A stretch of 58,140 nucleotides of DNA from Anaerolineae bacterium (GTDB lineage Bacteria > Chloroflexota > Anaerolineae > Anaerolineales > Anaerolineaceae), in assembly GCA_013178295.1 (NCBI GenBank), contig JABLWW010000006.1:1-58140 (forward strand). Reading direction: 5' to 3'. Under the pieces are notes generated by a model. It was given only the letters and a program-made list of their open reading frames with translations. It did no database searches and was not told where the DNA came from. The translations under genes and the position numbers were made by a program. Positions 1-58,140 of this stretch are shown piece after piece. The first letter of the stretch is position 1. The number at the start of each line of letters is the position of its first letter.

Positions 1-155
1 AAAGCCAAGAAGAGGAATATACTTGTACATGGGAGCCTCCTTGCCGATTTGTTATTCACAAAACGAAGTTTATCGGTTTTGAGGCTCCTTTCAATATCTC
101 TTGTCCGATCTCATGTCCGAAGTTCAGGGCAAACATTCTACTGACTGAAGAAGGC

Positions 156-1787
156 TTGCCGATGCTCTCTGATTTTGGCATTGCCAAGATTCTCGAACAG
201 GAAGAGACAACTGCTCTCACGGGCACAGGCGTTGGCATAGGCACGCCCGAATACATGTCGCCGGAGCAGGGAATGGGACATGGGGTTGATCACCGTACAG
301 ATATTTATTCACTCGGTGTTGTTCTGTATGAGCTGATCACCGGCAGAAAACCCTTCCAGGCAGATACTCCTATGGCGGTGGTTCTCAAACACATCACCGA
401 GCCGCTCCCCAGACCAAAGTCAGTTGTCCCCGATCTTCCGGATCGTGTGGAGAAAGTTATCTTTAAGGCGTTGGCGAAACAGCCGGATGAGCGTTATCAG
501 AGCATGAGCGCCTTTGCCTCTGCTTTGGAGGAGATCGCCTACGAAAAACTGCCGCAAGCAACGTTGACAGACGAAAAACTGACGGCGGATAACGTTTTGC
601 ACAAAGACACGGCAGCAGTTCTTCCGCAGCGCATCATGGATAGACAGCCTTCACCAATGCCTGTTTTTCAGCCTGTTTCTCCCGTTGTTTCACACCCTCC
701 CCCTCCTTTGCCTGCCCGTCAGGCTGGCGTGGTGAGTGCGAGACCCCCTGCTGTCAGAAAAGGGGCTTTTCCCGCGCTGGGGGGGATGGCTTTGATTGCG
801 GTGCTGCTCGTTGCCGGGGTTCTGGCGCTGGCGGGTCTGGTGTATGTGCTTTACGGCACACAGACGGTTTCTCAAAGCCAAGACCGGCTGGCAACCCTGG
901 TTGCCCAAACGGAGACCGTTTTTTCTCTAATGCGCGAGACAGACCTGGCAGGCACGTTTACCGCCCTGACATCAACCGCGCAGATGCAGGCGTCTCTCCC
1001 TGCGACTGCAAGCCCCTCTCCTGTCATAACGGTTTCAAATACCCCGCCCCCGTGTAGCAATCAGGCGGCGTTTGTGGCTGATGTGACTATCCCGGATGGC
1101 GCAGAATTGCCCCCGTATAAGGATTTTGTCAAGACATGGCGTTTGAGAAACGATGGGACATGCACCTGGACATCGGGCTACCAGATCGTATTTGACAGCG
1201 GCTATCAAATGGGGGGTCCGGTTTCAAAAATGCTGACCTCTGCGGATGTTCAGCCGGGAGGCACACTGGATATCTCCGTTAATCTGACCGCGCCTTCGGA
1301 TGCAGGGACATACCGCGGAAACTGGTGTTTGCAGTCGGCGAATGGTGAACGATTTGGCATCGGCGCAGATGCGGCGCATTGCCTTTATGTGCAAATCAAG
1401 GTGGTCAACCCGCTGGCAACAACCTCGTCTTCGGGGGACACCTCCGGCGGCAAGCCAGACCTGCTGATTACCGATATCACCTGGTCGCCCGATCCGCCGA
1501 TCAAGCATACCAATACCCATGTCAAGGTAGCAGTATATAATCAGGGGAATGCGCCAGCCACCAACTTCACTGTGCGCTGGTGGGGGCTGGAGACCTTTGC
1601 CAACCCCAGCTGTGAGTGGAATGTTGCCAGCCTGGTTGCGCACGGCGGGTATGTGCTGGAGTGCGATTTTACGTTTGCCAGCCACTATGCCCCCATGAAC
1701 ACTACTGCACACGTGGATGACGAAAATAATGTCCTCGAAAGCGATGAGAGCAACAACAAGTTCAAGAAAGTCATTGATGTGAATTGA
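156..1787 (+). CDS. Ser/Thr protein kinase, 5'-truncated, with NBR1-like and CARDB ectodomains
   Basis: This is the C-terminal part of a membrane-anchored Hanks-type kinase. Residues 6-8 are the DFG motif and SPE (35-37) is the APE-like motif of the activation segment. The C-lobe runs to about residue 130, followed by a Pro-rich linker, one membrane span (about 208-233), an NBR1-type Ig-like domain (about 300-415, rich in Trp) and a CARDB-like domain (about 432-540). The glycine loop, catalytic Lys and HRD motif are missing. The same frame stays open back to base 3, but only from about base 132 (ANILL) does it resemble a kinase. The Met at 156 is therefore not a natural start. The gene is either broken by a rearrangement or cut by an assembly join. 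The activation segment closely matches that of the kinase at 8157. Confidence 0.8.
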   Translation: MPMLSDFGIAKILEQEETTALTGTGVGIGTPEYMSPEQGMGHGVDHRTDIYSLGVVLYELITGRKPFQADTPMAVVLKHITEPLPRPKSVVPDLPDRVEKVIFKALAKQPDERYQSMSAFASALEEIAYEKLPQATLTDEKLTADNVLHKDTAAVLPQRIMDRQPSPMPVFQPVSPVVSHPPPPLPARQAGVVSARPPAVRKGAFPALGGMALIAVLLVAGVLALAGLVYVLYGTQTVSQSQDRLATLVAQTETVFSLMRETDLAGTFTALTSTAQMQASLPATASPSPVITVSNTPPPCSNQAAFVADVTIPDGAELPPYKDFVKTWRLRNDGTCTWTSGYQIVFDSGYQMGGPVSKMLTSADVQPGGTLDISVNLTAPSDAGTYRGNWCLQSANGERFGIGADAAHCLYVQIKVVNPLATTSSSGDTSGGKPDLLITDITWSPDPPIKHTNTHVKVAVYNQGNAPATNFTVRWWGLETFANPSCEWNVASLVAHGGYVLECDFTFASHYAPMNTTAHVDDENNVLESDESNNKFKKVIDVN

Positions 1788-1812
1788 CCCCGCGCGGTGA
1801 AACAGGAAGATA

Positions 1813-1843
1813 CCCCCTGCCCGACTTGCGTCGCGGCAGGGGG
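1813..1843 (+). terminator. Strong hairpin after the truncated kinase gene
   Basis: Nine-base arms CCCCCTGCC (1813-1821) and GGCAGGGGG (1835-1843) form a perfect stem 26 bases after the kinase stop codon. No clear U-run follows, so it may be a weak or Rho-assisted terminator, or an mRNA-stabilising hairpin. Confidence 0.5.
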
Positions 1844-1888
1844 ATGTGCTAACATAATGTCAGAGAACATCTATCCTGGGAGGGCTTG

Positions 1889-2035
1889 ATGAAAAGAATT
1901 TTCTGGTTTTTGCTGGGCGCGGTGCTTGCCAGCGCGCTGATTATCCTCTACCGCCGTTTGCCGGAGGGGCAGAAGCGCTATCTTGTCTATCTGGCAAAAC
2001 AGGCGCCGTATATCCCCGCACGCTATTTTGTTTAG
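1889..2035 (+). CDS. Small single-span membrane protein (48 aa)
   Basis: ATG at 1889 is preceded by a GGGAGGG ribosome-binding site. The product has a Lys/Arg start, one hydrophobic segment (about residues 4-20, rich in Leu, Ala and Ile) and a basic, Tyr-rich tail. The stop lies 10 bases before the start of the oxidoreductase gene, whose Shine-Dalgarno sequence begins at this stop, so the two are probably co-transcribed and coupled. I recognise no family. It could be a small membrane partner of the downstream enzyme, but that is inference from position only. Confidence 0.6.
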   Translation: MKRIFWFLLGAVLASALIILYRRLPEGQKRYLVYLAKQAPYIPARYFV

Positions 2036-2045
2036 GGAGGAAAAC

Positions 2046-3545
2046 ATGGAAGACTATGATGTGATCGTGATCGGTGCAGGGCTGGGCGGGCTGACGGCTG
2101 GCGCCCTGCTGGCAAAGGCGGGGCGCAAAGTGCTGGTGCTCGAGCAGTCTGAGCGGGTCGGCGGGTGCTGCTCCACGTTCGAGAAAGACGGCTATCACTT
2201 CGATATCGGCGCTTCGATTGTGGAAGCCATCCGCATCCCGGAAATCGTTTTTGAGAAGCTGGGCACAACATTGCAAAAAGAGGTAGATTTGCTGCCCTGT
2301 GACCCGGTGTACAGCGTCCTTTTCCGCGATGGGCAGCGCGCCACTTTCCGCCAATCGCTTGAAGAGACCGCCGAGGAGATCGCCCGCTTTTCACCGGAGG
2401 ACAGGGAAGGCTTCTACCGCTTTGCGCAACGCTTTGCCGAGTTCACCGGTCAGGGTGGGGAGGATTTCTTCATGACCCCCATGAACACCGTCGGCGACTT
2501 TCTGGGTCTGCTGCAAAAACGCCCGGTGATTGCCCGTTTTCTCCCTGTCTTCCTGACCAGTTATCAATCCGTCATCCAAAAGTATTTCAAAGATGCGCGC
2601 GTCCAGGAGAGTATGTCCTATCAGTCGTTCTATGCCGGGCACCCGCCCGATTTGGCGCCGGGCATCTTTGCCGTGATTCCTTACTCTGAACATCTGGGGA
2701 TGTATTACCCGCGCGGCGGGATGGCGCAGATACCGCTGGCGCTGCAACGCTGCGGCGAGCGGAACGGTATGGAGGTGCGGCTTAACCAGCTGGTTACCCA
2801 GGTGCTGGTGAACCAGTACCGCGAGGCACGCGGGGTTGTACTTCAGGATGGCAGTGTGCTGACCTCTAAGGTGGTGGTCTCCAATGTCAATGCTAAAACG
2901 CTGTATCTCAATTTGATCGGCGAGGAGCATTTGCCCTGGATTGTGCGCACCGGTATTAAGAGCTACGAAACTTCGTTGACCTGCCCGATGGTGTATCTGG
3001 GAGTGGATTACCAACCGCCTGTGGAGGCGCATCACACATTGATGCCGCTGAGCGTTGAGGCAATGAACCACGCCTGGTGGAATCGTTACCGTCAGGGGCT
3101 GCTGCCAGAGCAGCAGTTTGGGCTGATCTGCTGCCCGACCTTCACCGACCCATCGCTGGCGCCGCAGGGGCATCACATCCTCAACCTGATTCTGATGGGA
3201 CCGCACACGCTGCAAGGGAACGACTGGGATACGCTCAAACCGCAATTTATAGAAGAAACCATCCGCTGGCTTGAGGCGTTTGCTCTGCCGGGTTTGTCGG
3301 CGCATGTCCGTGTAGCAGAGATGTCCACCCCGCTCGATTTTGAGCGCCGGCTGCTTCTGCCGGGGGGCGCTATCTACGGTTTGCAGCAGGATTTGACCGC
3401 TCAGGCGGTGCTGCGCCCGGCGGGGAAGTCCAAATCCATCCGCCATCTGTATTTGACTGGCGCTTCCACACACCCCGGCGGCGGCATCCCCACCACCATG
3501 GGGTCAGGGCTGATCGCGGCTGAGATGATCGCAAAGCACGAATAA
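2046..3545 (+). CDS. Phytoene desaturase / carotenoid isomerase-like FAD oxidoreductase
   Basis: A 499-residue flavoprotein of the CrtI/CrtISO family. It opens with a Rossmann FAD-binding motif (GAGLGGLTAG, from about residue 11) and the dinucleotide-binding continuation ending in VLVLEQSERVGG. The C-terminus has the family signature around LYLTGASTHPGGGIP followed by GSGLIAAEMIAK, which closes the FAD site. Length is normal for CrtI. I chose ATG 2046 because GGGAGG lies just upstream and the Rossmann strand begins a few residues later; an in-frame upstream start would overlap the small membrane-protein gene. No phytoene synthase or other carotenoid genes are nearby, so the substrate is uncertain; retinoid or other polyene-like substrates also occur in this family. 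Confidence 0.82.
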   Translation: MEDYDVIVIGAGLGGLTAGALLAKAGRKVLVLEQSERVGGCCSTFEKDGYHFDIGASIVEAIRIPEIVFEKLGTTLQKEVDLLPCDPVYSVLFRDGQRATFRQSLEETAEEIARFSPEDREGFYRFAQRFAEFTGQGGEDFFMTPMNTVGDFLGLLQKRPVIARFLPVFLTSYQSVIQKYFKDARVQESMSYQSFYAGHPPDLAPGIFAVIPYSEHLGMYYPRGGMAQIPLALQRCGERNGMEVRLNQLVTQVLVNQYREARGVVLQDGSVLTSKVVVSNVNAKTLYLNLIGEEHLPWIVRTGIKSYETSLTCPMVYLGVDYQPPVEAHHTLMPLSVEAMNHAWWNRYRQGLLPEQQFGLICCPTFTDPSLAPQGHHILNLILMGPHTLQGNDWDTLKPQFIEETIRWLEAFALPGLSAHVRVAEMSTPLDFERRLLLPGGAIYGLQQDLTAQAVLRPAGKSKSIRHLYLTGASTHPGGGIPTTMGSGLIAAEMIAKHE

Positions 3546-3577
3546 AGATGGGCAGATGCCCGCCAACAGATTGGTGG

Positions 3578-3583
3578 TACAAT
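3578..3583 (+). promoter_or_regulatory. -10 box for pcrA, leaderless arrangement
   Basis: TACAAT sits seven bases before the GTG start at 3591, the distance expected if transcription begins at or next to the start codon. There is no Shine-Dalgarno sequence. The -35 region is not recognisable. Confidence 0.4.
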
Positions 3584-3590
3584 CGTACCT

Positions 3591-5813
3591 GTGGTTGGCG
3601 CGGATATTCTCAGCGGTCTCAACGAGGCACAGCGCCGGGCGGTAACTTCGCAAGCCCGGCAGGTGCTGGTTTTGGCGGGTCCGGGGTCGGGCAAAACGCG
3701 GGTGCTCACCTACCGCATTGCCTATCTGATTGCTTTGCAGGGTGTGCGCCCGTATCAGATTTTGGCAGTTACCTTCACCAACAAAGCCGCCCGCGAGATG
3801 CAGACGCGCGTTGAACGCCTGCTGCAGATGGAGCGGCTGCCATCCGAAATCTGGCTGGGAACGTTTCATGCCACCTGCGCCCGCATGCTGCGGCGCGAGG
3901 TCAAATATCTGCCGCTCGATCAGAATTTTGTCATTATGGATGCCGATGACCAGCTTGCCATCGTCAGGCGCGCCATCAAAGACCTTAATATCAGCGATAA
4001 GCTCTACCGTCCAACGACCGTGCACGCTGCAATCTCACATGCCAAGAACAATCTGCTCCTGCCCAAGGAATACCCCGTGCGCAGTTACCGCGACGAGGTG
4101 ATCCTGCGCATCTATGAGCGCTATCAGCAGGTGCTGCAGGACAGCAACGCCGTGGATTTTGACGATTTGCTGTTGTGGGCTTACCGTTTGCTGCTCGAAA
4201 ATCCGCAGGTGTGTGAGAATTACCAGCGGCGTTTTGCGCATATCCTGGTAGATGAGTTTCAGGATACCAACATGGCGCAGTATGCGTTGCTGCGTCTGCT
4301 CAACGGCAGGGAGAACAGCCTGTTTGTGGTTGGCGATGAGGATCAGTCCATTTACCGCTGGCGCGGGGCGGATTACCGCAACGTGCTGCGTTTTGAGGAG
4401 GATTACCCCGCAAGGGAGAAGGTGCTGCTGGAGCAAAATTACCGCTCCACCCAAACGGTGCTGGATGCCGCCCGCCGCGTGATTGACCGCAACCCTCACC
4501 GCACCGCCAAACATCTTTCTTCCGCCCGCGGCGAAAGCGGGGAGCGGATTATCCTCTACGAGGCGGTTGACGATTACGCCGAAGCGGCGTACGTGGTGGA
4601 TACGATCGAAAGACTGCTGGCTGCGCACCGCGCTAAGGGCAGCGATTTTGCCGTCATGTACCGCACCAATGCCCAGTCGCGCCTGCTGGAAGAGGCGTTT
4701 TTGCGTGCCGGTCTGGGGTATCGTCTGGTGGGGGCGCTGCGTTTTTACGGGCGGCGCGAGGTCAAGGATGTGATCGCCTTTTTGCGTCTGGCGCAAAACC
4801 CGGCTGATGAAATCAGCCTGGCGCGGGTGATCAACGTTCCCCCGCGCGGCATCGGCGATAAAACCTTGGTGGCGCTGCAGCTGGCGGCGCGCCAGGCGGG
4901 GCTTGCGGCGGGTGAGGTGCTGCTTGATCTCGGGCGGCGGGGGGGAGAATCCCCTTTCTGGAAAGCCTTTTCCGGGCGCAGCGTCATCCCCCTGGCGGAT
5001 TTTGGCGCCCTTCTGGCGGGGTGGCATGAGTCCGCCGCTGCACTGCCCCTGCCCACGCTGTTTGACCGCATTCTGGTGGATACTGTCTATCATGAATATA
5101 TTGACGATGAAAGCGATGAGGGCAAAGACCGCTGGGAGAACGTCCAGGAATTGCGCAAAATGGCGTATGATTTTCAGGAGCGCGGGCTGAGCGCCTTTTT
5201 GGAGAATCTGGCGCTGGTTTCCGATCAGGATACCATGGATCGCAACCCCGAGCAGGAAGTGCCCACGCTGCTTACCCTGCATGCCGCCAAAGGGCTGGAG
5301 TTCAAACAGGTGTTTATCATCGGGCTGGACGAGGGGCTGCTGCCGCACAACCGCTCGATGGATGACCCGGAGGAGATGGCAGAGGAGCGGCGGCTTTTTT
5401 ATGTGGGCATCACCCGCGCCAAAGATAACCTGTACCTGGTGCGCGCCAGCCAGCGCAGTTCGTATGGCTCTTTTGAGCCGACCGAGCCGTCGCGCTTCCT
5501 CGAGGATATTCCCGAAAACCTGTTACAGCCGCAGGGCGTGCTGCGCAGTGTCCTGCGCCGCCGTTCCCCCTCTTTTTTCGGCGGAACGCAGGCATACCCG
5601 TCTGTCTCCCGCCGTGAGCAAGCCGCACCGCAGGCGGCGCCCGTGATTGTGCGGCGTTTTCAACCCAGCATGCGCGTGCGTCATCCCAGCTGGGGCGAGG
5701 GGATTGTACTGGAGAGTAAAGTCGTTGACGGCGAGGAGACGGTGGATGTTGCCTTTGCCAGCGTGGGTTTCAAGCGTCTGATCGCCTCGCTTGCCGGACT
5801 GGAAGTGTTATAG
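3591..5813 (+). CDS. pcrA: ATP-dependent DNA helicase PcrA/UvrD
   Basis: A 740-residue superfamily 1A 3'-5' helicase for nucleotide excision repair, replication restart and removal of RecA filaments. All motifs are present in order: Q-motif region LNEAQ, Walker A AGPGSGKT (about residue 29), DEFQDTN (motif II), VVGDEDQSIYRWRGAD (III), YRSTQ (IV), TLHAAKGLEF (V) and FYVGITRAKD (VI). The last 45 residues form the Tudor-like domain that in PcrA binds RNA polymerase (MRVRHPSWGEGIV and onward). Length is typical. The start is GTG 3591, with a close -10 box and no ribosome-binding site. Near-identical families include Rep, but the Tudor tail favours PcrA/UvrD. Confidence 0.95.
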   Translation: MVGADILSGLNEAQRRAVTSQARQVLVLAGPGSGKTRVLTYRIAYLIALQGVRPYQILAVTFTNKAAREMQTRVERLLQMERLPSEIWLGTFHATCARMLRREVKYLPLDQNFVIMDADDQLAIVRRAIKDLNISDKLYRPTTVHAAISHAKNNLLLPKEYPVRSYRDEVILRIYERYQQVLQDSNAVDFDDLLLWAYRLLLENPQVCENYQRRFAHILVDEFQDTNMAQYALLRLLNGRENSLFVVGDEDQSIYRWRGADYRNVLRFEEDYPAREKVLLEQNYRSTQTVLDAARRVIDRNPHRTAKHLSSARGESGERIILYEAVDDYAEAAYVVDTIERLLAAHRAKGSDFAVMYRTNAQSRLLEEAFLRAGLGYRLVGALRFYGRREVKDVIAFLRLAQNPADEISLARVINVPPRGIGDKTLVALQLAARQAGLAAGEVLLDLGRRGGESPFWKAFSGRSVIPLADFGALLAGWHESAAALPLPTLFDRILVDTVYHEYIDDESDEGKDRWENVQELRKMAYDFQERGLSAFLENLALVSDQDTMDRNPEQEVPTLLTLHAAKGLEFKQVFIIGLDEGLLPHNRSMDDPEEMAEERRLFYVGITRAKDNLYLVRASQRSSYGSFEPTEPSRFLEDIPENLLQPQGVLRSVLRRRSPSFFGGTQAYPSVSRREQAAPQAAPVIVRRFQPSMRVRHPSWGEGIVLESKVVDGEETVDVAFASVGFKRLIASLAGLEVL

Positions 5814-5844
5814 CGGCGCACAGCCGGTGTGGGGATTGCAGCGC

Positions 5845-7149
5845 GTGGACAAACCGTTAACCTACCGTCTGATTTTCAAGACCTGGTACCCGCTGGCGAT
5901 CAGCTGGCTGCTGATGGCGGTCGAGTTTCCGTTTATGAGCGCCATCATCGCCCGTCTGCCGCATGCGGAGATCAACCTGGCGGCTTACGGGGGCATCATT
6001 TTTCCCATCACCTTTCTCATGCAGGCGCCGGTAGAGATGCTGCTGGCGGCTTCGACGGCATTGAGCAAGGATTGGGCGTCCTACACCCGCGTGCGGCGCT
6101 TTATGATGTGGCTGGGGGGGGTGATGACCGCTCTCCATTTTCTGATCGCCTTTACGCCGCTTTACGATCTGGTGGTCGAGCGCATCATTCATGCCCCGGT
6201 AGAGATCATCGCCCCTGCCCGCCCGGGATTGATGATCATGACCCTGTTTACCTGGTGTGTGGCTTACCGCCGTTTTCACAACGGCGCCATGATCCGTTTT
6301 GGGCATTCGCGCGCCGTGGCGGTGGGGACTTTTCTGCGCATCGGCGTCAATGTTGCCCTGCTGCTGATCGGCTACGCGCTGGGCGGCATCCCAGGGGTGA
6401 TTGTGGCTTCCGTTGCGCAGGCGGTCGGCGTGTTTGCCGAGGCGGTTTATTCCGGTCTGCGCGTCCGCCCGGTGGTGCGCTGGCAAATCCGCCGTGCCCA
6501 GGCGGCAGAGACGCTCACCTGGAAGGCTCTCGTCCGCTTTTATCTTCCTCTGGCAATGACCACCCTGGTGCTTTTTTCCTTTGAGTTTCTCGGCAGTATG
6601 GGGATGAGCCGCATGAAGCTTCCGCTTGAGTCGCTGGCCGTCTGGCCGGTGATTACCTGGTTCATTTTCATCCTGCAAAGCAGCGGCATTGCCTACAACG
6701 AGGTGGTTGTGGCACTGCTGGATAAGGACGGCGCCCGCCCAAAGCTGCGCATGTATGCGTTGCTCCTTTCCCTGACGCTGACGGCGGTTACCCTGCTCAT
6801 CACTGCTACGCCCCTGGCGACGCTCTGGTTTCACCGAGTCTCGGCGCTGACCGAGCCGCTGGCGCAGTTGTCCTACCGGGCGTTCTGGATTTTTTTGTTC
6901 ACCCCGGCGCTGACCGTGATGCAGAGCTGGTATCAGGGGGCGCTGCTGCATGCCCAACAATCGCAGCCGATTTCGGAGGCGGTCATCGTGGCGCTGGTGA
7001 TCACGCTTGGTGTACTTTTTTGGGGAATCTGGTGGGGCAGCTTGGCGGGGGTGTACGTTGCCGCGCTGGGTTATACACTTTCTTTTGCCGCGCAGACGGC
7101 ATGGCTGTGGTATCGCAGCCGCCCGGTGTTGCGCCCGGCGGCGGGCTAG
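5845..7149 (+). CDS. Polytopic membrane protein, MOP/ANKH-like transporter
   Basis: About 434 residues with roughly ten to twelve hydrophobic segments and short loops. The first helix carries a PLAISWLLM motif and an internal half repeats the pattern (FYLPLAMTTLVLFSFEF), as in two-bundle flippases of the MOP superfamily (MATE, MurJ, ANKH). I find no sharp signature, and the ANKH resemblance is only by eye. The reading frame could begin at TTG 5791, overlapping pcrA by 23 bases; GTG 5845 is preferred because GGGGA lies ten bases upstream and there is no overlap. It probably follows pcrA on one transcript. Its stop overlaps that of the convergent HDOD gene in the palindrome CTAG. Confidence 0.6.
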   Translation: MDKPLTYRLIFKTWYPLAISWLLMAVEFPFMSAIIARLPHAEINLAAYGGIIFPITFLMQAPVEMLLAASTALSKDWASYTRVRRFMMWLGGVMTALHFLIAFTPLYDLVVERIIHAPVEIIAPARPGLMIMTLFTWCVAYRRFHNGAMIRFGHSRAVAVGTFLRIGVNVALLLIGYALGGIPGVIVASVAQAVGVFAEAVYSGLRVRPVVRWQIRRAQAAETLTWKALVRFYLPLAMTTLVLFSFEFLGSMGMSRMKLPLESLAVWPVITWFIFILQSSGIAYNEVVVALLDKDGARPKLRMYALLLSLTLTAVTLLITATPLATLWFHRVSALTEPLAQLSYRAFWIFLFTPALTVMQSWYQGALLHAQQSQPISEAVIVALVITLGVLFWGIWWGSLAGVYVAALGYTLSFAAQTAWLWYRSRPVLRPAAG

Positions 7150-8006
7150 ATGGCGCCGCCTTTGCGCAGGCTTTCACTTTCCTGAAACTGTGCCATCGTC
7201 TGCGCCAGCAGATGGTCGAGACTGCCGTCGCTCAGCCCCAGCGCCTGCAGCGCGTACGGCTCAAGCTGGTAGGTTGCCCCGTCACACCCCAGACCGATGC
7301 CCAGACGGTTGACGATATTATCCGCAATGTGCACGGCAGCCGGTAGCACGGTCTTCTTGCTGGATTGCGCGGGCGAATGATGATAGGCGATGGCTTCCAT
7401 CAAGGGTTCGGGGAATTCCCAACGGCGCGCCAGCTCGGCGCCCATATCGGCATGGCTCATGCCAAAGAAGATTTTTTCTACCTCGGCAAAGTTTTTGCCT
7501 TCCAGTTCGGGCAGGTCAAGGTTCAGGTCGCGCAGCTCGGCTTCAAAAACCAGCTTGCCCACGTCGCAAATCAGCCCGGCGGTGTAAGCCTCTTCTGCCA
7601 GCTGCGGTCCGTATTTGGTCATCACCAGCCGCGCCGCAATTGCCATCCCCAGCGAGTGCTTCCACAGCTCGCCCTTATCCAGGTTGTAGCCGGGCAGGGG
7701 TTTTTCCATAAAACTGAGCATGGCAACCGAGAGCACCAGGCTGCGGATGACGTTGGCGCCCAGAAAGTTGACCGCCTGGCTGATGGTGGAAACCGGCGAC
7801 GAGAGGGCATAGAGCGAGGAGTTTGCCCAGCGCAGGACGGTGCTGCTGATGGAGACATCGGTGGCGATCAGCTCCGCCAGCGCCTTCATGCTGAAATCGG
7901 GGTCGCGCATCAGGCGCAGTGCCTTGGAGGCGATGGCTGGCAGGGGAGGGAGCTTATCTGCCTGTTTGAGCAGCTCCTCAACGGTTTTTTTCTGGGTAAT
8001 TTGCAT
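7146..8006 (-). CDS. HDOD domain signalling protein
   Basis: A 286-residue protein made almost entirely of one HDOD domain. Typical segments are LPPLPAIASKALRL near residue 20, the VSISSTVLRWANSSLY block, VSTISQAVNFLG, and the HD-like core (LWKHSLGMAIAARL, then AGLICDVGKL). HDOD domains are degenerate HD phosphohydrolases that usually lack catalysis and act as scaffolds in c-di-GMP or kinase signalling. No effector domain is attached. The ATG at 8006 has an excellent GGAGGAGG ribosome-binding site. It is divergent from the kinase-FGE gene, and the shared upstream region holds a promoter for each. Confidence 0.9.
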   Translation of the reverse strand: MQITQKKTVEELLKQADKLPPLPAIASKALRLMRDPDFSMKALAELIATDVSISSTVLRWANSSLYALSSPVSTISQAVNFLGANVIRSLVLSVAMLSFMEKPLPGYNLDKGELWKHSLGMAIAARLVMTKYGPQLAEEAYTAGLICDVGKLVFEAELRDLNLDLPELEGKNFAEVEKIFFGMSHADMGAELARRWEFPEPLMEAIAYHHSPAQSSKKTVLPAAVHIADNIVNRLGIGLGCDGATYQLEPYALQALGLSDGSLDHLLAQTMAQFQESESLRKGGAI

Positions 8007-8038
8007 GGCAGCCTCCTCCGGGTGTTTCGGATGACATC

Positions 8039-8068
8039 ATTATAATACGAACGGCAAATTTTTTGAAA
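8039..8068 (-). promoter_or_regulatory. Putative promoter of the HDOD gene
   Basis: On the minus strand, TATAAT (8044-8039) is preceded at 18 bases by TTTCAA (8068-8063), 33 bases upstream of the HDOD start. Confidence 0.45.
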
Positions 8069-8087
8069 AGCATTGCGCCGCCCCGGC

Positions 8088-8116
8088 TTGCCGTGTTGGC
8101 GGGGTTTGCATATAAT
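8088..8116 (+). promoter_or_regulatory. Sigma70-type promoter of the kinase-FGE gene
   Basis: TTGCCG (8088-8093), a 17-base spacer and a perfect TATAAT (8111-8116), followed by an AAGGAGG ribosome-binding site at 8146 and ATG 8157. Confidence 0.7.
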
Positions 8117-8156
8117 TAGGGGGAGAAAAGCGGGTTGTGATGACAAGGAGGCGGTG

Positions 8157-10394
8157 ATGCCGGATCTGAGCGGGCAATCTATTGGCAGGTATCATCTCAT
8201 CGAAAAGCTGGGTGAGGGGGGCATGGCGGTGGTGTATAAAGCCTTTGACACGCGCCTGGAGCGCGAGGTGGCGGTCAAACTCATCCGCACCGAGCAGTTC
8301 CCCCCGGCGGTGCTGGAGCGCGTCCTCAAACGCTTTGAGCGCGAAGCCAAGGCGCTGGCGCGCCTCGATCATCTGCACATCGTCAAGATTTATGATTATG
8401 GCGAGCACGACGGGGTGCCGTATCTGGTGATGCAGTACGTGCCCGGCAAGACGCTGCGCCAGCGCACCGGCAAACCGCTGCCCTACGGCGAGGCGGCGCG
8501 CCTGCTGGCGCCCATTGCGCGTGCCCTGGAGTACGCCCATCAGCGCGGCATGGTGCACCGCGACGTCAAACCCGCCAACGTGCTCATCACCGCAAGCGGT
8601 GAGCCGGTGCTTACCGATTTTGGCATTACCAAGATCCTCGAAGCCGGGGAGGGCGAAACGCTGACCGGCACTGGGGTGGGGGTGGGCACGCCGGAATATA
8701 TGGCGCCCGAGCAGTGGCTCAACCGCGTCACGCCGCAGAGCGATATTTATGCGCTGGGGGTGGTGCTGTATGAACTGGTCACCGGGCGCAAACCCTACAC
8801 GGCCGATACGCCGGCCGCTGTGCTGCTCAAACAAGCCAGCGAACCGCTGCCGCGCCCGCGCGATTTTGTTCCCGATTTGCCCGAGCGGGTCGAGCGGGTG
8901 TTGTTCAAGGCGCTGGCGAAGCAGGCGGAGAACCGTTATGCCAGCATGGCGGAGTTTGCCGCCGTGCTGGAGGGGCTGGCGGGCGGGCAGACGGGCGAAG
9001 CGCCGCCGCCCGTCCTGCAGGACGATGCGACCAACGACGATCTCGCTGTGCCTTTGCACGGGGGAGAAGAGGAGACCAACGATGATCTCGGCAGGGCGCA
9101 GCCAGAAGCTGGGGCGGATGCGGTTGCGGTGGTGGAGAAGCGGGTTTCTGCGGCGGCGAAGGACGGTGAAGAGGAAACGCGGGATGAATGGCCGACGGGG
9201 GAAGGCAAAGCGGAGGCGAAGCGGCGCGGCAGGGGGTGGCTATGGGCGGCGCTGGGAGCGGGGGTGGTGCTGTTGGCATGGATGGTGATTGGGGGGATTG
9301 AAACCGGCAGGGGAGACACGGCACAGACGGCGACGGCGGAGGCGAAGTGGGCGCAGACGGCGACCGAGCGGGCGCGCCTGACAGCGACGGCGGAGGCGAA
9401 GTGGGCGCAGACGGCGACCGAGCGGGCGCGCCTGACAGCGACGGCGGAGGCGAAGTGGGCGCAGACGGCGACCGAGCGGGCGCGCCTGACAGCGACGGCG
9501 GAGGCGAAGTGGGCGCAGACGGCGACCGAGCGGGCGCGCCTGACAGCGACGCCGCAGGCTGGGGAGGTGCGCGTGCGGGAGGCGGATGGGATGGAGATGG
9601 TGTATGTGCCGGCGGGTGTCTTCTGGATGGGGAGTGAAGAGGGTGAAGGGGACGAAGATGAACACCCGCGGCACGAGGTATATCTGGACGCCTATTGGAT
9701 TGACCGCACGGAGGTGACCAATGCCAAGTTTGCAAAGTTTGTTGCTGAGACGGGCTACCGCACGGATGCGGAAAATGCGGGGGGTGGGTTTGTGTTCATG
9801 GAGGAGAGCGGCAGTTGGGAGTGGGTGGAAGGAGCAGATTGGCAGCATCCGCGCGGTCCTTCGAGCGGCATCAATGGGCTGGAGGAGCACGCGGTGGTGC
9901 AGGTGAGTTGGAATGATGCTGCAGCCTACTGCCAGTGGGCGGGGGGACGTCTGCCGAGCGAGGCGGAGTGGGAAAAGGCGGCGCGCGGGACGGACGGGAG
10001 GAAATACCCGTGGGGGGATGGAGATGTGACTGGGGGGCGGGCGAACTTTGCCGACCGCAATCTGGGTGTGGGTTGGGCAGATCAAGGGGAGGATGATGGT
10101 TACAAGTACACAGCACCGGTGGGGAGCTACCCTGAAGGAGCGAGTCCATACGGAGCGCTGGACATGGCGGGGAATGTGTGGGAGTGGGTGGCGGACTGGT
10201 ATGACGCAAACTATTATGCCAACTCGCCGCGCGAGAACCCGAAGGGTCCGTCATCCGGGGAGTATCGTGTGCTGCGCGGCGGCTCGTGGCTCATCGACGT
10301 TAGCGACGTGCGGGCTGCCGGCCGCGACTGGGGCGCACCATCCTTTACCAGCAGCAGCCTCGGCTTCCGTTGCGCGCTTGGGACATCCCCGTAG
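8157..10394 (+). CDS. Ser/Thr protein kinase fused to an FGE-sulfatase (SUMF1-like) domain
   Basis: A 745-residue membrane kinase. The glycine loop is GEGGMAVVY (19-27), the catalytic Lys is K41, HRD is 134-136, DFG is 154-156 and APE-type TPEYMAPEQ follows; the kinase domain ends near 275. A charged linker leads to one membrane span (about 360-383), then four identical 18-residue repeats (about 391-462) and an FGE-sulfatase/C-type-lectin-fold domain (about 470-742) containing MVYVPAGVFWMGS, ASPYGALDMAGNVWEW and RVLRGGSW. The layout suggests an outside sensor or display domain controlling an inside kinase. The tail after RVLRGGSW contains no Asn, although SUMF1 tails are usually Asn-rich; see the variable-region entry. 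Start ATG 8157 has AAGGAGG at good spacing. Confidence 0.92.
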   Translation: MPDLSGQSIGRYHLIEKLGEGGMAVVYKAFDTRLEREVAVKLIRTEQFPPAVLERVLKRFEREAKALARLDHLHIVKIYDYGEHDGVPYLVMQYVPGKTLRQRTGKPLPYGEAARLLAPIARALEYAHQRGMVHRDVKPANVLITASGEPVLTDFGITKILEAGEGETLTGTGVGVGTPEYMAPEQWLNRVTPQSDIYALGVVLYELVTGRKPYTADTPAAVLLKQASEPLPRPRDFVPDLPERVERVLFKALAKQAENRYASMAEFAAVLEGLAGGQTGEAPPPVLQDDATNDDLAVPLHGGEEETNDDLGRAQPEAGADAVAVVEKRVSAAAKDGEEETRDEWPTGEGKAEAKRRGRGWLWAALGAGVVLLAWMVIGGIETGRGDTAQTATAEAKWAQTATERARLTATAEAKWAQTATERARLTATAEAKWAQTATERARLTATAEAKWAQTATERARLTATPQAGEVRVREADGMEMVYVPAGVFWMGSEEGEGDEDEHPRHEVYLDAYWIDRTEVTNAKFAKFVAETGYRTDAENAGGGFVFMEESGSWEWVEGADWQHPRGPSSGINGLEEHAVVQVSWNDAAAYCQWAGGRLPSEAEWEKAARGTDGRKYPWGDGDVTGGRANFADRNLGVGWADQGEDDGYKYTAPVGSYPEGASPYGALDMAGNVWEWVADWYDANYYANSPRENPKGPSSGEYRVLRGGSWLIDVSDVRAAGRDWGAPSFTSSSLGFRCALGTSP
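9330..9545 (+). repeat. Four identical 54-bp tandem repeats inside the kinase gene
   Basis: The 54-bp unit begins GCGACGGCGGAGGCGAAG and is present in four identical copies starting at 9330, 9384, 9438 and 9492, then a broken fifth. Each encodes 18 residues (ATAEAKWAQTATERARLT), a helix-forming stalk between the membrane span and the FGE domain. Perfect DNA identity points to recent expansion by slippage or recombination, so copy number may vary between strains. Confidence 0.9.
10264..10377 (+). other. Candidate DGR variable region at the end of the FGE domain
   Basis: The segment encodes RVLRGGSW, then about 24 variable-looking residues, then LGFRCA, the usual boundaries of variable repeats in retroelement-diversified C-type-lectin/FGE proteins. 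Between 10290 and 10361 most codons end in C or T and none is AAC or AAT (CTC ATC GAC GTT AGC GAC, then GGC, GAC, GGC, TCC TTT ACC AGC AGC AGC CTC). That is the pattern expected if AAY codons of a template were randomised at adenines. No template repeat and no reverse transcriptase lie in this window, so any machinery would act from elsewhere. Confidence 0.4.
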
Positions 10395-10460
10395 GGGGCT
10401 CGCCATGATTCTGATATACTGACTGCTGGATTCTGGAATTCTGAATCTGGGGCAGGGGGT

Positions 10461-10608
10461 CTGGGGGAAGGGGCTTGCCCCGTCCCCCAGCGGCGTAGAT
10501 ACCTCACCCCCTGCCCCCTCTCCTAAGAGGGGGATACCCTCCCCCGGCCCCTCCCGGAGGGAGGGGGGTCTACGGGCTGAAGGCAAAACTCTCCCCTTGT
10601 AAGGGGAG
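10461..10608. repeat. Cluster of four GC-rich palindromes (REP-like)
   Basis: Four strong hairpins lie in the 295-base gap before the RAYT gene. They are CTGGGGG..GGGGC/GCCCC..CCCCCAG (10461-10490), CCCCCTCT/AGAGGGGG (10514-10533), CCCCTCCC/GGGAGGGG (10548-10566) and CTCCCCTT/AAGGGGAG (10591-10608). Loops are two to four bases. This arrangement next to a REP-associated tyrosine transposase fits a REP/BIME cluster. No other gene is visible between 10395 and 10689. Confidence 0.65.
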
Positions 10609-10689
10609 GGCAGGTTGGGGTCAAGCCGCGCCCTCAACCCAACCGACGCGTGAGTGGACTTTTGCCGCTATTTCACCTAAAATCAAATC

Positions 10690-11223
10690 ATGCAATATCG
10701 CCGTGTTTTTGTTCCGGGCGGGACTTTCTTTTTCACATTGGTTACCTTCAACCGTCAAAAAATTTTCGCCTTACAGCATCCCATCAACCTGCTCCGCCAG
10801 GCATTTCGTTATACAATGCAACGTCACCCTTTCACAATCAATGCCATCGTCATATTGCCGGATCATTTGCATGCCGTCTGGACACTGCCGGAAAGCGACA
10901 GCGATTACCCCATGCGGTGGCGTCTGATCAAAAGTCACTTCACCCGTCATTGGAGAGTTCGATTACCGCAACATCTCTCAGCATCGCGCCTGCATAAAGG
11001 CGAGCAGCAGGTATGGCAGCGCAGATATTGGGAGCATTTAATCCACGATGAGGCAGATCTGACCCGTCATGTTGAATATATTCATTACAACCCAGTGAAG
11101 CATGGCTTATCGGTGACGCCGTTTGATTGGGCATATTCGAGTTTTCGTACATACGTGCAGCAGGGTTTATACCCGGAGTGTTGGGCGGGCGAGGATACAT
11201 TTCCTGTTCAGGGGGGTGCCTAG
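10690..11223 (+). CDS. REP-associated tyrosine transposase (RAYT, Y1/IS200-like)
   Basis: A 177-residue single-domain Y1 transposase. The HUH metal motif is in ILPDHLHAVWTLP (HLH), followed by the RAYT-typical RWRLIKSHFTRH. The catalytic-tyrosine helix is RRYWEHLIHDEADLTRHV, followed by the family-typical YIHYNPVKHG. RAYTs are usually single-copy, domesticated relatives of IS200/IS605 that mobilise or maintain REP palindromes. The palindrome cluster directly upstream supports this. No second-strand transposase (TnpB) is present. The ATG at 10690 has no clear ribosome-binding site. The gene looks intact and full length. Confidence 0.9.
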   Translation: MQYRRVFVPGGTFFFTLVTFNRQKIFALQHPINLLRQAFRYTMQRHPFTINAIVILPDHLHAVWTLPESDSDYPMRWRLIKSHFTRHWRVRLPQHLSASRLHKGEQQVWQRRYWEHLIHDEADLTRHVEYIHYNPVKHGLSVTPFDWAYSSFRTYVQQGLYPECWAGEDTFPVQGGA

Positions 11224-11293
11224 ACTTATTAGGATGAGGCCTGCCCCCTAGCGCCCCACTCATTTCCCCTGGCGCACACTGGCGCGTTTTTGC

Positions 11294-11323
11294 TTGACAA
11301 TCTGTTGGGCGCGCATTTATAAT
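11294..11323 (+). promoter_or_regulatory. Consensus promoter of tRNA-Asn
   Basis: TTGACA (11294-11299), an 18-base spacer and TATAAT (11318-11323), ten bases before the mature tRNA. Both hexamers are perfect sigma70 consensus. Confidence 0.85.
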
Positions 11324-11333
11324 AAGCATGCTT

Positions 11334-11407
11334 TCCTCGATAGCTCAATTCGGCAGAGCGGGCGGCTGTTAACCGCTAGGTTCCAGGTTCGAGTCCTGGT
11401 CGAGGAG
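11334..11407 (+). tRNA. tRNA-Asn (anticodon GTT)
   Basis: A complete cloverleaf of 74 bases. The acceptor stem TCCTCGA/TCGAGGA is perfect, the D stem is GCTC/GAGC, the anticodon stem GGCGG/CCGCT holds the loop CTGTTAA with GTT at 11368-11370, and the T arm is CCAGG-TTCGAGT-CCTGG. The discriminator base is G and CCA is not encoded. It lies between the RAYT gene and the toxin-antitoxin pair, in the most accessory-looking part of the window. Confidence 0.95.
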
Positions 11408-11450
11408 CCTAGCCTTTCGCCTCCATTGCAAAGGCTAACCCCCCTGCTGT

Positions 11451-11478
11451 GCGCCCCGCTCCGCCGCGGGGCGCTTTT
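11451..11478 (+). terminator. Intrinsic terminator after tRNA-Asn
   Basis: Perfect nine-base stem GCGCCCCGC/GCGGGGCGC with a six-base loop followed by TTTTGTCTT. A weaker hairpin, AGCCTTT/AAAGGCT (11411-11436), lies between it and the tRNA. Confidence 0.85.
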
Positions 11479-11586
11479 GTCTTGCGGCGCATGGCATGCC
11501 CGCCGCTGTCTAACACTTCGGCGGCGATGGGCAGGGTGGGACGGGCAGACAACAGCTGTTGGAAGCGTATCTTCACCCGAGCAGTC

Positions 11587-11615
11587 TTGCAGAGATGTGT
11601 AACAATATGTATAAT
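11587..11615 (+). promoter_or_regulatory. Promoter of the toxin-antitoxin pair
   Basis: TTGCAG (11587-11592), a 17-base spacer and TATAAT (11610-11615). GATGTGT is repeated on both sides of the -10 box (11594 and 11624), a possible antitoxin-binding repeat. The start site implied is just upstream of the GAGGTGG ribosome-binding site and ATG 11640. Confidence 0.6.
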
Positions 11616-11639
11616 GGTGTAAAGATGTGTCGAGGTGGT

Positions 11640-11921
11640 ATGGAGCGCTATCAGGTGATGTTGGAACCACAGCAGCGGCAGCGGCTGGAGCGGATCGCCC
11701 GCCGTGAACGCCGCTCTCTCTCCAGCGTCCTGCGGCAGGCGCTGGATGTTGGTCTGGATGCACTGGAGGGGAAAAGGGATGTCTGGGAACGGCGGGCGCA
11801 AATCTTGGCAAAAGCCCGCAGACGTCTGGAATCCCTGCCATTGATTGAGGAGGATTTGGTCGACGCAGCGCGAAACGAGCGGGATGAGGAGATCGAGCGG
11901 ATATGGCGCGGCGGGTTGTAA
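11640..11921 (+). CDS. Ribbon-helix-helix antitoxin-like protein
   Basis: A 93-residue basic and acidic protein. The N-terminal strand (ERYQVMLEPQQRQRLERIA) and two short helices (RSLSSVLRQALDVGL) fit a ribbon-helix-helix DNA-binding fold, and the rest is a charged helical tail that would wrap around a toxin. The promoter and GAGGTGG site support the start at 11640; earlier in-frame ATGs would lie upstream of the predicted transcript start. The last 19 bases overlap the PIN-domain gene, as usual for vapBC operons. Autoregulation through the repeats around the -10 box is likely. Confidence 0.72.
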   Translation: MERYQVMLEPQQRQRLERIARRERRSLSSVLRQALDVGLDALEGKRDVWERRAQILAKARRRLESLPLIEEDLVDAARNERDEEIERIWRGGL

Positions 11922-12346
11922 TGGATGCAAACCTCGCTTTGGCGCTGTTCTTGCGCATGGTGTACACTGCCCAGGTATACAGGCTGATGGATGATCTTCA
12001 AGAGCAGCAAGCGGAGATCTTTGCCCCGCTGTTATGGGAATATGAGTGTGTATCTGCCCTGCGGCGGGCAATGATGTATCACGCCGTTCCCGCTGAAGAT
12101 GCGGCGCAGTTTGTTTTTGATTTGCTGGCGCTGGAGGTTGTGCGGGCTGCCCCAAGCTTTGAACTGCATCAATCTGCCCTGCGCTGGGCGGAGCGTTTGG
12201 GGCAGAGCAAAGCCTACGATGCACAGTACATTGCGCTGGCGGAGCAGCTGCAGGCCGATTTTTGGAGCGCAGACGAGAAGCTGGTCAATGCGTTGAAGGC
12301 ACAGGGGGTTGGCTGGGCACATTGGATTGGTGAGGTAGGCTGTTGA
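11903..12346 (+). CDS. PIN-domain toxin (VapC-like ribonuclease)
   Basis: A 147-residue PIN domain. The first strand ends in VVMDANLALAL with the first catalytic Asp. An acidic helix position lies in LWEYECVSAL, and the later acidic residues are in SKAYDAQYIALAEQ and FWSADEKLVNA, so the usual four metal-binding acids are present. VapC-type enzymes cleave tRNA or rRNA. The start at 11903 keeps both Val residues of the first strand; ATG 11921 (TAATG overlap with the antitoxin stop) is possible. It pairs with the overlapping upstream antitoxin. Confidence 0.82.
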   Translation: MARRVVMDANLALALFLRMVYTAQVYRLMDDLQEQQAEIFAPLLWEYECVSALRRAMMYHAVPAEDAAQFVFDLLALEVVRAAPSFELHQSALRWAERLGQSKAYDAQYIALAEQLQADFWSADEKLVNALKAQGVGWAHWIGEVGC

Positions 12347-12359
12347 CAGCCTTTTTATA

Positions 12360-13517
12360 TCAATACTTTCCGTAATCGCGCCAGGCTTCCCACATGGCGA
12401 TGATGTTCTCCGGCGGCACATTTTCCTGTATATTGTGCACCGCAGAAAAAACAAAACCGCCGCCGGGTGCCAGGTCATCTATCCTGCGCCTGACGTCGTC
12501 TTTGACCGCTTGCACATCTACCTTACCTGAACCAAAAGCGCCCTGTGTATCCACACCGCCCCCCCAGAAGGCGATATCCCTGCCAAAATCGCGCTTGAGA
12601 GCGGTTGAATCCATCCCGGCTGCGTTGACCTGAACCGGGTTGAGGATGTCCACACCAATTTCAATCAGGTCTGGGATCAGTTCGCGGATTGCGCCGCATG
12701 AATGGAAAAAGATTTTTGCTTTCGTGCGCCGGTGAATAAAATCAAACAACATTTTATGGCGCGGTTTGACGATGGTGCGGTACATTTTTGGGGAAATCAG
12801 CGTTCGATACTGTCCGCCAAGATCATCGGCTTCTTCCACCACATCCACATATTCCCCAACCTCCGCAAGAGCCTTCTCCCAATATGCCAGCTTGATCTCA
12901 AGCGCCTTATCCAGCAAAAACTCCAGCATGGGCAGGTTGTCAATGAAATCGGCGTAGTGCTTCTCATACCCGCGCAGCCAGGCTGCCAGCTCAAGGATGC
13001 CGGAGGAGATACCCGCCAGGACGACGGCTTGCCTTTCAATTTCGGCCGCGTGGCGCGCTTGTTCACGCAAGCCCCGATAGCGTTGAGCGTCATGCGGGTC
13101 TGGGAAGGAATAGGTCTTGACATCATCGAGCGATTGCGCTTGCGCAAGGGGATGATAAAACATGTCATAGAAAAAGCCGCCCTCGAGGGGCATTTTCCAG
13201 CCGATGCCCCATTCATCGTAAAAGCAGGTGTGCCCCGGCAGGTCGTTTTTGATTTCCAGGCGGTAGGTTGATGGGTCGCGCGGTTCAACCCCGCGTGCAT
13301 CCACCCCAAAAAACTGGCGTATGTCTTCGTCAATCACGACCACCTGCTCGCATACGTTCATGATCTGGATGGGAAGCTCCGGCATCCCCAGAAAAGCGCG
13401 CAGCTTTTGATATGCTGTGCGGTGAATACTGGTGAGCAGGGTAGCCCCAATGTCCAGCGGCACGTGATCCGCTTCCTGATGATTGAGCGCCAACAGCACA
13501 CGCTGACGGGAATCCAT
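12360..13517 (-). CDS. UroD/MtaA-type methyltransferase-like protein
   Basis: A 385-residue protein of the uroporphyrinogen decarboxylase superfamily. The N-terminus RVLLALNHQEADHVPLD is characteristic. The zinc-ligand segment seen in methylcobamide:CoM methyltransferases appears as FFHSCGAIRELIPDLIEIG (His-x-Cys), and it is followed by VDILNPVQ and GGGVDTQ. This places it with the corrinoid-linked or catabolic branch rather than haem HemE. Such proteins in anaerobes often act in methyl transfer from substituted substrates or in sugar-acid catabolism gene sets; the substrate is unknown. No corrinoid protein is adjacent. It starts at ATG 13517 with AGGAGG and lies 24 bases after the creatininase-like gene, so the two form an operon. 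Confidence 0.8.
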   Translation of the reverse strand: MDSRQRVLLALNHQEADHVPLDIGATLLTSIHRTAYQKLRAFLGMPELPIQIMNVCEQVVVIDEDIRQFFGVDARGVEPRDPSTYRLEIKNDLPGHTCFYDEWGIGWKMPLEGGFFYDMFYHPLAQAQSLDDVKTYSFPDPHDAQRYRGLREQARHAAEIERQAVVLAGISSGILELAAWLRGYEKHYADFIDNLPMLEFLLDKALEIKLAYWEKALAEVGEYVDVVEEADDLGGQYRTLISPKMYRTIVKPRHKMLFDFIHRRTKAKIFFHSCGAIRELIPDLIEIGVDILNPVQVNAAGMDSTALKRDFGRDIAFWGGGVDTQGAFGSGKVDVQAVKDDVRRRIDDLAPGGGFVFSAVHNIQENVPPENIIAMWEAWRDYGKY

Positions 13518-13541
13518 GTTTGCCTCCTGTTTATCGGTGCA

Positions 13542-14342
13542 TCAGACGGGGCGGCAGGTGTTGACCAGGTGGACAATCTGATCAACCACCTGCGCGGCGA
13601 TGGCTGCCCCTTCGGCAGGTGACGCGCGGCGCGGGTCGTGCATCTCGCGCACGGTGCGCTCAGGGGTGGGGTTTCCCTCGAATGTGTCGCTGTCTACCAC
13701 GCCCCAGTCCACGTTACGCAGGGGTTGCGGCAGGGCGGGGAGCGTCTCCGGCGAGACGGTTTCGGGGTAATGCGCCAGCATCAGCGCCGTCTCTGTGCGG
13801 TCGGCGTGCCCCACGTGCAGCTGACCCTGTGCATCGGCTAAAAATGGCATCACCACCAATATCTTGCACCCGCCCAGGTGATGATGCTCCGCTGCCAGCC
13901 GCTGCAGCGCAGCAAGATGGTTTGCGGCCCCATGCCCGCTGATGATGACGATGAGCTGAAATCCCATGTTGCTGATCAGGCGGATTTGTTCGCGGATGAG
14001 GATGGCAAAGACCTCTTCGCGGGCATACAGGCTCTGGACGGAATTTGACGGAAAATCCATGCCGATGATCCAGTCGGAGCGCTCAAAGCCAATCTGCTCA
14101 AGCGCTTCGGGCGATCGTTCGCGCTCGGTGCCCCAATACAGTGTGGGGAAGACCAGCCCGCCGGTGATTTCTGCAACCCGCAACGCAGTCGTCTCGGCGT
14201 TGAGCGGGTCGGTGCCAAAGGGCAAATGTGGACCGTGCCACTCCAGCGGGCCCAGCGGCAGGTAGGCAATCGGGTTGTGGCGGATTTGTGCGACAATTTG
14301 TTCGGGTCGCAGATAAGCAATCTGATGATCGTGATGTTTCAT
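13542..14342 (-). CDS. Creatininase-family amidohydrolase
   Basis: A 266-residue enzyme of the creatininase/ArfB fold. The metal-binding motif LPLGPLEWHGPHLPFGTD (Glu, His, His, Asp) is intact, as is the second block IIISGHGAANH. VGHADRTETALML carries the later Glu. Relatives hydrolyse cyclic amides such as creatinine or formamidopyrimidines in flavin synthesis. The start is ATG 14342, chosen because GGAGT precedes it; a nine-codon longer frame exists. It is first in a two-gene operon with the UroD-like protein. That pairing suggests a shared catabolic substrate, which I cannot name. Confidence 0.82.
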   Translation of the reverse strand: MKHHDHQIAYLRPEQIVAQIRHNPIAYLPLGPLEWHGPHLPFGTDPLNAETTALRVAEITGGLVFPTLYWGTERERSPEALEQIGFERSDWIIGMDFPSNSVQSLYAREEVFAILIREQIRLISNMGFQLIVIISGHGAANHLAALQRLAAEHHHLGGCKILVVMPFLADAQGQLHVGHADRTETALMLAHYPETVSPETLPALPQPLRNVDWGVVDSDTFEGNPTPERTVREMHDPRRASPAEGAAIAAQVVDQIVHLVNTCRPV

Positions 14343-14495
14343 GTGGAGTACTCCAAATTTTTGATACAATGTGCGTTACCGATAATACGACTGACAGCAT
14401 ATTGATTGTAACAGGAAATATCACCATCACGCCGTTGACATGAAAGCAGTCTGTCTGTGTTGTGTGTATCTTTGCCAGAGGAAGGGGCAAGACAG

Positions 14496-15140
14496 ATGAC
14501 CCTGCCGTTGGATATCTTTGTGGTGGGCAATATTGCCTGCGGCAAAACGACCTTGGGAAGGCTGCTTGCTGAACAGATCGCACAAGCATGCTTTGTGCCC
14601 GAGCCGCATGACAAAAATCCGTTTCTGCCGCTTTACCTGTGCGATCAGACCCGCTGGGGTTTTACCAGCACGCTGTATTACTATCTTGGTTATGCCCGCG
14701 CCGCGGCAGAGGTAAGCGCCAAAAACCCTTCGCGTTACTGTTTCATTGACGCTGGGACGTGGAGCAATGCCCTTCTCTACGCCGAATATTTGCGCGGTGA
14801 GGAGGTCATCAGCCGGGATGAGTTTGATTTTTACCAGCAGCTGCGCTTGATCATTGATCAGGCGTATCCGCGCCCCGCCCCGACAGCGTTTATCTTTGTT
14901 CACCTTGCACCTTCCGCATGTTATGAGCGCATGAAACGGCGCGGCTGGTCGTATCAGACGCCGATCACCATCGAATACATTGAAATACTGCAGGGCTACC
15001 TTGAAAAAATGCGCGCTGCGGTTTGCGAGATGGGGATCGCCGTGCTGGATATTTCCAGCGGGGAAATTGACTTTACACAACCGCATGGACAACGCACGGC
15101 AGTACAGCAGGTTGAACATTTTCTGCGCACAATCGCTTGA
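14496..15140 (+). CDS. Deoxynucleoside kinase
   Basis: A 214-residue P-loop kinase of the dNK/dGK family. The Walker A motif is GNIACGKTTL (about residues 10-19). The DRY/ERS-type catalytic region is recognisable (CFIDAGTWSNALLYAEYL) and the LID-like Arg-rich segment is MKRRGWSYQ. These enzymes phosphorylate deoxyadenosine, deoxyguanosine or deoxycytidine for nucleotide salvage. The start ATG 14496 is preceded by GAAGGGG; a longer frame to 14457 has no ribosome-binding site. The promoter -35 box of the next gene overlaps its stop codon. Confidence 0.82.
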   Translation: MTLPLDIFVVGNIACGKTTLGRLLAEQIAQACFVPEPHDKNPFLPLYLCDQTRWGFTSTLYYYLGYARAAAEVSAKNPSRYCFIDAGTWSNALLYAEYLRGEEVISRDEFDFYQQLRLIIDQAYPRPAPTAFIFVHLAPSACYERMKRRGWSYQTPITIEYIEILQGYLEKMRAAVCEMGIAVLDISSGEIDFTQPHGQRTAVQQVEHFLRTIA

Positions 15141-15186
15141 CAAAAAAGGCGGCTGTCTTTACAATTATAAATGACCAAGCGGTCAT
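15137..15186 (+). promoter_or_regulatory. Promoter and TetR-type operator for the regulator-patatin operon
   Basis: TTGACA (15137-15142), a 17-base spacer and TACAAT (15160-15165), immediately followed by the palindrome ATGACCAAGCGGTCAT (15171-15186), which would cover the transcription start. A TetR-family gene begins seven bases later, so autorepression is the simplest reading. The same arms recur at 34055-34070. Confidence 0.75.
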
Positions 15187-15192
15187 GATAAA

Positions 15193-15810
15193 ATGCCAAA
15201 GATAGCAGCCTCCCAACGGGAACAATATGTTAGAAATCGGCGCGAGCAGATCCTCGATGCTGCCATGCTGGCGTTTGCAAAAAAAGGATTTGATGCCACC
15301 AGCGTATCCGAAATTGCTCAACAGGCAGGTCTTGCCAAAGGCACCATCTACCTCTATTTTTCAAGCAAAGAGGATATTTTCTCTGCCATTCTCGATGAGC
15401 GCTCTTTTGTGGGGCAGCTGACGAACCTGCTGGAAGATTTGCAAATGCCAGTTGATCAGGTTTTGACCCGCGTCGCCGAGCAGTATTATCAATATATGGA
15501 GCAATATCTTCCCATCCTGCGTCTGGCAATCGCAGAAGCCTGCCGCTTTCCGAACCATGTATCGAGGGTTTATCAGGAGATTATCCAGAGGGGGGTTGAA
15601 ATGCTGGCAAATTACTTGACAAGGCTCTCGCAAAAAGGCGTGATCCGCGCTTTAGATAATCCGCACATGACGGCGCGGGCGTTTATGGGGCTACTTTCGA
15701 GTTATGTGATGACACAGGAGCTGTTGGGTGGCAGTCGGGTTGCACCGGTGGAGCGCGCCTTGTGGATTGAAGAAGGTATTCGCCTTTTTGTTGAAGGGAT
15801 CAGACTGTAA
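15193..15810 (+). CDS. TetR/AcrR-family transcriptional regulator
   Basis: A 205-residue repressor. The N-terminal helix-turn-helix is classic: RREQILDAAMLAFAKKGF, then TSVSEIAQQAGLAKGTIYLYF and SSKEDIF. The C-terminal two-thirds is helical and would form the ligand pocket and dimer face. No ligand can be deduced, but co-transcription with a patatin-like lipase (14 bases downstream) hints at a fatty-acid or membrane-lipid signal. The operator palindrome overlaps its own promoter. Confidence 0.92.
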   Translation: MPKIAASQREQYVRNRREQILDAAMLAFAKKGFDATSVSEIAQQAGLAKGTIYLYFSSKEDIFSAILDERSFVGQLTNLLEDLQMPVDQVLTRVAEQYYQYMEQYLPILRLAIAEACRFPNHVSRVYQEIIQRGVEMLANYLTRLSQKGVIRALDNPHMTARAFMGLLSSYVMTQELLGGSRVAPVERALWIEEGIRLFVEGIRL

Positions 15811-15823
15811 ATTGGGAGTGGAT

Positions 15824-16756
15824 ATGCCAACAAGAGAACGCAAACTGGCTTTTGTACTGGGTGGGGGTGGCTCACATGGCGCTTCACAGGTGGGCGCGCT
15901 ACGCGCTCTGCTGGAGGCTGGCATTTACCCCGACATGATGGTGGGGACATCTATCGGCGCCGCCAATGCCGCCTATCTGGCTGTGCATGGGGTAACGCTG
16001 GAAAGTGTTGAGAGACTGACTCAGCTATGGCTGGATGCAATCGGTATTGATATTCTCCCGTCCAATTATCTGTGGTTAAGCTTGAGAACCCTGCTGGGGC
16101 GCCCTGAAGAAAGCTCAACCCAGCGCGTGCGCGAAATGCTTGTGCAGCACGGGATTGCGCCGCAAATCACTTTCGGGCAGATTCAAGGCGTGCAGCTTTT
16201 TGTGGTGGCTGCCGATTTGAACAGCAGCAATACCATTGTGTATGGAGTCAATCCCCAAGAATCTGTTCTCGAAGGCGTTCTGGCATCTACTGCCATCCCA
16301 CCCTGGATACGCCCGATCGAGACCAATGGCAGGTATCTGATCGATGGCGGGTTCACCAGCAACCTGCCTGTTGAGATTGCCATACGTATGGGGGCAGCTG
16401 AGATTATCGCCCTCGATTTGTCAGACCCTTACGGAGTCCGCGGGCAGGAGCATAAGACCAAACCCCTGATTTCCAAAGTGATTGACCTGGTGCTTTTGAG
16501 ACAGCGCGAGATCGAGCTGGCGCTGGCGGAGGCGCAAGGCGTGCCGGTGCTGGACGTCATCCTCTGTGAAGATCCCAACATCCCCATTTGGGATTTTAAC
16601 CACACCAAAGAAATGATCGCTTATGGGTATGCCACCATGAATAAGGCGATTCGGACACATCAAGCTGAAGCTCCAAAATGGTATCGCAAGGTGTTACCTT
16701 TTGGGCGCGCGCGGCAAAAGGTGGTCAGTGCAGTTGTGAATTGCGGCAAGGATTGA
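15824..16756 (+). CDS. Patatin-like phospholipase
   Basis: A 310-residue patatin-family lipase. The oxyanion loop is GGGGSHGASQVG (near residue 14), the nucleophile elbow is GTSIG (Ser about residue 44) and the catalytic Asp lies in YLIDGGFTSNLPVE. The Ser-Asp dyad is complete. There is no signal peptide, so action is probably on the inner leaflet or on cytosolic lipids. The start ATG 15824 has GGGAG eight bases upstream. It is the second gene of the TetR operon. It resembles the RssA/NTE branch; substrate unknown. Confidence 0.9.
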   Translation: MPTRERKLAFVLGGGGSHGASQVGALRALLEAGIYPDMMVGTSIGAANAAYLAVHGVTLESVERLTQLWLDAIGIDILPSNYLWLSLRTLLGRPEESSTQRVREMLVQHGIAPQITFGQIQGVQLFVVAADLNSSNTIVYGVNPQESVLEGVLASTAIPPWIRPIETNGRYLIDGGFTSNLPVEIAIRMGAAEIIALDLSDPYGVRGQEHKTKPLISKVIDLVLLRQREIELALAEAQGVPVLDVILCEDPNIPIWDFNHTKEMIAYGYATMNKAIRTHQAEAPKWYRKVLPFGRARQKVVSAVVNCGKD

Positions 16757-16767
16757 GGCCAGGTTAG

Positions 16768-17694
16768 CTAGCTGCCCGATTCTGGCATCTGCAGGGCGTC
16801 GCGGCAGAAAAAGATGATGAGGGCAACCAGCGCAAAGGCGCTTGAGCCAATCAGACCGGCAGGGGATGGGCCAAGGATGAGATTGGGATCGCCCTTAACA
16901 AAAAAGAGCGATACCCCGGCAATACCATTGATAGCACCGTGACCAATCACCGCTGGCCAAACTGATCCAGCTTTGATTGTTCCCCACCCCAAAAACGTCC
17001 CCAGCACCAGCGTAAACCACACCATCACGGGCACACCCAGCCATGGCGCGCCGGGATATGCCAGCCCATAATTGTGCCCCATGAGAATCACCGGCGCATG
17101 CCACAGACCCCAAATAATCCCCATCAGCAGGATGGCTTTTCTGCCGCCCAGTGGCATCAGTTTTGGCTGCAGATATGCTCGCCAGCCGAACTCCTCCCCA
17201 AAAACTGGCAGCGCATTGATCACTGGTGCAATGAGAACAGCCTGCAGGGACTGGGCAACGACGACCACCCATGGATTGAATTGCGGTACTGCCTGTCCTG
17301 TTTGCCTGGACATTGATTGAAAAAGCTCGCTGATTTTGCCAAGCTGCGGGTCAAAATGCTGCGGAAACAACAAAAAATAGACAGCCATCCCACCATAGGT
17401 GAGTATGGCAGGCGCGAGCCAGCAAATTACCCAGAAGAGCCAGCCGCGCCGCAGATGGGGGCGCAGATACACATCCTGCCAGCCCTCCCGGGTAATCAGA
17501 CGGGTCAATATGTGTGCCAGGGCAGGCGCGCCCATATACACGGTACTCAAGATCAATAATGCTACCGTGAGGCGAGGACTGCCCAGCGTCATGCTGTTTT
17601 GCAGTCCTCCAGTTAAGTAAATCACCAATCCGCCTGCCCAGGCAATCCCAAAGGCAAAGCCCAAAAAGACCCAGACGCGTTTTGTATCAACCAC
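16768..17694 (-). CDS. CPBP-family intramembrane metalloprotease (CAAX-like)
   Basis: A 308-residue protein with about eight hydrophobic segments. The ABI/CAAX motifs are present: EEFGWRAYL (motif 1, two Glu and Arg), GIIWGLWHAP (motif 2, His) and VIGHGAIN (His). These residues form the metal site. Bacterial members process small membrane or peptide substrates, including bacteriocin self-immunity. The start is GTG 17694, which overlaps by one base the stop codon of the dihydroorotate-dehydrogenase-like gene, so they are translationally coupled. Confidence 0.88.
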   Translation of the reverse strand: MVDTKRVWVFLGFAFGIAWAGGLVIYLTGGLQNSMTLGSPRLTVALLILSTVYMGAPALAHILTRLITREGWQDVYLRPHLRRGWLFWVICWLAPAILTYGGMAVYFLLFPQHFDPQLGKISELFQSMSRQTGQAVPQFNPWVVVVAQSLQAVLIAPVINALPVFGEEFGWRAYLQPKLMPLGGRKAILLMGIIWGLWHAPVILMGHNYGLAYPGAPWLGVPVMVWFTLVLGTFLGWGTIKAGSVWPAVIGHGAINGIAGVSLFFVKGDPNLILGPSPAGLIGSSAFALVALIIFFCRDALQMPESGS

Positions 17695-18701
17695 TATATT
17701 CTCAAACGGTTATCAAAGCTGCGCAAAGCTTTCATATAGTTAGCACGCTCAAACGCGGCGGGCTCTGCGACAGATTTCTGGCTCATGCTGCCGCGCATCT
17801 GCTCGATGGAGGTATATTCATATTCTTCCATCCATTTTTGCAGGTCGGCAAGCATCTCTGCTGCTTTTTCGCATCCATGCTGAATAAGTGCCGAGGCAGA
17901 CATAGCAACGTTTGCCCCTGCCATGACCGCTTTAATGATGTCTTTAGCAGTGTGCACACCGCTGGTGAGCGCCAGGTCAACATCCAGCCGTCCGTATAGA
18001 ATCGCGATCCAGCGCAATGGCAGGCGCAGATCGGAGGATGAACTCAGTTCCAGGTTGGCAACCACTTCCAATGCTTCAATGTCCAGGTCTGGCTGATAAA
18101 AACGATTGAAAAGCACCAGCCCGTCGGCGCCAGCTTTGACCAGCTTTTGCGCAAAATTTGGCAGAGCCGTAAAGTAGGGACTGAGTTTAACTGCCAACGG
18201 GATGTGGATTTCCTGCTTGAGGTCCTTAACAAGATCAACATAAGCCTCTTCAAGCTCGCGCGAGGTCAAATCAAGCTCAGTAGGCAGGTAATAGATATTG
18301 ATTTCCAGCGCGTCTGCTCCTGCCTGTTCCATCTTTTTGGCGTAGCTAATCCATCCGCCGCTGGAGACGCCGTTCAGGCTGGCAATAATGGGGATTTGCA
18401 CTGAGCTTTTCAGCTTTTGGATGAGATTCAAGTAATCTTCAGGGCCAACATTGTATTTCCCCAGATCGGGGAAGTATGTTATCGCCTCGGCATACGACTC
18501 GCTGCCACGGGTGAGAAAGTAATCCAGAGCGCGGCTTTCGTGAACAATTTGTTCTTCAAAAAGAGAGTACATGACCACAGCGCTGACTCCCGCATCTTCC
18601 AGTTTGCGGACCATGTCAACTTTTTTAGATAAGGGAGATGACGAAGCTACCAGTGGGTTTTTCAGTTTAAGACCAAGATATGTTGTGCTCAAATCAGGCA
18701 T
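17694..18701 (-). CDS. Dihydroorotate dehydrogenase-like flavoprotein
   Basis: A 335-residue TIM-barrel flavoprotein of the class 1 DHOD group. It starts [22 protein letters not shown], and contains [50 protein letters not shown] and the phosphate-binding [20 protein letters not shown]. The usual active-site Cys loop is not obvious. Proteins of this subtype often sit beside pyruvate:ferredoxin oxidoreductase genes, as here, and are probably not PyrD for pyrimidine synthesis; an electron-transfer role with ferredoxin is inference. The ATG at 18701 has AAGGAG. It reads on into the CPBP protease. Confidence 0.8.
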
Positions 18702-18745
18702 GGTGTTTCTCCTTGTAATCGTTTTTCACATTCTATAAAAGTAAA

Positions 18746-18783
18746 GAAACCCTGCAAGCTTGGCAAACGCGTTGCAGGGTTTC
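18746..18783 (-). terminator. Terminator of the PFOR gene
   Basis: Perfect 12-base stem GAAACCCTGCAA/TTGCAGGGTTTC, followed on the minus strand by TTTACTTTTAT. It separates PFOR from the downstream DHOD-like gene. Confidence 0.8.
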
Positions 18784-18792
18784 CAGAATATT

Positions 18793-21700
18793 TTACTCGT
18801 CTTTGCCACTGCCAGTCTCGGCAGAAGCCATCTGGCGGTAACGCTCCAGCGTGCGGGCAACGTCCGCTGTGGCTTGACGCATCAGCATTTCGGCACGGGC
18901 TTCGTCACTCAGCGCCAGCATACGGTAGCGGGTTTCGTTGTAAGCGTACTCCTGCACCGGAATGGTGGGGTCTTTGCTGTCTAACTGGAATGGGTTCTTG
19001 TTTTGTTCTGCCAGGCGCGGGTCGTAGCGGAACAATGGCCAGATGCCACATTGCACCGCCAGCTTTTGCTGTTCAAGCCCTTTACGCATATCAATGCCGT
19101 GATTGATGCAGTGCGAGTAGGCAATGATCAGGGAAGGACCATCATAGGATTCTGCCTCGATGAAAGCCCGCAACGTCTGGGCATCGCTGGCGCCCATTGC
19201 CACGCGTGCCACGTACACATAGCCGTAGGACATGGCAATCAGCCCCAAGTCTTTTTTGGGAGTTCCCTTTCCGTTAGCGGCAAATTTCGCCACCGCGGCG
19301 CGCGGTGTGGATTTAGACGATTGCCCGCCCGTATTGGAATAGACCTCAGTATCCAGCACCAGCACGTTGACGTTGCGCCCCGAGGCGAGGACATGATCCA
19401 GACCGCCATAACCAATATCGTATGCCCATCCATCCCCGCCCACAATCCAGACACTTCTACGCGCCAGGTTATCTGCAATGCTCATCAACTGGGCTGCGCG
19501 CGGGTCTTTGATGCCTGCCAGTTTGCTCTTCAACTGGGTGATGCGCTGGCGTTGTGCCTGAATGCCCGCTTCACTGCTTTGATCGGCATGGATCAGTTGC
19601 TCAACCAATTCATCTCCCAGTTGGCTTGCAAGCGACCTGAGCAGCTCACAGGCAAATTCATGCTGTTTATCCAGCGTCAGACGCATCCCCAAACCAAATT
19701 CAGCATTATCTTCAAAGAGCGAATTTGACCAGGCGGGACCGCGCCCTTCGCGGTTATAAGTATATGGGGTGGTGGGCAGGTTGCCGCCGTAAATGGACGA
19801 GCAGCCTGTCGCGTTGGCAATAATTGCCCGATCGCCAAACAGCTGGGTCAACAGACGTACATAGGGCGTCTCACCACAGCCGCCGCACGCGCCCGAGAAC
19901 TCGAAGAGAGGCTGCAGCAGCGAAACGTTCTTGATGGTGTTTACCGGGAATGCCGTGCGGTCTGCCTCTGGTAGTGAGAGGAAGAAATTCCAATTCTCGC
20001 GTTCAGGCTCGCGCAGCGGCACCTGGTCTGCCATGTTGAGTGCCTTGCGTCCCGCCTGGCTTTTATCCTTTGCCGGGCAGGCTTCAACACAAAGCCCGCA
20101 ACCGGTGCAGTCCTCGGGGGCGATCTGGACGGTAAATTTACTACCCGGGAATTCCTTAAACTTTGCATCGGTAGATTTGAACATCTTGGGCGCCGAAGCC
20201 AGCAGGCTGGCGGGATAGACCTTCTGACGAATGGTGGCATGCGGGCAGACAAAGGCACATTTGCCGCACTGGATGCACAAATCCGGCTCCCAGACGGGGA
20301 TCTCAAGCGCAATGTTGCGCTTTTCCCACTGGGTTGTCCCGCTGGGGAATGTCCCATCTACGGGCAAAGCGCTGACGGGAACCTCATCGCCGCGGTAGGC
20401 AATCATGGGACCAAGGACTTTCTTGACAAACTCTGGGGCCTCCTCTGGAACAGGCGCTCGGCGGGTGATCTTGCTGGTAACTTTGTCTGGTACCTTAACT
20501 TCGTAAAGGTTCACCAGCGTGGAATCGACCGCTTCGAAGTTTTGCCTGACCACTGCTTCACCGCGCTTGCCGTAAGTTTTTTCAATGCTCTTCTTAATTT
20601 GGCGGATTGCTTCTTCGCGGGGCAAAACACCGCTGATGGCAAAGAAGCATGTCTGCATGATGGTATTGATACGGCTTCCCATGCCGGTCTGCTCAGCAAC
20701 ATCATAAGCGTTGATGATATAAAATCTCAGTTTCTTTTCAATCAGCGCGCTTTGTACCTCAATAGGCAAATGATCCCAGACCTGATCTGGCCCATAAATG
20801 CTATTCAGCAGAAAGACACCCCCCGGTTTGGCATATTGCAGCATATCCAGACGCTCGAGGAAGGTGAACTGGTGGCAGGCAACGAACGAAGCATCGCCAA
20901 TGCCGATCAGGTAAGGGGCGCGTATCGGGCGCGGCCCAAAGCGCAGGTGCGAAATGGTTACTGATCCAGATTTCTTGGAGTCATAGACAAAGTAGCCCTG
21001 ACCGTAATTGCCTGTTTCTTCGGCGATGATTTTGATGGAGTTTTTGTTGGCTCCAACGGTACCGTCTGCCCCCAGACCGAAAAAGACACACTGTACGGTG
21101 TCATCCGACATGATAGAAAATGCAGGGTCATAGTTCAGGCTGGTGTGAGTCACATCATCGTTGATGCCAACCGTGAAATGGTTTTTGGGCTGAGGTTTTT
21201 CCAGTTCTTGATAAACAGCCTTGACCATACCGGGGGTGAACTCTTTGGATGAAAGACCATACCGACCGCCAATCACGCGCGGCATGGTTTTGAGCGCACC
21301 GATGCCGTTGGTCAAACCTTCGTTCAGTGCAGTGATCACATCTTGATAGAGTGGTTCTCCGGCAGCGCCGGGTTCTTTGGTGCGGTCCAAAACGGCAATT
21401 GCTTTGACGGTGGGGGGCAAAACTTTGAGGAAATGTTCGACAGAGAATGGGCGGTACAGGCGCACGTTGATTGCACCGACCTTCTCACCTTTACCAGCCA
21501 GGTAGAGGGCTGTTTCCTCAACCGTCTCTGCTCCGGAGCCCATGCTGATAATCACGCGCTCCGCATCTGGGGCGCCTGCATATTCAAACAATTGATACTG
21601 ACGCCCACTGATTTTGGCAAAGCGGTTCATGGCTTCCACGACAATTTCTGGGCACTTCTGGTAGAAAGGATTGACCGTTTCACGTCCCTGAAAGTACACA

Positions 21701-22368
21701 TCCGGGTTCTGCGCTGTACCACGAATAAACGGGCGGTCTGGCGAGAGCGCCCGCGCCCGGTGGGCATCAATATCTGCCTGGTCAAGCATGGCGCGCATCT
21801 CGTCATCGGTAAGAAAATGATACGTATTGACCTCGCGCGAGGTTCGGAAGCCATCGAAGAAGTGCAGGAAGGGAACGCGCGATTTGAGCGTCGCTGCCTG
21901 AGCAATGATAGCCATGTCGTGCCCCTCCTGGACAGAGCGTGAGGCGATCATCGCAAATCCAGTGGCGCGACAAGCCATCACATCTGAATGATCGCCAAAG
22001 ATCGAAAGCGCATGGGTGGATAATGAACGCGCCGAGACATGAAAGACAGTGGATGTCAGCTCCCCGGCAATCTTGTACATGTTGGGAATCATGAGCAGCA
22101 ACCCTTGCGAAGCGGTAAAGGTTGTGGTCAGCGAACCGGTTTGCAGAGCACCGTGAACCGCGCCTGCGGCGCCTCCTTCGGACTGCAATTCGGTGACCAG
22201 CGGAACGGTTCCCCATAGATTGGGGATACGGGCGGCTGCCCACTCATCCGCGTCCTCGCCCATGCCTGAAGATGGGGTAATGGGATAAATGGCGATGACT
22301 TCACTCATCCGATAAGCTGCATGGGCAACAGCATCGTTGCCCTCAACTGTAGAAACTGTACTTGACAT
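18793..22368 (-). CDS. nifJ: Pyruvate:ferredoxin (flavodoxin) oxidoreductase
   Basis: A 1191-residue single-chain PFOR that interconverts pyruvate and acetyl-CoA plus CO2 with ferredoxin. The N-terminal domain has the pyruvate-binding YPITPSSGMGE. Two ferredoxin-type [4Fe-4S] motifs are in the middle: CIQCGKCAFVCP and CTGCGLCVEACP. The proximal-cluster Cys pair is in GACGGCGETPY, with later Cys, and the thiamine-diphosphate domain has GGDGWAYDIGYGGLDH and DTEVYSNTGGQ. Length matches the family. The ATG at 22368 has GGAGA. It marks an anaerobic energy metabolism. Confidence 0.97.
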   Translation of the reverse strand: MSSTVSTVEGNDAVAHAAYRMSEVIAIYPITPSSGMGEDADEWAAARIPNLWGTVPLVTELQSEGGAAGAVHGALQTGSLTTTFTASQGLLLMIPNMYKIAGELTSTVFHVSARSLSTHALSIFGDHSDVMACRATGFAMIASRSVQEGHDMAIIAQAATLKSRVPFLHFFDGFRTSREVNTYHFLTDDEMRAMLDQADIDAHRARALSPDRPFIRGTAQNPDVYFQGRETVNPFYQKCPEIVVEAMNRFAKISGRQYQLFEYAGAPDAERVIISMGSGAETVEETALYLAGKGEKVGAINVRLYRPFSVEHFLKVLPPTVKAIAVLDRTKEPGAAGEPLYQDVITALNEGLTNGIGALKTMPRVIGGRYGLSSKEFTPGMVKAVYQELEKPQPKNHFTVGINDDVTHTSLNYDPAFSIMSDDTVQCVFFGLGADGTVGANKNSIKIIAEETGNYGQGYFVYDSKKSGSVTISHLRFGPRPIRAPYLIGIGDASFVACHQFTFLERLDMLQYAKPGGVFLLNSIYGPDQVWDHLPIEVQSALIEKKLRFYIINAYDVAEQTGMGSRINTIMQTCFFAISGVLPREEAIRQIKKSIEKTYGKRGEAVVRQNFEAVDSTLVNLYEVKVPDKVTSKITRRAPVPEEAPEFVKKVLGPMIAYRGDEVPVSALPVDGTFPSGTTQWEKRNIALEIPVWEPDLCIQCGKCAFVCPHATIRQKVYPASLLASAPKMFKSTDAKFKEFPGSKFTVQIAPEDCTGCGLCVEACPAKDKSQAGRKALNMADQVPLREPERENWNFFLSLPEADRTAFPVNTIKNVSLLQPLFEFSGACGGCGETPYVRLLTQLFGDRAIIANATGCSSIYGGNLPTTPYTYNREGRGPAWSNSLFEDNAEFGLGMRLTLDKQHEFACELLRSLASQLGDELVEQLIHADQSSEAGIQAQRQRITQLKSKLAGIKDPRAAQLMSIADNLARRSVWIVGGDGWAYDIGYGGLDHVLASGRNVNVLVLDTEVYSNTGGQSSKSTPRAAVAKFAANGKGTPKKDLGLIAMSYGYVYVARVAMGASDAQTLRAFIEAESYDGPSLIIAYSHCINHGIDMRKGLEQQKLAVQCGIWPLFRYDPRLAEQNKNPFQLDSKDPTIPVQEYAYNETRYRMLALSDEARAEMLMRQATADVARTLERYRQMASAETGSGKDE

Positions 22369-22565
22369 TGGTTGTTCTCCGTAAATTGGTTTTGGTATCC
22401 AAGAAGAAAGGGGTATAACTGCCTGGATGGCAGCTGCATGGCATCATAGCAACAGCACTCGGTGTCCGATTTTAGCACAAAACCACCCTTTTTCGGTAGG
22501 TATATTGTTCATACAATTACCCGCAGGCTGTCATATCTTTGAGACGCGCCGGGGAGGTGGCATGG

Positions 22566-23090
22566 CTAAAGGTATTTCTTCAGCAGCAACAGTCCAGCCA
22601 GCGTTTTGCCATCGCGAATTGCCCCCTGAGTCACCATATCGTATGCCTGTGTGTAATGAATTTTTTCCACCTTGATAAACTCATCCGCATCCCCGCGCAA
22701 CGGGTCGGGGCGCAAGCCGGTTGCCAAAAAGAAGTGCATATACTCCGAAGAATATCCGGGAACAAGAAATATCTCGCCGATTTTTTCAATCTTCTCCGCA
22801 GCCATGCCTGTTTCTTCACGCAGTTCGCGCGCTGCGCACTGGGCTGGTTCCTCGTCTGCCTCCAGGGTGCCGGCTGGAAGCTCAAGCAGTTCTTGCTGGA
22901 CGGCAACGCGGAACTGACGCACAAAGAGGATATTGCCCGCGTGATCAACTGGTATCAGTGTGACCGCGCCGGGGTGAGAAACAAGCTCGTAAAAGACATG
23001 ACGGTCATCTGGTAAGCGGATTTGCACGCGCTCCAGGTTGAAAACGCGCCCGCGGTAGAGAATTTCGCGTCCCAGATACGCAAAACCCAT
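22566..23090 (-). CDS. Nudix hydrolase, ADP-ribose pyrophosphatase type
   Basis: A 174-residue Nudix protein. The Nudix box GTLEADEEPAQCAARELREETG is complete in its spacing (G-x5-E-x7-REUxEE-x-G form), and the preceding FVRQFRVAVQQELLELPAG block is typical of ADP-ribose pyrophosphatases (NudF/YqkG). It probably hydrolyses ADP-ribose or related sugar nucleotides. Its start overlaps the stop of the LysM lipoprotein gene (TGATG), giving translational coupling. The 197 bases downstream, up to PFOR, hold no gene that I can see. Confidence 0.9.
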   Translation of the reverse strand: MGFAYLGREILYRGRVFNLERVQIRLPDDRHVFYELVSHPGAVTLIPVDHAGNILFVRQFRVAVQQELLELPAGTLEADEEPAQCAARELREETGMAAEKIEKIGEIFLVPGYSSEYMHFFLATGLRPDPLRGDADEFIKVEKIHYTQAYDMVTQGAIRDGKTLAGLLLLKKYL

Positions 23091-23797
23091 CAGGGTATCT
23101 GCAGCACCTGCCCCACCCTCAACACGCTGCTGCTGTCCAGCCCGTTGGCAGCCAGAATCGCTTGAGGTTCAATATCTCCATAATAACATGCGACGGAGTA
23201 GATGTTATCACCCGGTCTGACAACATACTGCGCAGGGTGCGGGTGCCAGTAGCGCGTCCCATACGCCAGCGACCAGCTGCCGGTTTGGGGAATGCGCAGC
23301 ACGGTGCCTGCCAGCAGTCTGGAGTTCATGTTCAACCCATTGATGGCAAAGAACGCGTTGAGATCAAGGTCATAACGGCGTGCAATACAAATCGGCCATT
23401 CGCCGTACTGCAGGACATAGGTTAGCGGGCGGCTGGAAGCCGTCGGAAGAGGGGCTGCGGCGGCGGTTGGAAGCGTCGTATCTGACGGCGTTGGCGTAAC
23501 AGGGGGTGGTTCAGCGGTGGGGAGTTCCAATCCCTTGCCCTCTGCTTCAGAGGTTTCACTTGTTGGTGTAACGATTACTGCAGTTGGTGTGGGTTCACTG
23601 GTTAAAGCCATTGCGGTTTGTGTTGACAAAAATGGCGGCGGTAGCGCAGCCGGCATGGTGATAACGGGAATATTTCCCAAATCAGAGGTTGGTGTGGCGC
23701 TAAAGACAGGCGGCAGCGATGCCACCCGCACACAGGCAGGCAACGCGAATAAAAAAATAACCCACAGCAGTAAGAGGCAAGTATGTCTGTTTCTCAT
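23090..23797 (-). CDS. LysM-domain lipoprotein
   Basis: A 235-residue secreted protein. A basic N-terminus and hydrophobic core end at a lipobox (ALPAC), so it should be a membrane-anchored lipoprotein. A Thr/Pro/Ala-rich linker of about 100 residues follows. Two LysM domains come last, one beginning YVLQYGEWPICIARRY and one beginning YVVRPGDNIYSVACYY, both ending in VLRIPQ/VLQIP. LysM binds N-acetylglucosamine polymers, so the protein should sit at the cell wall or envelope. Start ATG 23797 is chosen for its GGAGG site. It is co-transcribed with the Nudix gene. Confidence 0.85.
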   Translation of the reverse strand: MRNRHTCLLLLWVIFLFALPACVRVASLPPVFSATPTSDLGNIPVITMPAALPPPFLSTQTAMALTSEPTPTAVIVTPTSETSEAEGKGLELPTAEPPPVTPTPSDTTLPTAAAAPLPTASSRPLTYVLQYGEWPICIARRYDLDLNAFFAINGLNMNSRLLAGTVLRIPQTGSWSLAYGTRYWHPHPAQYVVRPGDNIYSVACYYGDIEPQAILAANGLDSSSVLRVGQVLQIP

Positions 23798-23888
23798 GGA
23801 ACACTCCTCCTTCATCTGCAAGAACGCCAAGCTATCCCCGGATAAACCTTACCAGATTATATCATTTTTTTAACAAATACAACCAATT

Positions 23889-24809
23889 TCACATTGTTAT
23901 AGATACGCTTGCGCCTGAAGCAGAGGCCCTCAGAAAAAACGACCTTGCCGAAATCCCCGCATCTTGCAATGCCCTTAGCATGGCATCCGAAATCGCCATC
24001 GGCGCGGAGCCATCGGAAAATGCTACAAGCCCAGGTCCAGCGCCAGAAAGCGCCACAGCCGCCGCACCAGCGCGTTTTGCAGCCTGCAAAGCTGCCCGGC
24101 TGCCCGGGATGCGCTCAAGACGGTAAGGCTGGTGCAGACGATCATCCATGACTCTGGAAAGCAGCTCTAGGTCGCCAGCCCGCAAAGCCTCCACAACCAA
24201 AGTCGTCCGCCCCAGATTGAACACTGCATCAGCAAGCGGTAGTTTTTTGGGCAGAATGGTGCGTGCCGTTCGGGTGGAAAGGTCAAACGTGGGGACAACA
24301 ACCACTGCCAGTAAGGGGGGGACGTCAAAACGGCGTGTTGTGATTTCCTTCTCTGTGGTAACGGTGACGACCAGACCTCCCAGAAGAGCAGCCGAAATGT
24401 TGTCCGGGTGTCCCTCCATTTCACATCCCAAACGCAAAATTTGCTCATGGTTTAGCGGGCAACCCAGCAGGGCATTGGCGCCCAGCAAGCCAGCCAGAAC
24501 AGCAGAGGCGCTGGACCCCAAACCAGAGCTAAGCGGGATGCGGTTGTAACAGGAAATGCACAAGCCGCCGGAAATTTGTTGTTTTTGTGTTGCAAGGAGC
24601 TTTTGTGCTGCGCGGACAATCAGATTGCTCTCATCGCGCGGGAGTATCTCTTTTCCTTCCCCTTCGATGTGCACTTTTAATCGCTCCCCCTCAACGATAA
24701 AAGACACATCGTTCCACAGTTCCATTGCCATCCCCAGACAATCAAAGCCGGGCCCCAGATTAGCGGTGGTGGCAGGAACGCGTATGGCGACACAGCGCGG
24801 GCTTGGCAT
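23889..24809 (-). CDS. thrB: Homoserine kinase
   Basis: A 306-residue GHMP kinase for the penultimate step of threonine synthesis. The substrate motif PATTANLGPGFDCLG is at the N-terminus, the ATP loop is IPLSSGLGSSASA, and the third motif is VALSGAGPGLVAF. Length is normal. It lies 15 bases after osmC, but a TATAAT is placed seven bases before its ATG inside the end of that gene's spacer, so it may have its own leaderless transcript as well as readthrough. Confidence 0.95.
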   Translation of the reverse strand: MPSPRCVAIRVPATTANLGPGFDCLGMAMELWNDVSFIVEGERLKVHIEGEGKEILPRDESNLIVRAAQKLLATQKQQISGGLCISCYNRIPLSSGLGSSASAVLAGLLGANALLGCPLNHEQILRLGCEMEGHPDNISAALLGGLVVTVTTEKEITTRRFDVPPLLAVVVVPTFDLSTRTARTILPKKLPLADAVFNLGRTTLVVEALRAGDLELLSRVMDDRLHQPYRLERIPGSRAALQAAKRAGAAAVALSGAGPGLVAFSDGSAPMAISDAMLRALQDAGISARSFFLRASASGASVSITM

Positions 24810-24816
24810 GTGTGCG

Positions 24817-24822
24817 ATTATA
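24817..24822 (-). promoter_or_regulatory. -10 box for thrB, leaderless arrangement
   Basis: TATAAT on the minus strand ends seven bases before ATG 24809. There is no ribosome-binding site. The -35 region would lie inside osmC and is not clear. Confidence 0.5.
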
Positions 24823-24824
24823 AC

Positions 24825-25244
24825 TTAAAGAGAGGGATCTTCAGATAGAATTTCAAACTCCGTGTCAATCTGTGCCACACCGCGCAGGGTTGCTGAAACT
24901 GAGCAGTACTTTCCCTCAGAGAGTTCAATGGCTTGAGCAACGTCGCTCTCTGTTAATCCCTTGCCTTGCAGAGTATATTTGAGGTGAATTTTGCGAAATG
25001 TCCATGGCGGGTCAGCATCCTGCGTTGCCTCTGCCCGGATGATCAGTTGCGAAAGCGGTTTTCGCTTTTTTGCCAGAATTTCAACCACATCTACTGCCGT
25101 ACAGGATGCCAGCGCAACCAGCAGAAGCTCAGAGGGCTTCATGCCGACTCCCTCGTCTGGCGTAGAAATGACCACCGAGTGATTGGTTGAATCGGTGCCA
25201 ACAAATTTTTTACCGCCTATCCATTGAATCGTTGCTGTGCTCAT
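24825..25244 (-). CDS. OsmC-family protein
   Basis: A 139-residue OsmC/Ohr-fold protein. It has the usual MKPSELLLVALASCTAVDVV segment with one reactive-site Cys, and a second Cys later in LSEGKYCSVSATL. These are the two redox cysteines of peroxidase members (YhfA/OsmC branch). It should reduce organic hydroperoxides or handle sulfur species. It lies between the CsoR-like regulator (20 bases upstream) and thrB. AAGGA precedes ATG 25244. Confidence 0.88.
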   Translation of the reverse strand: MSTATIQWIGGKKFVGTDSTNHSVVISTPDEGVGMKPSELLLVALASCTAVDVVEILAKKRKPLSQLIIRAEATQDADPPWTFRKIHLKYTLQGKGLTESDVAQAIELSEGKYCSVSATLRGVAQIDTEFEILSEDPSL

Positions 25245-25264
25245 GGTTTTCCTTTCATACTGTG

Positions 25265-25543
25265 TCAGGGTGCTTTGCCAATCAACTGAATCAAATCTTT
25301 GACTAGCTCCTGGCGCTGAATTGGATTTTCTTCCCGCGAATTAAGCAGGCATTCCAGCGTATATTGCTCAATAAGTCCAAGGGTTACGCTTTGCAGTGCA
25401 GAACGAATGGCGGAAAGCTGCTGCAATATCTCGCGGCAGTCCCGCTGGTCATCCAGCATTGCCTGAACACCCCGTACCTGTCCCTCAATGCGCTTCAGGC
25501 GGTTCACCAGCTCTTTCTTTGCGTTTGGGTTTTCTATCTTCAT
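25265..25543 (-). CDS. CsoR/FrmR-family transcriptional repressor
   Basis: A 92-residue all-helical repressor (DUF156). The sequence ELVNRLKRIEGQVRGVQAML is diagnostic. Cys36 (RDCREIL) and Cys65 (LECLLN) are kept, but residue 61, the copper-binding His in CsoR, is Tyr. A Cys pair without the His is the pattern of CstR-type persulfide sensors rather than Cu(I) sensors. The start at 25543 follows GAGGT. Its neighbours are an FmdB-like protein and OsmC, and a palindrome at the operon promoter is a natural operator. Confidence 0.85.
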   Translation of the reverse strand: MKIENPNAKKELVNRLKRIEGQVRGVQAMLDDQRDCREILQQLSAIRSALQSVTLGLIEQYTLECLLNSREENPIQRQELVKDLIQLIGKAP

Positions 25544-25581
25544 TTTTACCTCGGTTGTCACGCAACCAAAACTCACCCAGC

Positions 25582-25791
25582 TCAGGTAAAGCGGCCAGAT
25601 GCGCCGCAGCTTCCGCCGCTCGATAGTGTGTTCCCTGATGTACCTGTTGAAAAGCCAGTCAGCGAAATCTGTTTGCGGGTATCCTGGCTATGACAAAATG
25701 GGCACTCCGGTAGTTTCTGCGCTTCTGAGAAACGCACCATTTTATCGAAGTTCTGCCCACAGGCATTGCACCGGTATTCGTATAACGGCAT
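25582..25791 (-). CDS. FmdB-family zinc ribbon protein
   Basis: A 69-residue protein. The N-terminus MPLYEYRCNACGQNFDKM and CPFCHSQDTRKQI give a CxxC...CxxC zinc ribbon typical of FmdB regulatory proteins. The tail is Gly/Ser-rich. The role of this family is unclear; it was first seen near formamidase genes. ATG 25791 has GGAGG. It is the first gene of the fmdB-csoR-osmC run. Confidence 0.9.
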   Translation of the reverse strand: MPLYEYRCNACGQNFDKMVRFSEAQKLPECPFCHSQDTRKQISLTGFSTGTSGNTLSSGGSCGASGRFT

Positions 25792-25813
25792 TTGATCGTC
25801 CTCCAAACGTATT

Positions 25814-25851
25814 CTATACTAGAGTATAGTATATGACAGCGTTTTTGTCAA
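25814..25851 (-). promoter_or_regulatory. Promoter and palindromic operator of the fmdB-csoR-osmC operon
   Basis: On the minus strand, TTGACA (25851-25846), a 17-base spacer and TATACT (25828-25823). The palindrome CTATACT-AG-AGTATAG (25814-25829) overlaps the -10 box, where a bound repressor would block polymerase. FrmR/CsoR-family operators often have similar AT-rich ends, so the operon's own CsoR-like protein is the likely ligand. Confidence 0.75.
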
Positions 25852-26025
25852 GGTACCCTGCATTGTTTTCAACGTTCACAGAATAGATGGTCAGGGGTAT
25901 GCTATGAGACAACCGGCGCGCCAGTCAGCGGTTTGTTTTTGATGATATACTAATTCTGATGCACATTACCGCCCCGGTATCGTCCGCAGCGGCGGTCGGT
26001 ATCACCCTGTAGAGACCTGGCAGAC

Positions 26026-26853
26026 ATGCGCAATCAATGGAAGCTCCTCCCGCTCATTTCGCTTGGTGTGGTTCTGCTTGCCTGCCGCCCGGTAATTTCC
26101 CCACCATTCCGCCCACCTGAGCAAACGCTGCCCATTGCCATTACTGGTGATCGGTTCTCCTCCAGCGATACACCTCTGGTGATTGATCTCACCCAGCCCT
26201 CGCAAATACAGCCGGGCTTTTCGCAGGACGCGACCCCCACCATCATTATTCCTACACAGGAGCGGATCATTTTTGAGACTCCGCCCGAATCTTCGGGCGA
26301 AGGCGGGCCTCCCCCCGACGTCCATATTGATCTGCCCTCTGCGCCTGCCGCGCAGCCCCGCTTTGACGCTTTTGTGGAAAGCGTGAAAAATGGTGTCAGC
26401 AGCCAGATTGTAGGGGTTTATGTGGATGGCGTTCTGGCGCTTCGCGTTGTTCAGCAACCGCCCAACGACCCGGGCTATGTTTCTATTCGTGATGGGGAGG
26501 CAACACAGTTTCGCCTCGCTGCTACCATTGCCAACAATATTGGTTTGCTGGCGCACAATTATCTGGCGGGAAAACAGTATTTTAACATTCGCGAGGGTGA
26601 CCTTATTCAGGTGGTTTATGGAGATGGCAGGGTGGAGGAGTTTGAAGTAACGCGCATTCTTCAGTATCAGGCGCTCTCACCTGACAGCCCAACCAGCGAC
26701 TTTGTGGATTTGCAAAACGGGGCAACCCTCAGCGCTACCAACCTGTTTTACGAGGTGTATGGCGGCGCTTATCATCTTACATTACAAACCTGCATTGCGC
26801 GCGATAATGACTCGGAATGGGGCAGACTGTTTATTATTGCCGAGCCGTACTAA
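26026..26853 (+). CDS. Sortase-domain lipoprotein
   Basis: A 275-residue exported protein. The N-terminal hydrophobic segment ends in VVLLAC, a lipobox. A Pro/Ser-rich stretch to about residue 115 is followed by a sortase-like domain. The catalytic triad can be read as His in LLAHNYLAGKQYFNI, Cys in LTLQTC (the TLxTC signature) and Arg in EWGRLFIIAEP. Sortases join LPxTG-type proteins to cell envelope, but a lipid-anchored form is unusual; most have a transmembrane anchor. No sortase substrate with a sorting signal is visible in the window. Function is therefore inferred from motifs only. Confidence 0.7.
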   Translation: MRNQWKLLPLISLGVVLLACRPVISPPFRPPEQTLPIAITGDRFSSSDTPLVIDLTQPSQIQPGFSQDATPTIIIPTQERIIFETPPESSGEGGPPPDVHIDLPSAPAAQPRFDAFVESVKNGVSSQIVGVYVDGVLALRVVQQPPNDPGYVSIRDGEATQFRLAATIANNIGLLAHNYLAGKQYFNIREGDLIQVVYGDGRVEEFEVTRILQYQALSPDSPTSDFVDLQNGATLSATNLFYEVYGGAYHLTLQTCIARDNDSEWGRLFIIAEPY

Positions 26854-26868
26854 TTGTAAAGAAAAAAA

Positions 26869-26899
26869 ACCGGATGTTTTCCAAAGGGAAACACCCGGT
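26869..26899. terminator. Hairpin between convergent genes
   Basis: ACCGGATGTTTTCC pairs with GGGAAACACCCGGT with one bulged position. A run of eight A precedes it, which is a U-run on the minus strand, so it should terminate the DUF-like membrane gene and perhaps the sortase gene. Confidence 0.65.
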
Positions 26900-26919
26900 A
26901 AGCAAAGACCCATCGTGGA

Positions 26920-27912
26920 CTATGCGGGGTTTTCAGCTTGCAACCCACCGCTGACCGCTTCTACAGTTGGGGCGCGTTCGCTGATACGGCGGAAGGTCAA
27001 TGTCCACGCTGATCCCAGATAGGCATACAGGATGCCGCTCAATACGGTGGCAACCACAATGTAGATGAGCAGCAACACGGCGCTGATGATGCCGCCGGTG
27101 ATGAGCGCTGCCTGGCTTTCTGCCAGCGCTCCAATGACGACCGGGGCGATGACCACCAGAATGGGCAGCCCGATGATCAGCGAGGCAACAAATTCACCAA
27201 TGAATAAAATAACCGCCATGATGACCACGTTCCAAAAGTTGGCTTTGTACAGCTTCCAGGTGCGTTCCAGTGCCTCGATGATGCCCAGTTTTTCACCGGC
27301 AATCGCCACCGTAGTCAGTTCGAGGAAGGAGCGCACCAGCCAGCTCAGTGCCCACAATGCCAGGATGCCCAGACCACAGGTGCAAACGACCAGCAGTATA
27401 CCCGGAATGATGAGCGCAACGCCCAGAACAAACCCTGCCACCCCTACCAGAATCTCGAATAATAATACCCGCCAGAAGTGGGGTTTCATCTCGTTCCATA
27501 CGCCCGCAAAGGTCAGCTTCTCTTCACTGTCATCTGCCAGCCATGCCCCGCGCACCAGACCAATTTTGCCAACCACACCCAGCACAAGAGCGATTAGGCT
27601 GAGGATGAAAATCAGGCACAGCAGGGCGATTACAAAGACCGTAATGTATATCCACAATGTGCCGCTGTCCGCAGCGCGCTCCAGTTGTCTGCCCAGGTTT
27701 TCTAACCAGGGAGGCACAGAACCGAAGGGAAAATTGCCGCCAAAACCGTTATTGCCATGACCATTATCGCCCCAGTTGCCGCTTGAGAAGTTTCCACCGC
27801 CGCCGCCCCCGCCGCGGTTTACAGCGCAGCTTGCCAGGACGCCAAAAAGCCAGAGAATTTTGTTTTTCCAGACAATTGTCCACGATTTTTTTAAGATTTC
27901 GCCGAAGTTCAT
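26920..27912 (-). CDS. Polytopic membrane protein, function unknown
   Basis: A 330-residue protein with about six to seven membrane helices. The start MNFGEILKKSWTIVWKNKILW resembles bacterial membrane proteins annotated as glycerophosphoryl-diester-phosphodiesterase membrane domain or DUF975-like, which have repeated W.L.K.NFW blocks (ERTWKLYKANFWNVV). A Gly/Asn-rich loop lies at residues 33-65. No catalytic motif is seen. It may be a membrane organiser, but I cannot assign a function. Confidence 0.7.
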   Translation of the reverse strand: MNFGEILKKSWTIVWKNKILWLFGVLASCAVNRGGGGGGGNFSSGNWGDNGHGNNGFGGNFPFGSVPPWLENLGRQLERAADSGTLWIYITVFVIALLCLIFILSLIALVLGVVGKIGLVRGAWLADDSEEKLTFAGVWNEMKPHFWRVLLFEILVGVAGFVLGVALIIPGILLVVCTCGLGILALWALSWLVRSFLELTTVAIAGEKLGIIEALERTWKLYKANFWNVVIMAVILFIGEFVASLIIGLPILVVIAPVVIGALAESQAALITGGIISAVLLLIYIVVATVLSGILYAYLGSAWTLTFRRISERAPTVEAVSGGLQAENPA

Positions 27913-27969
27913 AATGCCTCCTTTACCTGATTTGTATACGCAGCAACCGGCATTTCAGCGCGTCCGGTT

Positions 27970-29523
27970 TTATTCCCATTCGATGGTAGCGGGCGGCTTG
28001 CTGGTAATGTCATATACTACACGGTTGACCCCCTGTACCTCATTGACGATGCGGCTGGCGACGCGGGCAAGCAGGTCGTGAGGCAGACGACACCAGTCTG
28101 CAGTCATAAAGTCCTGGCTGACAACGGCGCGCAGGGCAACAACCTCGTGGTAGGTGCGTTGGTCACCCATGACACCCACCGACTGCACTGGCAGCAGGAC
28201 GGCAAAAGCCTGGGCGCTAGTTTGTTCGCTTTCATCGCGGCTGTGTGGCAGAAAACCTGCCTGTGCCAGCTCGCTGGTGAAAATAGCATCCGCCAGCCGC
28301 AGGCGCTCAAGGCGTTCGAGGTTGACTTCACCCAGACAGCGCACAGCCAGCCCCGGCCCAGGAAATGGCTGCCGCCAGACCAGTTCCGCTGGCAGCCCCA
28401 GTGTTTCACCCACAATGCGCACCTCGTCTTTGAATAGATAGCGTAATGGCTCAACCAGCTGGAATGAAAGGTCTTCAGGGAGACCACCCACATTGTGGTG
28501 TGTCTTGATGCGCGCCGCCTTGGAACGCTCCGGGGCGCTGGATTCGACTACATCCGGGTAAATTGTACCCTGCACCAGAAATGGGGGATTGCCAAGCACG
28601 CGAGCCTGTTCTTCAAAGATGCGGATGAATGTTGCGCCGATAATGCGCCGTTTTTTTTCCGGCTCGGTGATGCCAGCCAGGGCGTCGAGGAATTCTTGCG
28701 CGGCATCGGCAATGATCAGCTGCGCGCCCAGATGTTTGCGGAAGGCGCTTTCAACCTGTTCCCTTTCGCCAAGTCGCAGCAGACCGTTATCCACAAAGAC
28801 CGCCGTGAGCTGGCTACCCACGGCGCGGTGTACCAGCGCCGCAGCCACACTGGAATCAACCCCGCCGCTGACGCCCGCCAGAACGCGCTCCTTTCCAACC
28901 TGGGCACGGATACGCTCAACCGACTGGTTGATGATAGATTCGGGTGTCCACTCCGGATGCGCAGCGCAGATATCAAAGACAAAACGCTGCAGAATCTCTT
29001 TGCCGCGCGGCGTATGGTGCACTTCCGGGTGGAATTGTACACCATAGTACCGTGTGGCAGCATTCCCAAAAGCGGCGATGGGGCTGTTGGGGCTGGAAGC
29101 CAGCACTGAAAAACCTGGCGGTGTCTGCTCAATTCGGTCGCCATGCGACATCCAGACTTTCAAATTGCCTTCGGGCAATAGGGGGTTGGGGTGCAGGGTG
29201 GTGATTTCGGCATGTCCATATTCGCGCTTGCCTGAGGGAGCCACTCGTCCGCCCAGCGTATGTGTGAGCAGCTGCATACCATAACAAATGCCAAGAATGG
29301 GGACACCAGATTCAAGGACATAGTCGGGAAGCGAGGGAGCATCAGGTTCATACACGGACGATGGCCCGCCGGAAAGAATGTACCCAATAGGACGAAGAGC
29401 CTCTACTCTCTGGCGCGGCGTGTCCCAGGCGAACAACTCACAATACACCTGCATTTCGCGCACCCGCCGGGCAATCAGCTGGGTGTATTGCGAACCATAG
29501 TCGAGGATAGCAATCGAATCCAT
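27970..29523 (-). CDS. guaA: GMP synthase (glutamine-hydrolysing)
   Basis: A 517-residue enzyme that converts XMP to GMP. The class I amidotransferase domain has SGGPSSVYE, the nucleophile loop GICYGMQLL and the His-Pro-Glu region (FHPEVHHT). The PP-loop ATP-pyrophosphatase motif is [12 protein letters not shown], and the C-terminal dimerisation domain ends with [25 protein letters not shown]-like residues typical of the family. It lies six bases after xpt with no separate ribosome-binding site, so the two are co-translated for guanine nucleotide salvage and synthesis. Confidence 0.97.
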
Positions 29524-29529
29524 TGATGA

Positions 29530-30102
29530 TCAGTCGGCAAAGATAATCTTGCCGTCGTCCATAGAGGAGATGCAGACCAGCGATTCGATAGGCACATTGA
29601 GGTAAGCCAGAGCCTGCCGCCCGCCTTCAAAGATTTTCTCGATGAGTGCGCCAATTCCCACTACTTCGGCACCGGCAGCCTGGGTCAGCCGCACCAGCCC
29701 CTGAATGGTGGCGCCGGAGGCGAGAAAATCATCAATAATGAGAATGCGTTCGCCGCGCCCCAGATACTCCGGCGAGACGATCAGCTCTACCAGGCGTCCC
29801 TTGGTATGCGAAGGCGCCACGGTCAGGTAAACCGTGTCCGGCATAGTGATCGGCTTTGACTTGCGCGCATAGACGACGGGCAGGTTCAAATAACGCGCTG
29901 TCATCACAGCTGGGGCAATCCCAGATATCTCGGCGGTCAACACGCGGGTAGCGCCAACCTGTGCAAAACGTCTGGCGAACTCGCTGCCACAGGCGTCCAT
30001 CAAGACCGGGTCAACCTGGTGGTTGATAAACCCATCCACTTTCAGGATGCCATGTCCCAGATTGTTGCCGTCACGCATGATACGTTCTTTTAATGCTTGC
30101 AT
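29530..30102 (-). CDS. xpt: Xanthine phosphoribosyltransferase
   Basis: A 190-residue type I phosphoribosyltransferase. The start MQALKERIMRDG and GILKVDGFINHQVDP match Xpt closely, and the PRPP-binding motif is ILIIDDFLASGAT. It makes XMP from xanthine, which guaA then turns into GMP. The ATG at 30102 has GGAGG. An attenuator-like hairpin lies in its leader. Confidence 0.95.
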   Translation of the reverse strand: MQALKERIMRDGNNLGHGILKVDGFINHQVDPVLMDACGSEFARRFAQVGATRVLTAEISGIAPAVMTARYLNLPVVYARKSKPITMPDTVYLTVAPSHTKGRLVELIVSPEYLGRGERILIIDDFLASGATIQGLVRLTQAAGAEVVGIGALIEKIFEGGRQALAYLNVPIESLVCISSMDDGKIIFAD

Positions 30103-30111
30103 AATGCCTCC

Positions 30112-30155
30112 AAAATAAAAAGAATACCCGCCGCGGAGAGGGTTTTTCTCAGCGG
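30112..30155 (-). promoter_or_regulatory. Terminator-like hairpin in the xpt leader
   Basis: CCGCGGAGA (30131-30139) pairs with TCTCAGCGG (30147-30155) with one mismatch. On the minus strand the stem is followed by TTCTTTTTATTTT (30124-30112) and then the xpt ribosome-binding site. Transcription attenuation is possible. I do not see a purine riboswitch core. Confidence 0.4.
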
Positions 30156-30224
30156 ATTATTTTTCAATTATACAATCACCGTAAGGATAGGGGGAGCAAT
30201 CTTGGGTATGAAACTTGCAATGAG

Positions 30225-30252
30225 TTGCTTTTAACAAAAGAATGTCTATAAT
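30225..30252 (+). promoter_or_regulatory. Promoter of the tandem FliW gene
   Basis: TTGCTT (30225-30230), a 16-base spacer and TATAAT (30247-30252), 48 bases before ATG 30301. Confidence 0.6.
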
Positions 30253-30300
30253 AATGAATAGCGACTCAAAAAACAATTGTAATTTGACGAGGAGGCGGGG

Positions 30301-31119
30301 ATGGCAAATAATCCACCAACATTGCTGAACCTGGAAAACATCAGGTTTCCAAATGGCCTGGTTGGGCTGCCGGAGTGGAAGAATTTTAGCCTGCATCAGA
30401 CCATTGATATGATGCCCATTGCTATTTTGCAGTGTAAGGATGAAGAGCGAGTCTCCTTCATTGTATCTAACCCTGCTGGCTGGTTTCCGACGTACCGCTT
30501 TGATGTTTTGGATGACGATATGAAGCTGATCAAAGCCAAAGATGTTACCGATTTGATTGTGCTGGCAATTATCAATGTGGAGACCGACCCCTTTGCGGTA
30601 ACTGCAAACATGCTGGCGCCGCTGTTGATCAACCCCAAGAGCAAGCTGGGGGTCCAGGTAGTTCTGCATAAGAGCCCCTATCTGGCGCGCCAGCCGCTGA
30701 CCATGAAAACAATGGGTATCCGCTTGGAAGAGGGTCTGATGGGGTTGCCGGAATACAAAGAGTATATCCTCCAGATTGTGGACGAATTGATGCCGGTGAT
30801 GCTGCTTGTCAGCCATGACGAGCACAGGATTTCATTCCCTGTGGTCAACCCCTGGCTGGTGGACGCAGACTACGCGCCCAAATTGAGCAAAGAAGACCAG
30901 ATGGCTCTGCGGGTGGGCAGCCAAGATGAACTGGCTTGGTTTGCGATTGTCAACGTGAACAACGATCCAGTTGAAATCACGGTCAACCTCAAGGCGCCCA
31001 TTGTGGTCAACCCGCGCACCGGGGAAGCGCGTCAGGTATTACTTTCACAATCCGGCTACCAAACCATGCAGCCAATCAAGATGTTGGATGTGAGTAAGCT
31101 GCCGCTGCCATCCTCGTGA
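30301..31119 (+). CDS. Protein with two tandem FliW domains
   Basis: A 272-residue protein of two FliW-like halves (about 12-140 and 143-265). Each has the FliW opening (FPNGLVGLPEWKNFSL and LEEGLMGLPEYKEYIL), a central ISF/VSF-V.NP block, LAWFAIVNVNNDP-type strand and a closing N..AP..VNP segment. Canonical FliW is about 150 residues, binds flagellin and allosterically inhibits the RNA-binding protein CsrA. A double-length form is uncommon. No flagellar gene or csrA lies in this window. ATG 30301 has GAGGAGG. Confidence 0.8.
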   Translation: MANNPPTLLNLENIRFPNGLVGLPEWKNFSLHQTIDMMPIAILQCKDEERVSFIVSNPAGWFPTYRFDVLDDDMKLIKAKDVTDLIVLAIINVETDPFAVTANMLAPLLINPKSKLGVQVVLHKSPYLARQPLTMKTMGIRLEEGLMGLPEYKEYILQIVDELMPVMLLVSHDEHRISFPVVNPWLVDADYAPKLSKEDQMALRVGSQDELAWFAIVNVNNDPVEITVNLKAPIVVNPRTGEARQVLLSQSGYQTMQPIKMLDVSKLPLPSS

Positions 31120-31123
31120 TTCT

Positions 31124-31756
31124 TCAGGGTTCTTTGAGAAAGTAGCAAAAGTCGCAGCAATCTGCTCCGCTGGCGAGCGTTTTCGTGCGCATAAAGCCAA
31201 TATGCGCGGGGAAGATATTTGCCAGATATTCGTCCATTTTGCAGAACACGGCGGTCAGCTCCGGCGCACCATGATCACTCAAAATATCCAGATAGATGCA
31301 GCGGCGGATGTTGAAGGCAATCCGCCGCTGGTTATTTTCCAGCCATGTGATTTGCCAGGTGCGGCTGGGGAAATAGAGATGCATTTGCAGGGTCATCACA
31401 CTTCTCAAAACCAGCAAACCGGGGAATATGTGCAACAGCTGCATGTAGCTTTTGTAGCGTTGTTCTTCACAAGCCCAGATCAGCGCTTCTGTCTCTGAGA
31501 GTGCGCGGTCTTTCTCCCGGTGTTCTCCAAGCAGACTGCGGTAAAGCGCAAGACCAGGCAGAATGCGGTTTAACAGATGCCAGCGCGTGGCACGCTGGTT
31601 GATATGACGGTGGTCTGTTGTATATAAATTCTGATATTCGAACTGCGCCGCCTGGGCGATGCGCTCAATTGCCGCCTCATCGTAACGGCTCTGCATTTTT
31701 TGTTTCCAGATATCCAGATAGGGCACACACAGGGGATAATGGGCAAAAGAAGACAC
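31124..31756 (-). CDS. L-2-amino-thiazoline-4-carboxylate hydrolase-like protein
   Basis: About 210 residues. The C-terminus ends FMRTKTLASGADCCDFCYF, the signature of the ATC-hydrolase family, whose DCCDF-type Cys-rich tail is conserved. The middle is helical with YLDILSDHGAPELTAVFCKMDEYLA. The best known member hydrolyses a thiazoline ring to S-carbamoyl-cysteine; most relatives have unknown substrates. GTG 31756 is chosen because GGAG lies eight bases upstream; the frame is open to 31837, where a start would overlap the GntR promoter. Its stop is four bases beyond that of the convergent FliW gene. Confidence 0.75.
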   Translation of the reverse strand: MSSFAHYPLCVPYLDIWKQKMQSRYDEAAIERIAQAAQFEYQNLYTTDHRHINQRATRWHLLNRILPGLALYRSLLGEHREKDRALSETEALIWACEEQRYKSYMQLLHIFPGLLVLRSVMTLQMHLYFPSRTWQITWLENNQRRIAFNIRRCIYLDILSDHGAPELTAVFCKMDEYLANIFPAHIGFMRTKTLASGADCCDFCYFLKEP

Positions 31757-31810
31757 GCTTGCTCCACAGAATTTGAGAGAAGTTGTTTGCCCATTATACT
31801 GCCGAAACCC

Positions 31811-31863
31811 TTGACACGTAGTCAGGGTATGATACAATTATTACAATAATACAATGATACAAT
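31811..31863 (+). promoter_or_regulatory. Promoter and TACAAT repeat array for the GntR operon
   Basis: TTGACA (31811-31816), 16-base spacer, TACAAT (31833-31838). TACAAT then recurs at 31842, 31850 and 31858, in 8-9 base steps, so the four copies share nearly one DNA face. The last one ends six bases before ATG 31870. The copies could be regulator-binding half sites or stacked -10 boxes. Confidence 0.55.
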
Positions 31864-31869
31864 ACACTT

Positions 31870-32265
31870 ATGAAAATAACCATTGATTTTCGGTCCGGAC
31901 TGCCGATTTACGAGCAGATTGTTGAGCAGGTGCGCCGTATGGTGGTAAGCGGTATGTTGAAGCCCGGTGACCAGTTGCCTACAGTGCGCCAGCTGGCAAC
32001 CGAACTGAGAGTTAATTTCAACACGGTGGCGCGGGCGTACCGCATCCTGGATGAAAGCGGTTTGATCTCTACTCAACAAGGGCGCGGCACATATATTTGG
32101 GAAAAGCCTGTTGGGGAAGTCTCGCAAACGCTACGGCAGCGTGCTCTGCAAGCTCTGGCACAACGTTATCTAGAAGAAGGCACACAGCTGGGGTTTGGGT
32201 TTCCTGATTTGGTGGCAGCCATACAAAAACTGGCTGATGCACAAGAAGAGAATCGAAAGTCATGA
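31870..32265 (+). CDS. GntR-family regulator, YtrA subfamily
   Basis: A 131-residue repressor. It has a wHTH of the GntR type (SGLPIYEQIVEQVRRMV, LKPGDQLPTVRQLATELRVNFNTVARAYRILDESG, GRGTYI) and only a short helical tail, which is the mark of the YtrA subfamily. YtrA-type proteins usually repress adjacent transport or envelope-stress genes. Here the operon continues with a slipin and an SdpI-like protein. No ribosome-binding site precedes ATG 31870; the last TACAAT repeat is at leaderless distance. Confidence 0.9.
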   Translation: MKITIDFRSGLPIYEQIVEQVRRMVVSGMLKPGDQLPTVRQLATELRVNFNTVARAYRILDESGLISTQQGRGTYIWEKPVGEVSQTLRQRALQALAQRYLEEGTQLGFGFPDLVAAIQKLADAQEENRKS

Positions 32266-32295
32266 TGGGTGACAAACCCGGAAAGGAGAAATGCA

Positions 32296-33270
32296 ATGAC
32301 TGAAAAGTCGAATCAGCAAATTGAGGCACAAGAGACAGGACGGGGGCGCCAGCAAAATCGTCCGCAGAGACCAGCGGATACTGTCCGTATCAGCGGCGTG
32401 GCGGTTTTTGCCATGTTGTTGTTGATGGGTGTGGCTGTCATCGGGGTGTTGCTGATGGATGGCAGTGTGGCTGATGTGTGGATCGGTGTGTATGTGGTTG
32501 TCTTGACGCTGGCAGGCATCTGCTGTCTATATGCGATTAAAGTTGCCCGTCAGTGGGAAAAAGCTGTCGTTCTGCGCCTGGGGAAGTTTCAGGGGTTGCG
32601 CGGTCCTGGGCTGTTCTGGGTCTTTCCGGTACTGGATTATATTCCGGTTTGGATTGACCACCGTGTGATGGTAACGCCCTTTAACGCCGAGAAAACCTTG
32701 ACCAAGGATACTGTGCCAGTGGATGTGGATGCGGTGCTATTCTGGATGGTGTGGGATGCCGAAAAGGCGGCGCTTGAGGTAGAGGATTACCGCACTGCCA
32801 TCACCTGGGCGGCGCAAACCGCGCTGCGCGAGGTGATTGGACAGATGCCTCTGGCGGATATCCTGGTGGGGCGGGCAAAGATGGACGCGGATTTGCAGAA
32901 GATTATTGACGAACGCACGACCCCCTGGGGAATTTCCGTGCAAAGCGTCGAGATTCGCGACATCATTATTCCGCAGGGCTTGGAAGATGCCATGAGCCGC
33001 CAAGCACAGGCTGAACGTGAACGTCAGGCGCGCGTGATTTTGGGTGAGTCGGAAAAGCAGATTGCAGCCAGTTTTGCCGAGGCATCTCAGGCATATCTCA
33101 ACAATCCTACTGCCCTGCACCTGCGGGCGATGAATATGCTATTTGAGGGCTTGAAGGAAAAGGGCGCTCTGGTGATTGTTCCAAGCAGCGCGGTGGATAC
33201 GATGAATCTGGGCGGCATCAGCGGACTGGTTTCGCTGGCGCAGACCCAGCAGCCAGGTAGTCAGACGTAG
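32296..33270 (+). CDS. Slipin / SPFH-domain membrane protein
   Basis: A 324-residue stomatin-like protein. Two hydrophobic segments (about 34-55 and 62-82) anchor it, followed by the SPFH core: EKAVVLRLGKFQGLRGPG, IDHRVMVTPF, VPVDVDAVLFWMV, QTALREVIGQMPLADIL and a helical tail (MSRQAQAERERQAR). Slipins scaffold membrane microdomains and often occur with NfeD-like proteases; none is nearby. The start is ATG 32296 with AAGGAG. It is 30 bases after the GntR gene, so probably regulated by it. Confidence 0.92.
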   Translation: MTEKSNQQIEAQETGRGRQQNRPQRPADTVRISGVAVFAMLLLMGVAVIGVLLMDGSVADVWIGVYVVVLTLAGICCLYAIKVARQWEKAVVLRLGKFQGLRGPGLFWVFPVLDYIPVWIDHRVMVTPFNAEKTLTKDTVPVDVDAVLFWMVWDAEKAALEVEDYRTAITWAAQTALREVIGQMPLADILVGRAKMDADLQKIIDERTTPWGISVQSVEIRDIIIPQGLEDAMSRQAQAERERQARVILGESEKQIAASFAEASQAYLNNPTALHLRAMNMLFEGLKEKGALVIVPSSAVDTMNLGGISGLVSLAQTQQPGSQT

Positions 33271-33337
33271 AACGCCGCCTTCAAAACAAGAAAACGTCGT
33301 TACAGGATGTTTGATCCGTCGGATGCAAAGGAGAAAA

Positions 33338-33991
33338 GTGATTACGCGTAGAACAGGCTTGGGTTTGCTGATGATTGTGCTGTTGATGCTTGCTGCCAGT
33401 GCCCTGACATATCCGGTGCTGCCTGAGAGAGTTGCCACACACTGGAATGCGCAAGGACAGGCAGATGGATATGGTAGCCGTTTTTTGGCTGTTAGTTTTT
33501 TGCCGCTGCTCACCGCTGGCATTGTGTTGCTGCTCTCGTTTCTTCCAGCGATCGACCCGCTTAAGACGAACCTGTATCACTTTCGCAGGGAGTACAACGG
33601 TTTTGTGCTGTTATTTGCTGGTTTTATGGCATACATCCATTTTCTCACGCTGGCATGGAACCTGGGTTGGCAAATTGATATGGTGCGGGCGTTTGTGCCG
33701 GCATTTGCCATTTTGAGTTATTTTATTGGGGCGCTGCTTTCTAAGGCGCGCCGCAACTGGTTTGTCGGCATTCGCACACCGTGGACGTTGAGCAGCGATG
33801 TCGTGTGGGAACGGACACATCGCGCCGCCTCCCTCTGGTTCAAGCTGGCAGCGGCAGTATCCTTGTTAGGATTGTTGTTTGCCCGCTTTGCGTTTCTTTT
33901 TGTCATTGTCCCTCTACTGCTTGTTGCGTTGGCGGCGGTGGTGCTGTCGTATATTGAGTACCTGCGTTTGACATCGTCGGGTACAGATTGA
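33338..33991 (+). CDS. SdpI-family (DUF1648) membrane protein
   Basis: About 217 residues with six hydrophobic segments. The DUF1648 block is LTYPVLPERVATHWNAQGQADGY and the SdpI signature is WFVGIRTPWTLSSDVVWERTHR. SdpI of Bacillus subtilis gives immunity against the SdpC toxin and also signals to a repressor. The start GTG 33338 has AAGGAG at five bases; an ATG at 33323 is a weaker alternative. The operon with a YtrA-type repressor and slipin suggests an envelope-stress or bacteriocin-defence role, which is inference. Confidence 0.85.
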   Translation: MITRRTGLGLLMIVLLMLAASALTYPVLPERVATHWNAQGQADGYGSRFLAVSFLPLLTAGIVLLLSFLPAIDPLKTNLYHFRREYNGFVLLFAGFMAYIHFLTLAWNLGWQIDMVRAFVPAFAILSYFIGALLSKARRNWFVGIRTPWTLSSDVVWERTHRAASLWFKLAAAVSLLGLLFARFAFLFVIVPLLLVALAAVVLSYIEYLRLTSSGTD

Positions 33992-33993
33992 AT

Positions 33994-34009
33994 TGTTTCA
34001 CGTGAAACA
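33994..34009 (+). promoter_or_regulatory. parS site, copy 1
   Basis: TGTTTCACGTGAAACA, a perfect match to the bacterial ParB-binding consensus, begins three bases after the SdpI stop. Confidence 0.93.
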
Positions 34010-34029
34010 AGGTGCCCGTTTGCCAGAGA

Positions 34030-34045
34030 TGTTTCACGTGAAACA
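34030..34045 (+). promoter_or_regulatory. parS site, copy 2
   Basis: A second perfect TGTTTCACGTGAAACA, 36 bases from the first centre to centre. parA and parB are not in this window. Confidence 0.93.
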
Positions 34046-34054
34046 TGTTTTATA

Positions 34055-34070
34055 ATGACCAATCGGTCAT
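34055..34070 (+). promoter_or_regulatory. TetR-type palindrome, second copy
   Basis: ATGACCAATCGGTCAT differs by one base, in the spacer, from the operator at 15171. The arms here extend to nine bases (ATAATGACC/GGTCATTAT). It lies between convergent genes with no obvious target promoter, ten bases after the second parS site. Confidence 0.55.
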
Positions 34071-34075
34071 TATTA

Positions 34076-34115
34076 TTTTGCCCCGCAGTGTCGTTTGGGT
34101 TGCTGCGGGGCAAAA
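34076..34115. terminator. Bidirectional terminator
   Basis: A 13-base stem TTTTGCCCCGCAG/CTGCGGGGCAAAA with T-runs in both directions, serving the SdpI operon and the SIMPL gene. Confidence 0.9.
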
Positions 34116-34142
34116 AATTGATTTGAATTTTTCTACAGGCGC

Positions 34143-34943
34143 TTACTGTATCTGATACGTCAGGTTGACATCTACACTGACCATCATTTGCCCTGCGGAG
34201 ACCGGCACACTGGATTGCGTGGCTGCCATCCCGCCGCCTCCCATTCCCCAAGTGTCGTATCTGGGAGTGGGAGAGGCAGTGCCAACAACCTGAATGCTCT
34301 CCAGAATCCCCAGTTGTACTCCGGCAGCTTTTGCCAGTTCCTCTGCCTGTTTGCGGGCGTTTTCGACTGCTTTCTGGCGCGCCTCGCTGTAAGCTTTCTC
34401 CTTGTTCTGTACGTCAAACTGTACGCCATTGATGCTGTTGGCACCGGCGCGCACAGCGGCATCCAGAATTGCACCCAGTTTGGAGAGATCACGCACGGTA
34501 ACGTAGACGCTGTTGTCCACCATGTAGATAACGCCAGTGATCTCGCCCCCTTGATCATATTGCTGTTGGGGATAGATGTTGAAGTTGCTGGTTTGGATAT
34601 CCGCCGCACTAACACCCATTTTCTTCAGCGCCTCGGCGACGTCTTTAGACTGGTTGGTATTGGTTGCCAGGGCATCCGCCACATTCTTGGACTGGCTGTG
34701 AACGCCGATATTGACATACGCCAGATCAGGGACGATCAACACGCTACCGGTGCCCGAGACGATGATCTGCCGCGTGGGTGATGGATTGCTCTGCGTCAAC
34801 ACCTCTGTGCGGGCTTTCGCACTTGAAGTCTCGAGGCTTGCCGCTTCAACTGCGGTCGTTGTATGAAAAGGCAGGCTGCTGCAGGCTGCCAAACCTAGTG
34901 CCAGAGCCAGGCTTACTAGGATAAAGATTTTTTGTTTGTTCAT
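34143..34943 (-). CDS. SIMPL-domain (DUF541) lipoprotein
   Basis: A 266-residue exported protein. The signal sequence ends at a lipobox (GLAAC). The SIMPL domain follows: RQIIVSGTGSVLIVPDLAYVNIG, ALKKMGVSAADIQTSNFNI, LSKLGAILDAAVRAGANSINGVQF and ARQKAVENARKQAEELAKAAGVQLG. SIMPL proteins are periplasmic or surface proteins with roles in stress or outer-membrane adaptation, largely undefined. ATG 34943 follows AGGAGA. A longer frame upstream has no support. Confidence 0.88.
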   Translation of the reverse strand: MNKQKIFILVSLALALGLAACSSLPFHTTTAVEAASLETSSAKARTEVLTQSNPSPTRQIIVSGTGSVLIVPDLAYVNIGVHSQSKNVADALATNTNQSKDVAEALKKMGVSAADIQTSNFNIYPQQQYDQGGEITGVIYMVDNSVYVTVRDLSKLGAILDAAVRAGANSINGVQFDVQNKEKAYSEARQKAVENARKQAEELAKAAGVQLGILESIQVVGTASPTPRYDTWGMGGGGMAATQSSVPVSAGQMMVSVDVNLTYQIQ

Positions 34944-35114
34944 TTTATTGTTTCTCCTTTGTGTGTGATTTTGCATCTTGCTGAGAATCCAGACGCTGGC
35001 GCGTTGGAGAAAGTTCCTGTTCAAATGGCGTTTTTGAACTGATTTTTTTAAATTGTGAAACTCTAATCTTTTTTTAATACAAAAATTTGAAAATGTGGTA
35101 TATTGTTATTGCTG

Positions 35115-35175
35115 AACGCTTGGGTGCCCCCCTCACCCTGGCGTTTGGCATTTTAATGAGCCGGAGGATAACCGG
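35115..35175 (+). other. Structured segment in a 370-base gap
   Basis: The gap 34944-35312 has an AT-rich first part and then two stems: AACGC-tt-GGGTG / CACCC-tg-GCGTT (35115-35145) and CCGG-aggataa-CCGG (35161-35175). A GGAGG-like site and a 20-codon frame (35183-35245) follow. I do not recognise any known riboswitch or small RNA. Apart from the promoter at 35210 I see nothing else in this gap. Confidence 0.35.
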
Positions 35176-35209
35176 GCGGGATATGTGCTGCAAAAACTTG
35201 CTCATTCGC

Positions 35210-35238
35210 TTGCTATTCGCATTGCTTGACAATACAAT
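35210..35238 (+). promoter_or_regulatory. Putative promoter of the LarA-like gene
   Basis: TTGCTA (35210-35215), a 17-base spacer and TACAAT (35233-35238). Confidence 0.5.
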
Positions 35239-35312
35239 GTATTAAACTCAAGAGCCTGGAATAGGACAGGTGACAAATTGCAATGGATTACCTTTTGGGA
35301 AAGGAATAAAAG

Positions 35313-36629
35313 ATGAGTGAGAATAGCGTTCGGTTACCCTGGGGCAAAGAGGAAATTGCGCTAACGTTGCCCGAAAACTGGAATCTGCTGGGCGTGATGA
35401 CCCCTGCGGCTCTGGCGGGTGTGGCGGATGTTCAGGCAGAAGTTTTGCGTAGCCTGGAGACCCCTATTGGGTCGCCGCGCCTGGCGGAACTGGCAAAAGC
35501 GGGGATGAAGGTGGCGCTGGTCATTGATGATGACAGCCGCCCGACGCCTGTGGCGGCGCTTCTACCAGCAGTGCTGGCGGAACTGCAACGCGGCGGGGTG
35601 GACATGGAAGATGTTACCGTCATCCCGGCGCTGGGGGTGCACCGCCCAATGACGCTCGAAGAGGTTGGACGGCGCATTGGTCCGCAGGCACTGCCCAGCT
35701 ATCGGGTTGAAACACACGATGGCGACAACCCGGAGAAGCTTGCTTACTTGGGTGAGACCAGCCGCGGCACGCCGGTTTTTGTCAACAAGTGCGCGGCGGA
35801 GTCTGACTTGATTGTGTCTGTGGGTTGTATCGAACCCCATATCATTGCCAGTTTTGGCGGCGGTTATAAGAATATCATTCCCGGTATCGCCGGGCGTTCC
35901 ACCATTGCTGCCAACCATGCCCTCAATTGCGCTCCGACCACCTTCAACAACGTGGGGCAGCCAATTGATAAGAACCCGATGCGTCTTGATCTAGAGGAGG
36001 GCGCGGCGATGCTCACGCCCCCAGTTTTCATTGTCAATGCCGTGCTGAATAGTTCGCTGGAAGTGGTCAGGGTGGTCAGCGGTCATCCGGTGGAGGCACA
36101 CCGCCAGGGTGCAGCGGTCAGCGCTGAAATCTACGGTGTGCAGGTGCCTAAACTGGCAGATGTGGTGATTACCTGCTCGCACCCCATGGATCAGGATCTG
36201 CGCCAGGGGGTCAAAGCTCTGGCGAATACGATACGAGCGTTGAAGAGGGGGGGCGTGATGATCACGCTGGTCAAGGCGGATGAGGGTGTGGGCGTCTTTG
36301 GTCTGGCAAATCGTAAGTTACCGGTGGGGCGCGGCTTACTCAAGCTGCTGGCGCCGCTGCTCCTGCCGCGTGTTCCCAAACTGAAGCTAAAGGGGATGGG
36401 AGAGGAAGACCGCTTTTTCCTGTATTTTGCGCTGCAGGCAATGCTGCACGGCACATTGTTGCTGTATGCACCCACCATTCCACAGGAGATACACGAACGC
36501 CTGCCCTTTGTCAGCTTTGTTGCCAGTGTTGAGGAAGGACTGCAGCGCGCCGGACAGAGGTTCCCGCGTGCGGCTGATGTGCTGGTTTTTCCTAATGGCG
36601 GCAGCACGTACCCTATCCTGCCGTTGTAG
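35313..36629 (+). CDS. LarA-like (DUF2088) nickel-dependent racemase family protein
   Basis: A 438-residue protein of the lactate-racemase catalytic-subunit superfamily. Motifs that hold the Ni-pincer cofactor and catalytic residues are present: DDSRPTP, PALGVHRPMT and GCIEPHIIASFGGGYKNIIPGIAG (His and Lys in place). LarA homologues interconvert 2-hydroxyacids such as lactate or malate. The cofactor-making genes larB, larC and larE are not nearby, so they would act from elsewhere. ATG 35313 has AAAGGA. Confidence 0.88.
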   Translation: MSENSVRLPWGKEEIALTLPENWNLLGVMTPAALAGVADVQAEVLRSLETPIGSPRLAELAKAGMKVALVIDDDSRPTPVAALLPAVLAELQRGGVDMEDVTVIPALGVHRPMTLEEVGRRIGPQALPSYRVETHDGDNPEKLAYLGETSRGTPVFVNKCAAESDLIVSVGCIEPHIIASFGGGYKNIIPGIAGRSTIAANHALNCAPTTFNNVGQPIDKNPMRLDLEEGAAMLTPPVFIVNAVLNSSLEVVRVVSGHPVEAHRQGAAVSAEIYGVQVPKLADVVITCSHPMDQDLRQGVKALANTIRALKRGGVMITLVKADEGVGVFGLANRKLPVGRGLLKLLAPLLLPRVPKLKLKGMGEEDRFFLYFALQAMLHGTLLLYAPTIPQEIHERLPFVSFVASVEEGLQRAGQRFPRAADVLVFPNGGSTYPILPL

Positions 36630-36697
36630 AAAATACACAAACTTTATGACTGTCTAAAAACCGGGCAGGTTTTGCTGGCGGATGCCCGCAGACATAC

Positions 36698-37450
36698 ATG
36701 CGGTTGATGAATCCATTTGCTGTTTGGGTCGGGGTAGGAGCTTCGCTGGGCGTGTGGCGTGTTGCGCGTCATGCGCCGATGAGGCAGGCATCACGATTTT
36801 TGAATGGCGCGCTATTGGTTCTGCTGGGGTGTTTGCTGGGGGCGCGCCTGGCATTTTGCCTGTACCATTATCCCTATTACCGCGCTCATGCCGCACAGGT
36901 TTTTCAATTCTGGCAGGGCGGTCTCAACTGGGAAGGGGCTGTGCTGGGAGGCTTGGGTGTGGTAGCGATATTGTCACTGGTCTGGCGTATGCCCGTTTGG
37001 ACCGTGTTTGAACACATCATGCCCCTCTTGCCACCGCTGGCTGTTACTGTCTGGGTGGGATGCTGGCAGATAGGTATTGGCTACGGAAAGCTGGCACCGG
37101 CAGGGGCGTGGTGGGCGCTGCCATCGCCGGATGAGAGCGGAGCCGTTCTTCCCCGTTTTCCACTGCAATTGATTGCTGCATTGCTGTTGCTGCTCTATTT
37201 TCTTCTTTTGGAACTGCCTCGTGCTGCATGGCTAAATGCTTTGAATTCCGGGCTGCATTGGATGGGTCTGGCGGTCAATTTGCTGGTATTCTCTTTTCTG
37301 AGATGCGATGCTGCGCCGCGCTGGGCGGGCATGCGCTCCGATAGCTGGGCGGCGCTGGTTTTGGCTCTGCTCAGTGTGGCGCTGGTTGGCATCCAGTTGT
37401 GGGCATACAAAAGACGCAGGGAAAAGCAAACAGGCGCAACTATTCTCTAA
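36698..37450 (+). CDS. Lgt-like membrane protein with altered catalytic positions
   Basis: A 250-residue membrane protein with about seven hydrophobic segments. GCLLGARLAFCLYHYPYY and QFWQGGLNWEGAVLGG align with the prolipoprotein diacylglyceryl transferase motifs GARL.Y and W.GGL..HGG. However the HGG His is Glu here, and the GRIGNF.NGE motif is replaced by VGCWQIGIGYGK, so the essential Arg and His appear lost. It may be a non-catalytic paralogue or a different acyl-transfer enzyme. The start is ATG 36698; ATG 36707 is also possible. Confidence 0.6.
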   Translation: MRLMNPFAVWVGVGASLGVWRVARHAPMRQASRFLNGALLVLLGCLLGARLAFCLYHYPYYRAHAAQVFQFWQGGLNWEGAVLGGLGVVAILSLVWRMPVWTVFEHIMPLLPPLAVTVWVGCWQIGIGYGKLAPAGAWWALPSPDESGAVLPRFPLQLIAALLLLLYFLLLELPRAAWLNALNSGLHWMGLAVNLLVFSFLRCDAAPRWAGMRSDSWAALVLALLSVALVGIQLWAYKRRREKQTGATIL

Positions 37451-37465
37451 TCTGCTTTTCCTCCG

Positions 37466-37471
37466 TATAAT
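37466..37471 (+). promoter_or_regulatory. -10 box for the NAD synthetase glutaminase gene, leaderless
   Basis: TATAAT ends nine bases before ATG 37481, with no ribosome-binding site. The -35 (TTCTCT, 17 bases up) is weak. Confidence 0.4.
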
Positions 37472-37480
37472 AAGGTGTAC

Positions 37481-38335
37481 ATGAAGCTCAAACTTGCTCT
37501 TGCACAAATTGCCACACAATTGGGGAATGTCCAGTCCAATCTAGAGAAGCACCTGAGGCTGGCAGAGGAAGCACACCGCGCTGGAGCGCAGCTGGTTGTG
37601 TTTCCTGAGCTTTCGCTGACCGGTTATGTGTTGCAAGACCTGGCGCCTACTGTGGCGCACCGGCCAGATGCAGGTGATCCGATTTTTGAAGCGCTGCTTG
37701 AAACCAGCCGACAAATTGACCTGGTGGTTGGCTTTGTGGAAGAGGATGTGCGCAGCCGCTTTTTTATTTCGGCAGCCTATCTTTCAGATGGCAGGGTGGT
37801 GCATGTGCACCGCAAGGTATATTTGCCCACCTATGGGCTGTTTGACGAGGGGCGTTTTTTTGCCCTGGGCGATCATGTCATGGCGTTCAATACCCGTTTT
37901 GGGCGCATGGGGATGCTTATCTGTGAGGATTTCTGGCATGCTTCACCGCCGTATCTGTTGTGGCTGGATGGCGCCGATTTGTTCATTTTCACCTCTGCCT
38001 CGCCGGGGCGCGGGCTGAAAGGGGGAGATAGGCTTGAATCTTCGAGGTGGGTGGATGACATCAACCGCGGTTATGCCAGCCTGTTTACTTCATTTGTTGT
38101 GCATGTCAATAAGACAGGGTATGAGGACGGTTTGAACTTTCCGGGCGGTTCGGCGGTCTTTGACCCAAATGGGGCGTTGGTGGAACATGCGCCGTATCAT
38201 CAGGAAGCCTTGCAGATGGTTGAATTAGACCTTAATCAGCTGCACCGCACGCGCGCCCGTTTGCCGCTCCTGCGGGATGAGCGCACGACACTCGTGTTGC
38301 GTGAGATGAACCGCATCTTGCATCAACAGGGATAA
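37481..38335 (+). CDS. Nitrilase-fold glutaminase subunit of NAD synthetase
   Basis: A 284-residue CN-hydrolase. The Glu-Lys-Cys triad is visible: Glu in VVFPELSLTGY, Lys in VHRKVYLPTYGLFDEGRFF and Cys in MLICEDFWHASPP. The wording around Lys (LPTYGLFDE.R.F) matches the glutaminase domain of glutamine-dependent NadE rather than other nitrilases. It would hydrolyse glutamine to supply ammonia. The synthetase gene starts four bases after its stop, so the pair probably works as a two-chain enzyme. Confidence 0.88.
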   Translation: MKLKLALAQIATQLGNVQSNLEKHLRLAEEAHRAGAQLVVFPELSLTGYVLQDLAPTVAHRPDAGDPIFEALLETSRQIDLVVGFVEEDVRSRFFISAAYLSDGRVVHVHRKVYLPTYGLFDEGRFFALGDHVMAFNTRFGRMGMLICEDFWHASPPYLLWLDGADLFIFTSASPGRGLKGGDRLESSRWVDDINRGYASLFTSFVVHVNKTGYEDGLNFPGGSAVFDPNGALVEHAPYHQEALQMVELDLNQLHRTRARLPLLRDERTTLVLREMNRILHQQG

Positions 38336-38339
38336 GAGG

Positions 38340-39161
38340 ATGATTGACTTAAGCATCAACACACAGCTGGTTCAAAACATCCTGACTGGCTTTATCCACA
38401 CCGAGATTACCCGCATGGGCTTCTCACGGGCAGTGATTGGACTTTCAGGGGGGATTGACTCGGCGCTTTCCTGCTTTCTGGCAGCCGAGGCGCTGGGCGC
38501 ACAAAACGTGCTGGCGGTGTGTATGCCTTATAAGACCTCTTCGCCCGATTCACTCGAACACGCTCGTCTGGTCATCGAAGCGACCGGTGTGCAATCGTTG
38601 ACAGTCGAGATTACTGAGATGGCAGACCCGTTGATTGCCAGGTTTTCAGAGATGGACGCTGTGCGGCGCGGCAATATTATGGCACGTATGCGCATGGTTG
38701 TTCTCTACGACCAGTCGGCTGCCTTCAATGCCCTCGTGGTTGGCACAGGCAATAAGACCGAAATTCTGTTGGGGTATACAACCCTGTATGGTGATTCGGC
38801 ATGTGCTATCAACCCAATCGGCGACCTCTATAAAACCCAGGTGCGCCAGCTGGCGCGGGCAATGGGCGTGCCCGAAGCGGTTCTCAGCAAAGCCCCTTCG
38901 GCAGACCTGTGGAAGGGGCAGACAGATGAGGGTGAACTGGGGTTTACATACGCCGAGGTTGACCAGCTGCTCTACCTGCTGGTGGATGAGCGTTATACGC
39001 CAGCCGAGTGCATCGAGGCGGGGTTTGCAGAGCCATTTGTCCAGGCGGTAGTGCGGCGCGTGCAGCGCAACCAGTTTAAGCGCGTTCTGCCTCCCATTGC
39101 CAAACTCAGTAACCGCACGGTAGGGTACGACTTTCTATATCTTCGCGACTGGGGTACATAA
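38340..39161 (+). CDS. nadE: NAD+ synthetase (ammonia-type domain)
   Basis: A 273-residue N-type ATP-pyrophosphatase. The P-loop is GLSGGIDSALS, followed by PYKTSSPDSLEHA, GTGNKTEILLGY.TLYGD and PSADLWKGQTDEGELGFTY, all hallmarks of NadE. It makes NAD from deamido-NAD, the last step of NAD synthesis. It lacks an attached glutaminase domain, which is encoded by the gene just upstream. Confidence 0.95.
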   Translation: MIDLSINTQLVQNILTGFIHTEITRMGFSRAVIGLSGGIDSALSCFLAAEALGAQNVLAVCMPYKTSSPDSLEHARLVIEATGVQSLTVEITEMADPLIARFSEMDAVRRGNIMARMRMVVLYDQSAAFNALVVGTGNKTEILLGYTTLYGDSACAINPIGDLYKTQVRQLARAMGVPEAVLSKAPSADLWKGQTDEGELGFTYAEVDQLLYLLVDERYTPAECIEAGFAEPFVQAVVRRVQRNQFKRVLPPIAKLSNRTVGYDFLYLRDWGT

Positions 39162-39174
39162 TCCTTTGCACAAG

Positions 39175-40407
39175 ATGCGCTTGACATTCCCGCCTGCATT
39201 GCGGCATCGTCAATACGCGCTGTTTTGGGGTGGTTTGATGGTTTCGCTGGCAGGCTCCCAGATGCAGCTGGCTGCGGTGCTCTGGCACTTGCGCACGCTG
39301 AGCGACCAGCCGGTGGTGGTAACCGGTATTGGTCTGGCGCGCTTTTTGCCCATCCTTTTATTTGCCCCGCTGGGCGGTTTGGTGGCAGATTGGTTTAACC
39401 GCCGCCGCGTGCTTTTTGTGACCCAAACAGCACAACTGGCAGTGGCACTGGCGTTGGGGATGCTGACGCTCTCAGGCAGGGTGACCGTCTGGCATATTTA
39501 CTTCTTGAGCGCTTTGCAGGCGCTGGCAATGTCGTTCGATTTACCAGCGCGCCAGTCCATTGTTTCCAACCTGGTTCCGGATGCAGAATTGTCCAGCGCC
39601 TTCAGTCTTCAGTCAATTGCCTTTAACACCGGCGCTATCGTTGGCCCTGCCCTGGGCGGAAGTGTTATTGCCTATCTTGGGCAGGAGTATACCTATTTGA
39701 TCAATGCCATGACTTTTGTCGTTGTTTTGCTGGCTTTGCTCTGGATGGGTGAAGTGGCGCAGGAGACGCCTTCTCAACCGAGGAGTGTCTTCAATGGGTT
39801 TCAATCCATTGCGGAGGGGGTGCAGTTTATCATGCGCAAGCCGGTTATCCTTTCGGCAATGATTTTGGATTTTATTGCCACCTTTTTTGCTTCGGCAAAT
39901 TATCTGCTTCCGTTTGTGGTCAGGGATGTCCTCCATGTGGGTGAAATACAATACGGCTGGCTGGCTTCGGCGCAGGCAATTGGCGCAGTGGGCGTTGGGT
40001 TGCTTGTTTCGCAGCGTGCCAGGATTCGGCGGCAGGGTGTTTTAATTTTGTTCTCCGTGATTGGTTTTGGGCTTGCCACCTTCGGTTTTGGGCTGGCAAA
40101 GACATTTGCATTTGCGATGTTGGCATTGATTCTGGTAGGCGCCAGCGATTCGCTCAGCACGATTCTGCGCAATACCCTGCGCCAGATGCTGACCCCCGAT
40201 TCGCTGCGCGGACGGATGGTGAGCATCAATCAGATATTTTTTATCGGCGGCCCACAGCTGGGGGAAATTGAAGCCGGTATGGTGGCGCAGGCATTTGGTA
40301 CCCAGGCGGCGATTCTTTCTGGAGGGGTGTTATGTGTTCTGGGGGCGTTGGTGATCGCCCGCTGCTGGCCGCAGCTAGCGCGCTACACGGATGAAAGCCG
40401 AACGTAA
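39175..40407 (+). CDS. MFS transporter (MFS_3 / EntS-like)
   Basis: A 410-residue protein with twelve predicted membrane segments. The loop-2/3 motif (GGLVADWFNRRRVLF) and the SLQSIAFNTGAIVGPALGG block are typical of the MFS_3 group, which includes siderophore and drug exporters. The C-half loop is RMVSINQIFFIGGPQLGEIEAG. No substrate can be read from the context. ATG 39175 is used; the upstream TTG has no support. It follows nadE closely. Confidence 0.88.
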   Translation: MRLTFPPALRHRQYALFWGGLMVSLAGSQMQLAAVLWHLRTLSDQPVVVTGIGLARFLPILLFAPLGGLVADWFNRRRVLFVTQTAQLAVALALGMLTLSGRVTVWHIYFLSALQALAMSFDLPARQSIVSNLVPDAELSSAFSLQSIAFNTGAIVGPALGGSVIAYLGQEYTYLINAMTFVVVLLALLWMGEVAQETPSQPRSVFNGFQSIAEGVQFIMRKPVILSAMILDFIATFFASANYLLPFVVRDVLHVGEIQYGWLASAQAIGAVGVGLLVSQRARIRRQGVLILFSVIGFGLATFGFGLAKTFAFAMLALILVGASDSLSTILRNTLRQMLTPDSLRGRMVSINQIFFIGGPQLGEIEAGMVAQAFGTQAAILSGGVLCVLGALVIARCWPQLARYTDESRT

Positions 40408-40421
40408 GGCTGGCATGGCGC

Positions 40422-40479
40422 GAAATTCAAAAACCGTTCGTTTCCCCACTGGATGGCGAAGCGAACGGTAAAGAATTTC
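40422..40479 (+). terminator. Nested hairpin after the MFS gene
   Basis: Inner stem ACCGTTCG/CGAACGGT (40433-40440 and 40462-40469) and outer stem GAAATTC/GAATTTC. It lies between two convergent genes. Confidence 0.6.
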
Positions 40480-40544
40480 TTGGAGGATGGGTTACATACC
40501 GCGCAAAATTGCGGGCGCGGCAAAGCCAGTTAAAGAATAACCTG

Positions 40545-41747
40545 TCAGCTTTTTTGTATCGGGGTGGTGCTCATATACGCAGGCGTGGGCAGGTCAATCG
40601 GCTGGGAGGGGCTTTCCATCAGCAAACCAAAGCGCGAGGCACCCAGATAGAGAATTTCGAGGATGAGGTCGGTGTAGGCTATCCCGGCGGTTTCGCAAAT
40701 CACGCATAAATCGCTGAAACCGGGGGAAAGACCGGGCAGGGTGTTAATCTCTATTAACTTTGGTTCTCCCTGCGCGTCAAGGCGGATATCCACCCGAGAG
40801 ACATCCAGTGCCCCGATGGCTGTATGCGCCTTGATTGCCAGGTCTTGCAGTCTGCGCGCCAATTCGGGTGTAATATCTGCTGGGCAGAGAAACTGCGGGA
40901 CGCCTTCCTCGCCTGGATGGAGTGTTTTGGCGTAGTGCCCGTATACGCCGGGGGTTGCCGATTCGCTGCTTTCAACTTCCATCACCGGCAGACGAATGAA
41001 CCCATCTGCCTCGTAACGGTGTGGCATACGGCTGTAGCGTATGGCATCCGAGCGCCCAATGACACCCACCGTGAACTCACGCCCGCATAGATATTCTTCC
41101 ACCAGAGCGGGCTGTTGATATGTTTTGATTGTCCAGCGCACGCGTTGACGGAGCTGCTCTTCGCTGTGAACGATTGAACCCAAATCCATTCCCATGCCAG
41201 TGCCTTCACGCGCAGGTTTGACAAACAGCGGATAATGTAAATCCGCCGAGATGGGTTCATCGCCGCTAACAAATTCCTGAAAAGCCGCTGTAGGTAGCCC
41301 AACGTCACGCCAGATGCGTTTGGTCATGGTTTTATCTAACGACAGGGCATTGGTCAGAACGCGTGAGGCGGTATACGGAACATGCAGGATTTCCATCACT
41401 GCCGGTGCCTGTGCCTCGCGCGCATCACCGCCCAGTCCCTCCGCAATATTAAAGCAGATGTCGGGGCAGACCTGGTTTAAACGGATGGGCAGGTTGCTAT
41501 CAGCCTGTAAAAATATGGTACTGTGACCGTCGGTTTCGATTGCGGATTGAATTGCCTGAATCGTGTCTTTACTATCGAACTCCGCGCTGGCGTCTTCTGC
41601 TTCTGCCGTAGGAGTGGATTCCCCCTTGACGTTGGCAATTACTGCCACTCTCCACGGCCGCGCCGGGCGCGGTAAGGAATCGGGAGGCTTGTCCTCTTCC
41701 AGAGGTTCGTCTTTCTCCAAAATTGGAGGGATTTGGGTTTCTTCCAC
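40545..41747 (-). CDS. D-alanine-D-alanine-ligase-like ATP-grasp enzyme
   Basis: A 400-residue ATP-grasp ligase. The order of motifs is as in Ddl: FNIAEGLGGDAREAQAPAVMEIL, PYTASRVLTNALSLDKTMTK, YPLFVKPAREGTGMGM, VEEYLCGREFTVGVIG, ALDVSRVDIRLD and LIEINTLPGLSPGFSDL. The N-terminal 35 residues are a charged, disordered extension not seen in standard Ddl. It may make D-Ala-D-Ala for peptidoglycan or a related dipeptide. It starts at GTG 41747 with AGGAG. Confidence 0.85.
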   Translation of the reverse strand: MEETQIPPILEKDEPLEEDKPPDSLPRPARPWRVAVIANVKGESTPTAEAEDASAEFDSKDTIQAIQSAIETDGHSTIFLQADSNLPIRLNQVCPDICFNIAEGLGGDAREAQAPAVMEILHVPYTASRVLTNALSLDKTMTKRIWRDVGLPTAAFQEFVSGDEPISADLHYPLFVKPAREGTGMGMDLGSIVHSEEQLRQRVRWTIKTYQQPALVEEYLCGREFTVGVIGRSDAIRYSRMPHRYEADGFIRLPVMEVESSESATPGVYGHYAKTLHPGEEGVPQFLCPADITPELARRLQDLAIKAHTAIGALDVSRVDIRLDAQGEPKLIEINTLPGLSPGFSDLCVICETAGIAYTDLILEILYLGASRFGLLMESPSQPIDLPTPAYMSTTPIQKS

Positions 41748-41890
41748 CTTATGCTCCTTTCTGTAACTAACAAAAAACCTGGTTAAACGAATTACAATGT
41801 TAATGCTGTATCAGGGAATGAAGTATATACCGAATCTCAAAATACACAAGGGTTAAAAAAGACTTTTAACGATATCTTAATCCAAATTGT

Positions 41891-43789
41891 CTAATTTGAT
41901 GAGTTTTCTGCCCATTGGTCATAGAGTTTTTCCAGTTTCGTCTGGATTTCCTGGTATTCTTGTCCCAGCTTTTGCACAATTGCCAGGTCGGCGGGTGGGT
42001 TTTCTAGGTTGCGGCAGATAAGGGCAAGCTGGTTCTCAAGATGGGTGATTTCATTTTCAATTGATTGCAGACGCTGTTGTTTGCGCTGCATTTGGTTTTT
42101 GCTGGGCTTTTCGGGTTTTTGTATTCGTTGTTGCGGCGTCTCTTTGATGACCGGTATCTGGGGGGCGCTCGCTGGGTCGGCTGTCTGCAAAAAGGTTTTG
42201 TATTCGCTGTATGTGCCCTCAAACACATTCATTTTTTCCGCTTCAGGAAAGATTTCCCATATCTGGGTTGCCAGCGCATCAATCAGATAGCGATCATGGG
42301 ATACAAGCAGGATAGTGCCGCGATAATCCGCAAGGATGGTTTGCAAAATTTCCTGTGAGGGCAGGTCGAGATGGTTGGTAGGCTCGTCAAGCAGCAACAG
42401 GTTGGCGCCCTGCAGCGCCAGCTTGGCAAGAGCCAGCCTGCTGCGCTCTCCGCCGGAAAGCAAGTCAACAGTTTTGAATACGTCGTCACCTGTGAAGAGA
42501 AATTTCGCCAGGTAGTCGCGGATTGCCGCGGGGCGCATTTGGGGGGCAATGGTTTCAATTTCCTCCATCAACGTGTTCTCAGGGTGCAGCCCTTCATGCG
42601 CCTGGGCAAAGTAGCCGATTTGCAGGTTTGCTCCTAGCAGCACTTCTCCACTGTAGGGAGGTAATTGCCCAAGCAGGGTTTTGAGAAACGTGGTTTTGCC
42701 CGCGCCATTTGGACCAATCACCGCGGCGCACTCACCGCGTGTCAGAGTCAAATCTGGAACGGAGAACAGGGGGCGTCCTTCGTCCTGATATCCGATGTAC
42801 AATTGATCACTGCGAATGACCAGGTCACCAGAGCGTTTGGCAGGCTCCAGATGCAGATGGATACGGCGGGTTTCGTGCGGAGGGGTGAGTTGTGCTTCTT
42901 GCAGCATGCGCTCAAGACGCTTTTTTCGCCCCTGCGCCTGACGTGTGTTCTGCCCAGCAATGTTTCGGCGAATGTATTCCTGTTCTTTTTCAATCAACGC
43001 CTGTTGCGCCTGATACTCTTCCAGGCGGCGCTGGTATCGCTGCGCGCGCTGCGAGAGATACGCGCTGTAATTGCCGTTGTAAATTTCGAGGGCAGGGGTC
43101 ATTTCCCAGATGGTCGTGCAAACCTGGTCAAGAAAATAGCGGTCATGTGAGATAATCAGCGCCGCACCCTGCCAGTCGTGCAGGTATGTTTCCAGCCATT
43201 CGATGGCTGCCATATCGAGATGGTTGGTGGGTTCGTCAAGCAGAAGCAGGTCGCTGTCTTTAAGCAGCAGCTTTGCCAGATGGGCGCGCGTGCGCTGCCC
43301 TCCCGAGAGCTGTGCAACCGGGCGCTCAAAATCCTGACGTGTGAACCCCAGCCCGTAGAGGGTCTGCTCGATACGCACCTCGTAGGTGTATCCGCCTTGC
43401 TGTTCAAACTGGCGTTGCAGGTTGCCATAGGCTTCCAGCAGGGCACTGTCGGAGGAAGCGCCCGTCATTGCCTTTTCTAGCCGCTGGAGTTCTGTTTGTA
43501 GCCTATCAAGATGCTCGAACGCCCCCAAACATTCCTCCCAGAGCGTTTTGTTGGAGGAGAAGTCTGCCTCCTGAGGCAGATAGCCCATTGACAACCCACG
43601 GGCGCGCTGCACGCTGCCGCTGCTGGGTTCTTCCAACCCGATCAGGACGCGCACCAACGTTGTTTTGCCAATGCCGTTTGCGCCCACCAGACCGATGCGG
43701 GCGCGGCGCGCGATGCTCAACGACAGATTGCTAAAGATGTCTTGATCCGCATACGATTTGCTCAGGTTGGTCGCTTGTATCAGAGACAC
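41891..43789 (-). CDS. ABC-F family ATPase
   Basis: A 632-residue soluble protein with two ABC domains and no membrane part. Walker A sites are GANGIGKTT and GPNGAGKTT, signatures LSGGQRTRAHLAK and LSGGERSRLALAK, each followed by a LLDEPTNHLD Walker B. The linker (residues about 240-320) is helical and charged, and the C-terminal tail is a coiled coil. ABC-F proteins act on the ribosome as translation factors or antibiotic protectors. GTG 43789 (first residues MSLIQATNLSKSY) has AAGGG upstream and matches the usual family start better than ATG 43822. Confidence 0.9.
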   Translation of the reverse strand: MSLIQATNLSKSYADQDIFSNLSLSIARRARIGLVGANGIGKTTLVRVLIGLEEPSSGSVQRARGLSMGYLPQEADFSSNKTLWEECLGAFEHLDRLQTELQRLEKAMTGASSDSALLEAYGNLQRQFEQQGGYTYEVRIEQTLYGLGFTRQDFERPVAQLSGGQRTRAHLAKLLLKDSDLLLLDEPTNHLDMAAIEWLETYLHDWQGAALIISHDRYFLDQVCTTIWEMTPALEIYNGNYSAYLSQRAQRYQRRLEEYQAQQALIEKEQEYIRRNIAGQNTRQAQGRKKRLERMLQEAQLTPPHETRRIHLHLEPAKRSGDLVIRSDQLYIGYQDEGRPLFSVPDLTLTRGECAAVIGPNGAGKTTFLKTLLGQLPPYSGEVLLGANLQIGYFAQAHEGLHPENTLMEEIETIAPQMRPAAIRDYLAKFLFTGDDVFKTVDLLSGGERSRLALAKLALQGANLLLLDEPTNHLDLPSQEILQTILADYRGTILLVSHDRYLIDALATQIWEIFPEAEKMNVFEGTYSEYKTFLQTADPASAPQIPVIKETPQQRIQKPEKPSKNQMQRKQQRLQSIENEITHLENQLALICRNLENPPADLAIVQKLGQEYQEIQTKLEKLYDQWAENSSN

Positions 43790-43954
43790 GAGAAACCCTT
43801 GGCGCAAAAGGTCACGAGACATGAGTATACCATGTTCGCGTGTAGTGTCCCTGTCCAGTAAGTGATATTTGTCAGGAATAAAAATATGACAACATGATGA
43901 TACAATAGGCTCGGTTTTCTCTACAATAGTAGTAACAACACAGGAGGCTTTTCA

Positions 43955-44959
43955 TTGGCTGAGACATTAAAGATAGCCATACCGATGGCAGGCTTTGGTA
44001 GTCGTCTTCGCCCGCATACGTGGAGCAAGCCCAAGCCATTAATCCAGCTGGCGGGCAAAACAGTGTTGGATTATGTCCTCGAGCAGTTTTCCTCTTTGCC
44101 GGACCCGCAACACGTGGAATATGTCTTTATTGTCGGTCCACAGGGCGGGCAGATCAAAGCACACATGGATTTTTTTCACCCTGACAAAGTGGTGCATTAC
44201 GTGTATCAAACGGAGATGAGAGGGCAGTCAGACGCATTGTACCAGGCGCGCGAGTTTCTTCATGGACCTATGTTGATGTGTTTTTCGGATACCCTGATTG
44301 AAACCGACCTGTCCTTTTTGGCGCATGAAGAAGCTGACGCGGTGGCTTTGGTCAAGCCAGTTCCAGATCCGCGCCGTTTTGGCGTGGCACAGGTGGATGC
44401 TCATGACTGGATACAACGCTTTGTTGAAAAACCGCAAGACTTAAGCAACAATCTGGTGCTGGTTGGCTTTTATTATTTTCGCAGCAGTGAGATGCTGATT
44501 GACGCAATCAGGGAGCAGATGCGCCGCCAGATCATGCTCAAAGGCGAATACTTCTTAGCAGACGCGGCGAACATCCTGCTGGAGCAGGGCGCCAGATTTC
44601 GTGTGCAGCGGATCGAAACCTGGCTGGATGCTGGCACGCAGGAAGCATTACTCGAAACCAACCTGTATCTGCTCAATCATGGACATGCCAATAACCCTGT
44701 GCATCGCCCTGGCGTTTCGGTCATCCCCCCGGTATTTATCAATGATACGGCACAGATTAAATCCTCTGTGATTGGACCCAATGTGTCCATCGGCGCCAAT
44801 TGCCAGCTGGAGGATGTCATCATTCGCAATTCGATCATTGACGCCGAGACCCAATTGCAGCAGATGATTCTGGAGAATTCTCTGCTGGGGAGTTACGTCC
44901 AGATTCGGGGGCAGGCTTCCAGCATGAGTTTGGGAGATAACGCAATATGGACGACATAA
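43955..44959 (+). CDS. Sugar-nucleotide pyrophosphorylase with left-handed beta-helix tail
   Basis: A 334-residue nucleotidyltransferase. The signature GFGSRLRPHTWSKPKPLIQLAGK at the N-terminus and the LVGFYYFRSSE and EYFLADAANILLEQG blocks match the RmlA/GlmU group that activates sugar-1-phosphates with NTP. The last 80 residues show hexapeptide-like repeats (VIGPNVSIGANCQLEDVIIRNSIID). Which sugar is unknown. The start is TTG 43955 with GGAGG at seven bases. Confidence 0.88.
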   Translation: MAETLKIAIPMAGFGSRLRPHTWSKPKPLIQLAGKTVLDYVLEQFSSLPDPQHVEYVFIVGPQGGQIKAHMDFFHPDKVVHYVYQTEMRGQSDALYQAREFLHGPMLMCFSDTLIETDLSFLAHEEADAVALVKPVPDPRRFGVAQVDAHDWIQRFVEKPQDLSNNLVLVGFYYFRSSEMLIDAIREQMRRQIMLKGEYFLADAANILLEQGARFRVQRIETWLDAGTQEALLETNLYLLNHGHANNPVHRPGVSVIPPVFINDTAQIKSSVIGPNVSIGANCQLEDVIIRNSIIDAETQLQQMILENSLLGSYVQIRGQASSMSLGDNAIWTT

Positions 44960-45171
44960 TCGCCTGCGCAGTGGAGTGTTATTCAGGATATACATATCCT
45001 GATCAGCCAAGGGCGTTTTGCTGGCAGGGGTTATGGCAGCCTGTGGCGCAGGTCTTGGCACGCTGGCGCACCCCTGACCAGTATTCTTTTCGGGTGCTGA
45101 CACAAGACGGAACTCTGTTTATACTTTCTTACAATGAGGTGCAGGATAACTGGTGCATATACCCTGAGTAA
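44947..45171 (+). CDS. Small conserved protein (DUF6504-like)
   Basis: A 74-residue protein that overlaps the nucleotidyltransferase by 13 bases. A short beta-rich core (PRAFCWQGLWQPVAQVLARW, then YSFRVLTQDGTLFILSYNEVQDNWCIY) resembles DUF6504. Function unknown. The overlap suggests coupling. Confidence 0.7.
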   Translation: MDDIIACAVECYSGYTYPDQPRAFCWQGLWQPVAQVLARWRTPDQYSFRVLTQDGTLFILSYNEVQDNWCIYPE

Positions 45172-45217
45172 GTGTATCAGGGATTGATAAACTCAGCGAA
45201 AATCCAAAGGAGCTAAG

Positions 45218-46384
45218 ATGGGAGACAACTATTTATCCAGCCGCGTGGCTAATCTTCGTCCTTCTGGCATTCGGAAATTCTTTGATATTGTTGCCACCAT
45301 GAAAGATGTCATCTCTCTGGGGATTGGCGAACCTGACTTCACCACCCCCCGTCCTATTCTGGATGCCGGTATACGATCCTTGCAAAGTGGTGCAACACAC
45401 TACACCTCGAATGCGGGTATTCTGGAAGTGCGTAAGGCTGTGGCAGAAAATCTGAACAGGCTGTACGGTGTTCAGTATGACCCTGTTCACGAAATTATTC
45501 TGACCGTGGGGGTTTCGGAAGCGTTGTATCTGGCGATGACCGCAATTCTGGATGCTGGGGACGAAGTGATTATCCCCACACCGTGTTTTGTCTCTTACCA
45601 GGCGGAGGTTTCTCTGGCGGGCGGTGTGCCGGTTGAACTGCCGGGGCGGATGGAGGATAATTTTGACCTCAATCTTGCCGCGCTCAAAAAGGCTATCACC
45701 CCGCGCACAAAGGCGTTGCTGCTAGGCTTTCCCAATAATCCGACGGGCGCGGTTGCAACGCGTGAGACTCTGATGGAAGTTGCTAAATTGGCAGAGCAGC
45801 ATGATCTGGTTGTCGTTTCGGATGAGATTTATGATCGTCTGGTCTATGGTGTCAAGCATGTGTGTTTTGCCTCTCTGCCAGGAATGCAGAAACGCACGAT
45901 CACGCTGGGTGGTTTCTCAAAATCCTATGCCATGACTGGCTGGCGTATTGGGTATGCTTGTGGACCTGCTGAGATCATGGCAGGGTTGCTGCGTGTGCAT
46001 CAATATACCATTATGACCGCCCCGACAACGGCTCAAGACGCAGCTCTGGAGGCATTGCGCAGTGGGGAACAATATGTTCAGGAAATGGTGGAGGAATATG
46101 ACCGTCGTCGTCGGCTGATTGTCAATGGGCTTAATCAGATTGGCTTGCCCACTTTTGAACCTAAGGGGGCTTTTTATGCCTTTCCTAAGGTGGATGTCAC
46201 CGGGTTAGACGATGAAACCTTCTCCACCCGTTTGTTGGAGGAGGAGAAAGTCGCCTGTGTTCCAGGCTCCGCATTTGGCGCCGGAGGGGAGGGCTTTGTG
46301 CGCTGCTCGTATGCGACAGCTTATGAGAAAATTGAAGAGGCGCTGACGCGCATTGAGCGTTTTGTGCGCCGTCTGGATAGATAG
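45218..46384 (+). CDS. Class I/II pyridoxal-phosphate aminotransferase
   Basis: A 388-residue fold-type I aminotransferase. Key marks are ISLGIGEPDFTTP, YTSNAGILEVRKAVAE, GFPNNPTGAV, VSDEIYDRLVY and the PLP-lysine motif GGFSKSYAMTGWRIGY. It probably transaminates aromatic or acidic amino acids (AspB/PatA branch). ATG 45218 follows AGGAG. It is just upstream of gatB. Confidence 0.92.
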   Translation: MGDNYLSSRVANLRPSGIRKFFDIVATMKDVISLGIGEPDFTTPRPILDAGIRSLQSGATHYTSNAGILEVRKAVAENLNRLYGVQYDPVHEIILTVGVSEALYLAMTAILDAGDEVIIPTPCFVSYQAEVSLAGGVPVELPGRMEDNFDLNLAALKKAITPRTKALLLGFPNNPTGAVATRETLMEVAKLAEQHDLVVVSDEIYDRLVYGVKHVCFASLPGMQKRTITLGGFSKSYAMTGWRIGYACGPAEIMAGLLRVHQYTIMTAPTTAQDAALEALRSGEQYVQEMVEEYDRRRRLIVNGLNQIGLPTFEPKGAFYAFPKVDVTGLDDETFSTRLLEEEKVACVPGSAFGAGGEGFVRCSYATAYEKIEEALTRIERFVRRLDR

Positions 46385-46394
46385 CGCAATACTT

Positions 46395-47867
46395 ATGACA
46401 CAGGAATACGAACCTGTCATCGGTCTGGAAGTTCACGCCGAGCTCAAAACGCGCTCCAAGATGTTTTGTGGTTGTCCGGTAGTGGACAGCACGCTTTCCT
46501 CCCCCAATACGGCCGTGTGTCCGGTCTGTGCGGGTATGCCTGGGGTTTTGCCGGTGGTTAATCAACAGGCGGTCGAACTGGCATTGCGGGTGGCTTTGGC
46601 GTTGGATTGCCACGTTGAGCATACCAGCCTGTTTGCCCGCAAAAATTATTTCTACCCAGACCTGCCAAAGGGGTATCAGATATCCCAATACGAACATCCG
46701 CTGGCGCAACATGGCAGGTTGAGCATAGATACCGTAAACGGCGAGGAGGTGGTGCGCATCCGGCGGGTTCATCTCGAAGAGGATACCGGCAAGCTGACCC
46801 ATGTGGCTGAAGATGCTGAACGTTACTCGCTGGTGGACTTGAATCGCGCTGGGGTGCCATTACTGGAAATCGTTACTGAACCGGATATGCACTCGATCGA
46901 GGCAGTGCGGGCTTATGCCACCGCTTTGCGCTCGATATTGCGTGTCCTGGATGTCAACTCGGGAGATATGGAGAAGGGCGTCATTCGTTTTGAAGCTAAC
47001 GTCTCCGTCAGACCGGTGGGCAGCCAGACGCTGGGCACGCGGGTAGAGATTAAAAACCTCAATAGTTTCCGTGCCCTGGAGCGGGCAGTGGCATATCAGA
47101 TAGAGCAGCAGATTGAGCGGTTGAGGCGCGGTGAGCAGATTGATCAGGAGACGGTTGGGTGGGATGAAACAAAAGAGATCACTTTTTCGCAGCGCAGCAA
47201 AGAGGAAGCCCACGATTATCGTTATTTTCCTGAGCCTGACCTCCCACCGCTGGTGGTAGAAAGGGAGTGGATCGAGCACGTCCGGGCGAATCTCCCCGAA
47301 CTGCCGCGCGCCCGGCAACAGCGTTTTGTGAGTCAATATCAGTTGTCTGCTCTGGATGCCGGGCGTCTAGCGGAAGAGAAAAGCATAGCGGATTATTTTG
47401 AAGCCTGCATTGCAGCAGCGGCGGATATCGCGCCGCGCCTCATCGCCAATTGGATAACCGATCAGTTGTTTGGCTGGATGAACCAGACAGGTGAGGATAT
47501 TGAGCAGATCAGGGTCAGCCCGCAGATGCTGGCTGGTCTGTTGCAGCGCTATGTGCAGGGTAACATTAACCAGAATACTGCCAAGATGGTGCTGGAAGAA
47601 ATGCTGCGCAGCGGGGAGACGGCGGAGACAATTATCGGAAAGCACGGTCTGGAACAGATTTCGGATTCGGATATAGTGGCTGAACTGGTCGGACAGGTTT
47701 TGCGGGAGAACCCACAGGAACTTGAGAATTATCTGGCTGGAAAAGCAACGTTATCCAACTGGTTTTTTGGTCAGGTGATGCGGCTGGCGGCGGGCAAAGC
47801 CAACCCGCAGGTGGTGCGCCAGGAACTGGAGAAACAGCTGCGGATGGCTGGTGACAAGCTGCAGTGA
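46395..47867 (+). CDS. gatB: Aspartyl/glutamyl-tRNA amidotransferase subunit B
   Basis: A 490-residue protein. It begins YEPVIGLEVHAELKTRSKMFCGC and has CPVCAGMPGVLPVVN (Cys pair of the zinc site), FYPDLPKGYQISQYE, HLEEDTGKLTH and the YqeY-like tail. It amidates Glu-tRNA(Gln) or Asp-tRNA(Asn) with GatA and GatC, which are not in the window. The start at 46395 lies ten bases after the aminotransferase stop. Confidence 0.97.
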   Translation: MTQEYEPVIGLEVHAELKTRSKMFCGCPVVDSTLSSPNTAVCPVCAGMPGVLPVVNQQAVELALRVALALDCHVEHTSLFARKNYFYPDLPKGYQISQYEHPLAQHGRLSIDTVNGEEVVRIRRVHLEEDTGKLTHVAEDAERYSLVDLNRAGVPLLEIVTEPDMHSIEAVRAYATALRSILRVLDVNSGDMEKGVIRFEANVSVRPVGSQTLGTRVEIKNLNSFRALERAVAYQIEQQIERLRRGEQIDQETVGWDETKEITFSQRSKEEAHDYRYFPEPDLPPLVVEREWIEHVRANLPELPRARQQRFVSQYQLSALDAGRLAEEKSIADYFEACIAAAADIAPRLIANWITDQLFGWMNQTGEDIEQIRVSPQMLAGLLQRYVQGNINQNTAKMVLEEMLRSGETAETIIGKHGLEQISDSDIVAELVGQVLRENPQELENYLAGKATLSNWFFGQVMRLAAGKANPQVVRQELEKQLRMAGDKLQ

Positions 47868-47914
47868 AAAGCCGCAGCCACCCCGCGGTGTTGCCGTGAA
47901 CCCAACTTAAGGCG

Positions 47915-48136
47915 ATGGAGACTCGTACTGTTTTACAAATTCTGCTGATTGCAAGCTGCCTGGCGATGGCGCTACTTTCGATTTTCTACCTGCGCAACAG
48001 AAAACTATCCTTAATTGGGTATATTCTCTGGGGATTGCTGGCGTTGCTTGTGCCGCTGCTGGGTCCTTTTCTGGTGATTGCCTGTAAACCCGGGATTGCG
48101 CGTACGGACGCTTCAGAGCGCTTAAGGCGGACTTAA
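47915..48136 (+). CDS. Small membrane protein (PLDc_N-like)
   Basis: A 73-residue protein with two hydrophobic segments and a short basic tail, of the phospholipase-D-N-terminal-like membrane type (LIGYILWGLLALLVPLLGPFL). Function unknown. Its 3' end overlaps the convergent GH26-like gene by 15 bases. Confidence 0.7.
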   Translation: METRTVLQILLIASCLAMALLSIFYLRNRKLSLIGYILWGLLALLVPLLGPFLVIACKPGIARTDASERLRRT

Positions 48137-49321
48137 CTTCAGCCTGCCCAGAACATGGTCATCCTGTCCGACCCGCCGCCAAAACACTTCTGCCAGCGCC
48201 GGGTTATCTTGCAGGCGCATATTGGTATCGTGGGCGGGGTTATCGTCGTTTTGCCAGCCTTCGTTCCACCATGAGAAGCCGATAACCTTTTCCCATCGTC
48301 TTTCGATCAGGCTCTGCAATGCCAGGTCAGCCCATTGTGCCTGATCGCCGTGGGGGTTGTTTGCCGTAACCCCAAATTCGGACACGATGATGGGTTTATC
48401 CACAGCAAGCTCTGTCAATCTCGGATAGACTTTGTCCATCATCTCCTCAAAGGTTTGCCATTCTGTCTCCATTGGTGTTTGTGCCCCATAAACGCTGACT
48501 GCCACCCAGTCCACCCATTCCTCTCCGGGATAATAATTCTCCAACTGGTTCCAGGCATTCTCGGGAATATCGGCGTTATTGACGTGAAAGACCCAAGTGA
48601 TATTATCTGCTTGCTCGGAACGGCAAATCTCAACGATATGACGGTATGTATCCCGAAAACGTTCCGGTCCATCAGGATAATTGTTATCACCGTAACCATC
48701 CAGCCTTCCGCCGCCGTGCCAGGTGCCATTCCAGGGAAACCATTCTCCGTTGACCTCTGTGCCGAATTCCGCCAACAGAGGTGAACCGAACAGACGTGCG
48801 CTCTGCGCCCAGCGGTGCAAATCGGCATCGAATTCCCCAGACAGGATGGCATCTAACGTGTAAAGCGGTTCAGGCTGCCCTTGCTGGCTGCTGCTGCGCA
48901 GCATCAGGCGGATATACGGCACACTGCCGGAGTCGCGTATCCAGTTTGCCGTATCAAGTGGAAAGTCGTGCCCCTCGTACCAGTTGTGCGAAAAATACAC
49001 CCAGGCAGCGGTCTTGCCTGCCAGCTGTTCGTACGTTTGCAGGTCTTTGAGGCTGATGTCACTTTCCTCGCCACTGATTCCCCCGGGGAAAATTCCATGA
49101 TAAATTTGCTGCTGCGAAGGCGGGATGATTTTTTGTGGTGTGGTTGCAAGCGGGGTCGGAGAGGTTTGGACGTAAGCGGAGGGCGATTCGATGCCTTGTG
49201 GAACGGGCAGCGCTTCTTCGCCCTCGTCCTCTAGATCGTTGGGAAACAGCACACCACACGCGAGAATGATATAGAGGTACAACACCAGCAGAAGGGGACG
49301 TCTCCGGAGTTGTTTTTGCAT
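48122..49321 (-). CDS. GH26-like glycoside hydrolase (mannanase-type) lipoprotein
   Basis: A 399-residue secreted hydrolase. A lipobox (IILAC) near residue 22 and a Pro/Ser/Thr-rich linker precede a TIM barrel. The acid/base Glu sits in LAEFGTEVNGEWFPWNG and the nucleophile in PIIVSEFGV, with HGGGRLDGYGDNNYPDGPERF between. This order is that of GH26 beta-mannanases and related enzymes. It should act at the surface on mannan or glucan polymers. Confidence 0.85.
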   Translation of the reverse strand: MQKQLRRRPLLLVLYLYIILACGVLFPNDLEDEGEEALPVPQGIESPSAYVQTSPTPLATTPQKIIPPSQQQIYHGIFPGGISGEESDISLKDLQTYEQLAGKTAAWVYFSHNWYEGHDFPLDTANWIRDSGSVPYIRLMLRSSSQQGQPEPLYTLDAILSGEFDADLHRWAQSARLFGSPLLAEFGTEVNGEWFPWNGTWHGGGRLDGYGDNNYPDGPERFRDTYRHIVEICRSEQADNITWVFHVNNADIPENAWNQLENYYPGEEWVDWVAVSVYGAQTPMETEWQTFEEMMDKVYPRLTELAVDKPIIVSEFGVTANNPHGDQAQWADLALQSLIERRWEKVIGFSWWNEGWQNDDNPAHDTNMRLQDNPALAEVFWRRVGQDDHVLGRLKLSPP

Positions 49322-49342
49322 CGCAAAAGCCTGTGGACAGTA

Positions 49343-49891
49343 TTACGAATATTTCGTCAACACGCGGTGAATGGGCAGAGCGTTGTTTGGTATGCGCAAC
49401 ACCTCAACCCCTTTCAACCCATTGAGGTCTGCCCGTGTGGTGAGTTTTGCCTGAAGTAATGGGCCAAGTGGTTGCGCCAGGATCATTACCAGTGTTACCA
49501 GGGTGACAACCAGAGGCAGACGGTCGAGTTTTTGCCGCCAGGTTTTGCCAACCCCCAGCATCCCCAGCCATGCGGCGATTCCGGCGAGCAGTCCTGCAAT
49601 GGCAAAATTGGTGCCGCAATAGGGATGAATGGCAAGCGAGGATTGACCACTGTGTAAGCGGGAAATGGCTTCGTTCACAGCCTCGCAAAGCTCCTCTGTG
49701 CCGGTGTTGCCGATGACCCAGAAACCGCCCGGACCCGAAATGCCGCCTATAGGTCGTGAAGGGTTCTTTTTAGACAATATCTGCAGGGTGGCGTGCTCTA
49801 AGGCGTGATTGCGCTGCAGTCGGGACACGGGGTTTTTATGAGGGTATGTGTGCATCATTTCATCCAAAGGTTTTTGTGGTTGGTAAATCAT
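49343..49891 (-). CDS. DUF6391-like membrane protein
   Basis: A 182-residue protein. The segment NHALEHATLQIL is a characteristic His-rich motif and HPYCGTNFAIAGLLAGIAAW begins two hydrophobic helices. Function unknown. It starts 15 bases after radA and may be co-transcribed. Confidence 0.75.
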   Translation of the reverse strand: MIYQPQKPLDEMMHTYPHKNPVSRLQRNHALEHATLQILSKKNPSRPIGGISGPGGFWVIGNTGTEELCEAVNEAISRLHSGQSSLAIHPYCGTNFAIAGLLAGIAAWLGMLGVGKTWRQKLDRLPLVVTLVTLVMILAQPLGPLLQAKLTTRADLNGLKGVEVLRIPNNALPIHRVLTKYS

Positions 49892-49906
49892 CTCTGAAGA
49901 TGAGCA

Positions 49907-51313
49907 TTACTGAGGCTTTTCTTCGAGCAGAGCAAATTTGAGCGCTTCGCGCAGTGAGCGGGCTTCGATGATCTCAATCCCTTTTGTCCATGGCTCGCTG
50001 CGGCGTACCTGACGCGGCACAATGGCGGCTCTAAAGCCCAACTTTGCCGCCTCGTTCAGACGGGCATTCATTTGTCCCACCCAGCGCAGCTCGCCCGAAA
50101 GCCCTACTTCGCCAATAAGGACGGCATCTGCCCGTACGGGCACATCACGCATTGAGGAAGCGATAGCAGCAGCGATTGCCAGGTCGGCGGCGGGTTCGCC
50201 AATGCGCAAACCGCCAACCACGTTGACAAAGATGTCCTGTTCGCCAAGGCGTTGTCCCAGCCGTCTTGTCAGCACGGCGGTAATGAGAAGCAGACGGTTA
50301 ATGTCCACACCGTTCGGGGTGCGGCGCGGGATTCCAAAGCTGCTGGGGCTGGTCAGCCCCTGTATTTCCACCAACAAAGGTCGTGTGCCTTCCATTGTCA
50401 CGGCAATTGCGGAACCGGGCGCCGTTGCTACCCGCTCTGCCAGAAAAGCCTCTGAAGGATTGGGGACTTCTACCATGCCGTGTTCGTGCATTTCAAACAC
50501 GCCCACTTCGGAAGTGGCGCCAAAGCGGTTTTTGACCGAACGCAACAGACGAAACGACAGAAAACGGTCGCCTTCCAGGTAGAGGACGGTATCCACAATA
50601 TGTTCCAGGACGCGCGGTCCGGCGATGATGCCTTCCTTGGTAACGTGCCCAATGACGAAAACAGACATGTCCGAGCTTTTTGCCGCCTCGCGCAGACGGG
50701 AAGAGCATTCCCGCACCTGGGTAATCGAACCAGCGCCGGTATCCAGTTCGGGAAGGTATACGGTTTGGATCGAGTCGATAATCAGCAGGTCAGGATGCAG
50801 CGCGTTAACGTGTTCGAAGATGGCATCCAGGTTGGTCTCGGTGAGCAAATACATCTGTTGCGGTGGGTGGGCTACTTCACCATCCGGCTGGCGTAGCAAG
50901 CGCATAGAGCGCATTTTGATTTGCCGTTCAGATTCCTCGCCCGAAACATACAACACTGTTATCCTTTTAGCCATTTCAAGCGCCATTTGCAGCATCAGCG
51001 TTGACTTGCCAATGCCCGGATCGCCGCCAACAAGGACAATCGAGCCGGGAACAATCCCGCCGCCAAGCACACGGGCAAACTCTTCAATAGGAACTGTCAG
51101 ACGTTCTTCATGATTGCTTTCCACCTCATCCAGCCGTTGAGGGTGTGCGTGCCCGCTAAGCCCACGCCTTGCCGTCGTCTGAGAACTAGCTGGCGGTGTG
51201 AGAATCTCTTCAACCATGCTGTTCCAGCTGCCGCATTGTGGACAGCGCCCCATCAAACGGGGCGCTGTGCGTCCACACTTCTGACAGACGTAATGGGTAT
51301 GGGGTTTGCTCAT
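49907..51313 (-). CDS. radA: DNA repair protein RadA
   Basis: A 468-residue RecA-like branch-migration protein. The N-terminal zinc finger is CQKCGRTAPRLMGRCPQC, Walker A is GGDPGIGKST, the RadA-specific KNRFG motif is in RSVKNRFGATSEVG, and the C-terminal Lon-like domain is intact. The ATG at 51313 has no ribosome-binding site but a TATAAT seven bases upstream. Confidence 0.97.
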   Translation of the reverse strand: MSKPHTHYVCQKCGRTAPRLMGRCPQCGSWNSMVEEILTPPASSQTTARRGLSGHAHPQRLDEVESNHEERLTVPIEEFARVLGGGIVPGSIVLVGGDPGIGKSTLMLQMALEMAKRITVLYVSGEESERQIKMRSMRLLRQPDGEVAHPPQQMYLLTETNLDAIFEHVNALHPDLLIIDSIQTVYLPELDTGAGSITQVRECSSRLREAAKSSDMSVFVIGHVTKEGIIAGPRVLEHIVDTVLYLEGDRFLSFRLLRSVKNRFGATSEVGVFEMHEHGMVEVPNPSEAFLAERVATAPGSAIAVTMEGTRPLLVEIQGLTSPSSFGIPRRTPNGVDINRLLLITAVLTRRLGQRLGEQDIFVNVVGGLRIGEPAADLAIAAAIASSMRDVPVRADAVLIGEVGLSGELRWVGQMNARLNEAAKLGFRAAIVPRQVRRSEPWTKGIEIIEARSLREALKFALLEEKPQ

Positions 51314-51320
51314 ATCTTGT

Positions 51321-51326
51321 ATTATA
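51321..51326 (-). promoter_or_regulatory. -10 box for radA, leaderless arrangement
   Basis: TATAAT (minus strand) ends seven bases before ATG 51313. Confidence 0.55.
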
Positions 51327-51339
51327 ACGGCAAGCTTAA

Positions 51340-51377
51340 AAAATAGCAGCCGCGCAACGTGTAGTTTACGCGGCTGC
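51340..51377 (-). terminator. Terminator of clpC
   Basis: Perfect nine-base stem GCAGCCGCG/CGCGGCTGC followed on the minus strand by TATTTTTT. Confidence 0.9.
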
Positions 51378-51395
51378 GTTTGTCAGTATGATTTT

Positions 51396-53888
51396 TTAGA
51401 CGCTGGCTGCCATTTGTTCAGTCTCTGGCGGCGTTTCGCCTTCCCTCTTTAACACCAGTTCATCGTCGAGGACATCAATCAACACGGTATCGCCATCATT
51501 GAACTCGTGAGCCAGCAGGGCATCTGAAAGCGGGTCCTCAATTTTTTGTTGGATAACCCGCCGGATGGGACGTGCGCCCATGTCCGGGTCATAGCCCTCT
51601 GTGGCAATCATGGCAAGCGCTGCTTCGGTAGGATGCAGTTTGATGTCATGTTCTGAGAGGCGCTGCGCAACTTTGGCAATTTCCAGACCGACAATCTGAT
51701 GGATCGCTTCGCGGTTGAGCATGCGGAAGACAACCACGCCATCCAGGCGGTTAATGAATTCGGGGCGGAAGACGCGCTTGAGTGCATCCAGCAGCTTTTT
51801 GCGCATTTCTTCGTATGCCTGTTCCTCGGCAACGGCTTCGTCTTTGGTAAGCTGGAAGCCAAGCGAAGACTGGCGTTTGATGACATCTGCGCCGATATTG
51901 GTGGTGAGAATGATAATCGTGTTGCGGAAATCCACCTTGTGACCCTTGGCGTCTGATAAATGCCCCTCCTCCATGATTTGCAGGAGCATGTTGTGCGCTT
52001 CGGGATGTGCCTTTTCAATCTCATCAAAGACCACGATGGAGTAAGGACGGCGGCGAATGGCTTCGGTAAGCTGTCCAGCTTCTTCGTAGCCAACGTAGCC
52101 AGGCGGTGCGCCCACAAGACGGCTGACCGTGTGGCGCTCCATAAATTCGGACATATCCAGCTGTATCAGGGCTTCTTCGCTACCGAAGAGAAAACGCGCC
52201 AGCGCCTTTGCCAGTTCGGTTTTTCCAACGCCGGTCGGTCCAAGGAAGATAAATGAGCCAATCGGGCGTTTGGGGTCTTTGAGACCGGAGCGCCCACGCC
52301 GTACCGCCTTGGAAATAACTTCAATGGCTTCGTCCTGCCCTACTATGCTCCGCTTTAATTCCTCTTCCATGTGCAGCAGGCGTTCGGATTCCTCGCGCGC
52401 CATCTGCATGACCGGCACACCCGTCCACATAGAGACGACCTCGGCAATATCGTCCCCTTTGACCACCGGGCTGGTGTCTCGATCCCAGTCATCGCGCAGA
52501 TGGTTGAGCAGCCTTTCAAGCTCACTGAGACGATCATTCATGTCCTGCACGTCATCGTAGCGATTGTTTTCCTGTGCCAGTTGCTTTTCCTGACGAAGCT
52601 GACGTATTTTGCGTATCACTTCTTTGGTCTCTTTGGCGGTTTCGCTTTTGTACATGCGAACACGCGACGAGGCTTCATCAATCAGATCAATGGCTTTATC
52701 GGGCAAAAAGCGTTCGGTGACGTAGCGGGCGGAGAGGCGCGCCGCGGCTTCCACAGCTTCGTCGGAGATGGTCAGCCGATGATGTTCTTCGTATGCACTG
52801 CGAATGCCGCGCAGAATCTCAATGGTCTCATCTACGGTGGGTTCAACCACCATAATTGGCTGGAAGCGGCGTTCCAATGCTGCATCGCTTTCGATATGTT
52901 TGCGGTACTCGTTGAGGGTTGTTGCGCCAATGACCTGAAGTTCGCCGCGCGAAAGGGCAGGTTTGAGAATGTTGGCTGCATCTACAGAGGAACCTGCTGC
53001 CCCGGCGCCGACCAGCATGTGTACCTCGTCAATGAAAACGATTGCCCCTGAAGCTTTTAACTCATCAATAACGCGTTTGAGCCGTTCCTCAAACTGCCCG
53101 CGGTACATGGTTCCTGCAACCAGCGATCCGACGTCCAGTTGCAGCACACGTTTGCCCAGCAGCGGCGCTGGCACATCCCCTTCAACGATGCGCTGTGCCA
53201 GACCTTCGACAATGGCGGTTTTGCCAACGCCTGGCTCGCCAATCAGGGCGGGGTTATTTTTGTTGCGGCGGGCAAGCACCTGGATGACGCGTTCGATTTC
53301 CATCTGGCGACCAATGACTGGGTCAAGTTTTCCTTCTTCGGCTTTTCCGGTCAAGTCAATAGCTAACTGGTCAATCAGCGGAGTCTTCCCTTTTTCCTTT
53401 TCCTGCTGTGCAGGCTGTGCTTGGGGGCGCGCCGGGGTTGGTGTAGGGCTGCTTTCCTGCAAGACTCTTCTCGTCTGACGGCGGATTTGCTCTGGGGTAA
53501 CTCCCAGTTTGCGCATTGCTTCCGGTGCTCCTCCCTCTGTTGAGCGGATCAATCCCAGCAGTAAGTGCTCTGTACCCACATAATGGTGCCCCATACGGCG
53601 GGCTTCCTCGATTGCAAATTCCAAAACCTGCTGAACGCCAGGTGATAACTCTATACGTGCGTTCCGCTCTTGCCCAAAACCGCTGACGCGTTCAACAATT
53701 TCAATCACGCGTTGCGGCTCCAAGCCAAGATCGCGCAGCACACGCCCGGCAACACCGCCTTCTTCCAGGATCAACCCCAGAAGGAGATGCTCGGTGCCAA
53801 TGGTGCTCTTGCGCATCCGCTCAGCTTCCTGATGCGCTATACTGAGCACCCGGCGTGCCCTTTGAGTGAAACGTTCCATCCCTGCCAA
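51396..53888 (-). CDS. clpC: ATP-dependent Clp protease ATP-binding subunit ClpC
   Basis: An 830-residue Hsp100 unfoldase. It has two N-terminal Clp repeats ([18 protein letters not shown] and [21 protein letters not shown]), an AAA+ domain with [15 protein letters not shown], a UVR/M-domain coiled coil ([19 protein letters not shown]) and a second AAA+ domain with [15 protein letters not shown]. This arrangement is ClpC rather than ClpB. TTG 53888 is preferred because GGAGG lies seven bases upstream; ATG 53879 would be too far. ClpP is not in the window. Confidence 0.97.
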
Positions 53889-54032
53889 GGGATTACCTCC
53901 TTTTTTAACTCTCCGATAACACCAGCCCCTGTTTTTTTGTGTGCACTGCTATAACAGGCGGCTCCATCTTGAAGAAGTCAAACCAGTAAACTTTTGAAAA
54001 CTTCTTCCACTTCACCAAATCGATTTTACCAA

Positions 54033-54061
54033 ATTATAAGGGGTTGTTATTGGACTTTCAA
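54033..54061 (-). promoter_or_regulatory. Promoter of clpC
   Basis: On the minus strand, TTGAAA (54061-54056), a 17-base spacer and TATAAT (54038-54033). This leaves a leader of about 140 bases. No CIRCE element is seen. Confidence 0.65.
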
Positions 54062-54086
54062 TAAGAGAATTATTAATAATCTTCGC

Positions 54087-55511
54087 TTATGAATAAGAAA
54101 GCTTTTCTCTATGCACCAGATAAGCCAGCGCCCCTAAGCTGAGCAGCGAGATGACCGCGCTGACCAGCAACATCTGGAAATACGCAGGGTCAGGATGATT
54201 GTTGAGAACCTTGATGGACAGATTGACAGGCGTTACAGCAAAATGGACAGCCGTTTTGGTAACCTGCCAGCGGTAAAGATGGGCAACAAGCTCATACCCC
54301 AAAACACACAGACAGACTAAAAAAGCCATTTGCAGCACAAACTTTGGCTGTTTTTGATCAACCCATGTCTGGATGGCAATGGCAGAGAGGAACATTGCCA
54401 TAAGCAGGGGCAAGATCAGCATACGCGAAGTTACCCGCTCGCCGTTCAAAAGAGGAATGGGAAGTTGCGAAAATGGCTGGTAAAAATCCCGCAGGGATAG
54501 CAATGCGATGACCATCATCGGAACAAGCAGCGGCTGCCAGGTGCGGGCTGAAAAGGACTGTTTGAGCCACAAAATTGTGCCTCCCAGAATGAAAGCCGTG
54601 CCCACCCACCCAACGTAAAGGTCAAATTCCCAGTACCCCAGACTGCTGCCAAAGTTTTGGAAAGGCAGCGAGTTTTCGGGCAGGCGCGGCAGGAGCATGG
54701 CTTCGAGAATGTGCCATGGGTAGCGGTATCCTCCGTAAAAGTCGGTGTCGAACTTTCCCAGCAGCAACGCGGGCGGCAGAAGACGCACCATGCTGATCAG
54801 GTTAGCAAAAACGAGCGTCTTAAGGATTGCCAGAGCGTGTTTCCATGCTGCCAGCGCCAGAATGCCCAGAAAAATTAGACACCAGACGTAGTGATGGTAA
54901 CCGCCCTGAAGAAAGATAAAAAACAGCAATATTGAGGTCTGCCCCACCCAGCGCCATGTATGGTTGCCTTCCAGCAGCCGAACAATCTGGATAAAAAAGA
55001 AAGGCAGCAGAAAGTAAGCCCACCAGGTAATGTGACCAATGCTGAAGTGCCCTACCAGGTGACCATTGAAGTTGAACAGAAATGTCAGAACAGAGAAAAC
55101 CAGCAGCGAAAGCGAGAACTTGCGCCGCAGCCAGAGCAGGGCGAGAAACCCCAGGGAATACAGGAAAAGGGTGTTGACAACAATGTAATCACCAATGCTT
55201 AACCAGCGCAGCAACAGGTATTGAGGCGAAACCATCATGTCGGGTATTGATAAAAGACGATCGGTCAGATTGCGCAGATGCGCAGTTTCTGAGGCGTGCA
55301 GGGGGAGCATACCCCGCACAGCCGAGTCTTGCAAATATGCTAGGCGGGCGGCGTTGATTTCAGCCCAGTCGTGGAAGTCAAAAGGAATCTTTCCCCAGTT
55401 GAAGAACTCTCCCCACAGCCAGCCGCCCGCCAGGTAAAGGGCGATCAGCCAGACGCGGGGCAGCCAGGTATGTTTTTTTTCGCTCGTAACGTGTAGAAGC
55501 GCATCAAGCAT
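54087..55511 (-). CDS. Large polytopic membrane protein, function unknown
   Basis: A 474-residue protein with about ten to eleven membrane helices and an early extracytoplasmic loop (DFHDWAEINAARLAYLQDSAVRG). Its architecture resembles YfhO-like or GT-C glycosyltransferases, whose catalytic Asp/Glu often lies in the first loop (here FDFHDW). I find no stronger signature. It lies beside the SGNH-like and thioesterase region. Confidence 0.6.
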   Translation of the reverse strand: MLDALLHVTSEKKHTWLPRVWLIALYLAGGWLWGEFFNWGKIPFDFHDWAEINAARLAYLQDSAVRGMLPLHASETAHLRNLTDRLLSIPDMMVSPQYLLLRWLSIGDYIVVNTLFLYSLGFLALLWLRRKFSLSLLVFSVLTFLFNFNGHLVGHFSIGHITWWAYFLLPFFFIQIVRLLEGNHTWRWVGQTSILLFFIFLQGGYHHYVWCLIFLGILALAAWKHALAILKTLVFANLISMVRLLPPALLLGKFDTDFYGGYRYPWHILEAMLLPRLPENSLPFQNFGSSLGYWEFDLYVGWVGTAFILGGTILWLKQSFSARTWQPLLVPMMVIALLSLRDFYQPFSQLPIPLLNGERVTSRMLILPLLMAMFLSAIAIQTWVDQKQPKFVLQMAFLVCLCVLGYELVAHLYRWQVTKTAVHFAVTPVNLSIKVLNNHPDPAYFQMLLVSAVISLLSLGALAYLVHREKLSYS

Positions 55512-55565
55512 TGGAGAAAGCGCTTTTGTGCTGGTTGAAGGGTTGTTTGAAGGGCAGAGCCTGGG

Positions 55566-55988
55566 TTATAACGATACTCCTTCAAATTGCGAAATTGTAT
55601 CGCGCCATGCTTGGGGGACGCTCATGCTGCGTTTGTTGTGGTAATCATAGGCGACGGTTACCGTCTCACACCGTGCCATGACCTGATGGCTGTTTTCATC
55701 AACAAGCTCGACTCTGTAGGTGATGCTTTTGTTGCCGATCCTGATGACTTTTACGCTGGCTGCGATTTTCTGGTCGGGTTCAATGGGCTGCAGATAAGAA
55801 ATGTTGATGTTGGCAACGATGGTTGGAAACTCAGAAAAGGTTTTTCCGTCGAATAAGCCCAGTTTGATCAGGTATTGGGTGCGGGCATGTTCCATCAGAC
55901 TGAGAATGCGGGCATGGTTGACATGCCATTGCGGGTCAAGATCGGCGTAGCGAATTTGAATGGGGAGGTAAAAATTTGTCTCTGCCAT
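55566..55988 (-). CDS. Acyl-CoA thioesterase (4HBT/YbgC-like hotdog)
   Basis: A 140-residue hotdog-fold protein. The active-site block is IQIRYADLDPQWHVNHARILSLMEHAR, with the Asp of YbgC/FcbC enzymes. The rest is strand-rich (SYLQPIEPDQKIAASVKVIRIGNKS). It should cleave short or medium acyl-CoA. The start MAETN at 55988 is supported by a TATAAT six bases upstream and absence of a better ribosome-binding site; a longer frame would read through that box. Confidence 0.88.
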   Translation of the reverse strand: MAETNFYLPIQIRYADLDPQWHVNHARILSLMEHARTQYLIKLGLFDGKTFSEFPTIVANINISYLQPIEPDQKIAASVKVIRIGNKSITYRVELVDENSHQVMARCETVTVAYDYHNKRSMSVPQAWRDTISQFEGVSL

Positions 55989-55994
55989 ACGGTG

Positions 55995-56000
55995 ATTATA
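55995..56000 (-). promoter_or_regulatory. -10 box for the thioesterase gene, leaderless arrangement
   Basis: TATAAT on the minus strand, six bases before ATG 55988. Confidence 0.5.
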
Positions 56001-56057
56001 CCAAACTAGCACTACACAAATTTGCACAGGTTTGTCTGATTTAGGTCATCATTGGCT

Positions 56058-56096
56058 AGTGACCTCTGTCACTTGCGGGAATTTTTGTGTTAGAAT
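56058..56096 (+). promoter_or_regulatory. Palindromic operator and promoter of the Rrf2 regulator
   Basis: AGTGAC-CTCT-GTCACT (56058-56073) overlaps the expected -35 region, and TAGAAT (56091-56096) is the -10 box. A second inverted pair, AGGTCA (56043) and TGACCT (56060), overlaps it. Confidence 0.55.
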
Positions 56097-56148
56097 AAAC
56101 TTCTATAACAGGACTAATTTTACCCTTATTACCAAAAGAGGAAGAATT

Positions 56149-56559
56149 ATGCAAATCACCCGTCAGGCAGATTATGCCCTCCGAGCAATGCTTTACCTGG
56201 CGAAGCAAAATATGAATCAGCGCTCTGCGACCAGTCAGATTGCCCAGGAGAAGCAGATACCCCCCTCCTTTCTGGCAAAGATCATTTCGCAGCTATCTAT
56301 TGCTGGCTTGATCCATACATCACGCGGGGCGCGCGGCGGGGTATTGCTGGCAAGACCTCCTGAGGATATTACCCTTTTGCAGGTGGTGGAGGCGATTGAT
56401 GGGCCAATTGCGCTAAACGAATGTACGCTGTCTCCTTCGGCGTGTCAGTATACCGATGAATGCCCAATGCATCCCATCTGGTGTGAATTGCAGGCGCAGC
56501 TGGTTCAAAGATTGCGCAATACAACATTTGCGGATATTCTTTCCGAAAAAAGCAGTTGA
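56149..56559 (+). CDS. Rrf2-family iron-sulfur regulator (IscR-like)
   Basis: A 136-residue winged-helix regulator. The start MQITRQADYALRAMLYLA and IPPSFLAKIISQL are Rrf2 hallmarks. Cys92, Cys99 and Cys105, with His108, match the [2Fe-2S] ligand positions of IscR (Cys92/98/104, His107) almost exactly. It should sense Fe-S status or a redox signal. No isc or suf genes are in the window. A palindrome overlaps its promoter, so it is probably autoregulated. Confidence 0.88.
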   Translation: MQITRQADYALRAMLYLAKQNMNQRSATSQIAQEKQIPPSFLAKIISQLSIAGLIHTSRGARGGVLLARPPEDITLLQVVEAIDGPIALNECTLSPSACQYTDECPMHPIWCELQAQLVQRLRNTTFADILSEKSS

Positions 56560-56595
56560 ACCAATCGCTTGTTCTGATTTGCTCCTCAATTTTTC

Positions 56596-58140
56596 TTGGA
56601 AAAGCGATTTACCTCAAGGACATTGCAGCTTGGCGACTATCGCGCGGGTAGAACGCTCTATCTGACAGTTTTGTTGCTGGTTCTTATCACTGCATCCAGT
56701 GAGATGGTCTTGCGCTCCAACTGGGTGCAGTTTTATCTTAAGAAACCTTTTGTAACCCAGGGGTATCGTTCAGCTGAGGAACGGTTGCAGCTTTTAGATG
56801 CCTATGTGAAGCAAAAAGGACAGGTTTCATGTATTTTTTTGGGGAGTTCGATGGTGGCTGTGGGGCTGAATCCGCTTGTTTTTTCGGATGCTTATCAGGC
56901 GCATACAGGCGTTGCGCTGGATTGCTTCAATTTTGGGGTGGCAGTTGCTACAGCATCCAGCTATGCCCCGCTGATCAATATTTTGATCCATGAGTATCAC
57001 CCTCGTCTAATTATCTTGGGCTTAAGCTCTCGAGATTTTGATGGGCGTGAATCTTACGAGCCAGAGGCTGTTTTTCAATATACGCCCTGGGCGCAGTATC
57101 ATGAGGGCAAATGGAGTGTGGCGGGTTGGCTGGCGCAGCATTCTTTTATCTATCGTTACCTCTCGGTGTTGCCCGAGCGTTTGGCGGAGTATTCCAGAAG
57201 GAACGACGAGAAGGGTGAGGCGGACACCGATCGTCCAAAAGAAATTGTGGCAAGACCCTTGCGTGCCGATTATGCGCCGATGATTTATTTTCATGACGTT
57301 GCCCCCATTTATGTTTTGCGCGACCGCAGACCTTATGAACCTTCAGTGCCCAAACAACCTTTTGTCCTTTCCCCTGAGGATTTTGAGGGGTATGTCAAGA
57401 GCATTGAGCATGCGCAGCAATCTGACACACGCCTGTTGATTGTTGAGATGCCAACCCCTGAGCCATTCTTTGTAGACTGGAGCAACGCCCCAGCGCCCTC
57501 TGAACCTCAGGTTTTTCGTGATCAGATCATGGCTTATGCCAGAGACAGGCATGTTCCCGCCTGGCAAACGCGGGATTTAGACCTGGTGGCGTACACGGAT
57601 TTCGCCGATGTCAGCCATCTGTATGTGAGCGGCGCTATTCGTTTCAGCCAGTGGCTCGGTGCGCAGGTAGGCGAAGCAAGCCGTCTGGGATTGTTGGATG
57701 GAAATATACCCGAAACGCTTATCGTTTCGCCACCCTTGCGGGATTGGTCAGTCGGCAGGGATGATTTGCTCCATCATGGCATGTCTCCAGACATATATCA
57801 GCAGTATCTTGCGTATCAGGCACGTTACACGCTCACACCGCCGGGGGCTGTGGTCTATAATCCACTACCAGAGGGTTTGCCGCGCCAATTTTCGCAGGCG
57901 ATCTTGGGCTTTTTCATCAATTACGCCGAGATGGTGGATGAGCATCATCGCCAAGAGTACTTTGACCTGCTGGTTCTCCAAAGCAGGTTGTCCTACCGAG
58001 ACGATTTGCAGCAGAATGCGGAGAACAAAGCAATACTTACCCTGTGGGAGAAAACGCACATGCCTGGTTATCTGCGGATGCTGGGCGCAGAATATCTGTT
58101 CTTTACGGAAAGATGGAACGACGAGACGACGACTCCTGAC
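56596..58140 (+). CDS. SGNH-like (AlgJ/DltD-type) protein, cut by the window edge
   Basis: An open frame of 515 codons with no stop runs to the last base. An N-terminal membrane segment (LYLTVLLLVLITASSEMVL) is followed by an SGNH-type domain: FLGSSMVAVGLNP (nucleophile Ser block), NFGVAVATASSYAPLINIL and the Asp-x-x-His block DVSHLYVSGAIRFSQWLG. Such proteins are partners of MBOAT acyltransferases in O-acylating surface polymers. The start is unclear: TTG 56596 fits the length but has no ribosome-binding site; the stop TGA just upstream is at 56575. Confidence 0.7.
   Translation, partial: MEKRFTSRTLQLGDYRAGRTLYLTVLLLVLITASSEMVLRSNWVQFYLKKPFVTQGYRSAEERLQLLDAYVKQKGQVSCIFLGSSMVAVGLNPLVFSDAYQAHTGVALDCFNFGVAVATASSYAPLINILIHEYHPRLIILGLSSRDFDGRESYEPEAVFQYTPWAQYHEGKWSVAGWLAQHSFIYRYLSVLPERLAEYSRRNDEKGEADTDRPKEIVARPLRADYAPMIYFHDVAPIYVLRDRRPYEPSVPKQPFVLSPEDFEGYVKSIEHAQQSDTRLLIVEMPTPEPFFVDWSNAPAPSEPQVFRDQIMAYARDRHVPAWQTRDLDLVAYTDFADVSHLYVSGAIRFSQWLGAQVGEASRLGLLDGNIPETLIVSPPLRDWSVGRDDLLHHGMSPDIYQQYLAYQARYTLTPPGAVVYNPLPEGLPRQFSQAILGFFINYAEMVDEHHRQEYFDLLVLQSRLSYRDDLQQNAENKAILTLWEKTHMPGYLRMLGAEYLFFTERWNDETTTPD

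Follow-up and report, generated by a model that had tools for sequence, protein, structure and literature searches.

A Pair of parS Palindromes as the Likely Chromosomal Centromere of an Anaerolineae Bacterium

Two identical palindromes stand side by side between the ends of two convergent genes in the genome of an Anaerolineae bacterium, and the question they raise is whether they form the centromere of the chromosome or serve some other purpose. In the working model of chromosomal ParABS systems, ParB loads at parS with CTP, slides and condenses the surrounding DNA, on which ParA and SMC act. We hold with high confidence that the pair is the parS centromere of the chromosome, a reading supported by its uniqueness and exactness, by genes for ParB, a ParA-like protein and SMC in the same genome, by the recurrence of the pair in relatives and by its linkage to DnaA-box arrays there. 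The window, by which we mean the whole stretch of DNA analyzed, 58,140 nucleotides in length, forms the left end of contig C18 (218,130 bases), in an assembly (G000) of 3.95 Mb in 21 contigs, with 97.8% completeness and 4.95% contamination.

The doublet and its surroundings

An exact-match search places perfect copies of TGTTTCACGTGAAACA, the 16-bp palindrome of chromosomal parS, at positions 33,994-34,009 and 34,030-34,045 of the window, with a spacer of 20 bp (34,010-34,029) between them and a total length for the doublet of 52 bp (strands are given here for genes only, the other features being unstranded). The original prediction had described two perfect parS sites matching the consensus exactly, 36 bp apart, in a gene-free terminator region between convergent genes, and this description holds, the 36 bp being the distance from start to start and the 20 bp the actual gap; the interval it had delimited, ending at 34,070, also covers most of a separate dyad. 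The first copy starts 2 nt past the stop codon of a gene for an SdpI/DUF1648 membrane protein (33,311-33,991, plus strand), toward which a SIMPL (DUF541) gene (34,143-35,024, minus strand) is transcribed, and no gene is visible between the two. The SdpI gene is preceded by a Band 7/SPFH gene (32,269-33,270, plus strand) and a GntR-family regulator gene (31,870-32,265, plus strand), all three being recurrent neighbors of parS loci, and genes for LarA-like, Lgt, CN-hydrolase, NadE, and MFS proteins (35,313-40,407, plus strand) likewise stand close to parS at 3 to 5 of the loci of relatives. No protein similar to the SIMPL gene product was found in the 26 other stretches compared. A FliW-family gene is also present, at 30,301-31,119, about 3 kb to the left of parS.

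The separate dyad, ATAATGACC-AATC-GGTCATTAT (34,052-34,073), lies directly behind the second copy and can form a hairpin of 9 pairs followed by a T-rich tail. It looks like a terminator or like an operator of the TetR family; it is placed between convergent genes, where a promoter would not be needed. A further, G+C-rich hairpin with A/T runs on both sides, recognized by RNA folding at 34,076-34,115, is the probable bidirectional terminator of the SdpI and SIMPL genes; a terminator scan did not pick this hairpin, whose loop exceeds the limit of the scan.

With at most one mismatch allowed, a scan of the whole 3.95-Mb assembly recovers the two sites of the window and none else, where chance would give 0.0006 exact sites and 0.03 sites with up to one mismatch in a genome of such size at the base composition of the window. 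The genome-wide check for a scattered motif that had been proposed with the original prediction thus found no scatter. With two mismatches allowed, three sites are recovered, the window pair and C12:160543, this last being at background level, since 0.73 such sites are expected by chance and the control, a reversed pattern, likewise has 3 sites at up to two mismatches (0 at up to one).

Partition genes and the Noc alternative

The best match to ParB in the genome is at C12:105346 (TIGR00180, 193 bits, against a cut-off of 58), so that parB exists, as the original prediction needed, and lies outside the window, from which parAB had correctly been noted to be absent. Directly upstream of it, and filling the place of a ParA partner, is a ParA-like gene of 264 aa with a KGGVGKTT motif, whose product matches NCBIfam models of the ParA/MinD type (best 98 bits, the best 25 all below curated cut-offs). 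The parA and parB genes abut or overlap, as judged from predicted start codons (L180:10086-11751, G000 C12); a PfkB-type gene comes before them and an amidohydrolase gene after. A full-length SMC is encoded on contig C19 (931 bits).

A ParB-like protein could also be a Noc-like factor of nucleoid occlusion or a gene-regulating paralog, in which case the sites would serve these functions and not partition, a reading we consider very unlikely. Noc and its NBS sites resemble the present system in protein family and in site length but have dispersed sites and other recognition residues, and the NBS sequence differs from that of parS. The ParB in question does match the Noc model, at 233 bits, below the cut-off of 315, and in our reading of the alignment it shares with Noc the K at what is numbered position 184; there is in addition a second, weak ParB-like gene on C21, at 51 bits, below the cut-off. 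However, when aligned with the Noc structure 7ng0, the protein has R and G at the two positions that determine parS recognition, and not the Q and R of Noc, and in the accessible portion of PMC7383237 R173 and G201 are described as "absolutely conserved" in extant ParB orthologs, with Q173 and R201 in Noc. The match to TIGR00180, together with R and G at these positions, is what is expected of the cognate ParB. The same portion of that source has Noc sites spread over the chromosome, as opposed to the one locus found here by a scan for the parS motif. The Noc reading is rejected on the recognition residues.

Recurrence in relatives and probable proximity to the origin

We scanned 61 genomes, the bacterium's own, 36 of the same family and 24 of other families of the order, and 49 of them contain a site that departs from the 16-mer by one mismatch or none. 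Within the family (37 genomes, including the bacterium's own), this strict rule gives at least two sites in 23, one site in 8 and none in 6. With the two outer bases unconstrained, at least two sites are recognized in 28 of the 37, all pairs falling within 1.9 kb, and a single site in four (G005, G006, G028, G033), with no pair or convincing site found under this rule in five (G001, G023, G024, G025, G036). These five weigh against our reading, G025 in particular, which is 99% complete and has a good parB, and whose scan yielded no convincing parS, only isolated one-mismatch 14-mers (3, against 6 in the reversed control). For the 28 doublets, the start-to-start spacing of the nearest pair is up to 60 bp in 17 and up to 200 bp in 23, with nine at 36-38 bp; elsewhere the two sites are 112-1806 bp apart, or there is one alone. 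The spacers of the nine doublets at 36-38 bp resemble one another no more than shuffled sequences do (mean 0.37 versus 0.383), and the clustering at this distance may reflect common descent as well as a constraint of helical phase or length.

The genes around the sites recur as well. Twenty-one parS loci were compared for their neighbors, the window and 20 loci of relatives (18 from the family, two from other families), and genes of the SdpI family are present at eight of them, Band 7 genes at seven and GntR genes at nine; in G031 and G007 the SdpI gene is itself flanked by the two parS sites. Another recurrent neighborhood, of dnaN and PPDK_N genes within 10 kb of parS, is seen at six of the 20 loci of relatives (Pfam families being assigned on one member per cluster), and in G011 the parS pair lies between the SdpI side and the dnaN side. 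From the recurrence of one or the other set of neighbors, and from the arrangement in G011, the sites seem to go back to a single ancestral locus, for part of the family at least. In a sample of the phylum, an exact close doublet is found in nine of 251 genomes (the bacterium's own, G017, and G020 among them), a count that is too low because exact cores and a gap of 4-34 bp were demanded.

The conservation of the letters and the variation of the distance between them bear on another reading, highly improbable in our judgment, by which the repeats act as RNA, the two palindrome copies pairing as a 16-bp hairpin and so terminating the SdpI transcript. Folded as RNA, the region does form a stem that pairs the two parS copies (z = -6.4 for the whole region, a value to which the next two hairpins contribute). 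Such a fold is expected wherever a palindrome is doubled, however, and a terminator needs pairing and not the exact letters of parS, which are nonetheless kept; the distance between copies is not kept in other genomes, and two other hairpins stand directly after the doublet. A main role as an RNA hairpin is thus rejected, since it is the sequence and not pairing alone that is kept, and the copy distance is variable. Least credible of all, a relic or a mobile-element centromere without a present role in the chromosome could be suggested by the insertion sequence end at the left end of the window, 34 kb from the pair, but neither copy contains a mismatch, many genera share the locus together with its flanking genes, and the genome offers the ParB that is present no alternative site within one mismatch.

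For the reading as a parS centromere, the position relative to the origin of replication is of importance, and as a sign of oriC we took an array of three DnaA boxes at a fixed spacing of 9-11-9-12-9, with up to 3 mismatches. Such a triple is found in 49 of the 61 genomes (reversed control, 0), while a strict version of it gives arrays in only 15 of the 61 and none in the bacterium's own genome. Both the triple and parS are present in 40 genomes, on the same contig in 18 and on different contigs in 22 (the bacterium's own included), and in all 18 same-contig cases the distance, from start to start, is between 62 bp and 46 kb; these distances are capped by the fragmentation of contigs (the one in G027 measures 5.5 kb), and the cases are not independent because the genomes are related. 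On contigs longer than 4 Mb the array is 12.7 kb (G029) and 29 kb (G047) from parS. The single 2.95-Mb contig of G017 presents an example of another kind: GC skew, as sampled, turns from negative to positive at about 290-296 kb, within about 6 kb of the parS pair at 296,306, and turns back near 1.68 Mb; the DnaA-box triple is absent from this genome at the threshold used. Less in line with our reading, the skew minimum in G029, sampled and noisy, is about 0.15-0.35 Mb from parS, and a clean GC skew was not seen in G047. Together, the arrays within 46 kb in 18 of 18 relatives that have both on one contig and the skew of G017 support the original prediction that the window is probably origin-proximal; in the bacterium's own genome the probable link crosses a contig break.

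Two other markers were of less use. The sign of third-position skew changes within 10 kb on either side of parS at seven of 21 loci, three of these seven in the direction opposite to that of an origin, and for the pair in the window the local skew does not flip within this distance; as such flips are inconsistent, short-range skew alone is no evidence for an origin. The dnaA gene, located on C3 in the bacterium's own genome, is 89 kb from parS in G017, 103 kb in G057 and 3.1 Mb along the contig in G029 (about 1 Mb if counted round its ends), and with its distance to parS varying among genomes it was dropped as an origin marker, the DnaA-box arrays and GC skew being used instead. Two observations on the arrays may be added. 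In G013 (L173:9231-9308) the last box of the triple is 12 bp from parS, and additional triples are found at distances of about 5.4 kb and 18 kb. SpoVS-like and deoxynucleoside kinase genes are found beside the array in several genomes, the bacterium's own included, at L327:9304-9564 and nine further loci (Pfam on one member per cluster).

In the bacterium's own genome, the only DnaA-box triple is located on another contig, at C16:318,781-318,830, 2.4 kb from the contig end. The last gene at this right end of C16 encodes the N-terminal half of a Ser/Thr kinase (positions 1-128 of the Pkinase profile), and the first gene of the window (156-1,787, plus strand) encodes a C-terminal half (138-258), the two halves meeting at the same catalytic-loop residues, with the C16 half ending where the window half begins. 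Beyond the breaks are ends of insertion sequence elements that match each other as an imperfect inverted repeat, in 20 of 24 aligned bases, the one in the window (1-127) being the end of a multicopy element that recurs at several other contig ends. This sequence is also found at the starts of C1, C14, C16, and C17 and at the right end of C18, and the one at the tail of C16 (L327:11130-11254) also at the start of C20; no direct overlap was found among the contig ends compared. From these sequences we infer that an insertion sequence interrupts one kinase gene and that the right end of C16 adjoins the left end of the window, which would place the DnaA-box array at about 36 kb plus the length of the insertion sequence from parS, across the contig break. 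Over its final 120 kb, C16 has a negative sampled skew, and along C18 the values are for the most part weakly positive, a pattern that fits the expectation for an origin at the junction of the two. What counts against this picture of the origin is a second and stronger switch of the origin type, from negative to positive, on the contig of parAB, at 57-82 kb of C12 (L361, L362) and 23-48 kb from parAB; an inversion, a misassembly or something else may be behind it.

Layout of the probable centromere and its meaning

A parAB operon near parS and oriC is the usual arrangement, though not a defining one. In the bacterium's own genome, parAB is not near parS, the former being on C12 and the latter on C18. 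Similarly, parS and the best parB are on different contigs in 44 of the 47 genomes compared (the bacterium's own and relatives), where short contigs do not prove distance, and in the remaining three they are 1.34, 2.57, and 3.32 Mb apart along one contig (in G047 about 1.09 Mb if its 4.40-Mb contig is circular). In G017, one genome, parB at 1,636,741 is about 45 kb from the skew switch of the terminus. An exception is G028, with a second ParB-like gene (119.6 bits) 16.7 kb from parS. Six genomes with doublets are from outside the family, in the phylum sample, and three of these have parB on the contig of the doublet, at about 49, 435, and 437 kb. A literature search at the level of titles and abstracts, with most subscription papers outside its reach, brought up no work dealing with parS in this lineage or with such unlinked parAB.

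Compared to the chromosomal ParABS systems of Bacillus subtilis (Spo0J), Caulobacter and Pseudomonas (ParB), the system described here has the same 16-bp palindrome, a ParB of the same family and a position near a putative origin, and it differs in the single 52-bp doublet of its whole genome and in parAB being on another contig, or, in three relatives, at least 1 Mb away. The Caulobacter cluster, in which five sites or more lie about 8 kb from ori according to PMC5815017, is similar in that closely packed sites near ori make one locus, there being two here and not five or more. Xanthomonas campestris, with a single parS as given in an excerpt of PMC7333895, is similar in the minimal number of sites, here duplicated at one spot. 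Close doublets occur elsewhere too, in at least 119 stretches, and those of Streptomyces, clostridia, Alphaproteobacteria, and others, among the matches listed, consist, as here, of two exact sites, with a gap of 14-26 bp. The evidence thus supports the original reading as correct and the doublet as ordinary chromosomal parS in kind, a kind already known, mildly unusual in that one doublet makes up the whole recognizable centromere and that parB lies on a different contig or no closer than 1 Mb; this layout of one doublet with unlinked parAB is of modest interest.

As to how such a locus would work, ParB produced from the parAB operon elsewhere in the genome would bind each 16-mer as a dimer, and the dimers would close into CTP-bound clamps that slide into the flanking DNA. 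A single partition complex could plausibly be formed by ParB at the doublet, as the original prediction had it, to be moved by ParA, along with the nearby origin, toward the daughter cells, and SMC would be loaded at the same locus. The two sites, 20 bp apart, may let a single complex load from two points and keep one copy in reserve. More copies of parS raise the rate of clamp loading by ParB, as stated in the section of PMC8299390 available, and one parS near oriC suffices, as stated in that of PMC7022226; the doublet therefore most likely adds loading rate and insurance, and no new function.

A more specific view of the family is possible, though we hold it to be rather unlikely: the centromere would be a doublet tuned in its spacing at one locus on the origin side, with a spacer of about 20-22 bp in many genera and of free sequence, from which two ParB clamps load together in a set geometry, parAB having moved away from the region of the origin and, in the single contig of one genome, come to lie no more than about 45 kb from the terminus. 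If this is true, ParB dosage would follow ter and not ori.

In terms of the biology of the lineage, the finding fixes its likely centromere and, by inference, the side of the origin, and it presents one simple target for studies of ParB binding. Why the number and the clustering of parS vary is posed as a question in the accessible text of PMC7333895, and a centromere of one doublet with unlinked parAB may be considered a clean natural case for addressing it.
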